A stretch of DNA of 64,000 bases from Geobacter sp. FeAm09 (GTDB lineage Bacteria > Desulfobacterota > Desulfuromonadia > Geobacterales > Pseudopelobacteraceae), in assembly GCF_008330225.1 (NCBI RefSeq), contig NZ_CP042466.1:1746501-1810500 (forward strand), given 5' to 3'. This document shows positions 1 through 64,000 of this stretch, in pieces. Position numbers and translations under genes: made by a program. The number at the start of each line of letters is the position of its first letter. Within the stretch, counting starts at the first letter, position 1. A model generated the notes under the pieces. The model worked only from the letters and a program-made list of their open reading frames with translations, ran no database searches and was not told where the DNA came from.

Positions 1-579
1 GACAAGCTCAAGAAGCTGATGGACAAAACCAAGCAAGTACGCATCGTTGCGCCGGATACGGATCTTGCGTTCAGCATCGACGGCCTGCCGGGGATCAAGT
101 GCGACGGGCGTTTGAACATGCCGGACGGCGAGGTGTTCTCCGCACCGGTCCGGAATTCGGTCCAGGGGCACATCACCTATAACTGCCCCAGCATCTACCA
201 GGGCAAGGAGTTCAACGGCGTGCGCTTCGAGTTCAAGGACGGCAGGATCGTCAAGGCCAGCGCCGAGGCGGGCATGAGCGGGGCGCTCAACAAGATCCTG
301 GATACGGACGAGGGGGCCCGCTACATCGGCGAATTCTCCCTGGGGATCAACCCGGGCATCCGCCGCCCCATGCGCAATATCCTCTTTGACGAGAAGATCT
401 TCGGCTCGATCCACTTCACCCCGGGCCAGGCCTACGATGAGTGCGACAACGGCAACCGCTCCGCCGTCCATTGGGACCTGGTGAGAATTCTCGCCGACGG
501 CGAAATCTGGTTCGATGGCGTCCTGATCCAGAAAAAGGGGACATTCGTCCACAAGGATCTGTTGGAACTTAATCCGTGA
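1..579 (+). CDS. M29-family aminopeptidase, C-terminal part (5' truncated by window edge)
   Basis: Only the last 192 residues lie in the window; the frame is open from base 1, so the start is upstream. It resembles peptidase family M29 (AmpS/PepS, thermophilic aminopeptidases), cytosolic dimetal enzymes that remove N-terminal residues from peptides. Family-typical segments seen are MPDGEVF, then DTDEGARYIGEFSLG, then IHFTPGQAYDECDNGNRSA followed by HWD. In characterised members Glu, His and Asp residues in these blocks bind the two metals, and the Tyr helps catalysis. The C-terminal length and order of blocks look normal, and no frameshift is visible. The next gene begins about 20 bases after the stop and may be co-transcribed. 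The family call is firm; the peptide substrate is unknown. Confidence 0.88.
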   Translation, partial: DKLKKLMDKTKQVRIVAPDTDLAFSIDGLPGIKCDGRLNMPDGEVFSAPVRNSVQGHITYNCPSIYQGKEFNGVRFEFKDGRIVKASAEAGMSGALNKILDTDEGARYIGEFSLGINPGIRRPMRNILFDEKIFGSIHFTPGQAYDECDNGNRSAVHWDLVRILADGEIWFDGVLIQKKGTFVHKDLLELNP

Positions 580-599
580 CAGGAGTGGAACTTATCCGT

Positions 600-1103
600 A
601 TGAGTGACGTGAAACAGCCCGAGATCGAGTTTGATCACGATGATTTCGAGAGTGTGTCTCTCGACGATGAGCTCCGGGTGGATGAGTGCTGCCAGGAATT
701 GCTCAAGCGCTTTTACTTAAGCCTGGTGGGCAGGGGCATGACGCCGGAGCAGGCATCGGAGTTGGCCTTCAGCGCCGATCTCTATCTGCGGGACTATGTG
801 GTGGACTTTGCCCGCCAGAACGTGGCCCGGCCGCAGCCGGGCATTGTCAGGTGTTTTGCGGCCACGTGGTTCATCACCCATACCCTCGACCCGGAGATGC
901 GCATTCTGGAACGGCATCTGGCCGGCATCCGCGAGTTGTACCGCTATCTGCACGCGCAGCATCTGATCTCCCGTGAGGAACTGGATTTTCTCGAAGCGGA
1001 GGCGGACCAGACCGATTACTATGGCCAACGTATCGAGAGTTTTCTCGCGATCGTGGGCGATGGCTATTTTGCCTGGGAGGCGGAGTGCCCCCTCCGGGGC
1101 TGA
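600..1103 (+). CDS. Conserved-looking hypothetical protein, 167 aa, helical
   Basis: I do not recognise this protein. It has an acidic N-terminus, a predicted mostly helical body, an early Cys pair (DECCQELL) and many aromatic residues (RFYLSL, DLYLRDYVVDF, TDYYGQ). It has no signal peptide, membrane segment or nucleotide-binding motif. The ATG at 600 is preceded by AGGAG at 581-585, a rather long 14-base spacing. An in-frame GTG at 576 overlapping the upstream stop would add eight residues and cannot be excluded. It follows the aminopeptidase closely and precedes a noncoding stretch with an inverted repeat. Codon use matches its GC-rich neighbours, so it is probably a real cytosolic protein of unknown role. 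Confidence 0.6.
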   Translation: MSDVKQPEIEFDHDDFESVSLDDELRVDECCQELLKRFYLSLVGRGMTPEQASELAFSADLYLRDYVVDFARQNVARPQPGIVRCFAATWFITHTLDPEMRILERHLAGIRELYRYLHAQHLISREELDFLEAEADQTDYYGQRIESFLAIVGDGYFAWEAECPLRG

Positions 1104-1109
1104 ACAATG

Positions 1110-1282
1110 CCGGAATCCGCGATGCCGCCATGCCTGCTTGTCCGGAAGGCCTCAGCCTTTGCTTTCAAAGAAATGCCGCAACCTGCCGGAGTACCGTCAG
1201 AATGAGTGACGTGTACGACACGGGCGGCGTGCAGGCTCCAGCTCTTCTGGCCACTACGGCATTCCGGCATCACGGATTCCGG
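1110..1282. repeat. Inverted repeat pair bracketing 137 bases of noncoding DNA
   Basis: Bases 1110-1127 read CCGGAATCCGCGATGCCG. Bases 1265-1282 read CGGCATCACGGATTCCGG, which is its reverse complement with one mismatch in 18; looser pairing continues about seven bases inwards. The arms frame almost exactly the gap between the unknown gene ending at 1103 and the one starting at 1316. This could be a long hairpin in the leader of the downstream gene or a small nonautonomous element. No target-site duplication was seen. Confidence 0.55.
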
Positions 1283-1315
1283 GAATCTCTACGGCGTAAA
1301 AGGAGCCGGCACACC

Positions 1316-1717
1316 ATGGCAGGCAGACGTTTGAAAGGGATAACCATAACGATCCTGGCTCAGGAACACGCGAGGCAGGACTGGCACTTCGACTTCGAGG
1401 CGGATCTCTTCCGCCGCTTTTGCGAGAACCTGGCGCGGGATATGAAAAAGCTGGGGGTTGCGCTCACCGTCGTGCGCAACCGCGACGCGACCATCACCAT
1501 CAACAGCTACGCCGACCTGCTGAACTGCGTCAAGATATCCTCCCCCGACGACGGCCATGCCAACCAGTGCGTCGGGCATATCATCGGCAAGAGCGAACAT
1601 CTGGATATCATGGAGGATATCGGGGCCGCGGTGCGGCGGATCGCCTTTGCCCCGGAGACTGTTGCCCCGTCGAGCGAATTCAGAAAGGTATGCCACAACT
1701 GCGGTTGCGGATGTTGA
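1316..1717 (+). CDS. Small unknown protein ending in a CxxCxCxC motif, 133 aa
   Basis: This protein is unrecognised. The start at ATG 1316 is chosen because AGGAG at 1301-1305 sits ten bases upstream. An in-frame ATG at 1202 would give 171 residues but lies inside the inverted-repeat leader. The N-terminus is basic (MAGRRLKG), followed by a predicted beta strand (ITITILAQ), a helical segment with many charged residues, and a very Cys-rich C-terminus, CHNCGCGC, after a linker. Two further Cys occur mid-protein. The tail could bind zinc or an Fe-S centre, or form disulfides; that is inference. The DUF815 ATPase starts ten bases after the stop, so the two are probably co-transcribed and may work together. 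Confidence 0.65.
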   Translation: MAGRRLKGITITILAQEHARQDWHFDFEADLFRRFCENLARDMKKLGVALTVVRNRDATITINSYADLLNCVKISSPDDGHANQCVGHIIGKSEHLDIMEDIGAAVRRIAFAPETVAPSSEFRKVCHNCGCGC

Positions 1718-1726
1718 AACAGGACC

Positions 1727-2611
1727 ATGATAGATAACGCGGAAAGATTCGGAGCATTGCTGGAGAGGGTGGAGCGGCTTGTGGAAGGGATGATGCCCGC
1801 CGCCGTCGCCCCTCCCGATTGCGAGCATTTCCTGGCGTTCCGCTGGGAACGGACCGGCGAGCGGGGGCGCCTGGCACCGGTGATGTATCCCCACCTCTTT
1901 GATCTGAACGAATTGGTGGGCATCGACGACATCAAGGAAGAGGTGGTCCGCAACACCACCCAGTTCGTGGAGGGGCTGCCGGCCAACAATGTGCTCCTGT
2001 GGGGCGAACGGGGGTGCGGCAAGTCGTCGCTGGTCAAGGGGCTGTTGAAGCCGTTTGCCTCGCGGGGGTTGCGGATTGTGGAGCTGAAACGCTGGGATAT
2101 CATGTCCCTGCCCCACATAACCTCCCTGCTGCGGGATGCGCCGTACCGCTTCATCCTGTTCTGCGACGACCTTTCCTTTGACGAGGGGGAGGGGGATTTT
2201 CGCGCCCTCAAGACGCTTTTGGACGGCGATATCGAGGAGCGCCCCGGCAATGTGCTGATCTACGCCACCTCGAACCGCCGCCATCTCATGCCGGAGCGGA
2301 TGGAGGACAACACCGGCGACCTGGAAATACACCCCGAGGAGGCCGTGGGCGAAAAACTAGCATTGGCAGATCGTTTTGGGTTGTCGTTCGGGTTTTACAG
2401 CCTCGACCAGGACGAGTATCTGGATGTGGTCCGCTATTACGCCGCCCGCCGGGGACTCGGGGTGAAAGACACGGAACTGTGCGACCTGGCGTTGAAGTGG
2501 TCGCTGTATTCCGCGCGCCGCAGCGGGCGCTCGGCCCGCCAGTTTGTGGATGATCTGGAAGGGCGCCTGGGGCTGACGAAAAGCGGAAGGCGGAAAAAGT
2601 CCTCTCTCTGA
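1727..2611 (+). CDS. DUF815-family AAA+ ATPase, 294 aa
   Basis: This is a cytosolic P-loop ATPase of the DUF815 family, whose cellular role is not established. Residues 1-85 form a lead-in with the family-like LVGIDDIKEEVVRNT segment. Walker A is GERGCGKS at about residues 93-100, Walker B is FILFCDD at 142-148, and a sensor-1 region reads IYATSNRRH. The C-terminal part is helical and ends with a basic tail (GRRKKSSL). ATG 1727 follows the preceding stop by nine bases; an AGGA lies only two bases from it, a poor ribosome-binding spacing, so translational coupling is likely. The family's closeness to DnaA/IstB-like AAA proteins suggests remodelling activity, but the substrate is unknown. Confidence 0.85.
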   Translation: MIDNAERFGALLERVERLVEGMMPAAVAPPDCEHFLAFRWERTGERGRLAPVMYPHLFDLNELVGIDDIKEEVVRNTTQFVEGLPANNVLLWGERGCGKSSLVKGLLKPFASRGLRIVELKRWDIMSLPHITSLLRDAPYRFILFCDDLSFDEGEGDFRALKTLLDGDIEERPGNVLIYATSNRRHLMPERMEDNTGDLEIHPEEAVGEKLALADRFGLSFGFYSLDQDEYLDVVRYYAARRGLGVKDTELCDLALKWSLYSARRSGRSARQFVDDLEGRLGLTKSGRRKKSSL

Positions 2612-2652
2612 CCGGATCGGGTGTGTTTCGGGCAGGTTCAAACCGTGGAAAA

Positions 2653-2810
2653 TTGTAGCTTTCAACGGTATTATGGTGTATTTGTTAAAGCAAACACACC
2701 GTGGGGGCGGGAATCCAACGGATGGCCGCCCGCCTGAGCGCAGGAGAAGAAATAACCGAAAAGCGGCCTTGATCGCTGTCACCCCCCTTCTGCGAAGGAG
2801 AAGTTTGTCT
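2653..2810 (+). promoter_or_regulatory. Structured leader upstream of the HDOD gene
   Basis: The roughly 200 bases between the ATPase and the HDOD gene contain strong potential hairpins. GGGCGG at 2705-2710 pairs with CCGCCC at 2726-2731, with an inner ATCC/GGAT helix (2713-2716 with 2720-2723). A CCTG/CAGG hairpin follows directly. A weak promoter-like pair (TTGTAG at 2653, TGTATT at 2677) lies upstream. I compared it by eye with c-di-GMP (GEMM), cobalamin, TPP and ydaO consensus elements and found no match. A regulatory leader is possible but unassigned. Confidence 0.3.
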
Positions 2811-3653
2811 ATGGCTACCGCCGTCATACCGGAAACTGTCAGGAAACTGCTTGCTTCGCAGCCCATCGAACTGCCCATATTCCATCCCGTTGCCATCAAG
2901 CTGCAACGCATGCTTTCCGATTATGACTTTACGGTGGATGAAGTCGCCAACGTGGCTATCGAGGACCAGTCCCTGGCCACCCAGATGCTGAAGATGGCCA
3001 ATTCGCCCATGTATATGGGGCGCACCAAGGTGGCCACCATCAAGGAGGCCGTCATCCGCCTGGGGGCGCAGCAGGTTATCAACCTGGCCATCGCCGCCTC
3101 CCAGGCCGCCATCCACTCGTCCCAGAACGAAGCTCTCAACCGTTACATGAAGCAGCTTTGGCTCCACAGCCACGGTTCGGCTCTCGGCGCGCGCTGGCTG
3201 GCCCATGCCTGCGGCATGCGCGGGGTCGCGGACGAGACCTACCTGGCCGCGCTTCTGCACGACGTGGGCAAGCTCTACCTCCTCAAGGCGATCGAGCGCC
3301 TGGTGGATGCCGGCGTGATCAGTTCCCTGTTCGACGAAGAACTGATCGCCGACATCTTCGAGGCCATGCACGTGGAGCAGGGGTACCGCCTGATGCTGCA
3401 CTGGAACTTCCCGGCCATGTACTGCGATGTGGTCCGGGATCATCATCTGGAGCAGTGGGATGTGGTCAACAAAATGCTGACCATCGTCCGCTTCGTCAAC
3501 CTGGCCTGCCGCCGGGTCGGCCTTGGCCTGAAACACGATCCCGCATTGGACTTGATCGCAACCAAAGAGGCTGAAGTCCTCGATCTCAGCAGTTTCCAGA
3601 TTGCGGAACTTGAAGCGTTGCTTGAAGAATCACGGGAAACTGTCTTTGAATGA
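2811..3653 (+). CDS. HDOD-domain signalling protein, 280 aa
   Basis: The protein is a single HDOD domain, a divergent relative of HD phosphohydrolase domains that usually lacks catalysis and acts in signalling. Residues about 20-215 contain the typical order: an ELPIFHPVAIKLQRML opening, QSLATQMLKMANSPMY, IKEAVIRLGAQQVINLA, and the degenerate HD region LAALLHDVGKLYLL. The HD dyad itself (LLHDVGK) is retained, so weak hydrolase activity is not excluded. ATG 2811 has GAAGGAG at 2794-2800. The C-terminus is acidic and helical. In Geobacter relatives such proteins often sit in c-di-GMP or chemosensory contexts, but no partner is adjacent here; the nearest downstream gene is the polysaccharide locus. 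Confidence 0.85.
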   Translation: MATAVIPETVRKLLASQPIELPIFHPVAIKLQRMLSDYDFTVDEVANVAIEDQSLATQMLKMANSPMYMGRTKVATIKEAVIRLGAQQVINLAIAASQAAIHSSQNEALNRYMKQLWLHSHGSALGARWLAHACGMRGVADETYLAALLHDVGKLYLLKAIERLVDAGVISSLFDEELIADIFEAMHVEQGYRLMLHWNFPAMYCDVVRDHHLEQWDVVNKMLTIVRFVNLACRRVGLGLKHDPALDLIATKEAEVLDLSSFQIAELEALLEESRETVFE

Positions 3654-3690
3654 CTCTCGTCCGGCGGACGTTCGCGCGTCCGTTCACACG

Positions 3691-4568
3691 ATGGTGCCGC
3701 ACGCCATGTCCTTACCCGCCCTCCGGGGGTATCTCAAACTTCTTCGGCCGACGCAATGGCTGAAAAACCTGATGATCTTCTTCCCCTCTTTTCTGGGGGG
3801 ACGTTCTTCCTATCCGTTGCGTGCCCCGCTGCGCTGCTCCCGTTCGCATCCTTCTGCCTGGCGTCGAGCGCGACCTATATCCTCAATGATCTTCTGGACC
3901 GGGAACATGACCGCAACCATCCCGAAAAGAGGTTGCGGCCGTTGCCGTCCGGCCTGATATCGCCTCGTTCCGCCCGCGCGCTTGCCCTTGCCCTGGCCCT
4001 GGCCGCCATGGTTCTTGCCTGGCAGGTGTCCGGCGCGTTTCTGCTGTTGGTGCTGCTGTACGGCGGTGTCTCCAGCGCCTATTCGATCAGATTGAAGGAG
4101 TATGCGCTGGTCGATATCTTTTGCATAGCGGCCGGATTTCTGCTGCGGCTCGAGGCCGGAGGAGCGGCCTTTGGGGTGACGATCTCGGAATGGCTCTTTT
4201 TGAGCGTCTTCCTGCTGGCGGTCTTCCTCGGCACCGGCAAGCGCCTCAGCGAGAAGAACCGCCTGGGGAGGTCCGCCGCCAGCCACCGCAAGGCGCTGGT
4301 CGCCTATCCTGAAGGTTTTCTGGACGGGACCATGTACATGACCGGAGCTGCGGTGCTGGTTACGTACACCCTCTATGTCATCTCGCGCCACTCATCGCTG
4401 CTGCTCTACACGGTTCCGCTCTGTTGTTTCGGGTTATTGCGCTATATCCTCCGGGTACAGTCCGGGAAGGGGGGCGACCCGACCGAGTCGCTGACGAAAG
4501 ACCTGCCGCTGTTTATCGTCGGGCTCGCCTGGGCGGTGATGGTGGGGTGGGGGATATACGCACCATGA
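3691..4568 (+). pseudogene. UbiA-family prenyl-phosphate phosphoribosyltransferase-like gene, frameshifted
   Basis: Two overlapping frames together encode one UbiA-superfamily membrane protein, closest in pattern to decaprenyl-phosphate phosphoribosyltransferases that use PRPP. Frame one gives the N-terminus (LRGYLKLLRPTQWLKN, then MIFFPSFLGG). Frame two carries the Asp-rich motif NDLLDREHDRNHPEKRLRP, a second conserved loop (DIFCIAAGFLLRLEAGG) and about eight membrane helices. They meet at a run of six G at 3795-3800; one extra G, or a -1 slip there, joins them exactly. The start is uncertain: ATG 3691 or 3706, neither with a good ribosome site. Such enzymes often accompany O-antigen export genes, as here. 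It may be a sequencing error, a slippery site or a true pseudogene. Confidence 0.75.
3795..3800 (+). other. G6 tract at the reading-frame break of the UbiA-like gene
   Basis: Frame one reads CTG GGG GGA CGT across the tract, frame two TCT GGG GGG ACG. Family homology switches from one frame to the other exactly here, consistent with loss of one G. Confidence 0.7.
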
Positions 4569-4615
4569 TAGGAGGGGTTGCTCAATCAGTTTTTTTGCCG
4601 GGGCGCTATCATCAC

Positions 4616-4644
4616 TATACAACAAAGTGATTTTTCATTATAAT
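4616..4644 (+). promoter_or_regulatory. Candidate sigma-70 promoter ahead of wzm
   Basis: TATACA at 4616-4621 and a perfect TATAAT at 4639-4644, 17 bases apart, lie in the AT-rich gap before the ABC exporter genes. The -35 is weak (four of six). In an AT-rich region a chance match is possible. Confidence 0.4.
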
Positions 4645-4717
4645 TAGGTCGCTATGTAGTCTGAGATTTTTATGAAACCATTTTTCCTCATTTATTTTTT
4701 TCAAAACAGGTTCCGCA

Positions 4718-5491
4718 GTGATTAAGCGCCTCTATCTTTATAAGGATCTTTTGCTTGTATTTATATGGCGGGAATTTTTGATCCGTTACAAGCAGACGAC
4801 AATTGGAGTACTCTGGGCTATACTGCAACCGGTCAGTCTAATGTTGCTTTTCACCTTTATTTTTGGGGTTGTTTTGCAGACGAGCCACAAAAATTATCCC
4901 TATGTTCTTTTCTTTTATGCCGGTGTCCTACCTTGGACATTTTTTTCTGGATCAACCAATTTTGCAGTCACCAGTCTTTCGAACAATTTCAATCTGGTTA
5001 CCAAAATTTATTTTCCTCGTGAGATCATTCCCCTCTCCGGTGTTGCCATAAATCTTATTGATTACTTCATTGGTCTTTTGGTGTATTTTATTTTATTGTT
5101 GGTTTATCAGACACCACTGACTTGGAATTTTCTCTGGCTTTTTCCTCTCATGGTGATGCTGGTTGTGTACACAACCTCGATCTCGCTTTTTCTCGCCGCT
5201 CTCAATGTCTATTATCGAGATGTCAAACTTGTTTCGGCCTTTCTGTTACAATTCCTGTTTTTCGCTACGCCGGTAATCTACTCCATCGATACGGTCGAGA
5301 GTCGCTGGAAAATGTTACTATTTCTTAATCCTTTGGTATTTATTGTCGAAAATATGCGGCGCGTCACCATCGAGGGCAGAGGCATCATCATGTGGCAGAT
5401 GGCCATAGAAGTAATTGGCACTATTGCACTTTATCTTGTGATTTATCGCATCTTCGTTCGTGTTGAGAGGGCTTTTGCGGATGTCATTTGA
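4718..5491 (+). CDS. wzm: Wzm-type ABC-2 polysaccharide export permease, 257 aa
   Basis: This is the inner-membrane half of an ABC exporter that moves undecaprenyl-linked O-antigen or capsule chains across the cytoplasmic membrane. It has about six hydrophobic helices and the family-typical N-terminal amphipathic stretch LVFIWREFLIRYKQTTIGVLW. A conserved YYRDVKL loop lies mid-protein, followed by FATPVIYS and LNPLVFIVENMRR. The GTG start at 4718 has AACAGG upstream. The ATPase gene overlaps its end by 11 bases, so the two are translationally coupled. Base composition is clearly more AT-rich than genes before 4570, suggesting horizontal acquisition of this locus. The exported polymer cannot be told from sequence. 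Confidence 0.9.
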   Translation: MIKRLYLYKDLLLVFIWREFLIRYKQTTIGVLWAILQPVSLMLLFTFIFGVVLQTSHKNYPYVLFFYAGVLPWTFFSGSTNFAVTSLSNNFNLVTKIYFPREIIPLSGVAINLIDYFIGLLVYFILLLVYQTPLTWNFLWLFPLMVMLVVYTTSISLFLAALNVYYRDVKLVSAFLLQFLFFATPVIYSIDTVESRWKMLLFLNPLVFIVENMRRVTIEGRGIIMWQMAIEVIGTIALYLVIYRIFVRVERAFADVI

Positions 5492-6203
5492 ACCGGTTAT
5501 TGAGTTCAACAATGTCTGGAAGAAATATTCAAAACAGCAGGTGTTAAACAACTCGCTACGAGATGAACTGGTTTCGGTTATTACCGGTAGGAAATGTCGC
5601 GATGAGTTGGCGGATGGTGAATTTTGGGCGCTCAGGGATATTTCACTGTCTGTGAAAAAAGGGGAATGTGTTGGTCTGTGCGGCTCAAATGGCGCGGGTA
5701 AGAGTACTATTCTCAAACTGATATCTAATGTTACTTATCCGACCAAAGGGGCAATCAGTGCCCAAGGGCGGGTGGCGCCGTTGATCGAGTTGGGTGCCGG
5801 TATGCATCCGGACCTCAACGGCATCGAAAATATCTACATGAACGGCACTATCCTTGGTCTTACCATAAGAGAGCTTAAATACAAAGTTGAACAAATAGTT
5901 GACTTCTCGGAACTCCATGAATTTATAAATGTTCCGGTAAAAAAATATTCATCTGGGATGTTTTTACGGCTAGCTTTTTCCATTGCGGTTCACAGTCCGG
6001 CTGATATCTTTCTATTTGATGAAGTTTTAGCTGTGGGAGATGAAGGTTTTCAGTCAAAATGTCTTCAAAAAATTGAAAATATTAAATCTGATAACGGCAC
6101 AATATTTGTGGTAAGTCATGATACTAATGCTCTTGGCAGAATATGCGATCATATTGTTAGGCTTGAGCATGGCATTGTCTTGACGGGAGAAAAAATACAA
6201 TAA
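5481..6203 (+). CDS. wzt: Wzt-type ABC ATPase for polysaccharide export, 240 aa
   Basis: This is the cytoplasmic ATPase partner of the upstream permease. Walker A is GSNGAGKST, the signature is KKYSSGMFLRLAF, Walker B is IFLFDEVLAVGDE, and a switch His lies in VVSHD. All belong to the O-antigen/teichoic acid export branch, which has the diagnostic GAGMHPDLNGIENIY and SSGM motifs. ATG 5481 follows GAGAGG at 5465-5470. The protein stops soon after the nucleotide-binding domain, so it lacks the C-terminal carbohydrate-binding domain of long Wzt proteins. By known precedent, short forms export chains without recognising a terminal cap. Its AT-rich codon use matches wzm. Confidence 0.9.
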   Translation: MSFEPVIEFNNVWKKYSKQQVLNNSLRDELVSVITGRKCRDELADGEFWALRDISLSVKKGECVGLCGSNGAGKSTILKLISNVTYPTKGAISAQGRVAPLIELGAGMHPDLNGIENIYMNGTILGLTIRELKYKVEQIVDFSELHEFINVPVKKYSSGMFLRLAFSIAVHSPADIFLFDEVLAVGDEGFQSKCLQKIENIKSDNGTIFVVSHDTNALGRICDHIVRLEHGIVLTGEKIQ

Positions 6204-6255
6204 TTTCCTGTTCTTGTGATAATTATTTTAACGAGTTACTTTGAGAGTAATTTAG

Positions 6256-7131
6256 ATGGTTCCAATATCCCCAAGTCGCCCGAAAGTTGCCGCAGTAGTC
6301 GTGCTTTACAATCCCGATGGTTTGGTCTGTGACAATATCAGATCCTACCTCGATCAGGTTGATGTGGTATATGCTGTGGACAATTCCGATTATGAAGCGG
6401 TCCATCTTGCGCCACTTATAGCTGAGAAAAAAGTCCACTATATTCCCAATGGGAGTAACCTTGGGATTGCCAAGGCGCTTAATATAGGCGCGGAAAGAGC
6501 CATTCAGGAAGAGTACGATTATCTACTCACCATGGACCAAGATAGCTCGGCCACCGCCGACATGGTCGATGCCCTCTTGGGATGCCTTGAACCGGGCGAG
6601 GTGTCACAGGTGGGGATTGTGTCACCCTTTCATCTCACCGATATTGACACTCCACCTGTTGATAAGCCTTACCGTGAAGAGGTTCTGACTGCTTGGACCT
6701 CAGGGAATCTGCTGAATCTGAATATTTATCGGGTTGTCGGGCCCTACAGGGATGATTTTTTCATAGATTTTGTCGACCATGAATACTGCCTGAGGCTTCA
6801 AACCCATGGATACCGGGTGGTCCAGTCGAACCGTGCGGTGTTGCACCACTGTATAGGTACAAAACTGAAGAAAAACAAATTTCTTTACCTTACGCTAATT
6901 ACTTCAAATCACTCCTGCACCAGACGTTACTACATAACAAGAAACAGGTTTTTGGTGCAGAAGCAGTATGGCAAACTCTTCCCCGGATTCTTGAAGACTG
7001 ACAGAAAAAGGTTTTTTGCCGAATTGGTGAATATCTTGTTTTTCGAGCGTAATCGGTTCCGAAAATACCTGATGATATGCAGAGGGTATTGGGATTATTT
7101 GATCGGAAAGATGGGGAGACTGACCGAGTGA
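6256..7131 (+). CDS. Family 2 glycosyltransferase, rhamnosyltransferase-like, 291 aa
   Basis: This is a cytoplasmic GT-A glycosyltransferase that probably adds a sugar to the growing surface polysaccharide. The N-terminal VAAVVVLYNPDG and the segment NGSNLGIAKALNIGAE followed by DYLLTMDQDSS are typical of RfbN/WbbL-like rhamnosyltransferases, with DQD as the metal and nucleotide-sugar motif. A second acidic motif, FIDFVDHEYCLRL, supplies the likely catalytic base. The basic C-terminus with hydrophobic stretches may attach to the membrane. ATG 6256 is preceded only by a weak GAGAG. dTDP-rhamnose enzymes encoded at 9793-11687 could provide a donor; that link is inference. Confidence 0.85.
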   Translation: MVPISPSRPKVAAVVVLYNPDGLVCDNIRSYLDQVDVVYAVDNSDYEAVHLAPLIAEKKVHYIPNGSNLGIAKALNIGAERAIQEEYDYLLTMDQDSSATADMVDALLGCLEPGEVSQVGIVSPFHLTDIDTPPVDKPYREEVLTAWTSGNLLNLNIYRVVGPYRDDFFIDFVDHEYCLRLQTHGYRVVQSNRAVLHHCIGTKLKKNKFLYLTLITSNHSCTRRYYITRNRFLVQKQYGKLFPGFLKTDRKRFFAELVNILFFERNRFRKYLMICRGYWDYLIGKMGRLTE

Positions 7132-7279
7132 GCAGTCTTGTCGACCGCTAGGCACCTTTGTGAAACGGGAGCAGCGTCTGGAGGAAAAGGGCTACGGTCT
7201 ATTTCTGTGCCCAACTATCTGAGATGTTTCGACAGAGTAATATTTTTTTGTAGAAATATCCATGAACTAGGTACAAAAA

Positions 7280-8254
7280 ATGTGTTTAATCAGCGTAATA
7301 ATTGTGAATTGGAACGGCATAAATTTGCTGAGAGACTGCCTTGATGCCGTCCTAAGTCAGGATTTTTCCGATTTTGAGGTTATACTGGTTGATAACGGCT
7401 CAAGTGATGGTTCGCCAGAGTTGGTACAGAAGAACTACCCAACGGTCTGTTTGTTGCGGCTTGAAGAAAATCGTGGTTTTACTGGTGGTAACCTAGCTGG
7501 CTTGGACCAGGCACGTGGCTCCTTCATTGCCCTTCTCAACAACGACACGCGGCCTGAAAAAAGATGGCTTGGTGCGCTTTACCGTGGCATGGTGAACGAC
7601 AACAAAATAGGCATAAGCGCCTCGAAGATAATAATTGACGGTACCGACATGATAGACAGTGTCGGTGACATTTTTACGACCGCTTTCACTGGTACAAAGC
7701 TTGGAAGCCTTAGTTGCCACCGAGATTTTTCTACACGGATGTTTGTTCATGGTGCCTGCGCTGCTGCGGCTCTCTATCGCAGAGAGATGATGGATGAAAT
7801 CGGTTTTCTTGATGACGATTTTTTTTTCAATCATGAAGACACTGACTTTAACCTCAGGGCTTGGCTGTCTGGCTGGAAATGTATTTATGTGCCAGAAGCC
7901 GTGGTATACCACAAAGTAAGCGCGTCGCTTGGAACTTTGAACGATAACAGTGTGTACTATTTTTCCCGTAACAATGTCTGGGTCTGGATCAAGAATGTCC
8001 CTTCTGGATGTATGTTTCGCTATCTTCACCAACGACTTATATATGAATTAAGTTCGTTCGCATTTTTTTGTTTTATGAAAGGAAAGTGGGTACCATATTT
8101 GAGAGGTAAGTTTGATTCTATGAAAAAAATACCGATAATGTTAAATAAACGCAAAGCAATACAAAAAAATGTCAAGTTATCCAATTATGAGATAGCTGCT
8201 GGTCTTATGCCGATAGCTAAGTATTTAAAACAGCGCCTTAAGAATATAGAATAA
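7280..8254 (+). CDS. Family 2 glycosyltransferase, 324 aa
   Basis: This is a second GT-A-fold glycosyltransferase of the polysaccharide locus. The start MCLISVIIVNWNG and the DNGSSDGSPELV motif bind nucleotide sugar. ENRGFTGGNLAGLDQARG and LLNNDTRPE supply the NDD-type metal motif, and FFNHEDTDFNLRAWL the catalytic acidic region. The C-terminal 90 residues are basic with one or two hydrophobic stretches. The gene is separated from the previous one by about 150 bases that contain no convincing gene. AT-rich codon use marks it as part of the same acquired block. Donor and acceptor sugars cannot be assigned. Confidence 0.87.
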   Translation: MCLISVIIVNWNGINLLRDCLDAVLSQDFSDFEVILVDNGSSDGSPELVQKNYPTVCLLRLEENRGFTGGNLAGLDQARGSFIALLNNDTRPEKRWLGALYRGMVNDNKIGISASKIIIDGTDMIDSVGDIFTTAFTGTKLGSLSCHRDFSTRMFVHGACAAAALYRREMMDEIGFLDDDFFFNHEDTDFNLRAWLSGWKCIYVPEAVVYHKVSASLGTLNDNSVYYFSRNNVWVWIKNVPSGCMFRYLHQRLIYELSSFAFFCFMKGKWVPYLRGKFDSMKKIPIMLNKRKAIQKNVKLSNYEIAAGLMPIAKYLKQRLKNIE

Positions 8255-8299
8255 TTTCCAAATGCCTCATGCCATAAGCCTAAAAGCGACTTCTTTGTG

Positions 8300-9445
8300 A
8301 TGCAAACATTATTTTTGAAGCGATTAGACAGAAAAATTGGTGGTTTTTTGACCCGTATCCTGAAACCATCATGCCTTACTACGGATATGGTTTACATGCC
8401 TCCCTCCTCCATCCTCCTCATCCGCCCCGGCGGCATCGGCGACGCCGTACATCTTATCCCCACCATAAGCGCCATCAAGTCAACATACCCGGATGCGGCC
8501 ATCGATATTCTTGCCGAAAAGCGTAATAGTGCCGTATTCAATCTCTCTCACCATGTCCGCCATGTCTTCCACTACGACAAACCGCTTGAGCTGTTCCGCG
8601 CCCTGCGGACCACCTACGATGTGGTCATCGATACGGAACAGTGGCACCGCCTGTCGGCCGTTGTGGCCCGCATGACTCGTGCGCCCGTATCGATCGGCTT
8701 TGCCACCAACGAGCGGGCGCGTTTGTTTACCCACGCAATAGCCTATTCCCAGGACGATTGTGAAATCGACAGCTTTTACCGGCTGCTTGCGCCGTTGGGT
8801 ATCGCAAGGGCAGAGGTCCCTGCGCTCTTTCTCGCTGTCCCCCCCAAAGCGGCTGAAAAAGCGAATATGCTTCTGGAAGGGGGTGGGGGGAGGGCCTTCG
8901 TAACGCTCTTTCCCGGCGCCAGCATCCCGGAACGGCGCTGGGGGGCTGAGAAATTCAGAAATCTTGCTGATATGCTGGCTGCCGTGGGGTTGGCGGTTGT
9001 CGTTGTCGGGGGTGGGGAAGATCAGGAACAGGGAGAGATGATCGTTGCCGGTGGCACGGGGCTGAACCTGGCGGGTCGGACCTCGTTGTCCGAAACCGCG
9101 GCGGTTATTCAGAAAAGTGCCCTGTTGGTGAGCGGCGATTCCGGCGTGCTGCATATCGCCGTGGGGCTGGGGGTACCGACCGTATCGCTGTTCGGGCCGG
9201 GGAGGGCGAGGAAGTGGGCGCCCCAGGGAGAACGCCATCTGGTGCTCAACAAGAAGTTGCCCTGTTCGCCCTGCACGACCTTCGGCACTACGCCCCCGTG
9301 CCCCATCGCTGCCAAGTGCATGGCCGACATAACGGTCGATGAGGTCGGTAACGCCGTGACCGTCCTGCTGACTGCCACCGGAGGGCTTCCTTCCTTCTGC
9401 TGCAAGAAGGAGTGGCTCGAAGGCGCTGGACGCCCTAAGCCGTGA
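8300..9445 (+). CDS. Family 9 glycosyltransferase (heptosyltransferase-like), 381 aa
   Basis: This is an ADP-heptose:LPS heptosyltransferase-like GT-B enzyme, probably acting on lipopolysaccharide core at the inner membrane. After a basic amphipathic N-terminus it shows ILLIRPGGIGDAVHLIP (acceptor-side motif), then VTLFPGASIPERRWGAEKF and LVSGDSGVLHIAVGLGVPT with LFGPG, the donor-binding half. A Cys-containing segment (CSPCTTFGTTPPCPIAAKC) is typical of some GT9 members. The start is ATG 8300 or the adjacent GTG 8297. Composition changes from AT-rich to GC-rich near codon 33, marking the island edge. Its 3' end overlaps the oppositely oriented small gene by 11 bases. Confidence 0.88.
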   Translation: MQTLFLKRLDRKIGGFLTRILKPSCLTTDMVYMPPSSILLIRPGGIGDAVHLIPTISAIKSTYPDAAIDILAEKRNSAVFNLSHHVRHVFHYDKPLELFRALRTTYDVVIDTEQWHRLSAVVARMTRAPVSIGFATNERARLFTHAIAYSQDDCEIDSFYRLLAPLGIARAEVPALFLAVPPKAAEKANMLLEGGGGRAFVTLFPGASIPERRWGAEKFRNLADMLAAVGLAVVVVGGGEDQEQGEMIVAGGTGLNLAGRTSLSETAAVIQKSALLVSGDSGVLHIAVGLGVPTVSLFGPGRARKWAPQGERHLVLNKKLPCSPCTTFGTTPPCPIAAKCMADITVDEVGNAVTVLLTATGGLPSFCCKKEWLEGAGRPKP

Positions 9446-9617
9446 TGGGAGCCGGTTCGCACAGGTTCTCGGCGCAGTTCGCCTCGGCGCCGCAGGTGAA
9501 ACAGTAAAACTTGGGATCGGTGGTGATGCGTGCGATCTCCTCGGTTTTCCCGTTGCTTCTGAGCATGCACATGTGGCTGTGGCTGGTCGCTCCGCACCGG
9601 CAGGTTGCTTCTGCCAT
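9435..9617 (-). CDS. 60-aa Cys-rich zinc-ribbon-like protein
   Basis: This small gene on the minus strand is supported by an excellent ribosome site (AGGAGG, eight bases before ATG at 9617) and a Cys pattern: CRCG near the N-terminus, then FYCFTCGAEANCAENLCEP near the C-terminus. This looks like a compact metal-binding fold, perhaps a zinc ribbon, with a His-rich linker (SHSHMCML). No family is recognised. Its stop lies inside the end of the GT9 gene, so the two are convergent and overlap by 11 bases. The role is unknown; it could be a small regulatory or redox protein. Confidence 0.7.
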   Translation of the reverse strand: MAEATCRCGATSHSHMCMLRSNGKTEEIARITTDPKFYCFTCGAEANCAENLCEPAPITA

Positions 9618-9682
9618 GTTTTTTTCCTCCTTGGTTGGGATATGGTCCCTGTTTTATATACCAACTTCATCGTACGGGCAAG

Positions 9683-9719
9683 CGCCGGGCTTAGCCCCTG
9701 CTCCGGCGAGAGTTTTTTT
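9683..9719 (+). terminator. Possible rho-independent terminator
   Basis: CGCCGG at 9683-9688 pairs with CCGGCG at 9703-9708 around a GC-rich loop, followed four bases later by seven T (9713-9719). It sits between the glycosyltransferases and rfbB. The loop is long, so confidence is modest. Confidence 0.4.
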
Positions 9720-9745
9720 GTTCGCAGACCGTCGGCAAATATGGT
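9718..9745 (+). promoter_or_regulatory. Candidate promoter for rfbB
   Basis: TTGTTC at 9718-9723 and TATGGT at 9740-9745 are separated by 16 bases, about 48 bases before the rfbB start. Both elements are partial matches. Confidence 0.35.
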
Positions 9746-9792
9746 ACATTTTTTCGGTTAACACCTTGCGTCCCTGAGGAGAACCGCCCGAG

Positions 9793-10863
9793 ATGCCATT
9801 CAAGCCCACATCCATTCTCGTGACCGGAGGCGCCGGCTTCATCGGCTCCAACTTCATCCATTCCTTCGTCGCCGCCAACCCCGGCTGCGCCGTGACCAAT
9901 CTGGATTGCCTGACCTACGCGGGCAACCTGAAAAACCTGACCGCGGTGGAGGACAACCCCCGCTACCGCTTCATCAAGGGGGACGTCTGCGATGCCGCGC
10001 TGGTGGCAGCCATCCTGAAGGAACGGGCGGTCGATGCCGTCGTCCATTTTGCCGCCGAATCCCACGTGGACCGTTCCATCAGCGGCCCCGAGATCTTCGT
10101 GCGTACCAACGTGCTGGGGACGCAGGTCCTGCTGGAGGAGAGCCGCCGGCACTGGCAGTCCGGGGCGGTGCCCGATTTCCGCTATCTTCAGATATCCACG
10201 GACGAGGTCTACGGTTCCTTGGGGGAAACCGGCTATTTCACCGAGCAGACCCCCCTGGCCGCCAACTCTCCTTATTCGGCCAGCAAGGCCGGGGCGGACC
10301 TCCTGGTGCGGGCCTACCACGAAACCTACGGCATGCCGACCCTCAACACCCGCTGCTCCAACAACTATGGCCCCTACCATTTCCCCGAAAAACTGATTCC
10401 GCTCATGATCCACAACATCATCACCCGCAAACCGCTGCCGGTCTACGGCGACGGCCTCAACGTGCGCGACTGGCTCCATGTGCGGGACCACGCCGTGGCG
10501 GTGGAAACGGTCCTGAAACAGGCCGCGCCCGGCTCGGTCTATAATATCGGCGGCAACAACGAGTGGAAGAACATCGATATCGTCCATCTGGTCTGCGACT
10601 TGCTGGATGCCCGGCTGGGGCGCGCCGCCGGCGAGAATCGCAGCCTGGTCGCCTTTGTCAAGGACCGTCCCGGCCACGACCGCCGCTATGCCATCGACGC
10701 ATCCAGGCTGAAGCGCGATCTGGGCTGGGAGCCTGCCTATACCTTCGAACAGGGGATCGCCGAAACCATCGACTGGTACCTGGCCCATCAGGAGTGGGTG
10801 GCCGAGGTCACTTCCGGCTCGTACCGCGACTATTACACGCAGCAATACGGGAGCAAACAATGA
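9793..10863 (+). CDS. rfbB: dTDP-glucose 4,6-dehydratase, 356 aa
   Basis: The enzyme converts dTDP-glucose to dTDP-4-keto-6-deoxyglucose, the second step of dTDP-rhamnose synthesis, in the cytosol. It belongs to the extended SDR family: the NAD-binding motif TGGAGFIGSN (residues 11-20), the catalytic STDEVYG with TDE at 136-138, and YSASK at 161-165. The segment NNYGPYHFPEKLIP is characteristic of RfbB. Length is normal. ATG 9793 follows GAGGAG. The rfbD start overlaps its stop (ATGA), showing a tight operon. rfbA and rfbC, needed for steps one and three, are not in this window. Confidence 0.95.
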   Translation: MPFKPTSILVTGGAGFIGSNFIHSFVAANPGCAVTNLDCLTYAGNLKNLTAVEDNPRYRFIKGDVCDAALVAAILKERAVDAVVHFAAESHVDRSISGPEIFVRTNVLGTQVLLEESRRHWQSGAVPDFRYLQISTDEVYGSLGETGYFTEQTPLAANSPYSASKAGADLLVRAYHETYGMPTLNTRCSNNYGPYHFPEKLIPLMIHNIITRKPLPVYGDGLNVRDWLHVRDHAVAVETVLKQAAPGSVYNIGGNNEWKNIDIVHLVCDLLDARLGRAAGENRSLVAFVKDRPGHDRRYAIDASRLKRDLGWEPAYTFEQGIAETIDWYLAHQEWVAEVTSGSYRDYYTQQYGSKQ

Positions 10864-11687
10864 TTCTGGTGGTTGGAGCCAACGGCATGCTGGGCCGGGA
10901 TTTGCTCCCCCTGCTCGGCGACCGGGGACGAGGGGTGGATATCGACGGGATCGACATTACCTCCCTGGAGTCCGTCGAGCGCGTTCTCACGGCGGTGCGC
11001 CCGTCGGTGGTGGTCAATTGCGCCGCCTACACCGATGTGGATGGTTGCGAGAGCAACCAGGAAACCGCCATGCAGGTCAATGGGGAAGGGGTGGCCCATC
11101 TGGCCATGGCGAGCCGCATGATTGGAGCGTGCCTGGTCCAGATCAGTACCGATTATGTCTTTGACGGCGGCAAGGGGACACCCTACCTGGAGGACGACGC
11201 CCCCAACCCGCTCAACGTCTATGGCGAGTCCAAGCTGGCCGGCGAGATGAACGCGGCCGTCAACCCCGACCACCTGATCGTCCGCACCCAGTGGCTCTAC
11301 GGCCACCACGGCAAAAACTTCGTCGAAACCATGCTGCGCCTCGGCGCCGAGCGTCAGGAACTCTCGGTGGTGGACGACCAGGTCGGTTCGCCCACCTGGA
11401 CCGTGGACTTGGCACACGCCGTCGTGGCCCTGATGGAAAAGGGGTGCCGGGGCGTGTACCACGCCGCCAACGGAGGGTATTGCTCGTGGAACGATTTTGC
11501 CCGCGCCATCTTCCAGGAGGCCGGCATGGCGGTAACGGTCACCGCCATGACCACCGAGCAATTGAACCGCCCGGCGAGACGCCCGCTCCATTCGCCGCTC
11601 GACTGCGGCAAGCTGGCGCGTGACGGCGGCTATCGGCCGCAGCCGTGGCGGGAGGCACTGCGGTCCTATTTGAGGTTGAGGAAATAA
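10860..11687 (+). CDS. rfbD: dTDP-4-dehydrorhamnose reductase, 275 aa
   Basis: This enzyme performs the last step to dTDP-L-rhamnose, reducing dTDP-4-keto-rhamnose with NAD(P)H. The N-terminal MILVVGANGMLGRDL is the cofactor loop. VNCAAYTDVDGCE is followed by QISTDYVFDG and YGESKLAGE, which contains the catalytic Tyr-x3-Lys; DDQVGSPTW is the substrate region. ATG 10860 overlaps the rfbB stop. The length is slightly short of typical 290-300 but the domain is complete. The product could feed the rhamnosyltransferase-like GT2 at 6256. Confidence 0.93.
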   Translation: MILVVGANGMLGRDLLPLLGDRGRGVDIDGIDITSLESVERVLTAVRPSVVVNCAAYTDVDGCESNQETAMQVNGEGVAHLAMASRMIGACLVQISTDYVFDGGKGTPYLEDDAPNPLNVYGESKLAGEMNAAVNPDHLIVRTQWLYGHHGKNFVETMLRLGAERQELSVVDDQVGSPTWTVDLAHAVVALMEKGCRGVYHAANGGYCSWNDFARAIFQEAGMAVTVTAMTTEQLNRPARRPLHSPLDCGKLARDGGYRPQPWREALRSYLRLRK

Positions 11688-11707
11688 CTATCGAGAGGGA
11701 GATGTTC

Positions 11708-12067
11708 ATGGAACGGGGAGAGCGCCCTTGGGGTTCTTACGTCGTATTGGACGAGAACACCAGCTACAAGATCAAGCGCATCGAGGTCAAGCCGGGAGAG
11801 CGGCTGTCGTTGCAGAAGCACCATCACCGCAGCGAGCACTGGATCGTCGTGTCCGGCATTGCCAAGGTCACCTGCGGCGACGACGTGCTTTTTGTCAATG
11901 TCAATGAATCCACCTTTATCCCCATCGGGAAGAACCACCGCCTGGAAAACCCCGGAAAGATCCCCTTGGTCGTCATCGAGGTGCAGAGCGGCGAGTACCT
12001 GGGTGAAGACGATATCGTCCGTTTCGACGATGATTACAATCGTTGTTCTGTGCCCGATGCGTCTTAA
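11708..12067 (+). CDS. Phosphomannose isomerase-type cupin, stand-alone, 119 aa
   Basis: This is a single cupin domain matching the C-terminal isomerase half of bifunctional type II phosphomannose isomerase/GDP-mannose pyrophosphorylase. RPWGSYVVLDE, KRIEVKPGERLSLQKHHHR, SEHWIVVSGIAKVT and IPIGKNHRLEN are family blocks that hold the metal-binding His, Glu and Gln residues. It would interconvert fructose-6-phosphate and mannose-6-phosphate. ATG 11708 is preferred because GAGAGGGAG sits six bases upstream; ATG 11702 is too close to that site. The pyrophosphorylase half is a separate gene at 12613, with a lipoprotein gene between them. It starts 20 bases after rfbD and is probably in the same operon. 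Confidence 0.85.
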   Translation: MERGERPWGSYVVLDENTSYKIKRIEVKPGERLSLQKHHHRSEHWIVVSGIAKVTCGDDVLFVNVNESTFIPIGKNHRLENPGKIPLVVIEVQSGEYLGEDDIVRFDDDYNRCSVPDAS

Positions 12068-12086
12068 AGTTTTGCCGCAGCTATGT

Positions 12087-12599
12087 ATGTATAACTTTTT
12101 GAAATATATTGTCGTCATTGTTTTGCTGCTGGTGCTGTCGGCTTGTGCCGCCACCTCCACCACGGTGGTGGACGAGGAGGTCGTCACCAACAGGCAGCCG
12201 ATGGCGACCTACAAGTCTCTGGTCATCCGCAACTTCGAGTTGAACCGGGAATTGTACACCAGCGTCCCGGAAGGGCGTATGAACGAGCGTGAACGGCGCT
12301 ACGCCCGGATGCCGGTGGAACTGGCCGAACAGATAGAGCGTTACGTCCGCGCCCGGCATACCTATCAGGATGTTGCCCGCGACGGTCAGGCCGGCGGGAC
12401 GGCGCTGGTGCTGAAGGGGCGCTTTACCAGGCTCGGGCGTTTTCGCATATCCATCACCGCGGCACTGTACGACGGCGCCACCGGCCAGGAGGTGGCCTAT
12501 TTCCGCCAGACCCTGTGGGATGTCTTCGACACCAGCGAAACCCTGGGCAGCCTGGCCCGGGAAGTGGCCGATTTCATAGACCGCATTCAATACAAGTAA
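12087..12599 (+). CDS. Predicted lipoprotein of unknown function, 170 aa
   Basis: The N-terminus MYNFLKYIVVIVLLLVLSAC is a lipoprotein signal peptide with lipobox LSAC, so the mature protein should be lipid-anchored in the envelope. The rest is a single soluble domain with alternating strands and helices: FRISITAALYDGATGQEVAYF resembles DUF4410-like envelope proteins, but the match is weak. An acidic and basic middle region (GRMNERERRYARM) is notable. No good ribosome site is visible. It lies between the phosphomannose isomerase-like and manC genes, so it is probably co-expressed with GDP-mannose synthesis and may act in polysaccharide assembly; that is inference. Confidence 0.75.
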   Translation: MYNFLKYIVVIVLLLVLSACAATSTTVVDEEVVTNRQPMATYKSLVIRNFELNRELYTSVPEGRMNERERRYARMPVELAEQIERYVRARHTYQDVARDGQAGGTALVLKGRFTRLGRFRISITAALYDGATGQEVAYFRQTLWDVFDTSETLGSLAREVADFIDRIQYK

Positions 12600-12612
12600 G
12601 GAAGGGGCTCCT

Positions 12613-13689
12613 GTGTATATCGTGATCCTTGCCGGCGGTTCCGGCACCCGTTTCTGGCCCCTGTCCCGGGCTGCGCGTCCCAAACAGCTCATCTCCATCA
12701 CCGGGGACAGGACCATGCTCCAGCGGACGGTGGAACGGGTGCTGCCGCTCCATCCCAAACGCATCCTGGTGATCACCAACCAGATCCAGGCCGAAGAAAC
12801 CGAACAGCAGCTCTCCGGCTACCGGGACGTGCCCATCGATGTCATCGCCGAACCGTCCGCCCGGAATACCGCCCCGGCCATCGGCCTGGCCGCCGCCGTC
12901 ATCGCCGCCCACGACCCGGCCGGGATCATGGCGGTCCTGCCTGCGGACCATTTCATCAAGGACGAGGAGAGCCTCCGGGCAACCCTGGTCCATGCCGGCC
13001 ATGCGGCGCGCAACGGCTATCTGGTGACCCTGGGCATCATGCCGTCCCGTCCCGAAACCGGCTACGGCTATATCGAGGCCGATCTGGAACTGCGCGGCGA
13101 CGGGCCGTTCCCGGTGCGCCGTTTCGTGGAAAAGCCTCCCCTGGAACAGGCGGTCCGCTACCTGGAAGAGGGAAATTTCTTCTGGAACAGCGGGATGTTC
13201 CTCTGGCGCTGCGATACGATCTTAAGTGAGATAGCCTTCTATCTGCCCGACCTGGGGCGGGCCCTGTCGGGGATCTCGTTCACCGGCGATGTCTGGGAGA
13301 TTTCCGATCTGGCGGCGCAGATCAAGGCGATGTACGATTCGATAGACGGCGTTTCCATCGATTACGCCGTTATGGAAAAATCGTCCAAGGTGCAGGTGGT
13401 GCCGGTGGAAATGGGGTGGAGCGATGTGGGGAGCTGGAGCGCGCTGCCCGAGGTGGTGGCCCCGGACGCCTCGGGTACGGTCTGCATCAACGCCGCCGGT
13501 CACATCGCGATTGATTCGACCGATTGCCTGATCTACGCCGACGGCCGGGTGGTGGCCACGGTCGGGGTCAAGGGGCTCGTGGTGGTTTCGACTCCCGATG
13601 CCCTGCTGGTGTGCGACCGTGAACGGGCTCAGGACGTGAAAAAGGTCGTCGAGCGCCTGGCGGAACGGGGGCTTGCGTCCTGCCTGTAG
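12613..13689 (+). CDS. manC: Mannose-1-phosphate guanylyltransferase, 358 aa
   Basis: The enzyme makes GDP-mannose from GTP and mannose-1-phosphate in the cytosol. The signature GGSGTRFWPLSR is followed by PKQL, the segment AEPSARNTAPAIGLAA, LPADHFI, a metal-binding region, and FVEKPP with FFWNSGMFLW. The protein ends where the pyrophosphorylase domain ends, so it lacks the isomerase half that many bacterial ManC proteins carry; that half is encoded at 11708. The GTG start at 12613 has AAGGAAGGGG upstream. It is the last gene of the nucleotide-sugar group, and the kinase gene begins 11 bases later. Confidence 0.92.
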   Translation: MYIVILAGGSGTRFWPLSRAARPKQLISITGDRTMLQRTVERVLPLHPKRILVITNQIQAEETEQQLSGYRDVPIDVIAEPSARNTAPAIGLAAAVIAAHDPAGIMAVLPADHFIKDEESLRATLVHAGHAARNGYLVTLGIMPSRPETGYGYIEADLELRGDGPFPVRRFVEKPPLEQAVRYLEEGNFFWNSGMFLWRCDTILSEIAFYLPDLGRALSGISFTGDVWEISDLAAQIKAMYDSIDGVSIDYAVMEKSSKVQVVPVEMGWSDVGSWSALPEVVAPDASGTVCINAAGHIAIDSTDCLIYADGRVVATVGVKGLVVVSTPDALLVCDRERAQDVKKVVERLAERGLASCL

Positions 13690-13700
13690 GGGGGCGGCTC

Positions 13701-14861
13701 ATGGCAGATGAACGTTCGGCGACGATTCCCGTGACCCGGTTTGCCCCTGCCGGACTGGCCTCCAGCGAAGTTCTGGCGGCACAGCGGCGGGCCGTTCTCC
13801 TCGAAGAGATGGTGGATGCCCTCATCCAGGCCATGCCGGGCTACGTGATGCTGGTGAACGAACAGCGGCAGCTTGTGGCTTTCAACCGTAACGTGCTCAA
13901 ACTCACCGGGGCTGCCGACGATGCCGCGCTGGTCGGCAAGCGCCTCGGTGAAGCGCTCCGCTGCGCCCATGCCGGCGATTTCCCGGCCGGGTGCGGCACC
14001 GGGGACCGGTGTTCCGTATGCGGCGTGGTGCTCGCCCTTTTGAACAGCCAGCAGAGCGGCGGACAGGTGGTGCGGGAGTGTCTCATCACGCTGCAGGGCA
14101 CTGGGGGGCTCGCCCTCGATATGCAGGCAACGGCAACGCCGCTTGAGATCCGTGACCGGAAGTTCACCGTGTTGGCGCTCCAGGACATCAGCGACGAGAA
14201 GCGCCGGCAGGTACTGGAACGCCTCTTTTTCCACGACGTGATCAACACGACCGGCGGGATCCATGGCTTGGCCTCCCTCCTGGCGGAACAGGAGGATGTG
14301 CCCGAGCGCGTGCAAACCGAATATGTCTCCTGGCTGGTGGCGCTCTCGGAAAACCTGCTGGACGAAATCCGGGGGCAACGCACCCTGCTGGAGGCGGAGC
14401 AGGGGGAGTTCGTGCCCGAAGTCTCCACGGTCGGCATCCGGGCGGTATTGCATGAGGTCAGGCGGCTGTTCGAGTATCATGAACGGGTTCCCGGCAGGGA
14501 GTTGGTGGTGCAGGATGGGCCCAATTGCACCGTCATGACCGATGTGACGATCCTGCGGCGGATTGTCGGCAATATGACGCTGAATGCCCTTGAGGCCACG
14601 CCTGCGGGCGGGGTGGTGACCCTTTCGGCGGCTGCGGCGGGCGGCTGGGTAACCATTGCGGTGCACAACCCGGGTGTCATCCCCCCGGAGGTGCAGCTGC
14701 AGTTGTTCAAGCGCTCCTTCAGCACAAAGTCGTCGTCGGGCCGCGGTATCGGCACCTACAGCATGAAACTGTTCGGAGAACGCTATCTCAAGGGCAAGGT
14801 CGCCTTCAAAAGCTGTCTGAATGAAGGGACGGCCTTCACGTTTTCCCTGCCTGTGGGATAA
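13701..14861 (+). CDS. PAS histidine kinase with a four-Cys cluster, 386 aa
   Basis: This is a soluble histidine kinase. Residues about 35-165 form a PAS domain. The phosphoacceptor region is [11 protein letters not shown] with His178, followed by an ATPase domain with LNALEAT (N box), HNPGVIPPE and [10 protein letters not shown] (G boxes). No membrane helix is seen. Inside the PAS domain four Cys (88, 98, 104, 107) form CxxxxxxxxxC then CxxC, which could bind a metal or an Fe-S cluster, or sense redox state; that is inference. No response regulator is next to it. It follows manC by 11 bases and precedes the biotin operon, which has its own operator. Confidence 0.88.
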
Positions 14862-14878
14862 CTATTTTTTTGTCGGAT

Positions 14879-14910
14879 TTGTCAACCTGCAAGGTTCTGT
14901 GGGTTGACCA
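14879..14910 (+). promoter_or_regulatory. BirA-type operator before bioF
   Basis: TTGTCAACC at 14879-14887 and GGTTGACCA at 14902-14910, separated by 14 bases, form an inverted repeat. The established BirA consensus is TTGTAAACC, 14-16 bases, GGTTTACAA; the halves match at eight and seven of nine positions. It sits directly before a biotin operon, which strongly supports biotin-dependent repression by BirA. Confidence 0.85.
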
Positions 14911-14923
14911 TGCGGGGGTATAT

Positions 14924-16099
14924 ATGGAGATTTCTATTCGGCAGGAGTTGGAGCAGATCCGGGAGCGGGGGTTGTACCGCAGGACGCGCCTTGTTCAGGG
15001 GGGGCAGTCGGCGTGGGTGGAGATGGATGGCACAAAGGTGCTGTTACTCTGCTCCAACAACTATCTGGGGCTTGCCGACCACCCGGCCCTGATCGAGGCC
15101 TCGGCCGACGCAGCGAGACGGTTCGGCGTGTCAAGCGGCGCCTCGCGGCTCGTGTCCGGCACCATGGAATTGCATGAACGGCTGGAGGCCGCGGTGGCCC
15201 GTTTCAAGCAGACCGAGGCGGCACTGCTCTTCAACAGCGGCTATGCCGCCAATACGGGCATCATTTCGGCGCTGGCCGGGCGCGGCGACGTCATCTTCTC
15301 CGACCGGCTCAACCATGCCAGCATCATTGACGGCGCGCTTTTGTCCGGTGCCCGCTTGGTGCGCTATCCCCATAACGACCACGGCGCCTTGGCCCGGCTG
15401 CTGGAAAAAGAGCGCGGCAACGGGCGGGCCCTGATCGTCACGGACGGCGTCTTCAGCATGGACGGCGATATCGCCCCGCTGAGGGAACTGGTCGGGCTCA
15501 AGGCCGCCCACGGGGCGCTCCTGATGGTGGATGACGCCCACGGCGGCGGGGTTCTCGGAGAGCAGGGGAGGGGGACTGCCGAAATGCTGGGCATCACGGA
15601 GGGCATCGATATTCTCATGGGCACCTTCGGCAAGGCCCTGGGGAGCTACGGCGCCTATGCCGCGGTTTCGCAGGAATTGCGGGAGTTGCTGCTCAATCGC
15701 GCCCGCAGCTTTATCTTTTCCACCTCCCTGCCGCCGTCGGTGCTGGCGGCGTCCCTGGCGGCGCTTGAAGTGGTGCAGTCGCCGGAGGGGGCGAGCCGGC
15801 GGGACCGGCTGCGCCGCAACAGCGACCTGTTCAGAGACAGCATGCGCTCGGCCGGGTTCACCCTCCCCGACGGCACTACCCAGATCGTGCCGATCATGAC
15901 CGGGCAGGCCGACACCACCATGAAGTTTTCGGAACAGTTGTTGGCCGAAGGCCTGTATGTCCAGGGGATACGGCCGCCGACCGTGCCTGCCGGCGCCTGC
16001 CGCCTCCGTTGCACCCTCATGGCGACCCACGGCGACGACGACCTGGCCTGGGCGGCCGAACGGATCACCGCGGTGGGCCGGTGTCTGGGGGTTATCTGA
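14924..16099 (+). CDS. bioF: 8-amino-7-oxononanoate synthase, 391 aa
   Basis: This PLP enzyme condenses pimeloyl-ACP (or CoA) with alanine in biotin synthesis. It belongs to the alpha-oxoamine synthase family: [57 protein letters not shown] and the PLP lysine in [11 protein letters not shown]. The start at ATG 14924 gives a normal length; in-frame upstream starts would place the operator inside the coding region. Its stop overlaps the bioH start (TGATG). Regulation by BirA is predicted from the operator 14 bases upstream. The close paralogue KBL (threonine catabolism) is less likely given bioH and bioC next door. Confidence 0.93.
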
Positions 16100-16926
16100 T
16101 GCCGTGGTATGAAGGGTTTGGCGGTGAGCGCCTCTGGTACCGGGAACAGGGGGAGGGGCCGGCTCTGGTGCTGGTCCACGGCTGGTGCATGTCCTCTGCC
16201 GTCTGGCGCTTCCAATTCGACCAGCTCTCCGCCGGGGGCTTCCGCGTGATCGCCCCGGACTTGCGCGGCCACGGAGACTCCCCCCAGGGCTCTGCCGGAT
16301 GCCGCCGCGAGGTCTTCGTTGCCGATGTGGCGGCGCTTTTCCGCCACATCGACCTGCGGGGCGCCCTGCTGGCCGGCTGGTCCCTGGGTACCCAGGTGGC
16401 CATAGGCGCCGTTCCCCTGCTCAGGGAGCGCCTGGCCGGCGTGGCCCTGATCTGCGGCACGCCCTGCTTCACCTCCCGGGTGGACTTTCCCCACGGGCTC
16501 GCCCCGGTGGAGGCCGAGGGCATGGCCCTCAAGGTCCGCCGCAACCTGAAGCGGGCCCTCGAAGGATTCTGCGCCCGCATGTTCGCCCCCGGCGAACTGG
16601 ATGCAAGTGGCCGCGCCGACGAGATCCGCGCCCTGGTGGCCGGGGTGTCCGCCCCGGAAACGGAGGTGGCGCTGCAATCCCTGGCCGCGCTCGCGGCGGC
16701 CGACGTGCGGCCGGAACTTGCGGCCATCGACCGGCCGACCCTGGTGATCAGCGGCGAACTCGATCCGATCTGCCCCTCTGCGGCTTCGGCCTACATGGCA
16801 CAGCGGCTCTCCGCCTGCCGCCCTGTGGTGTACGCCGGCTGCGGCCATGCGCCATTTATGACCCGTTGCGACGAGTTCAATGCCCAGCTTGCGGATTTCA
16901 GCCGGGAGGTGCATGGCCGTGTTTGA
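16099..16926 (+). CDS. bioH: BioH-type pimeloyl-ACP methyl ester esterase, 275 aa
   Basis: This is an alpha/beta hydrolase that would remove the methyl group from pimeloyl-ACP methyl ester, ending the BioC-BioH pimelate route. The oxyanion region is VLVHGWCMSS, the nucleophile elbow is GWSLG (Ser95), a catalytic Asp lies in SGELDPICP, and His in CGHAPF near the C-terminus. BioH proteins share the HGWGM-like and GWSLGG motifs. ATG 16099 overlaps the bioF stop. Position between bioF and bioC, rather than sequence alone, decides the name, since alpha/beta hydrolases are hard to assign. Confidence 0.9.
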   Translation: MPWYEGFGGERLWYREQGEGPALVLVHGWCMSSAVWRFQFDQLSAGGFRVIAPDLRGHGDSPQGSAGCRREVFVADVAALFRHIDLRGALLAGWSLGTQVAIGAVPLLRERLAGVALICGTPCFTSRVDFPHGLAPVEAEGMALKVRRNLKRALEGFCARMFAPGELDASGRADEIRALVAGVSAPETEVALQSLAALAAADVRPELAAIDRPTLVISGELDPICPSAASAYMAQRLSACRPVVYAGCGHAPFMTRCDEFNAQLADFSREVHGRV

Positions 16927-17731
16927 CAGACGCAAGGTCGGCACCTCGTTTCACCGGCACGCCGCGGCATACGACCGTTTCGCCTCGGTGCAGCAGCGGG
17001 TGGTGCGGCGCCTTATGGAGCTGCTGGAGGCGCACGTCGGGAGGGAGCCCCACGCCGCACTGGATATCGGCTGCGGTACCGGGGCGTTGGCGGGCGCCCT
17101 GAAACGACGCTATCCGGACGTCCTGTGCTGCGGGCTCGACCTGGCCTTCAACATGCTCGTTCAGGCCGGCGCCAAGGGGGGCAAGGAGTGCCTGCTCGTC
17201 AACGGGGATGCGGAGCATCTTCCGTTTCGGGAGGACGCGTTCGATCTCGTCGTGTCCGCATCGACCCTGCAATGGCTCGATTCCCTGGATGGCTGTCTCG
17301 AAGAGTGCCGGAGGGTCGTCAAGCGGGATGGGGTGATCGCCCTGGCCTTCTTCGGCGGCGCGACGCTCTGGGAGTTGCAGGAATGCTATCGTGAGGCGCT
17401 CGCCCGGCGCGCGTCGGGGGACGACCCGCGTATGGGGCGTTTGCATCGTTTCATGGGGATTGAGGCGGTGCAACAGGCGGTGGAGCGGCTTGACATGGGG
17501 GAGGCGCTGGTGACCAGCGAGATCGAGATGGAGTATCACTCCGACGTGGCCGGGCTGCTTTCGTCCATCAAGGGCATCGGCGCCGGAACGGCGTCGCGGG
17601 GCGGCACCGGGGGGCTCGGGTGGCGCGGGATTATCAGCGATATGTCCGAGGCCTACCGGCGGCGTTTCCTGGCTGACGGCAAGATTCCTGCAACCTACGA
17701 GGTGATCTATCTCATGGTGAAACCGGCCTGA
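16913..17731 (+). CDS. bioC: Malonyl-ACP O-methyltransferase, 272 aa
   Basis: This SAM-dependent methyltransferase caps malonyl-ACP to start pimelate synthesis. Motifs are FHRHAAAYDRFASVQ at the N-terminus (typical of BioC), LDIGCGTGALA as the SAM-binding loop, NGDAEHLPF, and FDLVVSASTLQWLDSL. The C-terminal part SSIKGIGAG with a YEVIYLMVKP ending also fits BioC. ATG 16913 has GGAGG at 16904-16908 and overlaps bioH by 14 bases. It completes a bioF-bioH-bioC operon. bioA, bioD and bioB are not in this window, so they must lie elsewhere. Confidence 0.92.
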   Translation: MAVFDRRKVGTSFHRHAAAYDRFASVQQRVVRRLMELLEAHVGREPHAALDIGCGTGALAGALKRRYPDVLCCGLDLAFNMLVQAGAKGGKECLLVNGDAEHLPFREDAFDLVVSASTLQWLDSLDGCLEECRRVVKRDGVIALAFFGGATLWELQECYREALARRASGDDPRMGRLHRFMGIEAVQQAVERLDMGEALVTSEIEMEYHSDVAGLLSSIKGIGAGTASRGGTGGLGWRGIISDMSEAYRRRFLADGKIPATYEVIYLMVKPA

Positions 17732-17740
17732 ATCCTGTTG

Positions 17741-18013
17741 TTACAGTGCGGCGATGATCTTCTTGGCCAGGGGGTGGATGACGCTGTAATGCACCTCGAC
17801 CCCCTCCCGTTTCCCCTCGATGATCCCCTTGTGCTTCAACAGGGCCAGGTGTTGGGACACCGTGGCTTGCGGGAGGTTGAGGCACTCCCAGATATGTTTT
17901 ACATTACATTCCTGGGTGCAGAGGCCGGCCACGATCTTGAGCCTGATCGGATGGCCCAGGACCTTCAAGACCTCTGCCTCGGCGGCAAATTGCTTATTGA
18001 CATTAAATTCCAT
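17741..18013 (-). CDS. ArsR/SmtB-family transcriptional regulator, 90 aa
   Basis: This is a winged-helix dimeric repressor of the ArsR family. LKVLGHPIRLKIVAGL is the typical helix, NLPQATVSQHLALLKHKGII the DNA-recognition helix-turn-helix, and VHYSVIHP the wing. Cys residues occur in LCTQECNV and IWECLNL, so a thiol-based metal or persulfide sensor is possible, but the classical CVCDL motif of ArsR is absent. The start at 18013 is chosen because GAGG lies eight bases upstream; an ATG at 18028 would begin only about ten bases after the predicted transcription start. It has its own strong promoter and a palindromic operator candidate. Target genes may be distant; the bio genes converge on it. 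Confidence 0.87.
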   Translation of the reverse strand: MEFNVNKQFAAEAEVLKVLGHPIRLKIVAGLCTQECNVKHIWECLNLPQATVSQHLALLKHKGIIEGKREGVEVHYSVIHPLAKKIIAAL

Positions 18014-18025
18014 CGATGTGCCTCG

Positions 18026-18073
18026 CATATATGAATATTTAAAAAATATATATATTGATTTCTATGCTGTCAA
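18026..18073 (-). promoter_or_regulatory. Strong sigma-70 promoter with palindromic operator for the ArsR gene
   Basis: On the minus strand TTGACA (18068-18073) is followed by 17 bases and TATATT (18045-18050). Immediately downstream lie AT-rich palindromes: CATATATG at 18026-18033 and an AATATTT/AAATATA inverted pair at about 18034-18050. Their position over the -10 and transcription start fits autorepression. Confidence 0.7.
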
Positions 18074-18122
18074 GGGCAAAGAGGGGCGGAGCCGCGCTGC
18101 CGGCCGAAGAAACGGACGCCGG

Positions 18123-19109
18123 TCAGCGGGGAAAGATGTCCTTGCTCAGATGGCAGGCCGCAAAGTGGCCGTCCCGTTTTTCTTCCAGTACCGGCTGGAC
18201 GGTGCGGCACCGTTCGACGGCATAGCGGCAGCGGGGGTGAAACCGGCACCCCGGGGGGATGGCCAGGGGCGAGGGGAGGTCGCCGGCAAGGATGACCGCC
18301 GTGTGCCCCTGATGGCCGCTGATGCGCGGGATGGCTGCGATCAGCGCCTCGCTGTAGGGGTGCTGGTACTGCTGGAAGAGAAGGGCGGCCGGCGCGCTCT
18401 CCACAATCACCCCCAGGTACATGACCAGCACCCGGTCGCAGATATGCCGCAGGACCGAAAGATCGTGGGAGATGATGGCCATGGTCAGGTGGCGTTCGGA
18501 CTTCATGGCCTGGAGCAGGTTGATGATCTGGGCCTGGATGGAGATGTCGAGGGATGAGACCGGTTCGTCGGCGATGATGATCTCGGGCGATGAGGCCAGG
18601 GCCCGCGCGATGCCGATGCGCTGGCGCTGGCCGCCGGAGAATTCGTCGGGGAAGCGGTCGGCGTGCTCCGCTTTCAGGCCGACGGCCTCCAGGAGTTGCA
18701 GCATGGTGGCGCGTATGGTCTGCCGTGAACCGCCGCCGGCAATGACCAGCGGTTCGGCGATTGAATCGCCGATGCGCATGCGCGGGTTCAGGGAGGAAAA
18801 GGGGTCCTGGAAGATCATCTGCGTTCGCCGGCGGAACCGTTCCCGTTCCGCCGGCGGGAGCGTCTTGACCGCCCTGCCGCAGTAACGGACCTCGCCCCCG
18901 TCGGGAGGCATGAGCCCGGCCAGGAGCTTGCCCAGGGTCGATTTCCCGCATCCGGACTCGCCGGCGATGCCGACGGTTTCTCCCCGGGCGATCTCCAGGT
19001 CAACCCCGTCGACCGAGGTGAGCAGTCCGGTCTGCGAGGCAGGCCCGGCGCTGACCCGGAACTGTTTGCGGAGCTTTACCCCGCTGAGAAGTGGCTGATC
19101 GGGTGTCAT
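18123..19109 (-). CDS. Oligopeptide/nickel-type ABC ATPase (OppF/DppF-like), 328 aa
   Basis: This is the second of two ATPases for a peptide or nickel type ABC importer. Walker A is GESGCGKST, the signature is FSGGQRQRIGIARAL, Walker B is IIIADEPVSSLD, and the switch His is in ISHD. The C-terminal Cys-rich oligopeptide/dipeptide domain shows PPGCRFHPRCRYAVERC, a segment that in relatives binds an Fe-S cluster. ATG 19109 overlaps the stop of the upstream OppD-like gene. Membrane permeases and a substrate-binding protein are not encoded next to it, so the pair may power a transporter elsewhere or have lost its partners. Confidence 0.9.
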   Translation of the reverse strand: MTPDQPLLSGVKLRKQFRVSAGPASQTGLLTSVDGVDLEIARGETVGIAGESGCGKSTLGKLLAGLMPPDGGEVRYCGRAVKTLPPAERERFRRRTQMIFQDPFSSLNPRMRIGDSIAEPLVIAGGGSRQTIRATMLQLLEAVGLKAEHADRFPDEFSGGQRQRIGIARALASSPEIIIADEPVSSLDISIQAQIINLLQAMKSERHLTMAIISHDLSVLRHICDRVLVMYLGVIVESAPAALLFQQYQHPYSEALIAAIPRISGHQGHTAVILAGDLPSPLAIPPGCRFHPRCRYAVERCRTVQPVLEEKRDGHFAACHLSKDIFPR

Positions 19110-20068
19110 AGGCGTTTCCAGCAGCGTACGTAGTGTCCGGGAGAAACCTCTTCCAGTTCGGGGACCTGGGTGCGGCACGGGGGACCGGCGACGGGGCAGC
19201 GCTCGCAGAAGCCGCACCCGGACAGTTCATTGGTCAGGCCCGGCGGCTGCCCCGGCAGGGTGGCAAGCGGCTGGCCCGGCGGTGCGTTCTGGGGCAGGGA
19301 TGCCAAAAGCGCCGCGGTATAGGGGTGCCGGGGGGCGGCGAGGAGCTCCGCCGTCGGGGCCGATTCCACGATGCGGCCGGCATACATGACGCAGGTCCGC
19401 TCCGAGCGCTCGGCCACGATGCCCAGGTCGTGGGTGATCAGCAGGATGCCCATGTCCGCCGACTGCCGGAGGGAGTCGATCAGCTCAAGGATCTGGGCCT
19501 GGATGGTGACGTCCAGGGCGGTCGTCGGCTCGTCGGCAATCAGGAGCGCCGGGTTGCAGGCCAGGGCCATGGCGATCATCACCCTCTGGCGCATGCCGCC
19601 GCTCAACTGGTGGGGATAGTCGCGCATGCGGTCGCCGGGGGACGGTATCCCCACTTTGCGCAGCAGCTCCCCGCCGTATTCGGCCGCTTCGCGGCGTGAC
19701 ATGCCCCGGTGCAGCAGCAGCGGTTCCCCGATCTGTTCTCCGATGCGCAGGACCGGGTTGAGGGAGGTCATGGGTTCCTGAAACACCATGGATATCCTGC
19801 TGCCCCGGATGGCACGCATGGCATCCTCGGAGAGCGGGACGAGATCGGTGCCGTCGAAGGTGATGGAGCCGGAACGGATGAAGCCGGGCGAGGGGACGAG
19901 CCGCATGATGGAGAGCGCCGTCAGCGACTTGCCCGACCCCGATTCGCCCACGAGGGCAACGGTGCTCCCCTTGTGGATCTCCAGGCTAACGTCGTTGACC
20001 GCCGGCAGGACCCCCTTCGTGGTTCTGAAGCAGGTGCTCAGGTTTTTGAGCGAGAGCAGTGCCGTCAC
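19106..20068 (-). CDS. Oligopeptide/nickel-type ABC ATPase (OppD/DppD-like), 320 aa
   Basis: This is the first ATPase of the pair. Walker A is GESGSGKSL, the signature is [15 protein letters not shown], Walker B is [12 protein letters not shown], and the switch His is in LITHD. The C-terminal oligopeptide domain has the Cys spacing [18 protein letters not shown] at 20068 is preferred as start because GGAGG lies six bases before it on the minus strand; an upstream in-frame start at 20110 adds a basic non-family stretch. A promoter candidate lies just upstream at 20152-20180. It is coupled to the OppF-like gene by an ATGA overlap. Confidence 0.9.
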
Positions 20069-20151
20069 CTGCGACCTCCGCCGGGAAATGCCGTGGGGCC
20101 TGACGGGCATGGCCGTGATATGTCAGCGCGGAAGCGAGTCATGAGGGGGCC

Positions 20152-20180
20152 AGTGTAACCAGTCTCCAGCCACTTTACAA
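20152..20180 (-). promoter_or_regulatory. Candidate promoter for the two ABC ATPase genes
   Basis: On the minus strand TTGTAA (20175-20180), a 17-base spacer and TACACT (20152-20157) match sigma-70 elements at four of six each. The position, about 85 bases before the GTG start, is suitable. Confidence 0.5.
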
Positions 20181-20256
20181 CGGTAAATTTTCCCGGCTGT
20201 TCCGCGCGGCGGCCACCGTGCCCGGGTGCTAAAACAAATTGACAGGAAGCCTGTTT

Positions 20257-21414
20257 ATGTGGTCTTATCATCGAGTTTTGCAACTGATAAAGATACGCAT
20301 ATTCCTGGTCGGGTTTTTGATTGTCACGGCCTTTGTTGCTTCAGCGGGGCGCAGGAGCCATGCCGCGCTTCCGGCCGATACGATCAGGGTCGCAATCGTC
20401 AAGAATGCCCAAGGGGTCACCGTGGACGGCGACGGCCTCCTGGCGGTGCGGGAAAACGGCGCTGCCGTTGCTGTGCGGGCTCCGGCGAGCGTCAAGGCGG
20501 GCCGTGGCGAGGTGCTGGTGGACGGCGTCGCCTGCCGCCGCCTGGTCTTCTCGGCGGCTTCGGCAGTCTCCATCAACGGGAAACCGTACCGGGGGATAGC
20601 CGAGATAAGCTTCGGCGACAAGGGGCTGGTGGTTGTCAACGAGTTGCCCCTCGAAGACTACCTCGTGGGCTTGATCAATTGCGAGATATCCTCCGCCTGG
20701 CCGATCGAGGCGATCAAGGCCCAGGCGGTGATCGCCAGGACCTACGCGGTCAACCGGCGGGAGAGCCGGCGCAATGCCTTGTACCATCTTGAGTCGTCGG
20801 TTATCGACCAGGTGTATAACGGCTGCGAGATCGAGGACAGCCGTGCGCGGCGCGGGGTCTCCGAAACGGCCGGTGAGGTGCTGACGTACAACGGCGCCGT
20901 CATTCAGGCCTTCTATCATTCCAACTGCGGCGGCAAAACCGAGGCGGCGGAGAATGTGTGGGGGGCGAGCATCCCCTATCTCAAGGGGGTCGATTGCCAA
21001 TACTGCCTCCTGTCGCCGTCCAGCTCCTGGGACCAGAAGCTGTCCCTGAGAGAGTTGGAAGACAGGCTCAGGGCCGCCGGTTTCAGGGCGGCAGGCTTGA
21101 CAGACATCCGGGGCGGTGCCCGTAACAGCCGGGGGCGGCTGAAAAACGTCATCGCCCTGGCCCAGCGGGGCGAAGTGGCCATACCGGGCGACCAGTTCCG
21201 CAAGGCGGTCGGCTACGGGGTCATCAAGAGCACCAATTTCACCGTCAGGGTTGCCAACGGGGATGCGGTGTTTTCCGGCCTCGGCAACGGACACGGCGTG
21301 GGGCTCTGCCAGTGGGGCGCCAAACAGCGGGCCCTGGAAGGTTTCTCGTACGCCGAGATCCTTTCGTACTATTATCCCGGCACAGAACTGAAAAAGCTCT
21401 CTGACATTCGCTGA
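20257..21414 (+). CDS. SpoIID/LytB-domain protein, exported, 385 aa
   Basis: The N-terminus has a basic start and a hydrophobic helix (IFLVGFLIVTAFVASAG), a signal peptide or membrane anchor, so the body is periplasmic. Residues about 130-385 show the SpoIID domain: VVNELPLEDYLVGLINCEI, WPIEAIKAQAVIARTYAV, FYHSNCGGKTEAAENVW and GHGVGLCQWGA. Known SpoIID proteins are lytic transglycosylases acting on peptidoglycan denuded of stem peptides; in non-sporulating bacteria the homologues are probably cell-wall amidase enhancers or transglycosylases. ATG 20257 has AGGAAG at 20244-20249. It stands just before queA, 14 bases upstream. Confidence 0.9.
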   Translation: MWSYHRVLQLIKIRIFLVGFLIVTAFVASAGRRSHAALPADTIRVAIVKNAQGVTVDGDGLLAVRENGAAVAVRAPASVKAGRGEVLVDGVACRRLVFSAASAVSINGKPYRGIAEISFGDKGLVVVNELPLEDYLVGLINCEISSAWPIEAIKAQAVIARTYAVNRRESRRNALYHLESSVIDQVYNGCEIEDSRARRGVSETAGEVLTYNGAVIQAFYHSNCGGKTEAAENVWGASIPYLKGVDCQYCLLSPSSSWDQKLSLRELEDRLRAAGFRAAGLTDIRGGARNSRGRLKNVIALAQRGEVAIPGDQFRKAVGYGVIKSTNFTVRVANGDAVFSGLGNGHGVGLCQWGAKQRALEGFSYAEILSYYYPGTELKKLSDIR

Positions 21415-21428
21415 ACGGTCGTACGGTT

Positions 21429-23605
<2,177 letters not shown>

Positions 23606-23932
23606 ATGGTAGGATTAGCGTTTGCGATGGCAGGTCCCCCGGGAGGAGCAGCGGGGCAGGCAGGTGGTGGAATGGCCGCTTTTCAGCAGGCAATTCCCTT
23701 GATTTTGATGTTCGGTATTTTCTACTTCCTGCTGATCCGCCCGCAACAGAAGAAGGCGAAGGAACACAGAACCCTGCTGGATTCCCTCAAAAAAGGCGAT
23801 CTCGTCATCACTGCCGGCGGGGTGCACGGCAAGGTTTCCTCCGTTGACGACACCATCGTGACCCTGGAAGTTGCGCCCGGCGTCAACATCAAGATCACCA
23901 AGAGTTACGTCGCGACCATCAAGAAGGACTAG
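23606..23932 (+). CDS. yajC: Preprotein translocase subunit YajC, 108 aa
   Basis: YajC is a small inner-membrane protein of the SecDF-YajC complex that assists SecYEG-driven export. After a Gly/Ala-rich N-terminus there is one membrane helix (IPLILMFGIFYFLLI), then the hallmark RPQQKKAKEH and the cytosolic segment LKKGDLVITAGGVHGKV. The gene has a strong GGAGGAG ribosome site and follows tgt directly. The order queA-tgt-yajC-secD-secF is a common conserved cluster, which supports the assignment. Confidence 0.95.
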   Translation: MVGLAFAMAGPPGGAAGQAGGGMAAFQQAIPLILMFGIFYFLLIRPQQKKAKEHRTLLDSLKKGDLVITAGGVHGKVSSVDDTIVTLEVAPGVNIKITKSYVATIKKD

Positions 23933-24011
23933 AAGCAGACAGCCGTAACAGGGCATGCAGTACAAACACGGTAGTTTATAATGCAATTACATTGAAGGGA
24001 GAATGAGCCTC

Positions 24012-25601
24012 ATGCCGAAAGGAATTGGCTGGCGTATTGGCCTTATAGGCATTTTCGTCCTGCTGTCGTTTCTCTACCTGACCCCGACCCTGGTGTCCAA
24101 GCTGCCCTCCTGGTGGAGCGTGCTTCCCAAGGACAAGATCCATCTGGGCCTTGACCTGCAAGGCGGTACGCATCTGGTGCTCGAAGTGGATACCCAGAAG
24201 GCGGTCGAGGGGACTCTGGACATCGTGGCCACCGACCTGGAGGACACGCTGACCGGCAAGAACCTCCATTTCAAACGAATCAGCCGGACCGGCTCCGACA
24301 AGGTAACGGTGGTTCTGTATGAAAAGGGTACGGCCGATGCGGTGCAGAAGCTTCTCAAGGACAAGTACCCCACCTATGAGCTGAGCCCTCCCCACGACGA
24401 AGGCGGCTTTGTCGCCCTGAGCCTGCGGGTGAACGAAAAAGACGCCCAGGATCGCAAGGACAAGGCGGTTCAGCAGGCCCTGGAGACCATCAGGAACAGG
24501 ATAGACCAGTTCGGCGTCTCCGAGCCGATCATCCAGCGCGAGGGCATCAACCATATCGTCGTGCAGCTCCCCGGCATCAAGGACCCCCAGCGCGCCATCG
24601 AGCTGATCGGGCGTACGGCGCGGCTTGAGTTCAAGATGGTTCGCGAGGACGTTTCTCCCTCCGCCGTCACGATTCCCGACGATGCGGAAGTCATGAAGGA
24701 AAAAACCGCGGATGCGGCCACCGGCGCCGTCAGCGAAGTGCCGTACGTGCTGCAGAAAAAATCGCTCATCACCGGCGACCTGCTGACCGATGCCCAGGTG
24801 CGCATCGATTCCCAGTTCAACCAGCCCTACGTCGCCATCGAGTTCAACTCCCTGGGGGCCAAGCTGTTTGACCAGGTGACCGCCGCCAATGTGGGCAAGC
24901 GCTTTGCCATCGTGCTGGACAACAACATCTATTCCGCCCCGGTCATCCGGGAGCGCATCTCCGGCGGTAGCGCCCAGATATCGGGCAACTTCACGGAAAA
25001 GACCGCCTCCGACCTGGCCATCGTGCTCCGCGCCGGGGCGCTCCCCGCGCCGGTCAAGATCATCCAGAACGTGACCGTCGGCCCCTCCCTGGGGCAGGAT
25101 TCCATCAACAAAGGGCTGATGGCCGGCCTCATCGGGGTTGTCCTGGTCGTCGTCTTCATGGCGATCTACTACAAGTTGTCCGGCATGGTGGCCAACATGG
25201 GCATGGTGCTGAACGTGATCTACCTGATGGGAGCGCTGGCGGCCATGGGGGCAACCCTGACCCTGCCGGGCATCGCCGCCATCGTCCTTCTGATCGGTAT
25301 GTCGGTTGACTCCAACGTTCTGATATTCGAGCGCATCCGTGAAGAGCTCAAATTGGGCAAGAGTCCCAAGGCGGCCCTGGATGCCGGCTATGACAAGGCC
25401 TTCCTGACCATCATGGACTCCCACATCACCACCCTGATCACGGCGGCGGTGCTGTTCCAGTTCGGTACCGGTCCGGTCAAAGGGTTTGCCGTTTCCCTCA
25501 GCCTGGGTGTCATCATCAACCTGTTTACCTCGCTGATCGGCACCAAGGTGACCTTCGACCTGTTCCTGCACAAGGGCACGGCCAAGAAATTGAGCATATA
25601 G
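24012..25601 (+). CDS. secD: Protein translocase subunit SecD, 529 aa
   Basis: SecD is an RND-related inner-membrane protein that uses the proton gradient to pull exported proteins through SecYEG. One N-terminal helix is followed by the LGLDLQGGTHLVLEVD motif, a large periplasmic P1 domain (residues about 60-370) and five C-terminal helices with LIGMSVDSNVLIFERIREEL, the conserved D-x5-E family region. ATG 24012 is preferred: the GGGAG ending at 24001 lies ten bases upstream, whereas ATG 24003 is only one base from it. secF follows at once with its own GGGGGAG site. The role is housekeeping. Confidence 0.95.
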   Translation: MPKGIGWRIGLIGIFVLLSFLYLTPTLVSKLPSWWSVLPKDKIHLGLDLQGGTHLVLEVDTQKAVEGTLDIVATDLEDTLTGKNLHFKRISRTGSDKVTVVLYEKGTADAVQKLLKDKYPTYELSPPHDEGGFVALSLRVNEKDAQDRKDKAVQQALETIRNRIDQFGVSEPIIQREGINHIVVQLPGIKDPQRAIELIGRTARLEFKMVREDVSPSAVTIPDDAEVMKEKTADAATGAVSEVPYVLQKKSLITGDLLTDAQVRIDSQFNQPYVAIEFNSLGAKLFDQVTAANVGKRFAIVLDNNIYSAPVIRERISGGSAQISGNFTEKTASDLAIVLRAGALPAPVKIIQNVTVGPSLGQDSINKGLMAGLIGVVLVVVFMAIYYKLSGMVANMGMVLNVIYLMGALAAMGATLTLPGIAAIVLLIGMSVDSNVLIFERIREELKLGKSPKAALDAGYDKAFLTIMDSHITTLITAAVLFQFGTGPVKGFAVSLSLGVIINLFTSLIGTKVTFDLFLHKGTAKKLSI

Positions 25602-25610
25602 GGGGAGCAC

Positions 25611-26531
25611 ATGGAACTTCTGGGCAAGACCACCATAGACTTTATCGGAAAACGCAATATTTCGTTCGTCATATCGTCGATCATCGCCATTCTGGGCATC
25701 GTTGGCATTATTCAGATCGCCCGCGGGGCGGCCAACATGGGGATCGACTTCTCCGGCGGCACCTCCATGCAACTCAAGTTCGCCAAGCCGATGGCCATGG
25801 CGGATGCGCGCACGGCGCTGCACAAGCACGGCATCGCCCGGGTCGATCTGCAGGAGATCAAGGAAGGCAACAAACTGCTGATCAAGATCGACAAGAACGC
25901 GGGGGCCGCGGTCGGCAAGTCGGCCGACGCGGTCAAGGCCTCCTTCACCAGCGAGTTTGCCGACAACCCCTTTGTCGTGGAGAGCACCACCGAGATCGGT
26001 CCCTCCATCGGCGACAAACTGCGCAAGGATACCCTGGTGGCGGTGGCCATTTCGCTTCTGGGCATCATCCTCTACATCGCCTGGCGTTTTGACTTCAAGT
26101 TCGGCATCGGCGCCACCGTGGCGACCATCCACGACTGCCTGGCCATGTTCGCGGTCTTTTACCTGTTCAACAAGGAAATCAACCTGCTGTTCATCACCGC
26201 GGTGCTGACCATTGCCGGCTATTCCCTGACCGACACGGTGGTCGTGTTCGACCGTATCCGCGAAAACCTGCACAAGAACCTCAAGGGGGCGATGCAGACC
26301 ATCTTCAACAACAGCATCAACGAGGTGCTTTCCCGGACCATCGTTACCTCTCTGACCGTGTTCCTTGCCGCGGCATCGCTGTTTCTGTTCGGCGGCGAAG
26401 TGATCCACGACTTTTCGCTTGCCCTCCTGATCGGCGTGCTGGTCGGCACCTATTCATCGATCTTCGTTGCCAGCCCCATTGTGGTTCTGCTTGAAAACCG
26501 CGCCCTGGCAAGACAGGGCGAGAAAGCTTGA
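25611..26531 (+). CDS. secF: Protein translocase subunit SecF, 306 aa
   Basis: This is the partner of SecD. Features are DFIGKRNISFVIS at the first helix, MGIDFSGGTSMQLKF, a short periplasmic domain, DSLTD-like SLTDTVVVFDRIREN in the fourth helix region, and the NEVLSRTIVTSLT motif near the last helices. Length is normal for SecF and about six membrane segments are visible. It has GGGGGAG just upstream and shares the operon with secD and yajC. The next gene begins about 40 bases later and is probably co-transcribed. Confidence 0.95.
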   Translation: MELLGKTTIDFIGKRNISFVISSIIAILGIVGIIQIARGAANMGIDFSGGTSMQLKFAKPMAMADARTALHKHGIARVDLQEIKEGNKLLIKIDKNAGAAVGKSADAVKASFTSEFADNPFVVESTTEIGPSIGDKLRKDTLVAVAISLLGIILYIAWRFDFKFGIGATVATIHDCLAMFAVFYLFNKEINLLFITAVLTIAGYSLTDTVVVFDRIRENLHKNLKGAMQTIFNNSINEVLSRTIVTSLTVFLAAASLFLFGGEVIHDFSLALLIGVLVGTYSSIFVASPIVVLLENRALARQGEKA

Positions 26532-26573
26532 CCGAATGAATCACGGACTGAAATTCTGAAGGAGAAACAGCCA

Positions 26574-27149
26574 TTGAAAAACGAAAATATAATCATAGCT
26601 GTTGTAGCGTTGATAGCCGGTCTCTTGGGCGGTTATCTCGTGTTCAGTATCAGCTCCAGCCATAAACAGCAGCAGGCCATGCCGGCGATCCCGGCCGGTT
26701 CCGGCAGTCCGACCGACTATGCCCGCCGTATTGCCGAAGCGGAGAAGATCGTTGCCCAGGACCCGAAAAACGTCACGGTCTGGATCTCCCTCGGCAACGA
26801 CTACTTCGACACCGATCAGGCCCAGAAAGCCATCGGCGCCTATTCCAAGGCCCTGGAACTGGACCCGAACAACACCAGCGTCCTGACCGACCAGGGGGTC
26901 ATGTACCGCAGGGTGGGGTGGTACGACAAGGCGCTCGCCAACTTTGAAAAGGCCCTGGCGCTCGACCCCAAGCATCTCCAGAGCCTGTACAACATGGGCA
27001 TCGTCTATGCCGTCGATATGAAACAGCCGGAAAAGGGGCTGCCGTACTGGAAGAGATACATCGAAGTGGACCCGACCAGCGCCACCGGCATTCAAATCAA
27101 GGGCATGATCGAGCAGTACAGCAAGGGAACACCGCCGGCCATGAAATAG
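26574..27149 (+). CDS. Membrane-anchored TPR protein, 191 aa
   Basis: A TTG start at 26574 with GAAGGAG nine bases upstream opens a protein with one N-terminal helix (IIIAVVALIAGLLGGYLVFS), a Pro-rich linker and two to three TPR repeats (NVTVWISLGNDYFDT, KALELDPNN, YRRVGWYDKALANFEKAL and YNMGIVYA). It resembles CcmH/NrfG-type TPR proteins, which bind partner proteins at the periplasmic side, but the partner is unknown. Its place after secF suggests an accessory role in export or assembly; that is inference. A clear terminator follows directly. Confidence 0.83.
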   Translation: MKNENIIIAVVALIAGLLGGYLVFSISSSHKQQQAMPAIPAGSGSPTDYARRIAEAEKIVAQDPKNVTVWISLGNDYFDTDQAQKAIGAYSKALELDPNNTSVLTDQGVMYRRVGWYDKALANFEKALALDPKHLQSLYNMGIVYAVDMKQPEKGLPYWKRYIEVDPTSATGIQIKGMIEQYSKGTPPAMK

Positions 27150-27157
27150 ACAAAAAG

Positions 27158-27184
27158 TCCCCCGCCTGACGGGGGATTTTTTTT
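27158..27184 (+). terminator. Rho-independent terminator of the sec operon
   Basis: TCCCCCG (27158-27164) pairs with CGGGGGA (27170-27176) across a five-base loop, followed by eight T. It starts nine bases after the TPR gene stop. Confidence 0.92.
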
Positions 27185-27244
27185 ACCTGCATCGAGGTGG
27201 CTTCAAGAACCAGTTCTCTCACCCGCTCGCTACGTTTGCTCAAG

Positions 27245-27330
27245 CTCACAAAGGCACGGAGAATATCAGAAAACAAAGCCTTTCAAGGGTGAACCATAAT
27301 TCTTTCTGATTTTCTTTGTGCCTTTGTGAG
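27245..27330. repeat. Inverted repeat, dispersed family copy A
   Basis: The left arm 27245-27272 (CTCACAAAGGCAC, then GGAGAATATCAGAAA) is complementary to 27303-27330 at 25 of 28 positions. It lies between the sec terminator and recJ. The arm sequence CACAAAGGCACGGAG resembles CACAGAGACAC in copies B (32542) and C (56993), so it may be a variant of the same palindromic intergenic element. Confidence 0.75.
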
Positions 27331-27385
27331 CTTTGTGAGAGCCAGTCTTTGACGTTGTGAAGTTACGATCAGAGGAAGCATTGTT

Positions 27386-29092
27386 GTGCATAAGAAATGG
27401 AACTTGAAACGAGTTGATGAACGGACAGCCGAACGCCTGGCCCAGGACCTTGCCTTGCACCGGCTTATGGCAACCGTTCTTGTTGCCCGGGGGATTGAAA
27501 CCGCTAACGAGGCCGCTCCGTTCCTGGCCCCGTCCCTGTCGGATATGCTCGATCCCCAGCTTTTGCGTGGGGTGGCGGGGGCGGTCGAACGCCTGCTGGC
27601 TGCGCGCCGTAACCGGGAGACCATCTGCATCTACGGCGATTACGACGTGGACGGCATCAGCGGCACCGCACTCCTGGTGTCCTTTCTGCGGCAGACCGGT
27701 TTTTCCTGCCGCTATTTCATCCCGAACCGTTTCGATGACGGCTACGGGTTGAACCGGGAGGCCATTCAGGGGATCATTGACCTGGGCGCCAATCTGATCG
27801 TGTCGGTGGACTGCGGCATAACGGCGGTTGAAGAGGCGTTGTTCTGCCGCGAGCAGGGGATCGAACTCATCGTCGTCGATCACCACCTGCCCGGGGAGAC
27901 GCTCCCGGCTGCCGTCGCCGTGGTAAACCCGATGCAGCCCGGCTGCCCCTATCCCTTCAAGTCCCTGGCCGGGGTCGGGGTGGCCTTCAACCTGCTGGTA
28001 GCCCTGCGCACGGCCCTGCGTGACGAGGGGGCTTTCACGGGGGGTAGGGAGCCTGACCTGCGGGAATGGCTCGACCTGGTGGCCCTGGGCACCATCGCCG
28101 ATGTGGTCCCCCTTACCGGGCAGAACCGCATATTCGCCTTTCATGGCCTGCGGCAGCTCTCCGCGGCGACAAAACCGGGCGTACAAGCCCTCAAACAGGT
28201 CGCCGGGGTGACGGGTGGGGTGAGCTGCGGCCAGGTCGGCTTCCGTCTCGCTCCCCGCCTGAATGCCGCCGGCCGCATGGAAAGCGCCGTCCCGGGCGTC
28301 GATCTCCTGTTGAGCGGCGATCCGGCGGAATGTCAGGGTATAGCCGAGGACCTGGATGCCGCCAACGCCGAGCGCCAGGCCACAGAACGGCGCATCCTGG
28401 ATGAGGCGATCGAGATGGTGGAGAAGGCCGGCGCGTACCCCGATTGCCGGAGCATCGTCCTGGCCTCCCCGAACTGGCACCAGGGGGTGGTGGGGATTGT
28501 CGCCTCGCGCCTGGTGGAGCGGTACCACCGGCCGACGATCCTGATCAGCCTTGACGAAGACGGCAGCGCTAAGGGGTCGGGCCGCAGCATCCCCGGTTTT
28601 CACCTGCTGGATGCCGTCAGGGCCTGCTCCGGCAGCCTGGAACGTTTCGGCGGCCACCGGTACGCCGCCGGCGTGGGCCTGCGGGCGGACGCGTTCGGCG
28701 CGTTCGCCGCCGCTTTCGAGGCCGAAGCGGCCCGGCTCCTGACTGCCGACGATCTCGTGGCGCATCTGGAGGTGGATGCCGAGGCGCAACCGGTCGATAT
28801 TACGCCGGAACTGGCCCGGGAACTGAAACGGCTCGAACCGTTCGGCGCCGGCAACCCCGAGCCGGTGCTGCTCATGCGCGGGCTGAGGGTCATGGAACAC
28901 CGCGTGGTGGGGGACGGCCATCTGCGGCTGCGGTTGGCCGGGAAAGGGCGCCACTTCAGCGCCATCGCCTTCCGTCTTGCGCCGCGGGAACTCCCTGATA
29001 TGGTTGATATAGCGTTTTTTCCGGAGATGAACGAATGGAACGGCAACTCCACCCTGCAGTTGCGGGTGAAGGACCTGCGTCCCGCGGAGTGA
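27386..29092 (+). CDS. recJ: Single-stranded-DNA exonuclease RecJ, 568 aa
   Basis: RecJ degrades single-stranded DNA 5' to 3' in recombination and mismatch repair. It is a DHH phosphoesterase: ICIYGDYDVDGISGTALLV, VSVDCGIT, VVDHHLPGE (DHH motif), then GVGVAFNLL, LVALGTIADVVPL, LAPRLNAAGRM, and the DHHA1 region SIPGFHLLDAV with GGHRYAAG. A C-terminal OB-like domain follows. Length is normal. The GTG at 27386 has AGAGGAAG seven bases upstream. The CDF gene begins four bases after its stop. Confidence 0.94.
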   Translation: MHKKWNLKRVDERTAERLAQDLALHRLMATVLVARGIETANEAAPFLAPSLSDMLDPQLLRGVAGAVERLLAARRNRETICIYGDYDVDGISGTALLVSFLRQTGFSCRYFIPNRFDDGYGLNREAIQGIIDLGANLIVSVDCGITAVEEALFCREQGIELIVVDHHLPGETLPAAVAVVNPMQPGCPYPFKSLAGVGVAFNLLVALRTALRDEGAFTGGREPDLREWLDLVALGTIADVVPLTGQNRIFAFHGLRQLSAATKPGVQALKQVAGVTGGVSCGQVGFRLAPRLNAAGRMESAVPGVDLLLSGDPAECQGIAEDLDAANAERQATERRILDEAIEMVEKAGAYPDCRSIVLASPNWHQGVVGIVASRLVERYHRPTILISLDEDGSAKGSGRSIPGFHLLDAVRACSGSLERFGGHRYAAGVGLRADAFGAFAAAFEAEAARLLTADDLVAHLEVDAEAQPVDITPELARELKRLEPFGAGNPEPVLLMRGLRVMEHRVVGDGHLRLRLAGKGRHFSAIAFRLAPRELPDMVDIAFFPEMNEWNGNSTLQLRVKDLRPAE

Positions 29093-29095
29093 TGC

Positions 29096-29995
29096 ATGCA
29101 GCGCAACGAACGTTTTGATCAGGCGGAGAGAGTCATCCGCATCGGCTTCTGGGTCAATGCACTGCTGATGGTCTTCAAGCTGGCCGCCGGCTACTGGGGG
29201 CGTTCCGACGCCGTGTTTGCCGACGGCATCGAGAGCGCCTGCGATTTCGTCGCCCTGTTCTCCACCATGGTGGCGCTCAAGCTGGGCCGCAAGCCGTTCG
29301 ACGAACAGCACCCCTACGGCCACGGCCGGGCCGAAAGCCTGGCGGCCCTTCTGGTCTCCCTGGTCATCGTGGCGACCGGCGCCTGGATCATGGTCGGATC
29401 GGTCCATGCGGTCATCGACCGCGACTTCAAATCACCCGGCCTCATCGCCGTTGCGGCGGCTTTCGTCACCATCGTCATCAAGGAGTGGCTCTACCGCTTC
29501 TCGCAAAGGACCGGAACGCGCCTGGAGAGCCCGGCGCTTCTGGCGGTCGCCAAGGATCACCGCAAGGACGCCATCACCTCGATCTCGACCCTGGCCGGCG
29601 TGGGGGGGGCCTATTTCGGCTGGGGCATCATGGACCCCCTGGCGGCGGGACTCACCTCGATCTTTATCCTGCACATCGGTTTCCAGGCCTTTCGGGAATC
29701 GGCCCACGACCTGATGGACGGCGCCGCCCCGCCGGATTTCGTCGGCGAGGTTACCCGCCTGGCGGAGAGCGTGCCGCGGGTGGAGCATGTCCACGGCATC
29801 CGCGCCCGCCGTTCCGGCCAGTACATGATCATCGACCTCAAGCTGGATATGGACCCGGCCATGACGGTCAAGGAATCCCACGATGTGGCCACCCGGGTGA
29901 AGGAACTGATCTTCCAGGGGTTTTCCAATGTGGGCGACGTCATGATCCACATCAATCCGCACGACGAGGAGCATGAGGACCTGATCAGGCTGTGA
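29096..29995 (+). CDS. Cation diffusion facilitator (CDF) metal efflux protein, 299 aa
   Basis: This is an inner-membrane Zn/Fe/Mn-type antiporter. About six helices carry FADGIESACDFVALF (metal site Asp residues), the HPYGHGRAESLAALL loop, and KDHRKDAITSISTLAG, where His and Asp line the second half-site. The C-terminal cytosolic domain has VEHVHGIRARRSG and DLKLDMDP with Asp/His. It resembles FieF/YiiP. ATG 29096 is directly after recJ, and hrpB starts within its stop codon. The metal specificity cannot be read from sequence alone. Confidence 0.9.
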   Translation: MQRNERFDQAERVIRIGFWVNALLMVFKLAAGYWGRSDAVFADGIESACDFVALFSTMVALKLGRKPFDEQHPYGHGRAESLAALLVSLVIVATGAWIMVGSVHAVIDRDFKSPGLIAVAAAFVTIVIKEWLYRFSQRTGTRLESPALLAVAKDHRKDAITSISTLAGVGGAYFGWGIMDPLAAGLTSIFILHIGFQAFRESAHDLMDGAAPPDFVGEVTRLAESVPRVEHVHGIRARRSGQYMIIDLKLDMDPAMTVKESHDVATRVKELIFQGFSNVGDVMIHINPHDEEHEDLIRL

Positions 29996-32526
29996 CGACG
30001 ACCCCGCTTCCCATTGACGCAATCCTTCCGAACCTCCTCCAGACCGCCCGCACCGCCCCCTGCGCCGTGCTGCACGCCCCGCCCGGCGCGGGCAAGACCA
30101 GCCGCGTTCCCCTGGCCCTGCTGGACGTCATTCCCCCCGAGGCGGGCCGCATCGTCATGCTGGAGCCGCGCCGCATCGCCGCGGCATCGGCGGCCCGCTG
30201 GATGGCCCGCACCCTGGGGGAGGAGGTCGGGCAGACGGTGGGCTACTCGATCCGCTTCGAGACCCGGGTATCACCCGCCACCCGGGTCGAGGTGGTCACC
30301 GAGGGCATCCTGACCCGCCGCATCCAGAACGATCCCCTGCTGGAGGGGGTGGGGATGGTGATCTTCGACGAGTTTCACGAACGAAGCATCCAGGCCGACC
30401 TGGGGCTGGCGCTCTGCCTGGAGGTACAGCGCCAGGTACGGCCGGACCTGAAGATCCTGGTCATGTCGGCCACCCTGGATGTGGAGCCCCTGGCGCGTCT
30501 CATGGGGGATGCCCCGGTGCTGAGCTCTGCCGGGCGCTCCTTTCCCGTGGAGGAGGTCTACCTGGAGGAACGTTCGTCGGGACGGCTTCCCGACCGTATG
30601 GTTGCCGCGATCCAGCGGGCCCTGCGCGAGACGGAGGGGGACCTCCTGGCGTTCCTCCCCGGCAGCGGCGAGATTCGCACCTGCGCCTCCCTGCTGGCGG
30701 GATGCGGCTTGGGGGAGAAGGGGGTCTCGGTTCACCAGCTTTACGGCGATCTCCCCTTCGACGAGCAGCAGCGGGCCATCCAGCCCGGCAGGCAGCGCAG
30801 GGTGGTGCTGGCCACCAGCATCGCCGAAACCAGCCTCACCATCGAGGGGGTGCGGACGGTGATCGACAGCGGCCTGTCGCGGCGGCTGCGCTTCGACCCG
30901 GCCAGCGGCATGAACCGGCTGGTCACGGTGCGCGAATCCGCCTCTTCCGCCGAGCAGCGCAAGGGGAGGGCAGGCCGGCTCGGGCCGGGGACCTGTTACC
31001 GTCTGTTCAGCCGCCACACCCTGAGCGCCATGACGCCCCACACCCCGCCGGAGATCCTGGACACCGACCTGTCGCCCCTGGTGTTGGAACTGGCCGCCTG
31101 GGGCGTTGCGGACCCGCAGGGCCTGGCCTGGCTCGACCCGCCTCCCGCGGCGGCCCTGGCCGTGGGGCGGCGCTTGCTGGCCGATGTGGGAGCATTGGAC
31201 GCCCAGGGGCGCATCACCGCCCCGGGGCGGTCCATGATGCGGCTGCCGCTCCATCCGCGCCTGAGCCGGCTGCTGCTGCGGGCCCAGGAACTGGGCTGTT
31301 CCCGGCTCGGTTGCGACCTGGCGGCGCTGGTCTCCGAACGGGACATCTTCCGTGCGGCCGGGGTGGGACGCGCACCCCGTGTGGGGCTGTCGGACATCGG
31401 CGAGCGCCTGGAATGCCTGCACGCCTGGCGCAATGGCGGTTCCGGCGGGCAATGGGCGGATACGGCGGCCCTGAAAGCGGTGGAGCGGGTGAGCCGCCAA
31501 CTGGCGCATCTGCTGCCGCCCGCCGCCAAAGACAGGCCGGTCGATACGGATGAGGCGACGGCCAGGCTGCTCTTGGCCGCCTATCCCGACCGGGTGGCCC
31601 GGAGCCGCGGGGACGGAGAGGGGCGCTATCTGCTGGCGAGCGGCCGGGGTGCCCGGCTCTCGCCCCGCAGCGTGACCCGAAAGGCCGACTACATCGTGGC
31701 GGTAGATGTGGACGGCGGCGGCCAGGGCGAGGGAACCATCCACCTGGCCTCGGAGGTGGGTGAGGAACTGCTGCACCGGGAGTGCGCCGGTCTGATCGTC
31801 CGGCAGAACGCAATAACCTGGAGCGAGCGGGAAAAAAGGATTGTGGCGGCCCGGGAGGAGTGCTTCGGGGCGCTCAGGCTCTCGTCCGCACCCTACACAC
31901 CCGCCCGTGAGGAGGCATGCCCCGTGATCCTGGAGGCGGTGCGGGCCTCCCACCTGGAGCTGCTGGACATGAACGACGGGGTGCGCCGGATGCAGGGGAG
32001 GGTGGCGCTCCTGCGCCGGGCCCTGCCGGAGGATGGCTGGCCGGACCTGTCGGACGAAAACCTGCTGGAAACGCTGGAGGAGTGGCTGGGGCCCCATCTG
32101 GCCGGGGTGCGCACCGCTCAACAACTGCGGGCGCTGGACCTTGCCCCGCTGGTGCTCGGGCTGTTGGACTACCGCCGCCAGCGGCTTTTGGATGAATTGG
32201 CCCCCACGCATCTGGAGGTACCCAGCGGCTCCCGCATCAGACTCGATTACGGGTCCGGCGAGTGGCCCGTATTGGCGGTGAAGCTGCAGGAATTGTTCGG
32301 ATTGGCGGATACCCCGGCCATCGCCCGGGGGAGGGTGGGGGTGCTGCTGCACCTCCTGTCACCGGCCGGGAGGCCGATCCAGGTTACGCGGGATCTGAAG
32401 GGGTTCTGGAACGGCGCCTACCATGAGGTGAAAAAGGAGTTGAAGGGGCGGTATCCAAAACACCCCTGGCCGGACGACCCCTGGAGCGCCCAGCCGACGC
32501 GGCGGGCGAAGCCACGGGGTAGCTAG
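29992..32526 (+). CDS. hrpB: ATP-dependent helicase HrpB, 844 aa
   Basis: HrpB is a DExH-box helicase, presumably acting on RNA, whose precise role in bacteria is not settled. The order is LHAPPGAGKTSRVPLALL (Walker A), MLEPRRIAA, VVTEGILTRRIQ, FDEFHERS (DEFH), VMSATLD, LAFLPGSGEIR, VLATSIAETSLTIEGV and QRKGRAGRLGPGTCYRLF (motif VI). The C-terminal helicase-associated domains and an HrpB-specific tail with LTRDLKGFW-like VTRDLKGFWNGAYHEVKKEL complete it. GTG 29992 overlaps the CDF stop. Length is normal. Confidence 0.95.
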   Translation: MTTTPLPIDAILPNLLQTARTAPCAVLHAPPGAGKTSRVPLALLDVIPPEAGRIVMLEPRRIAAASAARWMARTLGEEVGQTVGYSIRFETRVSPATRVEVVTEGILTRRIQNDPLLEGVGMVIFDEFHERSIQADLGLALCLEVQRQVRPDLKILVMSATLDVEPLARLMGDAPVLSSAGRSFPVEEVYLEERSSGRLPDRMVAAIQRALRETEGDLLAFLPGSGEIRTCASLLAGCGLGEKGVSVHQLYGDLPFDEQQRAIQPGRQRRVVLATSIAETSLTIEGVRTVIDSGLSRRLRFDPASGMNRLVTVRESASSAEQRKGRAGRLGPGTCYRLFSRHTLSAMTPHTPPEILDTDLSPLVLELAAWGVADPQGLAWLDPPPAAALAVGRRLLADVGALDAQGRITAPGRSMMRLPLHPRLSRLLLRAQELGCSRLGCDLAALVSERDIFRAAGVGRAPRVGLSDIGERLECLHAWRNGGSGGQWADTAALKAVERVSRQLAHLLPPAAKDRPVDTDEATARLLLAAYPDRVARSRGDGEGRYLLASGRGARLSPRSVTRKADYIVAVDVDGGGQGEGTIHLASEVGEELLHRECAGLIVRQNAITWSEREKRIVAAREECFGALRLSSAPYTPAREEACPVILEAVRASHLELLDMNDGVRRMQGRVALLRRALPEDGWPDLSDENLLETLEEWLGPHLAGVRTAQQLRALDLAPLVLGLLDYRRQRLLDELAPTHLEVPSGSRIRLDYGSGEWPVLAVKLQELFGLADTPAIARGRVGVLLHLLSPAGRPIQVTRDLKGFWNGAYHEVKKELKGRYPKHPWPDDPWSAQPTRRAKPRGS

Positions 32527-32541
32527 ATTTGAAAACAAGAA

Positions 32542-32566
32542 TCTGCCACAGAGTCTCTGTGGCAGA
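32542..32566. repeat. Perfect palindrome, dispersed family copy B
   Basis: TCTGCCACAGAG, one T, then CTCTGTGGCAGA: 12 perfect base pairs between the convergent hrpB and pgi genes. The right half plus AAGTT is identical to copy C (56993-57079), so B looks like C with its middle deleted. It may also stop transcription, but a T run is lacking. Confidence 0.8.
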
Positions 32567-32569
32567 AGT

Positions 32570-34159
32570 TTATTGCCGTGCCTGAAATCGCCACTCACCG
32601 ACATCACCCTCGCACACCGCCGCAACACCCCGGCCGGGATTGGCCGCCAGATGCCGCAGGATGGCGAAGACCTGCTCCACCGCCTCCGGTTTGCCGAGGT
32701 TCGCGGCGACCTCTCCGGCGGTCATGGCGCTTTGGCCCCTCCCCAGCAGCGCCATGATCTCCTTCTGCAGGGCCAGGACCGCACCGGCCGCCTTTTTCCC
32801 CGCTTCGACCCCCGGCTGGTGGTAGGCGTTGATGTTGACCAGGCTGGCGTACAGGCCGACGGCGCGTTCGAACAGGGCGATCAGGACGCCCAGCGTAAAT
32901 GCGTCGAGCCGTTCCACGGTAATGGTCATGGATTCGCGCCCCTTCTCGTACAGTGCCTGGCGGGTCCCCTGGAAGAAGCCGAAGAGGAAATCACCGCTGG
33001 TAATCCCCTCCTCCACCGGCATGGAGGTCTCTTCCCGATCGCGCAGCACCTCCACGAAGGTCACGAAGAAGTTGTTCACCCCTTCGCGCAATTGCTGCAC
33101 ATAGGCGTGCTGGTCGGTGGACCCCTTGTTGCCGTACACCGTCAGTCCCTGGTTGACGATGCTGCCTTCCAGGTCCTTCTCCTTGCCGATGGACTCCATG
33201 ATCAACTGCTGCAGGTAGCGGGAAAAGAGCAAGAGCCGGTCCTTGTAGGGGAGCATGACCATGTCCTTTTCCCCGCGGCCGCCCGTGGCGTGGTGCCACA
33301 TCAGGGCCATGAGCGCGGCGGGATTTTGCCGGGTCTCCGGCTGGCGGGTGACGGTGTCGCAGGCCGCGGCGCCGGCCAGCAAGGCCGTGATGTCGAGTCC
33401 CTGCAAGGCTGCCGGGAGCAGGCCGACCGCCGAGGTCACGGAGGTGCGGCCGCCGACCCAGTCCCACATGGGGAAGCGGGCGAGCCAGCCTTCCGCGGCG
33501 GCGAGCCGGTCCAGTTCGCTTCCGGCGCCGGTCACGGCCACGGCATGGCGGGCGAATTCCAGCCCTGCGCGCCGGTAGGCGGACTGGGCCTCCAGCATGC
33601 CGTTGCGGGTCTCCTTCGTGGAACCGCTCTTGGAGATGACGACGGTCAGGGTGCGCCCCAGGTCGTCCCCCAGTTCGGCGAACACCCGATCCATGCCGTC
33701 GGGATCGGTGTTGTCGAGGAACGTAGGCTTCATCCGGTCTTTGGGCGTACCGAGGGCGTCGGCCACGAACTGCGGCCCCAGGGCCGAACCGCCGATGCCG
33801 ATGATGAGCAGGCGCGTGAATTGTCCATTGTTTTGGGATGTTATGCCGCCTGAGTGAATCTGTTGGCTGAAGGTTTTGACCAGGCCGAGGGCCGCCGCAA
33901 TCTGGTCGCGGATCGCCTCGGTCGGGGCGAGGGGGGCGTTTCGCAGCCAGTAGTGCCCCACCATGCGCTGTTCGTCGGGATTGGCCAGTGCGCCGGCCTC
34001 CACGGCGTTCATGGCGGCAAAGGCCCGTTGCATGGGCGGCTCCATGTGCTTAAGGAACGTGTCGGGGAATCCCATGCGGCTGATGTCAAGCGACAGCCCC
34101 AGCTTCGGACACAGGCAGAGATGGGTGGCATAGCGCTTCCAGAGTGCGGGCTCGTCCAT
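32570..34159 (-). CDS. pgi: Glucose-6-phosphate isomerase, 529 aa
   Basis: Pgi interconverts glucose- and fructose-6-phosphate in glycolysis and gluconeogenesis. Motifs in order are [71 protein letters not shown] (split here by reading), [18 protein letters not shown], and the lysine near [17 protein letters not shown]. The start at 34159 is chosen for GGAGG five bases upstream; an upstream in-frame ATG at 34195 has none. It is convergent with hrpB. The gene supplies fructose-6-phosphate, also the substrate of the mannose pathway at 11708-13689. Confidence 0.94.
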
Positions 34160-34404
34160 GGTAACCTCCGGTTCGGTCGTAAACGTCAGAGCCATTTTGC
34201 CCTGTCCATGCCGTTTGTCAAGCAGCCAGTCAATTCATCCCCGGATATTGTGTCCGCCGGAGAAAAAACAGGGGGTCCGGGCCGTTTTTCTTCTTGTAAC
34301 ATGGCGAAGTTTTTATTAGGTTCAGGACAATGGGAAAAACAGCCTGCCATCCCCCTGCTTTCCATGGTGACGCTCTAAGTAGCCGCATCCGCTCTGACGG
34401 GGCC

Positions 34405-34424
34405 GAATTCAGGATAGAGGTCTG
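34405..34424 (+). repeat. Direct repeat, left copy, flanking the chimeric kinase
   Basis: GAATTCAGGATAGAGGTCTG is present here, just before the kinase start, and again at 37904-37923 over the kinase stop codon. The right copy encodes the protein's last residues (EFRIEV). The left copy therefore looks like the 3' end of a vanished related kinase gene. Confidence 0.9.
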
Positions 34425-34426
34425 TT

Positions 34427-37400
34427 ATGAGAAGAAAGTCAGCGACCGACACACCCCACGCGGAGCTCCCTGCCGAACTTGACGGGCAATTGCCCGCAAT
34501 TCTGGAGCTGGTACAGGCCAGGACCGGCCACGATTTCAGCTCCTACAAGGCCAATACCATCCAACGGCGCATCGAGCGGCGCATGGCGATGAACAATGTG
34601 CGCGGGGCTGCCGACTACCTTGCCTTCCTGAACGGAAACCCCCGGGAAGCCCATGATCTCTGCCGGGAGTTCCTCATCGGGGTCACCGGATTTTTCCGCG
34701 ACCCGGAAGCGTTTGCCGTCCTCGGCCGCGAGGTCGTGCCGCGTCTCTTCGCGGGGCGCACTGCCGACGACCCGGTACGCATCTGGCACCCCTGCTGCTC
34801 CACGGGCGAAGAGGCCTACTCCATGGCCATCCTGGTCAGGGAGTATCTGGAGAGCCGGAACCGTACCGCCGAGGTGCTGATCTTTGCCAGCGACCTGGAC
34901 GAAGAGGCGCTCGCCCAGGCCCGGGCCGGGCACTATCCCGACGCCATCGAGGCGACCGTGGGGGCGGAGCGGCTCGCTGCCTGGTTCACCAAAACGGACG
35001 GCGGCTACCAGGTGACCGGGCAACTGCGGGAGATGGTCGTCTTCGCCCATCACAGCCTGATCAAGGACCCCCCTTTTTCCCGCCTCGACCTGCTCGTCTG
35101 CCGCAACGGCCTGATCTACCTCACCCCTGCCATGCAGAAACGGCTCATCCCCCTCTTTCACCAGGTGCTGAAACCGGATGGTTTCCTGTTCCTCGGGGCC
35201 GCGGAATCGATAGGCCAGCATGCCGATTTGTTCCTCCCGATCCATAAGAAGTGGAAGATCTTCCGGCGCCGGGAGAGCAGCCGGTCCGGCGAAACGGTCT
35301 TCCCCTTTTCCGTTTCCGTCCCCAAGGCCGCCGGGGCGGTCCGGTCTCCACGGACTGCCGAGGCACGGGATGACGCCCCCGCGGAGCGTGCCGAGAAGCT
35401 CCTCGCGGAGCGGTACGCCCCTCCCTGGGTGTTGATCAACGACAAGTACGAGGTGGTCCATGTCTCCCCCCGCGCCAGCCGTTTTCTCGAAGTGCCGGTG
35501 GGCGAACCGTCCCGCGACATCCTGAAAATGGCGCGGGAGGCCCTGCGGCCGTCGCTGCGGGCGGCGATCCACACGGCATTCGGCGAACGGAGGCAGGTTG
35601 TTTTCCGGGGGGTGAAGGTCGGTGACGGCGAGGGGGAAGCAACGGTCAACGTGCTGGTGGAACCGCTCGCCACGACGCAGCTTGGCGTAATCCAGGCCAT
35701 GGTGGCCTTCGAGCCGGTATGCGCCCCCCCGATGGCCCCAACGGCCCACGGCGCCGAAATCGCCCCGGGCGACGAATCCTCCAAGGATGCCTTGATACGC
35801 CACCTGGAGGAGCAATTGTGCGTCACCCACGAACAGCTACAGGTCGCCGTCGAACAGCTCGCCACCTCAAGCGAGGGGTTCATGTCCTCCAGCGAAGAGC
35901 TCATCACCATCAACGAAGAATACCAGTCCATGAACGAAGAGCTGCAGGCGACCAACGAGGAGTTGGAAACCTCGAAAGAGGAATTGCAGGCGCTCAACGA
36001 GGAACTGCTCTCCGTCAACGCCGAACTGCAGCAGAAGGTGGAAGAGCTCAATCTGGCCAATAGCGACATGGAAAACCTCTTCGCCAGCTCGGAGATCGCC
36101 GCCATCTTTCTTGACCGGCAACTGGTCATCAAGCGTTTTTCTCCCGCCATGGCCGCCATCTTCAGCCTGATTCCGGCCGATATGGGCCGCCCCTTCCAGC
36201 ACCTGGCGGGAAAGCTCGACTGGTCGTCCCTTTCCTGCGATGCCCGGGAGGTGCTGGGGGGACACCCCATTGCCGAGCGCGAGGTTACGACCCTGGAAGA
36301 AGGGCGCTGCTACCTCAAGCGGGTGCTCCCCTATCGCAGCCACGATGGGGTCGTGAGCGGTATCGTCATCATCCTGGTGGACATCAGCGCGCACAAAAAG
36401 GCCGAAGAGGTGAGGGCCCGTCTGGCGGCCATTGTGGAATCGTCGGATAACGCCATTATCTCCAAGGGGCTGGACGGCCGTATCAGCACCTGGAACAGCG
36501 GCGCCGAACGGCTGTTCGGCTATCGGGCCGAAGAGATCATCGGGAAGCCGGTCTCCCTCCTCTTTCCCCCCGAACTGCCGGCCGAAGATGAGCAGATACT
36601 GGCTCTGCTGAAGGCCGGCGAGCGGGTCGATCACCTGGAAACCGTACGCTTGGCCAGGGACGGCCGGAGAATCGACGTATCCCTGACCGCCTCGCCCGTT
36701 AAAGATGATGTGGGCCGCATCATCGGGGCATCACAGATCGTCCGGGATATCACCGAGAGGAAAAAGGTGGAGGAGCACGCCCGGCATCTCGCCTCGTTTC
36801 CGCAATTGGACCCCAATCCGGTCCTGGAGGCGGATGCAGCGGGCACCATTGTCTTTGCCAATCCTGCCGCACAGCGTTTCCTGGAGTCCGTCGGGCTGAC
36901 CGGGGAAGACGCCGTGCGCTTTCTTCCGGGGGATGTGAAGGAGATCCTGGAGGAGTGGGACAGGACGACCGAATCGACCCTGTACCGGGAAATCGTCATC
37001 AGGGACAGGGTCTTCGGGGAGACGATCCAGTTGCTCCCCCGTTTCAACCTGGTGCGCATGTATGCCCATGAAATAACCAAGCGCAAGCGGGCGGAGGAGG
37101 AACTGCTCCGTGCCCACGACGAGTTGGAGCATCGGGTTGCGGAACGCACCGAGGAGCTGGCGGCGGCGCTTACGTCCCTGCGGAAGGAAACCAGCGAACG
37201 GCTGCACGCCCTGGAGGCCCTGCGCAAAAAGGAACAGATGCTCCTGCAGCAGAGCCGCCTGGCGGCCATGGGAGAGATGATCAACAATATCGCCCACCAG
37301 TGGCGTCAGCCGCTGAACGTGCTGGGGCTTTTGGTTCAGCAGATACGGCTGTTTTACGGTATGGAGCAGTTCAGTCAGGAGTTTCTGGACGAAACCGTCG

Positions 37401-37924
37401 GCAAGGCGATGGGGTTGGTCAATCACATGTCCCAGACCATCGACGACTTCAGGAATTTTTTCAAGCCGGACAAGGAGAAGGTCGAGTTTGCGATCCGGGA
37501 TGTGGTGGTAAAAACCCTGGCGCTGGTGGAGGAAAGTTTCAAGAACCAGCAGATTGCGGTTGAGATCCAGACAAACGCCAACCCCCGGGTTACCGGCTAT
37601 CCGAACGAGTACTCCCAGGCCCTGCTGAATATCCTGCTGAATGCCCGGGATGCGCTGCTGGACAAGCGCCCCGACGGGGCCAAGGTCATGGTGGCCATAG
37701 ACAGGGAGGACGGACGCTCCATTGTGACCATAACCGACAACGCCGGCGGCATCGCCGGGGATACCATGGGCAAGATCTTCGAGCCGTATTTTACCACCAA
37801 AGGACCGGACAAGGGGACGGGGGTGGGGCTGTTCATGTCGAAAGCCATCATTGAAAAGAATATGAACGGCAGGCTGACGGCACGCAACATCGCCGATGGC
37901 GCGGAATTCAGGATAGAGGTCTGA
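34427..37924 (+). CDS. CheR methyltransferase-PAS-histidine kinase chimera, 1165 aa
   Basis: This is a large cytosolic signalling protein. Residues about 20-80 are the CheR N-terminal helical domain and 85-275 the SAM-binding methyltransferase (LIGVTGFFRDPEAF, HPCCSTGEEAYSMAI, SRLDLLVCRN). A PAS region follows, then a long Glu-rich coiled coil (about 455-550, repeats of ATNEELETSKEELQ), three PAS domains, and a kinase with NIAHQWRQPLNVL (His957) and C-terminal ATPase (ITDNAGGI, GTGVGLFMSK). The order resembles CheB-CheR-PAS hybrids but the CheB methylesterase is missing and a kinase core is added. The start ATG 34427 lacks a strong ribosome site. It faces enolase across a shared terminator. 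Confidence 0.9.
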   Translation: MRRKSATDTPHAELPAELDGQLPAILELVQARTGHDFSSYKANTIQRRIERRMAMNNVRGAADYLAFLNGNPREAHDLCREFLIGVTGFFRDPEAFAVLGREVVPRLFAGRTADDPVRIWHPCCSTGEEAYSMAILVREYLESRNRTAEVLIFASDLDEEALAQARAGHYPDAIEATVGAERLAAWFTKTDGGYQVTGQLREMVVFAHHSLIKDPPFSRLDLLVCRNGLIYLTPAMQKRLIPLFHQVLKPDGFLFLGAAESIGQHADLFLPIHKKWKIFRRRESSRSGETVFPFSVSVPKAAGAVRSPRTAEARDDAPAERAEKLLAERYAPPWVLINDKYEVVHVSPRASRFLEVPVGEPSRDILKMAREALRPSLRAAIHTAFGERRQVVFRGVKVGDGEGEATVNVLVEPLATTQLGVIQAMVAFEPVCAPPMAPTAHGAEIAPGDESSKDALIRHLEEQLCVTHEQLQVAVEQLATSSEGFMSSSEELITINEEYQSMNEELQATNEELETSKEELQALNEELLSVNAELQQKVEELNLANSDMENLFASSEIAAIFLDRQLVIKRFSPAMAAIFSLIPADMGRPFQHLAGKLDWSSLSCDAREVLGGHPIAEREVTTLEEGRCYLKRVLPYRSHDGVVSGIVIILVDISAHKKAEEVRARLAAIVESSDNAIISKGLDGRISTWNSGAERLFGYRAEEIIGKPVSLLFPPELPAEDEQILALLKAGERVDHLETVRLARDGRRIDVSLTASPVKDDVGRIIGASQIVRDITERKKVEEHARHLASFPQLDPNPVLEADAAGTIVFANPAAQRFLESVGLTGEDAVRFLPGDVKEILEEWDRTTESTLYREIVIRDRVFGETIQLLPRFNLVRMYAHEITKRKRAEEELLRAHDELEHRVAERTEELAAALTSLRKETSERLHALEALRKKEQMLLQQSRLAAMGEMINNIAHQWRQPLNVLGLLVQQIRLFYGMEQFSQEFLDETVGKAMGLVNHMSQTIDDFRNFFKPDKEKVEFAIRDVVVKTLALVEESFKNQQIAVEIQTNANPRVTGYPNEYSQALLNILLNARDALLDKRPDGAKVMVAIDREDGRSIVTITDNAGGIAGDTMGKIFEPYFTTKGPDKGTGVGLFMSKAIIEKNMNGRLTARNIADGAEFRIEV
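37904..37923 (+). repeat. Direct repeat, right copy, flanking the chimeric kinase
   Basis: This 20-base copy is identical to 34405-34424 and covers the final codons and stop of the chimeric kinase. The spacing between copies equals one gene length, about 3.5 kb. Confidence 0.9.
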
Positions 37925-37940
37925 ACGGGGGAGCCGGGAA

Positions 37941-37972
37941 CGAAAAAAGGCGGGGATGCCCGCCTTTTTTCG
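37941..37972. terminator. Bidirectional terminator between chimeric kinase and enolase
   Basis: CGAAAAAAGGCGGG (37941-37954) pairs perfectly with CCCGCCTTTTTTCG (37959-37972) around GATG. T runs exist on both strands, so it can stop both converging genes. Confidence 0.95.
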
Positions 37973-37996
37973 TTTTATGTGCCGCCCGGTTGGGAA

Positions 37997-39364
<1,368 letters not shown>

Positions 39365-39443
39365 TTACTTTCAAGAAATACAGACATGCCGGGAAAAAAT
39401 ATGGCCCGCGCAGAAATATCCCCGCCACTTTGGCAGACACGTA

Positions 39444-39472
39444 TTCACATTATGTCGTAATAATGGTATGAA
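39444..39472 (+). promoter_or_regulatory. Candidate promoter for the adaptor-ABC operon
   Basis: TTCACA (39444-39449), 17 bases, TATGAA (39467-39472), lying about 55 bases before the adaptor start in an otherwise gene-free gap (39287-39525). Confidence 0.45.
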
Positions 39473-39525
39473 ATAGCTGCCCATTGTTTGCGGACAAAAT
39501 CCTCTGGTCAGCGGAGAAGGAATTC

Positions 39526-40740
39526 ATGCCGGCAGGTTCCCTGGATCGCCTCACCATCGACAAGTCCCGCCAGCCTTCACCCGTGCGGGGTAGGGGGTGG
39601 CGTACGCGCCTTCTGGTGGCGGTTGCCGTCGTGCTCGCTGCCGGGATGGTGCTGCTGGCCGCCCAGAGGCGCTCCGTCTCCATTGAAACGACCAACGTCT
39701 CCCAGGTGTTTCCGACCCAGTCCTTTACCCTGTTGAACGCAAGCGGCTACGTGGTGGCCCAGCGCAAGGCGGCGGTGGCCGCCAAGACCACCGGCCGGCT
39801 GGAATGGCTGGGGGTGGAGGAGGGGAGCCGGGTGACGGGCGGCCAGGTTATCGCCCGGTTGGAGAACAAGGACCTGGAGGCGGCCGTGCGGCAGAGCGAG
39901 GCCCAGGTCCAGAGCGCCCGGTCTGCACTTGATCAGGTCAAGGCGGAACTGGTCGATGCCAAACAGGCGTTCCTGCGGGACAAGGAGTTGCTCAGCCAGG
40001 GGATCGTCGCCCAGTCCGAATACGACGCGGCCTACGCGCGCTACAAGAAGGCCGTTGCCGGCGTGGCGGGTGCCGAAGCCGGCATCCGCACCGCCACCGC
40101 CGCGCTGCGGGGGGCGACCGTGAATTACGATTACAGCCTGATCCGGGCTCCGTTCGACGCCGTTGTCCTGACCAAGAACGCCGACGTGGGAGACATCATC
40201 ACCCCCCTGGGGGCAGCGGCCAATGCCAAGGCGGCCGTAGTCTCCATAGCGGATCTCGGCTCCCTGGAGGTGGAGGCCGACGTCTCCGAGTCGAACCTGG
40301 CGGTGGTAAAGGCGGGGCAGCCGTGCGAGGTGACCCTGGATGCCCTGCCCAATACCCGCTTCCGTGCCGTCGTGCACACCATCGTGCCGACTGCCGACCG
40401 CACCAAGGCGTCGGTCATGGTCAAGGTGCGCCTTGTGGATGCCGACCCCCGCATCCTGCCGGAGATGAGCGCCAAGGTGGCCTTCCTGGAACGGGAGGCC
40501 CAGAAAGCGGACCAGTTGCCGCGCATCGCCGTCAAGCCGTCGGCAATCGTCACCTTCGGCGGCCGCCAGGGCGTCTATCTCGTCAGGGGGGAGCGCGTGG
40601 TTTTCACCCCCGTTACCCGCGGCGCGCCGTTGGGCGATCTGGTGGAGGTGGGCGGGGTGAAATCCGGCGACCGGGTCGCGCTCAAGCCGCTGGATAAACT
40701 GAAGGATGGGGCCAGGATCAGCCTGGCCGGGGAAAAATAG
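39526..40740 (+). CDS. MacA-like periplasmic adaptor protein, 404 aa
   Basis: This is a membrane-fusion (HlyD/RND) adaptor that would join an inner-membrane ABC transporter to an outer-membrane channel. One N-terminal helix (LLVAVAVVLAAGMVLLAA) anchors it. The lipoyl halves are VAAKTTGRLEWLGVEEGSRV with VTGGQVIARLE, and later DYSLIRAPFDAVVLTKN. A coiled-coil hairpin with KDLEAAVRQSEAQVQSA and the ISQS-like LLSQGIVAQSEYD lies between. A beta-barrel and membrane-proximal domain end the protein. ATG 39526 has AAGGA nearby. The next two genes encode an ATPase and an FtsX-like permease, completing a MacAB-type or LolCDE-like system. Confidence 0.87.
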   Translation: MPAGSLDRLTIDKSRQPSPVRGRGWRTRLLVAVAVVLAAGMVLLAAQRRSVSIETTNVSQVFPTQSFTLLNASGYVVAQRKAAVAAKTTGRLEWLGVEEGSRVTGGQVIARLENKDLEAAVRQSEAQVQSARSALDQVKAELVDAKQAFLRDKELLSQGIVAQSEYDAAYARYKKAVAGVAGAEAGIRTATAALRGATVNYDYSLIRAPFDAVVLTKNADVGDIITPLGAAANAKAAVVSIADLGSLEVEADVSESNLAVVKAGQPCEVTLDALPNTRFRAVVHTIVPTADRTKASVMVKVRLVDADPRILPEMSAKVAFLEREAQKADQLPRIAVKPSAIVTFGGRQGVYLVRGERVVFTPVTRGAPLGDLVEVGGVKSGDRVALKPLDKLKDGARISLAGEK

Positions 40741-40744
40741 GGTG

Positions 40745-41446
40745 ATGGCCGGTTCCGGGGAACGGCGGATCGTCGTCAGCATCCGCAACGCCGCCAAGTC
40801 CTATCGGCGGGGCAGCCAGGTGGTGCCGGTCCTGGAGGATATCACCTTCGATATCGAGCAGGGGGAATTCCTGGCGTTGATGGGGCCGTCCGGCTCGGGC
40901 AAGAGTACCCTGCTCAACCTGATTGCCGGCATCGATTCCGTGGACAGCGGTTCCATCGTGGTGGACGGCGTGGATATCGCCACCCTGGGGGAACGGGAGC
41001 TTGCCGACTGGCGCGCGGCCCACGTGGGTTTCATCTTCCAGTTCTACAACCTCATCCCGGTTCTGACCGCGTTTGAAAACGTGGAGCTGCCGCTCCTCCT
41101 GACGCCGCTTGGCCGCCGTGAGCGCCGGGAACACGTGGTGGCCGCCCTGGAGGTGGTCGGCCTGGCCGACCGCATGGAACACTACCCCTCCCAGCTTTCG
41201 GGCGGCCAGCAGCAGCGGGTCGCCATCGCCCGGGCCGTGGTGAGCGACCCTTCCATCCTGGTGGCCGACGAGCCGACCGGCGACCTGGACCGGGTCTCCG
41301 CCGAGGAGATTCTCGGCCTCATGGCGCGCCTGAACAGCGAGTTCGGCAAGACGATCATCATGGTGACCCACGATCCGCGTGCCGCCGAAAAGGCCCATTG
41401 CATCAGGCACCTGGAAAAGGGCGTGCTGAGCGATGTTCCTTCTTAA
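40745..41446 (+). CDS. ABC ATPase, MacB/LolD type, 233 aa
   Basis: This is the ATPase of a type VII ABC system. Walker A is GPSGSGKST, the Q-loop region FIFQFYNLIPVLTAFENVELP is typical of LolD/MacB, the signature is LSGGQQQRVAIARA, Walker B is ILVADEPTGDLD, and the switch His is in VTHD. It begins five bases after the adaptor stop and overlaps the permease start by 14 bases, so the three are one operon. It may couple ATP hydrolysis to lipoprotein or small-molecule export. Confidence 0.92.
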   Translation: MAGSGERRIVVSIRNAAKSYRRGSQVVPVLEDITFDIEQGEFLALMGPSGSGKSTLLNLIAGIDSVDSGSIVVDGVDIATLGERELADWRAAHVGFIFQFYNLIPVLTAFENVELPLLLTPLGRRERREHVVAALEVVGLADRMEHYPSQLSGGQQQRVAIARAVVSDPSILVADEPTGDLDRVSAEEILGLMARLNSEFGKTIIMVTHDPRAAEKAHCIRHLEKGVLSDVPS

Positions 41447-42590
41447 ACTGCTCTCAAGGAACGCCCTGCGCCACCGTCTGCGCACCGGGCTTACCATTGT
41501 GGGGATCACCATCGCCATCCTGGCTTTCGGCCTGTTGCGGACGGTGGTCAGCGCCTGGTATGCCGGGGTCAACGCCTCGTCGGCCGCACGCCTGATCTCG
41601 CGCAATGCCATCTCCCTGAGCTTTTCCCTGCCCCTTTCCTACCTGGAGCGGTTCAGGCAGGTGGAGGGGGTCCAGTCGGTTTCCTATGCCAACTGGTTCG
41701 GCGGCGTCTATATCACGGAGAAGAACTTTTTCCCGAATTTTGCCATAGAGCCGAAAAGCTATTTCGAGCTGTATCCCGAATTCGTGCTTTCACCCGAGGA
41801 AAAACGGGCGTTCCTGCTTGACCGTAAGGGGTGCGTGGCCGGCCGGAAGCTGGCCGAGCGCTTCGGCTGGAAGGTGGGCGACAGCATCACGCTCAAGGGC
41901 ACCATCTTTCCCGGCACGTGGGAATTCGTCCTGCGCGGCATCTATCGCGGAGCGGAGAAATCGACCGACGAGAGTCAATTCTTCTTCCAGTGGGACTATC
42001 TGAACGAGACCCTGAAGAAGACGGTCTCGCGCCGGGCCGACCAGGTGGGCGTCGTCATCCTGGGACTGAAAAATCCGCAGACCGCCGCAGAAACCTCCCT
42101 GGCGGTGGATGCGCGGTTCAGGAACTCCCTGGCCGAAACCCTGACCGAGACGGAAAAGGCCTTCCAGCTCAGCTTCGTCTCCATGACCGAGGCTATCGTG
42201 GTGGCCATCCGCATCGTGTCGTACGTGGTGATCGTCATCATCATGGCGGTGGTGGCCAACACCATGGCCATGACCGCCCGGGAGCGGATCGGCGAGTACG
42301 CCGTCTTCAAGGCCCTGGGGTTCAGGGGGTATTACATTGCCGGCATGGTGTTCGGCGAGTCCCTTTTTATCGCCATGACCGGCTGTGCGACCGGCATCGT
42401 CCTGACCTTTCCGGTGGCCGCCAGGTTCGGCAAGGTCATGGGCGCGTTTTTTCCCGTATTCCAGGTCGAGCGGTCAACCCTGTACCTGGATGTGCTGTTC
42501 TGCCTGGTGGTCGGTCTGGTGGCGGCGCTCTTTCCCACCTGGCGGGCGGTCAGGATCGGGATTGCCGACGGCCTGCGCAGGATCGGCTAG
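41433..42590 (+). CDS. FtsX-like ABC permease, MacB/LolC type, 385 aa
   Basis: This membrane subunit has one N-terminal helix (RTGLTIVGITIAILAFGLL), a large periplasmic domain (residues about 45-245) and three C-terminal helices with the family motif MTARERIGEYAVFKALGFRGYYI. It shows no ATPase of its own, unlike MacB fused proteins, and uses the separate ATPase at 40745. With the adaptor at 39526 it could be a tripartite pump or an envelope mechanotransmission machine. The substrate is unknown. An outer-membrane TolC-like gene is not nearby. Confidence 0.9.
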   Translation: MFLLKLLSRNALRHRLRTGLTIVGITIAILAFGLLRTVVSAWYAGVNASSAARLISRNAISLSFSLPLSYLERFRQVEGVQSVSYANWFGGVYITEKNFFPNFAIEPKSYFELYPEFVLSPEEKRAFLLDRKGCVAGRKLAERFGWKVGDSITLKGTIFPGTWEFVLRGIYRGAEKSTDESQFFFQWDYLNETLKKTVSRRADQVGVVILGLKNPQTAAETSLAVDARFRNSLAETLTETEKAFQLSFVSMTEAIVVAIRIVSYVVIVIIMAVVANTMAMTARERIGEYAVFKALGFRGYYIAGMVFGESLFIAMTGCATGIVLTFPVAARFGKVMGAFFPVFQVERSTLYLDVLFCLVVGLVAALFPTWRAVRIGIADGLRRIG

Positions 42591-42651
42591 TTTCCGCCCG
42601 GAAAGGGGTCTTTTCCGCCCATGCGGCGTCAATCTTCGGGCTTGCTTGTGC

Positions 42652-42669
42652 GGCGTACTGATGTACGCC
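42652..42669. repeat. Hairpin GGCGTAC-TGAT-GTACGCC before pilR
   Basis: Seven perfect base pairs with a four-base loop lie in the 177-base gap between the permease and pilR. No T run follows, so it is not a classical terminator; it may be a leader or an intergenic repeat. Confidence 0.5.
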
Positions 42670-42767
42670 TCCGCGCAATCCCTCGATTTCCTTGCCTGGA
42701 CGAAAAATCCCTCCTTTCCGAATCGGAAACTTGGATAGAATTATTGGGAGATGTGACGAGGAGACCC

Positions 42768-44138
42768 ATGAAAACCAGAATCCTGATCGTTGATGACGAA
42801 CTGAGCATGCGCGAATTCCTCGCGATCCTGCTGGAGCGGGAAGGGTACGGGGTGGTGGTGGCGAGCAACGCCGAGGAGGCGCTCCGCCAGATTGACGGCT
42901 CCCTGTTCGATCTGGTCATATCGGACGTGCAGATGCCCGGCCTGAGCGGCATCGAACTTTTGGCCCGGATCAAGCAGACGACCCCGGACACCGCCGTGCT
43001 CATGGTGACGGCATTCACCGCGGCGGAGCAGGCGGTGGAGGCCATGAAGCTGGGGGCCTACGATTACATCTCCAAGCCGTTCAAGAACGAGGAGATCAAG
43101 ATCCTGATCAGCAAGGCCCTGGAGAAACAGGGGTTGAAGCGGGAGAACACCATCCTCAGGCAGGAGGCGGCCCAGCGGGACGGTTTCTGCGGCATCATCG
43201 GCAAGAGCGCCAGGATGCGGGAACTGTTCGACATGATCCAGAAGGTCGCCCCCAGCCAAAGTTCGGTGCTGATCCAGGGGGAGAGCGGCACCGGCAAGGA
43301 GTTGGCGGCCCGGGCCATCCACGCATGCAGCCCGCGCAAGGCCAAACCCTTCGTGGCGGTCAACTGCGGGGCCATCCCCGAATCCCTGATCGAGAGCGAG
43401 CTGTTCGGCCACAAGAAGGGCGCCTTTACCGGCGCGGTGGCCGATAGGCCCGGTCTCTTCGAACAGGCCGAGGGGGGCACGCTCTTCCTGGACGAGATCG
43501 GTGAACTGCCGCTCCTCTTGCAGACCAAGCTGCTGCGGGTCCTGCAGGAGCGTGAGTTCCGCAGGGTGGGGGACGCCAAGGTGTTCAAGGCGGATGTGCG
43601 CGTGCTGACCGCCTCCAACCGTGACTTGGACGAAGACATCAGGACCGGCGCTTTCCGGGAGGATCTCTACTACCGCATCAACGTGGTGCAGATCGTCATG
43701 CCGCCGCTCAGGGAGCGGATCGAGGACATCCCGCTCCTTGTGGAGCATTTCTGCCGCAAGCTGCATCCCGACGCCCCGGCGACGGTTTCCCCGGGGGCGC
43801 TCAAGGCGCTGATGAATTACTCTTTTCCCGGCAATATCCGCGAACTGGAGAATATCGTCGAGCGCAGCCTGATCCTGGACAGCGAGATCATTGCCGAAGG
43901 GAGCCTCCCCAAGCAGGTTACCGCCGGTAGGGCACCCTGCCTGGGCACGGAGATTGTGATCCCCGACGAGGGGATGTTCCTGGAACCGCTCTTGGAAAAC
44001 CTGGAGCGGCAGTATCTGCTGAAGGCGCTGGAAAAGACCGGCGGCGCCAAGAAAAAGGCCGCCGAACTGCTGGGCATGACGTTTCGGTCGTTTCGGTATC
44101 GGTTGGCGAAGTTGGGGATGGATAGTGGAGTGGAGTGA
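42768..44138 (+). CDS. pilR: PilR-type sigma-54 response regulator, 456 aa
   Basis: This is an activator of type IV pilin transcription. The receiver domain has Asp53 as phosphoacceptor (ISDVQMPGLSG). The AAA+ domain shows GESGTGKE at 171-178, the sigma-54 contact loop GAFTGA at 218-223, and FLDEIGELPL as Walker B. The C-terminal Fis-type DNA-binding helices read KKKAAELLGMTFRSFRYRLAK. It starts at ATG 42768 with GAGGAG upstream. pilA lies 188 bases downstream behind a sigma-54 promoter. The usual sensor partner pilS is not adjacent; upstream is the FtsX-like permease. The name comes from context and domain order; other NtrC-family proteins share the same domains. Confidence 0.9.
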   Translation: MKTRILIVDDELSMREFLAILLEREGYGVVVASNAEEALRQIDGSLFDLVISDVQMPGLSGIELLARIKQTTPDTAVLMVTAFTAAEQAVEAMKLGAYDYISKPFKNEEIKILISKALEKQGLKRENTILRQEAAQRDGFCGIIGKSARMRELFDMIQKVAPSQSSVLIQGESGTGKELAARAIHACSPRKAKPFVAVNCGAIPESLIESELFGHKKGAFTGAVADRPGLFEQAEGGTLFLDEIGELPLLLQTKLLRVLQEREFRRVGDAKVFKADVRVLTASNRDLDEDIRTGAFREDLYYRINVVQIVMPPLRERIEDIPLLVEHFCRKLHPDAPATVSPGALKALMNYSFPGNIRELENIVERSLILDSEIIAEGSLPKQVTAGRAPCLGTEIVIPDEGMFLEPLLENLERQYLLKALEKTGGAKKKAAELLGMTFRSFRYRLAKLGMDSGVE

Positions 44139-44244
44139 CAATAATTGTCAGGTTGGGTGACGCGTTGGGTCTTGTTCTGGGAGCCACAGCACGTTGCCTT
44201 TCAGATATGTTTGTATTATCAATTTGTTATGATTGTCTTGGGTT

Positions 44245-44260
44245 TGGCTCCCGATTTGCA
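44245..44260 (+). promoter_or_regulatory. Sigma-54 promoter of pilA
   Basis: TGGCTC, five bases, TTGCA: GG at 44246-44247 and GC at 44258-44259 are exactly ten bases apart, as required for -24/-12 promoters. Transcription should begin near 44271, about 56 bases before the pilA ATG. PilR next door is the expected activator. TGTCA and GTGAC half-sites lie upstream near 44147-44161. Confidence 0.9.
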
Positions 44261-44326
44261 TGAGTTAAGCTTTGAATTTTCAACATTATATCCTGATGGA
44301 ACACAACACAACGAAAGGGGAAAAAC

Positions 44327-44545
44327 ATGCTACAAAAAATGAGAAACAAAAAAGGCTTCACCTTGATCGAACTGTTGATTGTTGTTGCGATCATCGGTAT
44401 TCTGGCCGCCGTGGCCATTCCGCAGTTCAACGCGTATCGTCAAAAGGCCTATAACAGTGCCGCGTCGAGTGACTTGAAAAACACGAAAACCGCACTTGAA
44501 TCCGTCATGGCAGACGCACAGAAGTATCCCACCAATCTCCAGTAA
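44327..44545 (+). CDS. pilA: Short type IVa pilin, PilA-N type, 72 aa
   Basis: This is the major pilin of the Geobacter short type. The leader MLQKMRNKKG is cut before Phe1 of the mature protein, which reads FTLIELLIVVAIIGILAA at the N-terminus (Glu5 present), giving a 62-residue mature subunit. Aromatic residues F1, F24, Y27, Y32 and Y57 align with the G. sulfurreducens pilin; position 51, Phe there, is Met here. AAAGGGG at 44314-44320 precedes ATG 44327; a second in-frame ATG at 44339 would leave a six-residue leader. Known short pilins need the Spc partner encoded next. Whether this pilin makes conductive filaments is debated and cannot be told here. Confidence 0.95.
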   Translation: MLQKMRNKKGFTLIELLIVVAIIGILAAVAIPQFNAYRQKAYNSAASSDLKNTKTALESVMADAQKYPTNLQ

Positions 44546-44574
44546 TTAATTTATACGATGAAAGGGGCGTTCTA

Positions 44575-44946
44575 ATGAAAAGAAAAATTTTCGCATTGGC
44601 CGGACTTGTCGCCATGATCATGTCAAATGCTTCCATGACTCTTGCTGCAACGGCGGCAGGGACTGAATTCGTTGCAACGGCGGGAGCTGCAATTCAGTAT
44701 AGTACCGATGGTACAAATTACAAAGACCTTGCCAAGCTGTCGAACAACGTTGCCATGCATTGCTTGGTCAGTACCGCATCGGACCAATATTCGCTGGCAT
44801 CAAAGCATACCCAATCGATTCGCGAGTATGGCACCTCTTCTCAAGATACCAAAATGTATTACCATGAACTTGCAACTACTGCTACAGCGATGACTACTCT
44901 TTCTGCAACGGATACGAGCCAGATGACATCGTGGACATCCATGTAG
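44575..44946 (+). CDS. spc: Spc-like short pilin partner (PilA-C type), 123 aa
   Basis: This is a secreted protein next to pilA, matching the Spc/PilA-C partner of G. sulfurreducens in position, size and style. The signal peptide MKRKIFALAGLVAMIMSNA is followed by TLAATAAGTEF. The mature part is Ser/Thr/Ala-rich with a YGTSSQDTKMYYHEL region that resembles the globular domain of long pilins. In known cases the pair form heterodimeric pilin subunits. It starts 29 bases after the pilA stop with AAAGGGGCG upstream and ends at a strong terminator. Homology is by eye; the C-terminal half has diverged. Confidence 0.85.
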   Translation: MKRKIFALAGLVAMIMSNASMTLAATAAGTEFVATAGAAIQYSTDGTNYKDLAKLSNNVAMHCLVSTASDQYSLASKHTQSIREYGTSSQDTKMYYHELATTATAMTTLSATDTSQMTSWTSM

Positions 44947-44964
44947 CATCTTCTTCTACACCGT

Positions 44965-44994
44965 AACGGGATGCTTCGGCATCCCGTTTTTTTT
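44965..44994 (+). terminator. Rho-independent terminator after spc
   Basis: ACGGGATGC (44966-44974) pairs with GCATCCCGT (44979-44987) around a TTCG tetraloop, followed by seven more T. It separates the highly expressed pilA-spc unit from the next gene, which begins 12 bases later. Confidence 0.95.
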
Positions 44995-45005
44995 GGAGCT
45001 TCTTT

Positions 45006-46730
45006 GTGCAAAACGCTGCTGTTAATGTCAGAAATCAATCTCTCATTATCATCACCATCCTGTTGAGCTGTTTTTACCCTTCACTCTTTGCCCCCTTCAA
45101 TTCCATCGATGATGTCAAAATGGTTAATCAACTGATCAACGTTGATGCCATTTCTCCTGAAAATTTATTTTTCTCCGGTGGCAGTGGGCAATACTATCGC
45201 CCCTTGTTATTTGCCACGTTTCTGTTTGACAAACTTGTCTGGGGGGTCCAGGAAAGCTTCATGCACCTGGAGAATGTTCTGCTTCATCTTGTCAACACCC
45301 TGCTGGTTTTTTGTCTTGTCAGGCAGTTTGCCAAAGCATGGCATTGGGATATGCCATATCTTTCATTTGTTACAGCCCTCCTGTTTGGCCTTCATCCCAT
45401 AGTCACAGAACCGGTTAACTGGGTATCCGGGCGTACCGACCTGCTTGCTGGGACATTCGTTCTCTCCACGATCTTGTTGTTCATTCGCTCCACGTACCAA
45501 TCATCTTATTTGTTTGGTGGTGCGGGTGCTTTTCTCTTGTTTTGTGGGTGCCTTTCAAAAGAAACAGCCTTGTTTGTTCTGCCGGTACTCTGTTTGTGGT
45601 GTCTTCTCCCTCCACGAGACGGTAGCTGTCAGCCTTCAGTGTGCCTGAGAGCGTTTCTCTTTGTATCGTATCTTGTGTCGGGTCTTGGCTATCTGTTAAT
45701 GCGCTGGCATGCCTTGAGCGGCGGCGACAAGATTCTACGTACTGTGGCCAATGGGACCGGCGGTTCCGGCGCCACGTTTGGCATTTGGGATATAATTCGA
45801 GTTGGCCTTAAAACAGCTGGCTTTTATTGTAAAAAACTTATCCTACCCCTTCCGCTTAACTTCGGGATTGTCAAAATATCGCCCCATTATTTCTGGTTAG
45901 GGCTTCTGGTATGCATGGGAATCTGTTATTGTCTGTATGCACGCACTACTGTTGCTTACCTGTTTATTGCCGCTTTTTGCCTGGTATCACCTGCTTTTCT
46001 TCTGCCGCTGTTGAAGATTACATGGACGCCGGTTGCTGAACGGTATGTGTATATTGCTTCCGCCCCATTGCTCATTGCTCTCTCGATTCTTTTTGTCCGC
46101 TATCTGCAAGCACATTTGCCAGCATCGGCAATGGTGTTTTTCGTGACCGTTTTGTTGTCTTGTGCCGGTTTTGTCACTGTTAAGCGCACTTTTATCTGGC
46201 AAGACAATTTATCTTTATTTGAGGATACCGTAAGAAAATCGCCCGATTTTTCAGCCGCAAAAAATGAGTTGGCTATTGCCTTGAGTGACAGAGGCAGGAT
46301 TGAGGAGGCCAATAAGTTGCTGCTTGCCAACAGCGGGAACGATGCCCAACCTTCATCCATCAATAAAATCAAGGTTTTTGTGAACGACGGCAAGTTTGAG
46401 GAAGCATACAGACTGATGGGAGAACGGAAGAGCAGGGGAGCAAAGGAGGATAAGGATTCTCTGGATCTGCTGTACTTGATTGATGCACAACGGCTTAAAA
46501 GTTCAAAAAATGATCGCCAGTCACGGGAAATACGTCAGGAAATGCTTGTGATCTTGGAAAAACTTCATTCATTGTCAGGAGATTCGGTATACTTTTATCG
46601 GATTGGGCAGATACAGTTGCGATTGGGGAACAAACTTGCTGCCAAACAATCTTTTAAGAGTGCATGGCAAAATTCATTACCAAACTGTTATTATTATGAA
46701 GCTGCCAAGAAACTTGCAGAACGTTTGTGA
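45006..46730 (+). CDS. GT-C membrane glycosyltransferase with TPR tail, 574 aa
   Basis: This is an integral membrane protein with about ten helices, followed by a soluble C-terminal TPR-like tail (residues about 400-574). The N-terminal block FNSIDDVKMVNQL, YYRPLLFATFLFDKLVWG, HLENVLLHLVNTLLVF and GLHPIVTEPVNWVSGRTDLLA matches TMTC/DUF1736-type GT-C proteins that move sugars from lipid carriers to proteins; the acidic DD near the N-terminus is the usual catalytic loop. In G. sulfurreducens a similar gene follows spc. It may glycosylate pilin; that is inference. GTG 45006 with GGAG upstream is likely. Codons are AT-rich. Confidence 0.8.
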   Translation: MQNAAVNVRNQSLIIITILLSCFYPSLFAPFNSIDDVKMVNQLINVDAISPENLFFSGGSGQYYRPLLFATFLFDKLVWGVQESFMHLENVLLHLVNTLLVFCLVRQFAKAWHWDMPYLSFVTALLFGLHPIVTEPVNWVSGRTDLLAGTFVLSTILLFIRSTYQSSYLFGGAGAFLLFCGCLSKETALFVLPVLCLWCLLPPRDGSCQPSVCLRAFLFVSYLVSGLGYLLMRWHALSGGDKILRTVANGTGGSGATFGIWDIIRVGLKTAGFYCKKLILPLPLNFGIVKISPHYFWLGLLVCMGICYCLYARTTVAYLFIAAFCLVSPAFLLPLLKITWTPVAERYVYIASAPLLIALSILFVRYLQAHLPASAMVFFVTVLLSCAGFVTVKRTFIWQDNLSLFEDTVRKSPDFSAAKNELAIALSDRGRIEEANKLLLANSGNDAQPSSINKIKVFVNDGKFEEAYRLMGERKSRGAKEDKDSLDLLYLIDAQRLKSSKNDRQSREIRQEMLVILEKLHSLSGDSVYFYRIGQIQLRLGNKLAAKQSFKSAWQNSLPNCYYYEAAKKLAERL

Positions 46731-46822
46731 AGAATAGTTAATTATAGCTTCGTAAGGCTTTTGCGTATCGATTAGTTTTTTTCCGTATCACTCGTCAATT
46801 TTACCAAGGAGACCTGGCCAAT

Positions 46823-47617
46823 ATGCTGAATGTTATTCTTGTTACCTTGAAAGGAGTGTTCCGAGACCGAGTCTTTCTAGGGATCGCAGTTCTATTGGTA
46901 TTATTTTTATTTATTCCATCCGCTGCATCTCTTTCAATGCGTCAAGTGACGGAACTGTCCATTACGTTGTCATTGTCACTTATTTCTTTCATTTTACTAC
47001 TGCTAGCGGTTTTTTTGGGGGCAACTTCCATTTGGAGAGACATGGAGCGGCGTTATACCTACAGCGTTCTTAGCCTTCCAGTCAATCGCAGTTTCTATTT
47101 GTTTGGACGCTTTTGGGGGCTGGCTCTGTTTCTCATTTTGACTTCTACCGTTTTGGGCGCAGTAACGTGTTTGGTGATAAAGGTTGCGTCAGGCATCTAT
47201 CCTCCCGACCGACCGATCATGTGGGGTTATCTGGCATTAGCTATCATATTCGCCACCCTCAAATATATTCTACTGATTGCTGTGGCTATTACGCTGTCAA
47301 CAGTCAGCACTTCCTTTTTTTTACCAATCTTTGGTACCATTTGCATTTTTATTGCCGGTGGCATAACACAGCAGGTGTATGAATATCTTAACTCATCTGC
47401 AGTTCAGGCAACCATTTCTCCTTTTTTCAAGATGGCAGCAACGGTAGTCTATTATCTCCTTCCCAACCTGACTGGCTTTGACCTGAAGGTCAATGCCATT
47501 TATAGCATTGCTCCAGATCCACGGGGATTGTATCTGACTTTTGCATATTTTCTGGCTTACACATCCATTTTATTGGGTTGTGCGGCATTAGCGTTCAGCC
47601 GGAGGGAGTTGAAATGA
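46823..47617 (+). CDS. ABC-2-type export permease, 264 aa
   Basis: This is an inner-membrane subunit of an ABC exporter with six helices. The N-terminal ILVTLKGVFRDRVFLGIAVL and ATSIWRDMERRYTYSVLSLPVNR are typical of the ABC-2 (NatB/YhhJ-like) family. ATG 46823 has AAGGAG upstream. A TPR-like protein gene overlaps its stop, and an ATPase gene follows, so the three form one operon downstream of the pilin group. Geobacter sulfurreducens has a similar ABC set after pilA. The substrate is unknown; roles in pilus or envelope assembly are inferred only from place. The codon use is AT-rich. Confidence 0.85.
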   Translation: MLNVILVTLKGVFRDRVFLGIAVLLVLFLFIPSAASLSMRQVTELSITLSLSLISFILLLLAVFLGATSIWRDMERRYTYSVLSLPVNRSFYLFGRFWGLALFLILTSTVLGAVTCLVIKVASGIYPPDRPIMWGYLALAIIFATLKYILLIAVAITLSTVSTSFFLPIFGTICIFIAGGITQQVYEYLNSSAVQATISPFFKMAATVVYYLLPNLTGFDLKVNAIYSIAPDPRGLYLTFAYFLAYTSILLGCAALAFSRRELK

Positions 47618-48480
47618 TCCGCGATATGGCGTCTGTCAGTCTTCTGGCAGTCGGCTTGCTTGTCTATCTTGTGGTCGTCAGTCCTTTCACAAGCTATATG
47701 CGTAACAAGCCAATTGAGGAAAAGCTCGGTTTCGTGCCGAGCGTTAAATTGCTCAAACCGCTGAGTGCTGACCAGAAGGAGTTGGTCGGGGCCTCTTTGT
47801 CCATGAAGGTTTTGATGTATTATGGCGGCGTTCTTGAAAAAATTCAGGGGCGCAAGGTAATCACAGAATCACCGGACCTGCTGGGAATGTCCCGTCTGCT
47901 CCATGGGGCGGTACAGCTTGATCCATATAATATGGATGCGTACTATTTTGCACAGGGGTTTCTAACGTGGGATGCCCGACAATTCAAGGTGGCCAACAAC
48001 TTACTCCAATACGGCATGAAATATCGTACCTGGGACTGGTATCTACCGTTTTATGCTGGCTTTAATCACGCTTATTTTTTGAAGGATTTTAAGAAAGCTG
48101 CCGAATATTACCGCAGGGCTGGAGAACTGTCTGGACAGGAGTTGCATATCAGCCTCGCGGGCAGATATCTGCAAGAGTCAGGACAGACAAACCTTGCTAT
48201 CGGGTACCTTAGAGCGATGATTGCGTCCTCACACAACGAAACCGCGCGAAAATCCTTTGAGACAAGGCTGAATGCCTTCGAAGGCGTGCGAATGATCGAG
48301 ATTGCCCGCGACCGTTTTCGTGGAAAAAAAGGACGGGAACCGTTATCTGTGGCTGAGTTGCTCAAGTCAGGTTTTTTGGAAACCCTGCCAAGCGACCCCT
48401 ATGGCGGGCAGTTCTACCTTGAGCCTGATGGCAAAGTGTCAACCACCAGCAAATTTGCTTTTGGAGGAAAAACGAAGTGA
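47614..48480 (+). CDS. Membrane-anchored TPR-like protein, 288 aa
   Basis: One N-terminal helix (SVSLLAVGLLVYLVVVSPF) anchors the protein; the rest should be periplasmic or cytosolic helical repeats. Segments such as LLHGAVQLDPYNMDAYYFAQGFL, split as LHGAVQLDPYN and YYFAQGFL, and KAAEYYRRAGELSG look like TPR repeats. The C-terminal SVAELLKSGFLETLPSDPYGG is a motif often seen in pseudopilin-like or Geobacter TPR proteins. It overlaps both neighbours, the permease (ATGA) and the ATPase (GTGA), so it is part of the transporter operon, perhaps as an accessory subunit. No specific family name can be given. Confidence 0.75.
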   Translation: MIRDMASVSLLAVGLLVYLVVVSPFTSYMRNKPIEEKLGFVPSVKLLKPLSADQKELVGASLSMKVLMYYGGVLEKIQGRKVITESPDLLGMSRLLHGAVQLDPYNMDAYYFAQGFLTWDARQFKVANNLLQYGMKYRTWDWYLPFYAGFNHAYFLKDFKKAAEYYRRAGELSGQELHISLAGRYLQESGQTNLAIGYLRAMIASSHNETARKSFETRLNAFEGVRMIEIARDRFRGKKGREPLSVAELLKSGFLETLPSDPYGGQFYLEPDGKVSTTSKFAFGGKTK

Positions 48481-49403
48481 CCGCGTTCAACGCCCTTGAT
48501 ATCCAAGGTCTGTCCAAAACATTCATCGGCAAGCGCCGCCAGCGTGTCGAAGCGCTCAAGGGCCTGTCCCTTTCCATTGCCCAGGGCGAAATCTTCGGCT
48601 TCCTCGGCCCCAACGGCGCCGGCAAGAGCACGACCATCAAATGCCTGATGGGGCTGATCCGGCCGACGGCCGGCACGGCTACCATCATGGGCGAACCGAT
48701 CGGCAGCGTCGCGTCGCGGGCGAAAATCGGTTTCCTGCCCGAGAACCCGGCCTTTTACGATTACCTGTCCGCCGAGGAATATCTCCGCTTTGTGGGCAAG
48801 ACCTTCAAGATGCCGGAGGCCCTCCTGACCCGCAGGACGGACGAGGCGTTGAAGCAGCTCGAACTGTGGGATGCCCGCAAGCGGCCCATGCGCGGCTACA
48901 GCAAGGGGATGGTGCAGCGGGTCGGACTGGCGCAGACCTTGATCCACGATCCCGACCTGTACATCCTGGACGAACCCATGAGCGGGCTCGACCCCATCGG
49001 CAGGGCACTGGTGAAGGAGATCATCCTCGATCTGAAGAAACGGGGCAAGAGCGTTTTTTTCAGCACCCACATCACCGACGACGTGGAAAAGGTCTGCGAC
49101 AGGGTGGGGGTGATCGTCAAGGGACAGCTGGAGGCCCTGGACAGCGTCGAGAATATCGTGCGGCAAGGGATTGAAGGGTACGTCGTGCAGACCAGGCTGA
49201 ACCAGGGCAATCATGACGCTTTGGCGGCTTTTGCCGTCATGCGCAGGAATGACGCCTTCGCGGAGTACTTCGTGCCGGTGGCGCGCTTCAATGAATTCGT
49301 GGCGTTGGCCGGGCAGCATTCGGTGGAGGTCACGCTGGTGGAAACGAAACGCAAGGACCTGGAAAGCTTCTTTCTGGAAATTGTGGAAAAGAGGAATTCA
49401 TAA
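48477..49403 (+). CDS. ABC-2-type exporter ATPase, 308 aa
   Basis: This is the ATPase of the exporter. Walker A is GPNGAGKST, the signature is YSKGMVQRVGLAQTL, Walker B is LYILDEPMSGLD, and the switch His is in FSTHITDD. The C-terminal 80 residues form an accessory domain like those of gliding/NatA-type ATPases. A GTG start at 48477 overlaps the TPR gene. Composition is GC-rich, unlike the two AT-rich genes before it. The 3' end overlaps the convergent hybrid kinase by six bases. Confidence 0.9.
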   Translation: MTAFNALDIQGLSKTFIGKRRQRVEALKGLSLSIAQGEIFGFLGPNGAGKSTTIKCLMGLIRPTAGTATIMGEPIGSVASRAKIGFLPENPAFYDYLSAEEYLRFVGKTFKMPEALLTRRTDEALKQLELWDARKRPMRGYSKGMVQRVGLAQTLIHDPDLYILDEPMSGLDPIGRALVKEIILDLKKRGKSVFFSTHITDDVEKVCDRVGVIVKGQLEALDSVENIVRQGIEGYVVQTRLNQGNHDALAAFAVMRRNDAFAEYFVPVARFNEFVALAGQHSVEVTLVETKRKDLESFFLEIVEKRNS

Positions 49404-51923
49404 GCCATCGCCCTGCCGGACGGCTCCTCCCAATGCCTCCGCAAGCTCCTTCATCCGGTACGGCTTGATCACCGCACCGCAAAAACCATACTCTTGGTAG
49501 TGAGCCATGATCGGATCGCTGGAATATCCGCTGGAAACCACCAGGCGTGCCGCGGGATCAAGCTCAAGAATCACCCGGGCGGTCTCCTTGCCCCCCATGC
49601 CTCCCGGCACGGTCAGGTCCATGATGACGACATCGAAGGGGGTGCCCGATTCCTGTGCCGCCCGGTAACGGGAAACTGCCTCTTCACCGGTGGTGCAGGT
49701 CGTTACCCGGTACCCCAAAAGATGGAGCATCTTGGTGGCAAGGTCGAGGATCATCTCGTCGTCGTCCATGACAAGGACGGAGCCGCTGGCCGGGGGGGCG
49801 CTCGCCACGGCACCGTCTTCCGGGCGGCCGGCGGCCGGCGTCGCCGCGCCTGCTGCCGGGAGATGGATGGTGAAGGTAGCCCCGGTGCCGGCGCCGGAAC
49901 TGACGGAGATGTGGCCGCCATGCCTGGTGATGATCGAGTAGACCGAGGAAAGCCCCAACCCCGTGCCGCCCGCTTTGGTGGTGAAATAGGGATCAAATAT
50001 CTGCTTCTGGATTTCATTCGGGATACCGCATCCCTCATCTGAAAAAGTCAGTTTGACATATTCCCCTGCTGCCACCCCCAGAGTGTTGCTGTCGTCCAGC
50101 GTGACGTTTTCAGCCGTAATGGCCAGCCGCCCGCCACCCGGCATGGCCTGCACGGCATTGATCACGATGTTGTTGAAGGCCTGATTGATCTGGCCCGCAT
50201 CCGCCTCGATGATGCGCAGGTCCGCAGGAAGATCAAGGGCGGCCGTCACCTCGGTGCCCCGCAAGACCAAAGAGACGGATTCCTCCACCAGCCGTTGTAC
50301 CGAAAGCGGCTTTTTGACCGGTTCGCCTCCTTTGGCAAAGGTCAGCAGTTGGCCGGCAAGTTCGGCGGCGCGTTGTGCCGCCTTCTCCGCCTGCTCCAGG
50401 GGTTCGCGGGCCTTATGCGCCCCATCGATGAACAACTGGGCAAAGGATATGTTCCCCAGGATGCTGGTGAGGATATTGTTGAAATCATGGGCGATCCCTC
50501 CGGCCAGAAGTCCCAGGGATTCGAGCTTCTGCACCTTCAGGAGTTCGTTGTGGGTGAATTCGCGTTCGGTGATGTCGGTGAAGATGGCAAGGGCGCGGTT
50601 GCGGATGAGTTGGGTGTTGATGATTACGTGCCGCACCGTGCCGTTCTTGCAGGTGATTTTTGCCTCCCGGGGCACAACCTGAGTGCCATCCGCCATTTCC
50701 GATAACCCGTTCGTCCATGCTGCGGCAACCTGTTTGCGGTAGCCGGGTTCGGGATAGGCCTTCAGAAACCATTGGTCGGTCGTGGGGATATCGTCGATGG
50801 TGTAGCCAAAGTGGCTCACGAAGCTGCTGTTCACGTATTCGATGACCCCGTGGTAGTTCGTTATGCCGACGCCCACGGGAAGCGCTTCCATGAGCAGCTT
50901 CAAGGTCTGTTCGCTCTCCCGCAGCATCTCCTCCGCACGTTTGCGCTCCGTAATGTCCCGGGCGATGTTGAGGATACAGGGGGCACCCTCGATGTCGATA
51001 CGGCGGGCCGACATCTGCCCGACAACAATCGTTCCATCCTTTCTTCTGAATTCGGCCTCGTGATTCATGGCGATACCGTGGGCATTGATTTCACGCACCA
51101 GGCAAGCCCGGTCCTCGGGGTTGACCCAGATGTTCAGTTCAAGGGACGATCTGCCTATGACCTCTTCCGGCTGATAGCCGGTAATGGCGCTGAACCCTTC
51201 GTTCACCTCCAGGTAGATGCCGTCTTCCAGACGGTTGATGCTGATCGAGTCCGGCGAAATGCGGAATGCGGTGGAAAACTTTTCTTCCGAGAGGCGGAGC
51301 CGTTCCTCGGCCCGCTTGCGTTCGGATATGTCCCGGACCATGGCCAGGATGCAGCCGTTGTCGTCAAGCGTCGTCTTGCACAGGGTGATCTCTGACGGGA
51401 AAACGCTCCCGTCCTTCTTTTTGCTGACCCATTCAAATACTTGGGAAGAACCGGTCAGCGCGCGTTGGAGCAATTCCTGCGCCTCCTCGGCAGAGTAGGG
51501 GGGCGTGCCGAGGCTCATGTGGCCGAAGGTCATTGCGAGAAATTCGCTGCGGCTATAGCCGAACATGGTGCAGGCGGTCTGGTTGGCGTCGATGAAGCCG
51601 CCGGTCCCGGCATCGTTGATGAATACGGCGTCGTACATGTTGTTGTAGATGGTCTGGAATCGCTCTTCGCTGGTCCGTCCCCGCTGCTTCGCCTCCATTG
51701 TACCGGTGACATAACGGGCAATGAGATGGAACAGGAGTGCGGCAGTGACAAGGACAAAAGCAAATCCCTTGAAGATGGAAATGCTGGCAATGGTGGCCGG
51801 GGACCTGACGAAGAATTCGAGGGCTGAATCGGACAGATAGATCCATAGCGAGCTGAAGGCGGCATAGATGCCGACAATCTTGAATACCTGCCAAAGTCCC
51901 CTTGTTTTGAAAGGATGGTACAC
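49398..51923 (-). CDS. Hybrid sensor histidine kinase with PAS domains and receiver, 841 aa
   Basis: This is a membrane-bound kinase. Two helices (residues about 15-35 and 45-65) lead to three PAS domains, the first with FQTIYNNMYDAVFIND, the second with FRISPDSISINRLEDGIYL, and the third with LPVGVGITNYHG; each is followed by a PAC motif (RDISERKRAEE). The kinase core has GGIAHDFNNILT (His479), N box NIVINAVQAMPGG and G box GGTGLGLSSVY. The C-terminal receiver has Asp769 in IMDLTVPGG. The start is GTG at 51923 with GAGAGG eight bases upstream. It is convergent with the exporter ATPase. Signal and partner are unknown. Confidence 0.92.
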   Translation of the reverse strand: MYHPFKTRGLWQVFKIVGIYAAFSSLWIYLSDSALEFFVRSPATIASISIFKGFAFVLVTAALLFHLIARYVTGTMEAKQRGRTSEERFQTIYNNMYDAVFINDAGTGGFIDANQTACTMFGYSRSEFLAMTFGHMSLGTPPYSAEEAQELLQRALTGSSQVFEWVSKKKDGSVFPSEITLCKTTLDDNGCILAMVRDISERKRAEERLRLSEEKFSTAFRISPDSISINRLEDGIYLEVNEGFSAITGYQPEEVIGRSSLELNIWVNPEDRACLVREINAHGIAMNHEAEFRRKDGTIVVGQMSARRIDIEGAPCILNIARDITERKRAEEMLRESEQTLKLLMEALPVGVGITNYHGVIEYVNSSFVSHFGYTIDDIPTTDQWFLKAYPEPGYRKQVAAAWTNGLSEMADGTQVVPREAKITCKNGTVRHVIINTQLIRNRALAIFTDITEREFTHNELLKVQKLESLGLLAGGIAHDFNNILTSILGNISFAQLFIDGAHKAREPLEQAEKAAQRAAELAGQLLTFAKGGEPVKKPLSVQRLVEESVSLVLRGTEVTAALDLPADLRIIEADAGQINQAFNNIVINAVQAMPGGGRLAITAENVTLDDSNTLGVAAGEYVKLTFSDEGCGIPNEIQKQIFDPYFTTKAGGTGLGLSSVYSIITRHGGHISVSSGAGTGATFTIHLPAAGAATPAAGRPEDGAVASAPPASGSVLVMDDDEMILDLATKMLHLLGYRVTTCTTGEEAVSRYRAAQESGTPFDVVIMDLTVPGGMGGKETARVILELDPAARLVVSSGYSSDPIMAHYQEYGFCGAVIKPYRMKELAEALGGAVRQGDGL

Positions 51924-52228
51924 CGAAATGGCCTCTCAATGAAAAACGGTTGATGATGGGTGCCGATGTGCCTGCGGGCAATGGGTTGCAACATTAACCC
52001 AAAATAATATATTCGAAAAGCCTTTTGGCGACAATCCGGATGAAAATGTGTGTTCCGCGCCGTTTCAGCCTGTTTGGGATACATTGTACAGCCACAGCGA
52101 GATCTGGCAAGGTGATGCCCTTGATTACGGCTCGTGGGTGTTGCCCGGGAATATGCCCAGCACCTTGACTTGTTGGAAGAAAACGCGTACAAACAAAAAT
52201 AATTTTCGTTTAATCGTGAGTATCTTTC
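51924..52228. other. Intergenic region between hybrid kinase and Zur-like regulator
   Basis: This is a 305-base gap between divergent genes. It holds the regulator's promoter and operator near its right end (52165-52211). The left part is AT-rich near 51996-52012 and may carry the kinase promoter, but no clear -35/-10 pair was found there. No small gene was recognised. Confidence 0.6.
52165..52211 (+). promoter_or_regulatory. Promoter and palindromic operator of the Zur-like regulator
   Basis: TTGACT (52165-52170), 17 bases, TACAAA (52188-52193). Overlapping the -10 is AAACAAAAA, three bases, TTTTCGTTT (52191-52211), an inverted repeat with one mismatch. The site fits metal-dependent autorepression by the Fur-family protein encoded 18 bases downstream. 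Confidence 0.75.
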
Positions 52229-52681
52229 ATGAACAAAGAGCAGGGGCGCGCCATTCTCCAACGGCTGAAGATGAAGGTCACCCCCAAGCGGCTGGAGGTT
52301 ATGTGCTGCCTGGGAAGCGAGCCGCTCTACCTTTCCGCCGACGAGGTCTGGCATCGCATCAGGGACCGGGTCGCCAGCGTCGGGCTGCCCACGGTGTACC
52401 GCATCCTCGATGAGCTTGCCGAGGCCGGCGTCATTACCCGCATCTTCCTGGCCGACCGCAAACAGTACTACTTTCTTTGCGCCAACCAGGAGCACCATCA
52501 TCATTTCGTGTGCGAGTCCTGCCGGCGGGTCGAGGACCTGGGCCAGTGCGTGCTCGGCGATGGCGCTCTCGATGTGGTTCAGCGTTCGGGCGGGCGCGTG
52601 ACGTCCCATATCCTGCAAATCAACGGGGTGTGCGGCACCTGCAGCACTCCGCGCGAGGGAACGGCATGCCGGACGAAATAG
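52229..52681 (+). CDS. Fur-family regulator, Zur-like, 150 aa
   Basis: This is a metal-dependent repressor. The N-terminal winged helix has TPKRLEVMCCLG, the metal region EHHHHFVCESCRRVEDL, and a second CxxC in GVCGTCSTP; the paired CxxC motifs are the structural zinc site in Fur/Zur proteins. It starts at ATG 52229 and overlaps the downstream ATPase by 16 bases. The neighbouring genes encode a zinc/manganese-type ABC importer, so zinc sensing (Zur) is more likely than iron (Fur), but sequence does not prove it. A palindromic operator lies just upstream. Confidence 0.87.
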   Translation: MNKEQGRAILQRLKMKVTPKRLEVMCCLGSEPLYLSADEVWHRIRDRVASVGLPTVYRILDELAEAGVITRIFLADRKQYYFLCANQEHHHHFVCESCRRVEDLGQCVLGDGALDVVQRSGGRVTSHILQINGVCGTCSTPREGTACRTK

Positions 52682-53418
52682 TCAGGACGGAGCGGCTCTG
52701 CTGCAGTTATCGGACGGGCCGGGTCTTGGAGGACATCTCCATCTCGGTGGCGTCGGGCGATTACGTCGGGATTGTCGGCCCCAACGGCTCGGGCAAGAGT
52801 ACGCTGGTGCGCGCCCTGATGGGACTGTGCGCCATCAGCGGCGGCGACGCCTCCCTGTTCGGCGTGCCGTGCAGCCGCTTCAACGCCTGGGGCCGAATCG
52901 GGTATCTGCCCCAAAGCCTGCACTTGCTCAATCCCATATTCCCGGCCACCGTGGCCGAAACGGTCGGCCTCGGCCTTTTGTCGTTGAAGCGCTTCCCCCG
53001 CCGGTTGACCGCTGCCGACCGGGCGAAGGTGGATACCGTCCTGGAGCAGTTGGATATCCAAACCCTGCGCTCCAAACTGATCGGCGAGCTTTCCGGCGGC
53101 CAGCAGCAACGCGTTCTTCTGGCCCGCGCCCTGGTCAACGACCCGGATCTGCTGATCCTGGACGAGCCGACCGCAGCCCTGGACCCTGAGATGCGCGAAC
53201 GTTTTTATGCGCTGATGGGCGAAATAAACCGTTCCCGGCAGGTTACGGTGCTATTGGTGACCCACGATACCGGCGCCATAGGGAAATACGCCTCGAAGAT
53301 GCTGTATCTGGATAAGCGTATGCTCTTTTACGGTAATTTCGAGGAGTTCTGCCGCTCCACGGACATGTCGGACCTGTTCGGGGAACATTCCCAACACTTG
53401 ATGTGCCACAGGCATTAG
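52666..53418 (+). CDS. znuC: ZnuC-like metal ABC importer ATPase, 250 aa
   Basis: This is an ATPase of a zinc or manganese importer. Walker A is GPNGSGKST, the signature is LSGGQQQRVLLARAL, Walker B is LLILDEPTAALD, and the switch His is in LVTHD. The region IGYLPQSLHL is typical of the ZnuC/MntB group. ATG 52666 has GAGGGA upstream and overlaps the regulator gene. The permease follows seven bases after its stop. A periplasmic binding protein (ZnuA) is not encoded in the window. Confidence 0.88.
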   Translation: MPDEIVRTERLCCSYRTGRVLEDISISVASGDYVGIVGPNGSGKSTLVRALMGLCAISGGDASLFGVPCSRFNAWGRIGYLPQSLHLLNPIFPATVAETVGLGLLSLKRFPRRLTAADRAKVDTVLEQLDIQTLRSKLIGELSGGQQQRVLLARALVNDPDLLILDEPTAALDPEMRERFYALMGEINRSRQVTVLLVTHDTGAIGKYASKMLYLDKRMLFYGNFEEFCRSTDMSDLFGEHSQHLMCHRH

Positions 53419-53424
53419 TTCACC

Positions 53425-54257
53425 ATGAATTATATCGAAATACTCTCATACGGTTTCATCCAGCGGGCGCTTCTGGCGGGAACGCTGATCGCCGTGCTCT
53501 GCTCGGTGCTGGGCGTGTTCCTCGTGCTGCGGCGGCTTTCCCTCATCGGGGACGGCCTGGCTCATGTCACCTTCGGCGGCTCCGCCATCGCCCTGTCGCT
53601 CAAGCTCTATTCCGCTTCGGCACTGCTGGTGTCGCTGCCGGTCGTGCTGCTCTCGTCCCTGGGCATCCTCAAGCTGACGGAAAAAGCCCGCCTGAACGGC
53701 GACAGCGCCATCGGCATCGTGTCGGCGCTGGGGATTTCGGCGGGTATCATTCTGGCGAGCGCGGGGGAGGGTATAACGTTGACCTGCTGAGCTACCTGTT
53801 CGGCAATATCCTCTCCATAACCTCCCAGGAGGTGGGCATTGCCGCCGTGTTGTTCTGCGTGGTGATACTGCTGTTGTCCCTCTTTTTCAACGACCTGCTC
53901 GCCATCTCCTTTGACGAGGAACTGGCCCGGGTATCCGGCATACGGACCGCAACCATCAATGCGGTGCTGGTGTCGTTGACGGCCCTGTCGGTGGTCCTGG
54001 CGATGAAGCTGGTGGGGATCATGCTGATCTCGTCGCTCCTGATCCTGCCGGCGGTGTCGGCCCTGCAACTGGCCCGCAGCTTCAAGTCCTGCGTTGTCCT
54101 GGCCGCCCTTCAGGGGGGCTGTTCGGTCGTGGTCGGCATTTTCCTGTCCTTCGCCACCAACCTGCCCACCAGTGCGATGATCGTACTGCTCAATCTGGCC
54201 TTTTTCAGCCTCGCCTTCCTTGCCCGGCGCTGTCTGCAACCTAAAAGTAATAGCTGA
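53425..54257 (+). pseudogene. znuB: ZnuB-like metal importer permease, frameshifted
   Basis: The permease is split across two frames. The first (ATG 53425) gives IEILSYGFIQRALLAG, VLRRLSLIGDGLAHVTFGG and ISAGIILASAG, then stops at 53790. The second frame carries YNVDLLSYLFGNILSI onward and the later helices to 54257, where LLILPAVSALQLA is typical. The break is at a run of five G (53763-53767): one more G, or a -1 slip, restores an unbroken ZnuB of about 277 residues with eight to nine helices. Its 3' end overlaps the convergent DJ-1/HD-GYP gene by 17 bases. A sequencing error is the simplest explanation. Confidence 0.85.
53763..53767 (+). other. G5 tract at the reading-frame break of znuB
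   Basis: Frame one reads GCG GGG GAG, frame two CGC GGG GGA. The family sequence needs Ala-Gly-Gly-Gly-Tyr-Asn, obtained by adding a single G here. Confidence 0.8.
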
Positions 54258-55404
54258 AGTCCTTGATTTCAAAAGGCGACTCATTCAGGCACTCGATAAA
54301 GACGTCCACCAGGAACGGGTCGAATTGGCTTCCCTTCTGTTCCTGCAGTTCCCGGATGGCGGCCTCCTTGGTCTGGGCCGGCCGGTAGGAGCGGACGGAG
54401 AGCATGGCATCGAAGGCGTCGGCAATGCTGACGATGCGGGCATGGAGCGGAATCTGCTCACCCTTGAGGCGGGCGGGGTAGCCGCTGCCGTCCCAGCGCT
54501 CGTGATGATGCAGGATGGTGGGCACGATATGGCTCAGGCTCTCGATCCCCACGATGAAGAGCGTGCCCTTGAGGGGATGTTCCCGGATGAGGGTTTCCTC
54601 GCGCAGGTTGAGCCGCTCCGGTTTGTTGAGCACATCGTCGTCGGTGCCGATCTTGCCGATATCGTGAAGAATTGCGCCGAGGTACAGGTCGCGCAGCTTG
54701 GTCTCGGAGAGTTTCAGTTTGGAGCCGATGCCGAGGGAGTATTCGGTAACCCGTTTTGCATGCCCCTGGGTATAGGTATCCTTCAACTCCAGGGCTCCCA
54801 CCAGCGCCTGGATGGTGCTGTTGAACAGGCGTTGATCCCATACCTCGTCATCCATGGCAGCGCCGGCCAGCATGGCCTTGGCGACATCTTCCGAAGCGTG
54901 GTTGCCGGCCAGCCGGGAAACGATGGCCAGGGCAAAGGGAAGTGCCGTGCCCGGACCCTTGCTGGTCATGATCCGCCCGTCGGTCACCACGGGTTGGTCA
55001 AGATAGTATGCTCCGCCAAGCCTTTCCCGGTAGGCGGGGTAGGAGGTGGCCTGCCGGCCGTGGAGCAGGCCGGCGCTGGCGAGCACGATCGGCGCGGCGC
55101 AAATGGCGCCGAGGAGTTTGCCGGCCTCGTGGAAATCCTTGAGGAGCTTGTCTACCCGGATATCCGAGTTGAGATTGTCGCTGCCCGGCTGGCCGCCGGG
55201 GAGGACGATCATGTCGAAGTCGTCGGCCCTGGCGGTATCGATGGTCGTATCGGGTATGACGGCGACCTTGCGGGCGCTGGTCACCGGCCCCGGATGCAGG
55301 CCGGCCGTCACAACCTCGATTCCGGCCCTGCGGAGCACGTCGATGACCGTAACGGCTTCAAGCTCTTCAAAACCTTCGGCTAACGGAATCAGGACCTTTG
55401 GCAT
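54241..55404 (-). CDS. DJ-1/PfpI domain fused to HD-GYP phosphodiesterase, 387 aa
   Basis: The N-terminal half (1-185) is a DJ-1/PfpI-like domain: MPKVLIPLAEGFEELEAVT, DMIVLPGGQPGSDNL and AICAAPIVLAS with Cys102 as the elbow nucleophile. The C-terminal half (about 200-387) is an HD-GYP domain: His215 in TQGHAKR, HD at 247-248 in ILHDIGKIG, HHH at 299-301 and GYP at 308-310, all catalytic or metal-binding residues kept. HD-GYP domains cleave c-di-GMP or cGAMP. The start at 55404 has GGGGAG seven bases upstream. The two-domain fusion is unusual; it may sense oxidative or carbonyl stress and lower c-di-GMP, which is inference. Confidence 0.92.
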   Translation of the reverse strand: MPKVLIPLAEGFEELEAVTVIDVLRRAGIEVVTAGLHPGPVTSARKVAVIPDTTIDTARADDFDMIVLPGGQPGSDNLNSDIRVDKLLKDFHEAGKLLGAICAAPIVLASAGLLHGRQATSYPAYRERLGGAYYLDQPVVTDGRIMTSKGPGTALPFALAIVSRLAGNHASEDVAKAMLAGAAMDDEVWDQRLFNSTIQALVGALELKDTYTQGHAKRVTEYSLGIGSKLKLSETKLRDLYLGAILHDIGKIGTDDDVLNKPERLNLREETLIREHPLKGTLFIVGIESLSHIVPTILHHHERWDGSGYPARLKGEQIPLHARIVSIADAFDAMLSVRSYRPAQTKEAAIRELQEQKGSQFDPFLVDVFIECLNESPFEIKDFSYYF

Positions 55405-55611
55405 GCTGTATCTCCCCGGTGGAATGCTGGATTCGGGTTCGATAGTAGCTGAGATACCGTAAAACTCAAGCATAATTCCATGGGCGAACCGGCGTGTCAG
55501 CCATCGGGCGGATACGCCGGCAGTCTGCCACCAGGCGATACCCTGCACGAATGACCACCACGGACGTACGGTGCAGCCATTGCCCCGAACAGTGGCAATT
55601 TCCCAATTTAA

Positions 55612-55641
55612 TTGACTTTGCAGGTATTAATTGCGTATAAA
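55612..55641 (+). promoter_or_regulatory. Sigma-70 promoter of miaB
   Basis: TTGACT (55612-55617), 18 bases, TATAAA (55636-55641). The expected transcription start, near 55648, is only about seven bases before the ATG at 55655, giving an almost leaderless mRNA. Confidence 0.7.
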
Positions 55642-55654
55642 CAAACACTTCACC

Positions 55655-56980
55655 ATGAACGAAAAACATCTCTTTATTGAAACCTTCGGCTGCCAGATGA
55701 ATGTGAACGATTCCGAGCGGATCGCCACCATGCTGGCCGATTTGGGATACAGACCGACAACGGCGCCTGCGGATGCGGACATGATCCTGCTCAATACCTG
55801 TAGTGTCCGGGGAGGGGCGGAGGAAAAGGTCTACAAGCGCCTCAGCCATTACCGCAGCCTGAAAAAGGCGCACCGCGGCCTTATTCTGGGGGTGGGCGGC
55901 TGTGTGGCCCAGCAGGAGGGAGAGCACCTCCTGCAGAAGTTTCCCTTTCTGGACCTGGTCTTCGGCACCCATAACCTGCACCTGCTTCCCGACATGGTGC
56001 GGGGCGCGGAAAAGGGCGAGCGGCGCTGCGAAACGGCCTTCATCGATAACGACCAGCGTCTTGACCTGTTCCCTCCGGTCAAGGGGGCGAGCCGCCTGAG
56101 CCGTTTCGTGACCGTCATGCAGGGGTGCGACAATTTTTGTTCCTACTGTATCGTTCCCTATGTGCGGGGGCGCGAAATCAGCCGACGTGCGGCCGATATC
56201 CTCGACGAGGTCGGGCAACTCGCCGCAGAGGGCGTTCAGGAGGTGGTGCTGCTCGGCCAGAATGTCAACTCCTACGGCATAAAGAGCGCCAACGAGCCGA
56301 GCTTTGCCCAATTGATCAGGCAGGTGGCCGGGGTGGAGGGGATCCGCCGCATCCGCTTTACCACCTCCCATCCCAAGGATATGTCCGATGAGTTGATAGC
56401 CTGTTTTGCGGATCTGCCCAAGCTGTGCGGCCAGATCCACCTGCCGGCCCAATCGGGCAGCGACGCCATGCTTTCCCGCATGAACCGGGGCTATTCCCGC
56501 GCGGCCTACCTGGAGCGGATCCGGGCCCTCAAGGCGGCCCGCCCCGGCATCGCCATCACCGGCGACATGATCGTCGGCTTCCCCGGCGAGAGCGAGGCGG
56601 ATTTCGAGCAGACCCTGACCCTGGTGGAAGAGGTCCGTTACGCCGACCTTTTTTTGTTTGTGTATTCGCCACGCCCCGGCACCAAGGCGGCGGAGCTGCC
56701 CGAGGAGCTCTCCCGGGAGCAAAAGGTGGAGCGCCTGGAACGCCTGTTGGGATTGCAGCGGCGTATCACCCTTGAGATCAACAAGTCGTATCTGGGCACC
56801 TTCCAGGAGGTTATGGTGGAGGGGGAGGGGAAGCGCCCCGGCCAGGTGTCCGGCAAAGCGGAGAGCGGCAGGATCGTCAATTTCCCCGGTGATCCGTCCC
56901 TGATCGGGAACTTCGCCACGGTACGCATCGTGGCGGCCTACCAGAACTCGCTGCTGGGAGAGCTGGCGCACAACCCGTAA
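55655..56980 (+). CDS. miaB: tRNA-2-methylthio-N6-dimethylallyladenosine synthase, 441 aa
   Basis: MiaB is a radical SAM enzyme that adds a methylthio group to i6A37 in tRNA. The N-terminal UPF0004 domain has ETFGCQMNVNDSE, NTCSVRGGAEEK and GGCVAQQEG, whose three Cys bind the auxiliary cluster. The radical SAM triad is CDNFCSYCIVPYVRG. The C-terminal TRAM domain ends near VAAYQNSLLGEL. ATG 55655 is chosen over a TTG at 55631, which lies upstream of the predicted transcription start. No Shine-Dalgarno is visible. Length is normal. Confidence 0.95.
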   Translation: MNEKHLFIETFGCQMNVNDSERIATMLADLGYRPTTAPADADMILLNTCSVRGGAEEKVYKRLSHYRSLKKAHRGLILGVGGCVAQQEGEHLLQKFPFLDLVFGTHNLHLLPDMVRGAEKGERRCETAFIDNDQRLDLFPPVKGASRLSRFVTVMQGCDNFCSYCIVPYVRGREISRRAADILDEVGQLAAEGVQEVVLLGQNVNSYGIKSANEPSFAQLIRQVAGVEGIRRIRFTTSHPKDMSDELIACFADLPKLCGQIHLPAQSGSDAMLSRMNRGYSRAAYLERIRALKAARPGIAITGDMIVGFPGESEADFEQTLTLVEEVRYADLFLFVYSPRPGTKAAELPEELSREQKVERLERLLGLQRRITLEINKSYLGTFQEVMVEGEGKRPGQVSGKAESGRIVNFPGDPSLIGNFATVRIVAAYQNSLLGELAHNP

Positions 56981-56992
56981 CCATAAAAATCC

Positions 56993-57079
56993 GCCACAGA
57001 GACACAGGGAAAAACAGAAAGTTCCCCCGCCGGGGAGAGTTGGTCAGATTCTGTTTGAATTTCTCCGTGTCTCTGTGGC
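56993..57079. repeat. Inverted repeat, dispersed family copy C
   Basis: GCCACAGAGACAC at 56993-57005 pairs with GTGTCTCTGTGGC at 57067-57079; more pairing extends inward (AACAGAA with TTCTGTT). It lies between miaB and glnS. The right arm plus AAGTT is identical to copy B (32542-32566). Confidence 0.85.
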
Positions 57080-57112
57080 AGAAGTTATTTGATTGAATGA
57101 AGAGAGGCAATC

Positions 57113-58789
57113 ATGTCCACCGAATCGACACCAACCCCGGTATCCAACAATTTTCTCCGTACCATCCTCGAAGAGGACCTGAAAAGCGGCAAGCATACGT
57201 CCATCGTCACCCGTTTCCCGCCCGAGCCCAACGGTTATCTGCACATCGGCCATGCCAAGTCCATCTGCATCAACTTCGGGCTGGCGCGGGATTTCGGCGG
57301 CCGCTGTCATCTGCGTTTCGACGACACCAATCCCGCCAAGGAGGAGATGGAATACATCGAATCCATCAAGGAGAGCGTCCGCTGGCTTGGCTTCGACTGG
57401 GGCGCGAACCTGTACTGCGCCTCGGAATATTTCGAGCAGCTCTACCAGTGGGCCGAGTACCTGATAGAGCAGGGCAAGGCCTATGTGGAGGATCTTTCCG
57501 CCGAGGAAATGCGCGCCTATCGCGGCACCCTGACCGAGCCGGGCAAGGAGAGCCCGTGGCGCAACCGCCCTGTCGACGAAAACCTCGATCTGTTCCGCCG
57601 CATGCGGGCCGGCGAGTTCCCCGACGGGGCCAAGGTGCTCAGGGCGAAGATCGACATGGCCTCCCCCAATATCAACCTGCGCGACCCGGTGCTGTACCGC
57701 ATCATCCACGCCAGTCATCCCCACGTGGGCGACGCCTGGTGCATCTATCCCATGTACGATTTTACCCATGGCCAGTCGGATGCCATCGAGGGGATCACCC
57801 ATTCCATCTGCACCCTGGAGTTCGAGGACCACAAACCGCTGTACGAGTGGTTCCTGGACAACCTGCCGGTGCCGAGCCGCCCGCGGCAGTACGAGTTCGC
57901 CCGGCTCAACCTGACCTATGCGGTGATGAGCAAGCGCAAGCTCCACGAACTGGTCGGCCTGGGCATCGTCAGCGGCTGGGACGACCCGCGCATGCCGACC
58001 CTGATGGGCATCAGGCGGCGCGGCTATACGCCCGAGGCGGTCCGGGCCTTCTGCGAGATGATCGGGGTGGGGCGCAGCGATTCCTGGATCGATATGTCCA
58101 TCCTTGAGGAATGCGTCCGCTCGGACCTGAACGAGCGCGCCCCCCGCGCCATGGCGGTGCTTCGGCCGCTCAAGGTCGTGGTGGACAACTATCCCGAAGG
58201 GCAGGCCGAGGAGTTCGAGGCCCCCAATCATCCCCAGAAGCCGGAGATGGGAAGCCACCGGGTGGCCTTTTCCCGTGAACTGTTCATCGAGCAGGACGAC
58301 TTCATGGAGGAACCGCCCAAGGGGTTCTTCCGCATGGCCCCCGGCTCCGAGGTGCGCCTCCGCTACGCCTATATCGTGCGCTGCACCGGCGTGGTCAAGG
58401 ACGAAAGCGGCACCGTCGTCGAGGTGCATTGCGAATACGATCCCGCATCCAGGGGAGGTTCTGCGGCCGACGGCAGGAAGATCAAGGGCACCATCCACTG
58501 GGTTTCCCGGGCCCATGCCGTGGATGCCGAGGTGCGCCTGTTCGACCGCCTTTTCAACGACCCGAATCCCGACCGGGGCGGCGCCGACTACAAGCAGTTT
58601 CTCAATCCGCACTCCGTTGAGGTCATCGGGGCCGCCAAACTGGAGAAGAGCCTGGCCGATGCCGACCCGGAGACCCGTTTCCAGTTCGAACGCCAGGGAT
58701 ATTTCCGTCCGGACCCCATGGATTCGCAGCCGGGAAAGCCGGTTTTCAACCGGATCGTCACCCTCAGGGATGCCTGGACCAAAAAGTGA
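57113..58789 (+). CDS. glnS: Glutaminyl-tRNA synthetase, 558 aa
   Basis: GlnRS charges tRNA-Gln in the cytosol, so this organism has the direct pathway. It is a class I synthetase: [16 protein letters not shown] (HIGH), [10 protein letters not shown], the segment [16 protein letters not shown], and VMSKRKL (KMSKS-like) before it. The C-terminal beta-barrel anticodon domain ends near [16 protein letters not shown] 57113 has AGAGAGG upstream. The length matches bacterial GlnRS. The short gap to era holds no clear terminator. Confidence 0.96.
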
Positions 58790-58815
58790 TACATGAAAGA
58801 GTGTGATATAATTAT

Positions 58816-59706
58816 ATGAAAAACAAAGAATTTAGATCGGGATTCGTCTCCATTGTCGGCCGCCCCAACGTGGGCAAGTCCACGCTGCTGAATCGCGTCC
58901 TCGGTGAGAAGATCGTGGCGGTTTCGGACAAGCCGCAGACGACCCGCACCGTTATTCGCGGCATTGTCTCCGATGAGGCGAGCCAGATCGTGTTCGTGGA
59001 CACGCCCGGCATCCATGCCGCCAAAAGCCGCATGAACCGGGCCATGGTGGATGCCGCCTACGGGGCCATTTCGGGCATCGACCTGCTCCTCTTGGTGGTG
59101 GACGCCACGGCGCAACGGGACGACGCCTTTGTGCGGGAAGTGGCGGCCAAGGCCGGTGCCCCGGTCTTCCTGATCCTGAACAAGGTGGATCTGGTTGAGC
59201 CCAAGGAGCGGCTTCTGGCGTTGATCGCCACGGTTTCGCGCCTGCACCCCTTTGCCGAGGTGGTGCCGATCTCGGCCCAGACCGGCGGCAACGTGGAGCG
59301 CCTGGTGGAGCTGATCCGCGAACGCCTCCCCGAAGGACCGGCCTATTTCCCCGACGACATCCTCACCGACCAGCCGGAAAAGGTGATCTGCGCCGAACTG
59401 GTGCGGGAAAAGATCTTCCGCCTGACCGGAGAAGAAGTTCCCTATGCCACGGCAGTTATGATCGACTCCTTCAAGGAGCGGGAGAATGGTGTGGTCGCCA
59501 TCAGCGCCACCATCCTGGTGGAGCGGGAAGGGCAGAAGGGGATCATCATCGGTAAAAAGGGGGCCATGCTCAAAAAGATCGGCCAGGCGGCCCGCGGCGA
59601 TATCGAACGCCTGCTGGGGACCAGGGTCTTTCTTGAGCTGTTCGTCAAGGTGCAGGAACGGTGGACCGAACGGACGGCCGTTCTGAGGGAGTTGGGGTAC
59701 GAATGA
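58816..59706 (+). CDS. era: GTPase Era, 296 aa
   Basis: Era is an essential GTPase for 16S rRNA maturation and 30S assembly. G motifs are GRPNVGKST (G1), the switch region QTTRT, DTPGIH (G3), NKVD (G4) and SAQ (G5). The C-terminal KH RNA-binding domain contains [21 protein letters not shown], split as [11 protein letters not shown] and [13 protein letters not shown] 58816 lacks a strong ribosome site. der starts within its stop codon. Length is normal. Confidence 0.96.
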
Positions 59707-61058
59707 AACCTATTGTCGCCATAGTCGGCCGCCCCAACGTGGGCAAGTCAACCCTGTTCAACCGCCTGTTGGGGCATCGCCGCGCCATCGTGGACGATCT
59801 GCCCGGCGTGACCCGCGACCGCAACTACGCCACCATCACCCGTTTCGACAAGCCGTTCATCCTGGTCGATACCGGCGGCTTCGAACCGGTGACCGAGGAT
59901 CGCCTGCTGCAGCAGATGCGGGAGCAGTCCCGCCTGGCCATGGAAGAGGCCGATGTCATCATCTTCCTGATGGATGCCAGAAGCGGCCTGACCCCGGCCG
60001 ACATCGAAGTGGCCACGATGCTGCGCCGCGTCAAGAAACCGGTCTTCTACGTGGTCAACAAGGTTGACGGCGAAAAGCTGGAGAACGAATCGGCCGAGTT
60101 CTACTCCCTGGGGGTGGAGCGCCTCCATACCATATCGGCCGAACACAATCGGGGCGTCATCGACCTGATGGAGAATCTGCTGGATGTCTTTCCCGAGGCG
60201 GATGCCGAGACCCCCGATGACGAGATCACCCGGATTGCCGTGGTGGGGCGCCCCAACGTGGGCAAATCGTCCCTGGTCAACCGGTTGCTCGGTTTCGAGC
60301 GGATGGTGGCCAATCCGACCGCCGGCACGACCCGCGATTCGGTGGACACCCTTTTTACCTGCAACAAAAAGAAGTACCTGCTGATCGATACCGCCGGCAT
60401 CCGCCGCAAGGGCAAGACCACGGAGAAGCTGGAAAAGTACAGCGTGGTGGATTCCCTGCGCAGCATCGAACGGGCCGACGTCGTCCTGGTCGTCCTCGAT
60501 GCCGAGGAGGGGGTGACGGAGCAGGATGAACGCATCGCCGGCTATGTGCACGAGGCGGGCAGGGGGTGCGTCTTTGTGGTCAACAAGTGGGACACCCTGG
60601 AAAAGGACAACAGCACGCTGGGGGTCTACGTGGACAAGGTCAGGACCGGCTTCAAGTACCTGGCCTATGCCCCGATCGTCTTCGTATCCGCCAAGACCGG
60701 CCAGCGCATCGGCAAGGTCATGACCACCGTGGACGACGTCATGGGGCAGTACATCCACCGGGTGACGACCTCGGACCTGAACCGGGTCTTTTCCGAAGCC
60801 ACGGATGCTCACCATGCGCCGTTGGCCCACGGCCGCCGCGTAAAGTTCTACTTTGCCACCCAGGTCGCTACCCGGCCGCCATCCTTTGTCATCTTCACCA
60901 ATCAGCCGGACAGCATTCATTTCTCCTATGAACGCTATCTGATCAATCGATTCAGGGAGTCCTTCGGCTTCGACGGCGTGCCGATCCGGCTCATCTTCAG
61001 GGGGCGCGACAAAAACGGCGCCGCCCGCCACCCCTTAGCCAAGCGGGAGCGGCATTGA
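59703..61058 (+). CDS. der: Tandem GTPase Der (EngA), 451 aa
   Basis: Der assists 50S ribosome assembly. Two G domains are visible: [12 protein letters not shown] with DTGGFE and NKVD in the first, [12 protein letters not shown] with [10 protein letters not shown] and NKWD in the second. A C-terminal KH-like domain follows, ending with [16 protein letters not shown] 59703 overlaps the era stop (ATGA), showing coupling. Length is normal, and both G1 motifs are intact. Confidence 0.96.
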
Positions 61059-61065
61059 TAAAGGC

Positions 61066-61094
61066 TTTACTTGCCCATATTGATGGTTTACAAT
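61066..61094 (+). promoter_or_regulatory. Candidate promoter for the DUF4388 gene
   Basis: TTTACT (61066-61071), 17 bases, TACAAT (61089-61094), about 45 bases before the start codon, in the short gap after der. Confidence 0.55.
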
Positions 61095-61138
61095 TTAGCC
61101 CATTTTTTGCATTTCCACACAGGTAGGGGCCTTTCCGT

Positions 61139-62191
61139 ATGAGCCTTGTCGGAAACCTTGAAGAGCTCGGGCTGGGCGAGATTCTGCAACTGATCAGCCT
61201 CAGCCGGAAGACTGGGGTGCTCTCCCTCCACAGCAGGGGACGGGAAGGGATGATCGTCTTCAAGCAGGGGCTGGTGGTAAAGGCGCTCTCATCCCTGTCC
61301 CGGACGGGGCTGGGGGAAGTGCTCGTCCAGCGGGGCGTCATGGATTCCGACACCCTCGGCAAGGCCTTGGCGCTCCAAAAGGAGAGGGGATTCAGCGAGC
61401 ACCTGGGGATCATCCTGACCAAACGTTTCGCCGTGCCCCACGAAACCATCGAAGAGGTGGTCCGCGAGCAGATCGAACAGCTCGTCCTGTCGCTTTTTTC
61501 CTGGCTTGAAGGCACCTTCGATTTTGAGCCCCAGGAAAATATCGAGGCCATCGACGGCGGCATTGTCGATCCTCTGCAGTTCATGCTTTCCAAGGGACTT
61601 AACCCGCAGTTCCTGGCAATGGAGGGGACCCGGGTCGCCAGAGAAAGCCGCGCCGCCGTAGCGGACCACGGCGGCGGCACCGATGAAGCGGAAATCCCGT
61701 TTGACCTCTCCGATGTGGTTCACATCCCGGAGATCGTACCCGAACCGGCGGCCGCCCGCCCGCTGGTGATCGTTGACGATGACGGCACGACGTTGAAAAC
61801 CCTGGCGGAACTGCTGCGGGAGAACGGCTATGAAGTCCATGCCATGACCAGCAGCGAAGATACGCTGATCAGGGTCGATAACCTCCATCGCGGCGGCCAG
61901 TGCCCTGCTGTCCTCGTGGACCTGATCATGCCGCGCATGGACGGTTCCGGGGTTCTCGGCGGGATTGAACTGCTGGAGCTCCTCCACAACAACTTCACGG
62001 ATATCCCCATCCTGATGATGACGGACTATCATCATGCGGAAGCGGAGAAGAGGGTCAGCGACATGGGCTATGGCTGCGTGATGAAGCCCCACCGCGCCGA
62101 ATGTTCCTCACCTGAAAGCATGCGGGCCTTTCTGCCGGTGCTTCTGGATGCGCTGCGCCGTTCGGAATCGCATGATGCGGCACGTGGATGA
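61139..62191 (+). CDS. DUF4388-receiver signalling protein, 350 aa
   Basis: Residues 1-110 form a DUF4388 (PatA N-terminal-like) domain: MSLVGNLEELGLGEILQLI, KTGVLSLHSRGREGMIVF and LVVKALSS are its hallmarks. A middle linker follows, then a receiver domain from about residue 210 (VIVDDDGTTLKTLAELL) with the phospho-Asp in VDLIMPRMDG, around residue 262, and the Lys in GYGCVMKPHRAE. DUF4388 is abundant in delta-proteobacteria and is thought to mediate protein contacts. The gene is followed by CheY- and CheA-like genes, so it probably belongs to a chemosensory pathway. Confidence 0.88.
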   Translation: MSLVGNLEELGLGEILQLISLSRKTGVLSLHSRGREGMIVFKQGLVVKALSSLSRTGLGEVLVQRGVMDSDTLGKALALQKERGFSEHLGIILTKRFAVPHETIEEVVREQIEQLVLSLFSWLEGTFDFEPQENIEAIDGGIVDPLQFMLSKGLNPQFLAMEGTRVARESRAAVADHGGGTDEAEIPFDLSDVVHIPEIVPEPAAARPLVIVDDDGTTLKTLAELLRENGYEVHAMTSSEDTLIRVDNLHRGGQCPAVLVDLIMPRMDGSGVLGGIELLELLHNNFTDIPILMMTDYHHAEAEKRVSDMGYGCVMKPHRAECSSPESMRAFLPVLLDALRRSESHDAARG

Positions 62192-62304
62192 CAGTGCGGC
62201 AATGGGGAGCGAGGGGGAGCGTATCGACTATGGTGAGGAACTTTCAATGAATCGACCGGGTGCGGCGCGAAGGTATGACGCTTGTGGATACAACAGGTGA
62301 AACG

Positions 62305-62676
62305 GTGAGCAGAAAGACGATACTTATTACGGACGATTCAACGGCGCTTCGCGCCATGCTGGTGTCCATCATCGAATCCCTGGGCGATTTCCGCATCGTC
62401 GAGGCGGCCAACGGTTTCGAGGCCCTGCGTCTTCTGCCCCGGGAGCATGTGGACCTGATTTTCACGGACATCAATATGCCCGACATCAACGGCCTCGAAC
62501 TGATCAGCTACCTGCGCGACAACCCCAATTACCGGCACATTCCGGTGGTTATCATCTCCACCGAAGGCAGCCGGGGCGACATGGAAAAGGGCCGATTGCT
62601 CGGCGCCAATGAATATGTCGTCAAACCGTTTGATTGCTCTGACCTGAAGAACATCATCGAGAAGTATCTGGGATGA
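62305..62676 (+). CDS. CheY-like response regulator, 123 aa
   Basis: This is a stand-alone receiver domain. TILITDDSTALRAML carries the acidic pocket Asp pair, FTDINMPDINGLEL the phosphoacceptor Asp, VIISTEG the Thr/Ser, and VVKPFDCSDLKNII the conserved Lys. GTG 62305 is chosen because AGGTGA lies nearby and it gives the usual CheY length; longer starts at 62275 and 62260 are possible. cheA follows 25 bases after its stop and is the likely phosphodonor. Confidence 0.87.
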   Translation: MSRKTILITDDSTALRAMLVSIIESLGDFRIVEAANGFEALRLLPREHVDLIFTDINMPDINGLELISYLRDNPNYRHIPVVIISTEGSRGDMEKGRLLGANEYVVKPFDCSDLKNIIEKYLG

Positions 62677-62701
62677 TCCCCTGGAATGACGGACAGCCTG
62701 C

Positions 62702-64000
62702 ATGAGTGACAACAGCCCCTTTATGAACAAGGCAGTACGGGACTTTCTGGCCGAAGCCGAAGAGATTGTGGAGCACCTCGGTTCCGAACTGGCGGACCTC
62801 GCCGATGTGGCCGACAAGGGGGATGCGGACCCGGACCTGCTGAATGCCATCTTCCGGGGGGCCCACTCCCTGAAAGGGCTGGCCGGTATGTTCGGCTTTG
62901 CGGGGATCGCCGAACTGTCCCACAACATGGAGAACCTGCTGGACTGGCTTCGGCTCGGCAAGCTCAGGCTCGATGCGGGGGTGATCGGGGTATTGCTCGA
63001 ATCCCACGATGTCTTGCTCTCCCTGGTGCGGGGCCTGTCCGAGGGGGAAGGGAGCGTCCCTGACGAGAAAATCTCGGCATGCACGGCCAGGATCAATGCC
63101 TGCCTGGAAGAGCCGCCCCGCAATGCGGCCCAGGCTTCGCCACTGGCGGTCCTGGGCCTTTCCGAACAGGTTGTGAAATCCCTCACTGAATACGAAGAGC
63201 ATCGCCTGCTGGAAAATCTTTCCAAGGGCAGGAACATCTACCGTGTTCATGCTTCCTTCGATCTGGCGACCTTTGACCAGGACCTGGCGATAGTTTCCGA
63301 CGCAATCAAGACCTGCGGCGAGGTCATTAGCACCCTGCCCAGCATGAGCAGCAACATGGAAACCAATATCGATTTCGATATTCTGGCCGGTTCCGCCCAT
63401 GCATACGACGAATTTGCGCTGGCGGTCAGGCACGACAGGGTGGCTGTGGCGCTTTTGAACGGCGTGCCGGAACCGCCGGTTGCCGCCGATACGGGAAATA
63501 CTGCGGTCTCCGCCGCCCGGCAGCCCGGAAACGATGAAGCGGCGGATCTTGCCGCCCCCCGGCCGCGGTGTCGGCCCCTGCCGCCGGCACGCCGCCCCTG
63601 TCCGCCAAGAGCATCAGCCGCACGGTCCGCGTCGATATCGGCAAGCTCGACGAACTGATGAACATCGTCGGAGAGCTTGTCCTGGCCCACTCCTCCATCG
63701 CCGCCCTGGCGGAGCGGTTGCGGAGCGAGCGGTTCTCCCAGGGGGCCGTCGAGCTGGGCAAGTCCGCCAAGGTGCTGGAACGCAAACTGACCGATCTGCA
63801 GAAGGGGGTCATGGATATCCGCATGATCCCGGTCGGGCAGCTCTATGAGAAGATGTCCCGCATTGTCCGCACCATCTCCCGGGAACAGGGCAAGAAGGTG
63901 GAACTCCTCTTCCACGGAGCGGATACGGAGCTGGACAAGCTGATCGTGGAGGATATCTCCGACCCGATGATGCACATCATCAGAAACGCCATCGACCACG
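62702..64000 (+). pseudogene. cheA: CheA-type histidine kinase, frameshifted and cut by the window end
   Basis: The first frame begins at ATG 62702 with an Hpt (P1) domain: FRGAHSLKGLAGMFGF carries the phospho-His, followed by a linker. At a run of six C (63555-63560) the CheA sequence moves to another frame, which continues VDIGKLDELMNIVGELVLAH, DLQKGVMDIRMIPVGQL and the N-box start DPMMHIIRNAIDH to base 64000. One extra C joins the frames into a natural Pro/Ala linker. The missing 3' part would hold the rest of the ATPase and the CheW-like domain. Loss of a base by sequencing error is the likely cause; a real pseudogene is possible. Confidence 0.85.
63555..63560 (+). other. C6 tract at the reading-frame break of cheA
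   Basis: Upstream codons read GCC GCC CCC CGG; the CheA continuation needs GCC CCC CCG GCC GCG, obtained by one extra C. The frame switch is in a low-complexity Pro/Ala linker. Confidence 0.7.

Follow-up and report, generated by a model that had tools for sequence, protein, structure and literature searches.

A gene joining a DJ-1/YajL-type domain to an HD-GYP domain in Geobacter sp. FeAm09 and its relatives, a candidate two-headed enzyme

Most known HD-GYP proteins carry input domains of standard types, and the main biochemical role of DJ-1, which forms a dimer in humans, is still debated. Passages of Bellini et al. (PMC4159591) define a trinuclear (E/D-T-G) HD-GYP subgroup, predict that the Tyr/Phe subfamily binds two metals, and name RpfG, which has Phe at the His189 position, as a demonstrated phosphodiesterase. 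For DJ-1/YajL proteins, passages of PMC12135873 state that cPGA hydrolysis needs the equivalents of E15, E18, G74, G75, C106, and A107, with Pro158 essential and His126 dispensable. In Geobacter-like bacteria, biofilm and extracellular electron transfer are linked to the cyclic dinucleotides c-di-GMP and cGAMP, according to parts of PMC6456294 and PMC12285248.

Here, we describe a gene that encodes both domains in a window of 64,000 nucleotides (the whole stretch of DNA analyzed) from Geobacter sp. FeAm09. The best-supported account of its product, with a probability of about 0.5, is a two-headed enzyme in which a DJ-1/YajL-type repair head would be tethered to a di-metal cyclic-dinucleotide phosphodiesterase; a sensor role for the DJ-1 domain is a possible alternative.

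The fused gene and its neighborhood

The gene occupies positions 54241–55404 on the minus strand and encodes 387 residues plus a stop, with a DJ-1/YajL-type domain followed by an HD-GYP domain. Strand, coordinates, and length agree with the first-pass annotation, and the residues it had quoted (Cys102 in AICAAP, His215, His247-Asp248, His299-301, and Gly-Tyr-Pro 308-310) are all in place. The ATG at 55404 has the motif GGGGAG upstream at a usable distance, as judged by eye, and the same start is found in 12 aligned relatives. A plus-strand ORF of equal length (54220–55383) overlaps the gene and is regarded as its shadow because the profile matches and the conservation sit on the minus strand.

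The joining of a DJ-1/PfpI domain to an HD-GYP domain, as originally proposed, is borne out by matches to both Pfam profiles and by relatives that carry the same fusion. The DJ-1/YajL-type domain (residues 1-180; 54865–55404, minus strand) was delimited by Pfam, TIGR01383, a residue tally, and Foldseek; DJ-1_PfpI (PF01965) matches residues 3-163 at 2.4e-51, and the N-terminal half scores 188.6 bits against the NCBIfam model TIGR01383 “DJ-1 family glyoxalase III”, which has a cut-off of 131.25. A linker (residues 181-189; 54838–54864, minus strand) leads into the HD-GYP domain (residues 190-387; 54244–54837, minus strand), which is supported by Pfam, alignments, the residue tally, and Foldseek, with HD_5 matching residues 203-363 at 5.4e-37. 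The fusion of the two domains in one polypeptide is real. A frame or assembly artefact was considered and rejected, as 30 full-length or near-full-length copies are known.

Convergent with the fused gene are an ABC transporter ATPase, labeled znuC-like by resemblance, and an ABC-3 permease (znuB-like, PF00950), together at 52660–54257 on the plus strand, and the 3' ends of the fused gene and the znuB-like frame overlap tail to tail by 17 nt (54241–54257). The same tail-to-tail arrangement with znuC-znuB-like genes was seen in 8 of the 19 fusion loci examined; of the remaining 11, two (L144 and L147) are cut off by a contig end within the gene. The permease itself (53425–54257, plus strand) is in two frames in the window, the 5' part ending at 53790 and the 3' part running to 54257. 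Both parts are in one frame in all 10 relatives examined. The break reflects a genuine loss or else a sequencing indel close to a G-rich run.

Further along the window, a Fur-family regulator (52229–52681) adjoins a hybrid histidine kinase (49398–51923, minus strand) with three PAS matches, a kinase domain, and a C-terminal receiver. No RNA family in the window reached its gathering score, and neither promoter-like sites (2, against 1.0 in shuffles, sd 1.0) nor terminator-like sites (2, against 1.7, sd 1.4) occurred beyond chance.

Distribution, single-domain relatives, and selection

Among 76 genomes of the window’s family searched with an E-value cut-off of 1e-55, 45 had a match: 29 full-length fusions (the window’s included), 3 partial fusions, 7 HD-GYP-only forms, and 6 DJ-1-only forms. 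Two of the partial fusions (G042 and G045) stop at a contig end, and the third (G049) has a broken frame. The spread of the fusion in the family is patchy, as the remaining 31 genomes had no match at 1e-55; of the 53 good-quality genomes, 36 had a match and 17 did not. Outside these counts is a DJ-1 piece of 80 residues with 68% identity in G065, one of the 31 genomes. The full-length family copies are 65-100% identical to the window protein and come from 7 genera.

Across the order (141 genomes), 30 full-length or near-full-length fusions were found, 29 of them in the window’s family, and the other, in a genome of another family (G128), covers residues 4-376 at 59% identity. The fusion spans 8 genera in all. 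No further fusion was found in 277 genomes of the class or in 345 genomes drawn from the phylum, where three DJ-1-only genes at 50-54% were seen. At 1e-54, in searches that sampled genomes and scored the best candidates per genome, and which diverged or independent fusions could escape, no fusion was found in 50 genomes with HD-GYP loci, in 188 genomes of the phylum of G643, or in 249 genomes of the phylum of G624, where the 7 matches are to the HD-GYP half alone. Matches were obtained in 66 plasmid and 36 phage records, with no place covering 80% of the query, and no DJ-1 relatives were confirmed in viral contigs. A plasmid tblastn match over residues 1-297 in Sulfurovum mangrovi looked like a fusion but was rejected, because a stop closes its DJ-1 gene and the sequence beyond is in a different frame; by eye, that frame resembles DNA polymerase III alpha.

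The early description of the bacteria concerned as “Geobacter-type” holds approximately. The fusion is present in Pelobacter propionicus DSM 2379 (G008), and Trichlorobacter lovleyi SZ (G078) has the HD-GYP-only form, both genomes being named by a 100% match of the second replicon. When the 76 family genomes were searched with TIGR01383, 38 of them had one match each above the cut-off: 29 in full-length fusions, 3 in partial fusions, and 6 in DJ-1-only genes. Other superfamily members fall below the cut-off, the next best at 88 bits, and the window’s genome has 8 of them. Thus, the DJ-1 proteins over the TIGR01383 cut-off in these 76 genomes are the fused gene or its single-domain relatives.

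The first-pass annotation had taken separate genes for the two halves in close relatives as a sign of a frame artefact. Relatives with a single half do exist, but in the loci examined no fusion was split into neighboring genes; one half is absent instead. All five HD-GYP-only genes examined (of 7) adjoin the same znuB, 473 bases from the match end, which is also the commonest spacing in the fusions, and one of the 6 DJ-1-only genes (G063) adjoins znuB at 497 bases. Since they share this neighbor, both single-domain forms occur at the fusion’s own locus. The existence of single-domain relatives also argues that each head can be useful alone and that DJ-1 is not merely an input domain.

In the HD-GYP tree, 36 family rows (30 fusions, the partial G049, and 5 HD-GYP-only rows) form one clade (100/99). 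G128 splits off first (97/82 for the remaining rows), and the family’s fusions, whose own grouping reaches only 90/80, have the HD-GYP-only rows as their sister group. If the G128 fusion was inherited vertically, the fusion would be the older form and the HD-GYP-only rows would have lost DJ-1, whereas with a horizontal origin of G128 either order of events is possible. The G128 fusion is either ancestral or horizontally moved. It is the sole fusion found outside the window’s family (L134, 7157–8287), with a long DJ-1 branch and without the C-terminal KDFSYYF tail. In the DJ-1 tree, the fusions G061 and G076 form a well-supported group (99/84) with the DJ-1-only pair G067 and G047, which implies that the HD-GYP half was lost there, while G063, G074, and the long-branched pair G073-G071 have no firm place among the fusions.

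Selection was estimated by the Nei-Gojobori method in 15 hand-picked pairs with both halves, where dN/dS was 0.05-0.23 for DJ-1 and 0-0.13 for HD-GYP, rough values given that dS exceeded 1 in several pairs. Two DJ-1-only pairs gave 0.06 and 0.15, and four HD-GYP-only pairs gave 0.02-0.09. Both halves are under purifying selection in the close pairs tested.

These data bear on the idea of a neutral fusion, in which two unrelated enzymes were joined by chance, the joint has no function, and lineages drop whichever half is of no use to them. Both kinds of single-domain relative, the family genomes without a match (31 of 76 at 1e-55), and the unconserved linker sequence are what such a history would leave behind, but it fits poorly with a fusion kept in 29 of the 76 family genomes and 7 genera with purifying selection on both halves in the pairs tested, and we consider it improbable. 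The narrow linker length together with the presence of the fusion across 8 genera hints at some functional link.

The two active sites and the joint between them

Residue positions were transferred through HMMER alignments to PmGH and DJ-1beta, and human DJ-1 numbers are a transfer from aligned ranges. The HD-GYP residues of the window protein are H215, H247, D248, K251, H276, H300, H301, and D329, the counterpart of PmGH D305, with Y211 at the position of the third-metal Glu. D209, H247, D248, K251, H276, H299, H300, H301, G308, Y309, P310, and D329 are kept in 30/30 fusions; each of H247 and H299 is replaced by Tyr in one of the five HD-GYP-only rows. The HD-GYP metal ligands that the first-pass annotation had listed are in place, and with seven of the eight PmGH-type ligands present, the site looks competent. 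The eighth, PmGH Glu185, is replaced by Tyr in 27 and Phe in 3 of the 30 fusions, which sets them outside the trinuclear (E/D-T-G) subgroup and therefore predicts a two-metal site.

The equivalent of PmGH His189 is His215 in the window protein, and it is His in 15 of the 30 fusions and Gln in the other 15. The Gln215 fusions belong to genus g6 (e.g., L012, L116, and L129) and form one clade (99/99; 16 rows, including the partial G049). An altered metal site is possible in this clade, and half of the fusions could thus have a changed or lost phosphodiesterase. However, Gln215 need not abolish activity, since RpfG has Phe at the His189 position. Decay of the HD-GYP half in the clade was considered and is unsupported, as dN/dS for HD-GYP was 0.037-0.087 in the eight of the 15 pairs that carry Gln215, some with dS above 1.

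A metal ligand replaced by Gln in 15 of 30 fusions, all in one clade whose HD-GYP half is nonetheless constrained, raises the option that regulation runs in reverse, with HD-GYP acting mainly as a cyclic-dinucleotide receptor that modulates a DJ-1 enzyme, chiefly in the Gln215 clade. Consistent with this, DvhD, the best fold match of the HD-GYP half, binds c-di-GMP without cleaving it, as passages of PMC13090378 describe. Those passages also indicate that neither the HD motif nor the double His survives in DvhD, whereas 30/30 fusions keep both, and RpfG, with Phe at the His215 position, is named a demonstrated phosphodiesterase in part of PMC4159591. Reverse regulation is unlikely.

The DJ-1 pocket of the window protein consists of E13, E16, R26, G70, G71, C102, A103, and P151. 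All 30 fusions keep E13, E16, R26, G70, and G71, while C102 is kept in 28 (Gly in G024 and G128), A103 in 28, and P151, at the Pro158 position, in 24. The DJ-1-only rows have C102 in 6/6 and P151 in 2/6, and their retention of Cys102 suggests that DJ-1 has a job without HD-GYP. None of the 30 fusions lacks both C102 and H215: the 15 Gln215 fusions all keep Cys102, and the two Cys-less fusions keep the other HD-GYP ligands. Judged by residues, each of the two active sites appears competent.

The linker between residues 179 and 189 has 8-10 residues in 29 of the 30 fusions and 6 in one; in the broken-frame G049 it has 19. Mean conservation is 0.41 in the linker, 0.75 in DJ-1, 0.84 in the HD-GYP core, and 0.93 in residues 376-387. 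The linker is thus free in sequence and fairly narrow in length, given its low conservation and the 8-10 residues in 29/30. An AlphaFold2 model, made as a single chain from 21 sequences of which just 3 cover DJ-1, has a mean pLDDT of 84.4 and a pTM of 0.55, with pLDDT below 50 at residues 44-47, 180-189, and 378-387. A helix (191-208) directly follows the linker. This monomer model has no fixed domain orientation, and it may be compatible with contact between the heads in a dimer. Searched against the PDB with Foldseek, the DJ-1 half matches human DJ-1 entries (TM by target 0.84-0.88 among the matches listed), and the HD-GYP half matches DvhD (0.80-0.84) and PA4781 (0.80).

The C-terminal KDFSYYF tail (54244–54264, minus strand) belongs to the stretch with the highest conservation measured, although it is outside the HD-GYP core and poorly predicted; it may be a binding or localization tail. 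Overlap with znuB does not explain its conservation, because the tail is kept in G024, G008 (as NDFSFYF), and G017, where znuB was not found adjoining.

The first-pass annotation had cast DJ-1 as a sensor that controls HD-GYP. In such a model, the DJ-1 head would sense redox or carbonyl state, and oxidation of Cys102 or an adduct on it would alter the dimer and switch the phosphodiesterase, and would thereby link c-di-GMP or cGAMP to electrophile stress. The order of the domains, input then output, is that of other HD-GYP proteins, and gating by the N-terminal domain is described for a globin-HD-GYP in part of PMC10882959. Cys102 in 28/30 fusions, the linker of 8-10 residues in 29/30, and a fusion in 29/76 family genomes and 7 genera would fit a sensor as well. 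The narrow linker length speaks for coupling between the heads. Against a sensor are the HD-GYP-only relatives in 7 and the DJ-1-only relatives in 6 family genomes, the two fusions that lost the Cys and yet keep the HD-GYP ligands, and a linker with a conservation of 0.41, low pLDDT, and no fixed orientation between the domains in the monomer model. A sensor is thus possible but somewhat doubtful.

A possible two-headed enzyme and its closest known systems

In the two-headed enzyme that we favor, the DJ-1 head would be a hydrolase or hydratase using the elbow Cys102, Glu13/Glu16, and the Gly70-Gly71 oxyanion loop, and it would remove a reactive metabolite such as cyclic 3-phosphoglyceric anhydride or alpha-oxoaldehydes like methylglyoxal. 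The HD-GYP head would be a di-metal phosphodiesterase of the Tyr/Phe subfamily that linearizes a cyclic dinucleotide. The short tether would hold both heads in a single polypeptide at equal expression, and dimerization through DJ-1 would present the HD-GYP heads in pairs. Each head would be selected for its own chemistry, with regulation between the heads secondary. We infer the catalytic activities of both heads, their substrates, the dimerization, and the direction of loss. Points that speak against the two-headed enzyme are the Cys-less G024 and G128, the Pro158 position, which differs in 6/30 fusions and 4/6 DJ-1-only genes, the Gln215 found in half of the fusions, and the best fold match of the modeled HD-GYP half, the non-hydrolyzing receptor DvhD.

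A more speculative and rather doubtful extension would be a hard-wired damage enzyme, in which occupation or oxidation of the DJ-1 head by glycolytic or carbonyl by-products changes the rate of the HD-GYP head. If this were true, carbon overflow or electrophile load would directly set the cyclic-dinucleotide level in Geobacter-like anaerobes, and the Gln215, Cys-less, and single-half lineages would have rewired or abandoned the link. The natural variants (Cys-less, Gln215, DJ-1-only, and HD-GYP-only) offer a ready-made test set for cross-talk between repair and cyclic dinucleotides.

Among titles searched in the open literature, none concerned a DJ-1 plus HD-GYP protein, a coverage that does not extend to the 2022 census of HD-GYP architectures by Galperin and Chou; passages of PMC5504864, PMC7998248, PMC1790865, and PMC5549716 do not describe one. 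A new architecture built of known parts is plausible, and the parts compare with described proteins as follows.

The HD-GYP half, which falls with the Tyr/Phe (putative two-metal) subfamily, has sequence matches to all three of the solved relatives PA4781 (4r8z), V-cGAP3 (5z7c), and PmGH (4mcw), and shares with them seven of eight PmGH ligands, Lys251, Asp209, GYP, I318, and R338. Unlike them, it follows an N-terminal DJ-1 domain rather than REC, PAS, or GAF, and it has Gln215 in 15/30 fusions. DvhD (9rbz), the c-di-GMP receptor that is its best fold match (TM by target 0.80-0.84), has no HD motif or double His and does not hydrolyze c-di-GMP according to passages of PMC13090378, whereas the window protein keeps both motifs.

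The DJ-1 half shares the pocket Glu, Glu, Arg, Gly-Gly, and Cys-Ala with the DJ-1/YajL subfamily (human DJ-1, Drosophila DJ-1beta, and E. coli YajL) and has Tyr at the human His126 position, as in DJ-1beta; unlike the subfamily, the window protein adds a C-terminal HD-GYP domain. Ava_4496 (3fse), compared by titles and matches, combines a DJ-1/ThiJ/PfpI-like domain with a ferritin-like domain, whereas the second domain here is HD-GYP. A globin-coupled HD-GYP protein of Vibrio fluvialis also has an unusual N-terminal domain, as described in part of PMC10882959; there, it is a heme globin with measured gas gating and a predicted signaling helix, whereas the DJ-1 fusion has a short linker and is known from sequence.
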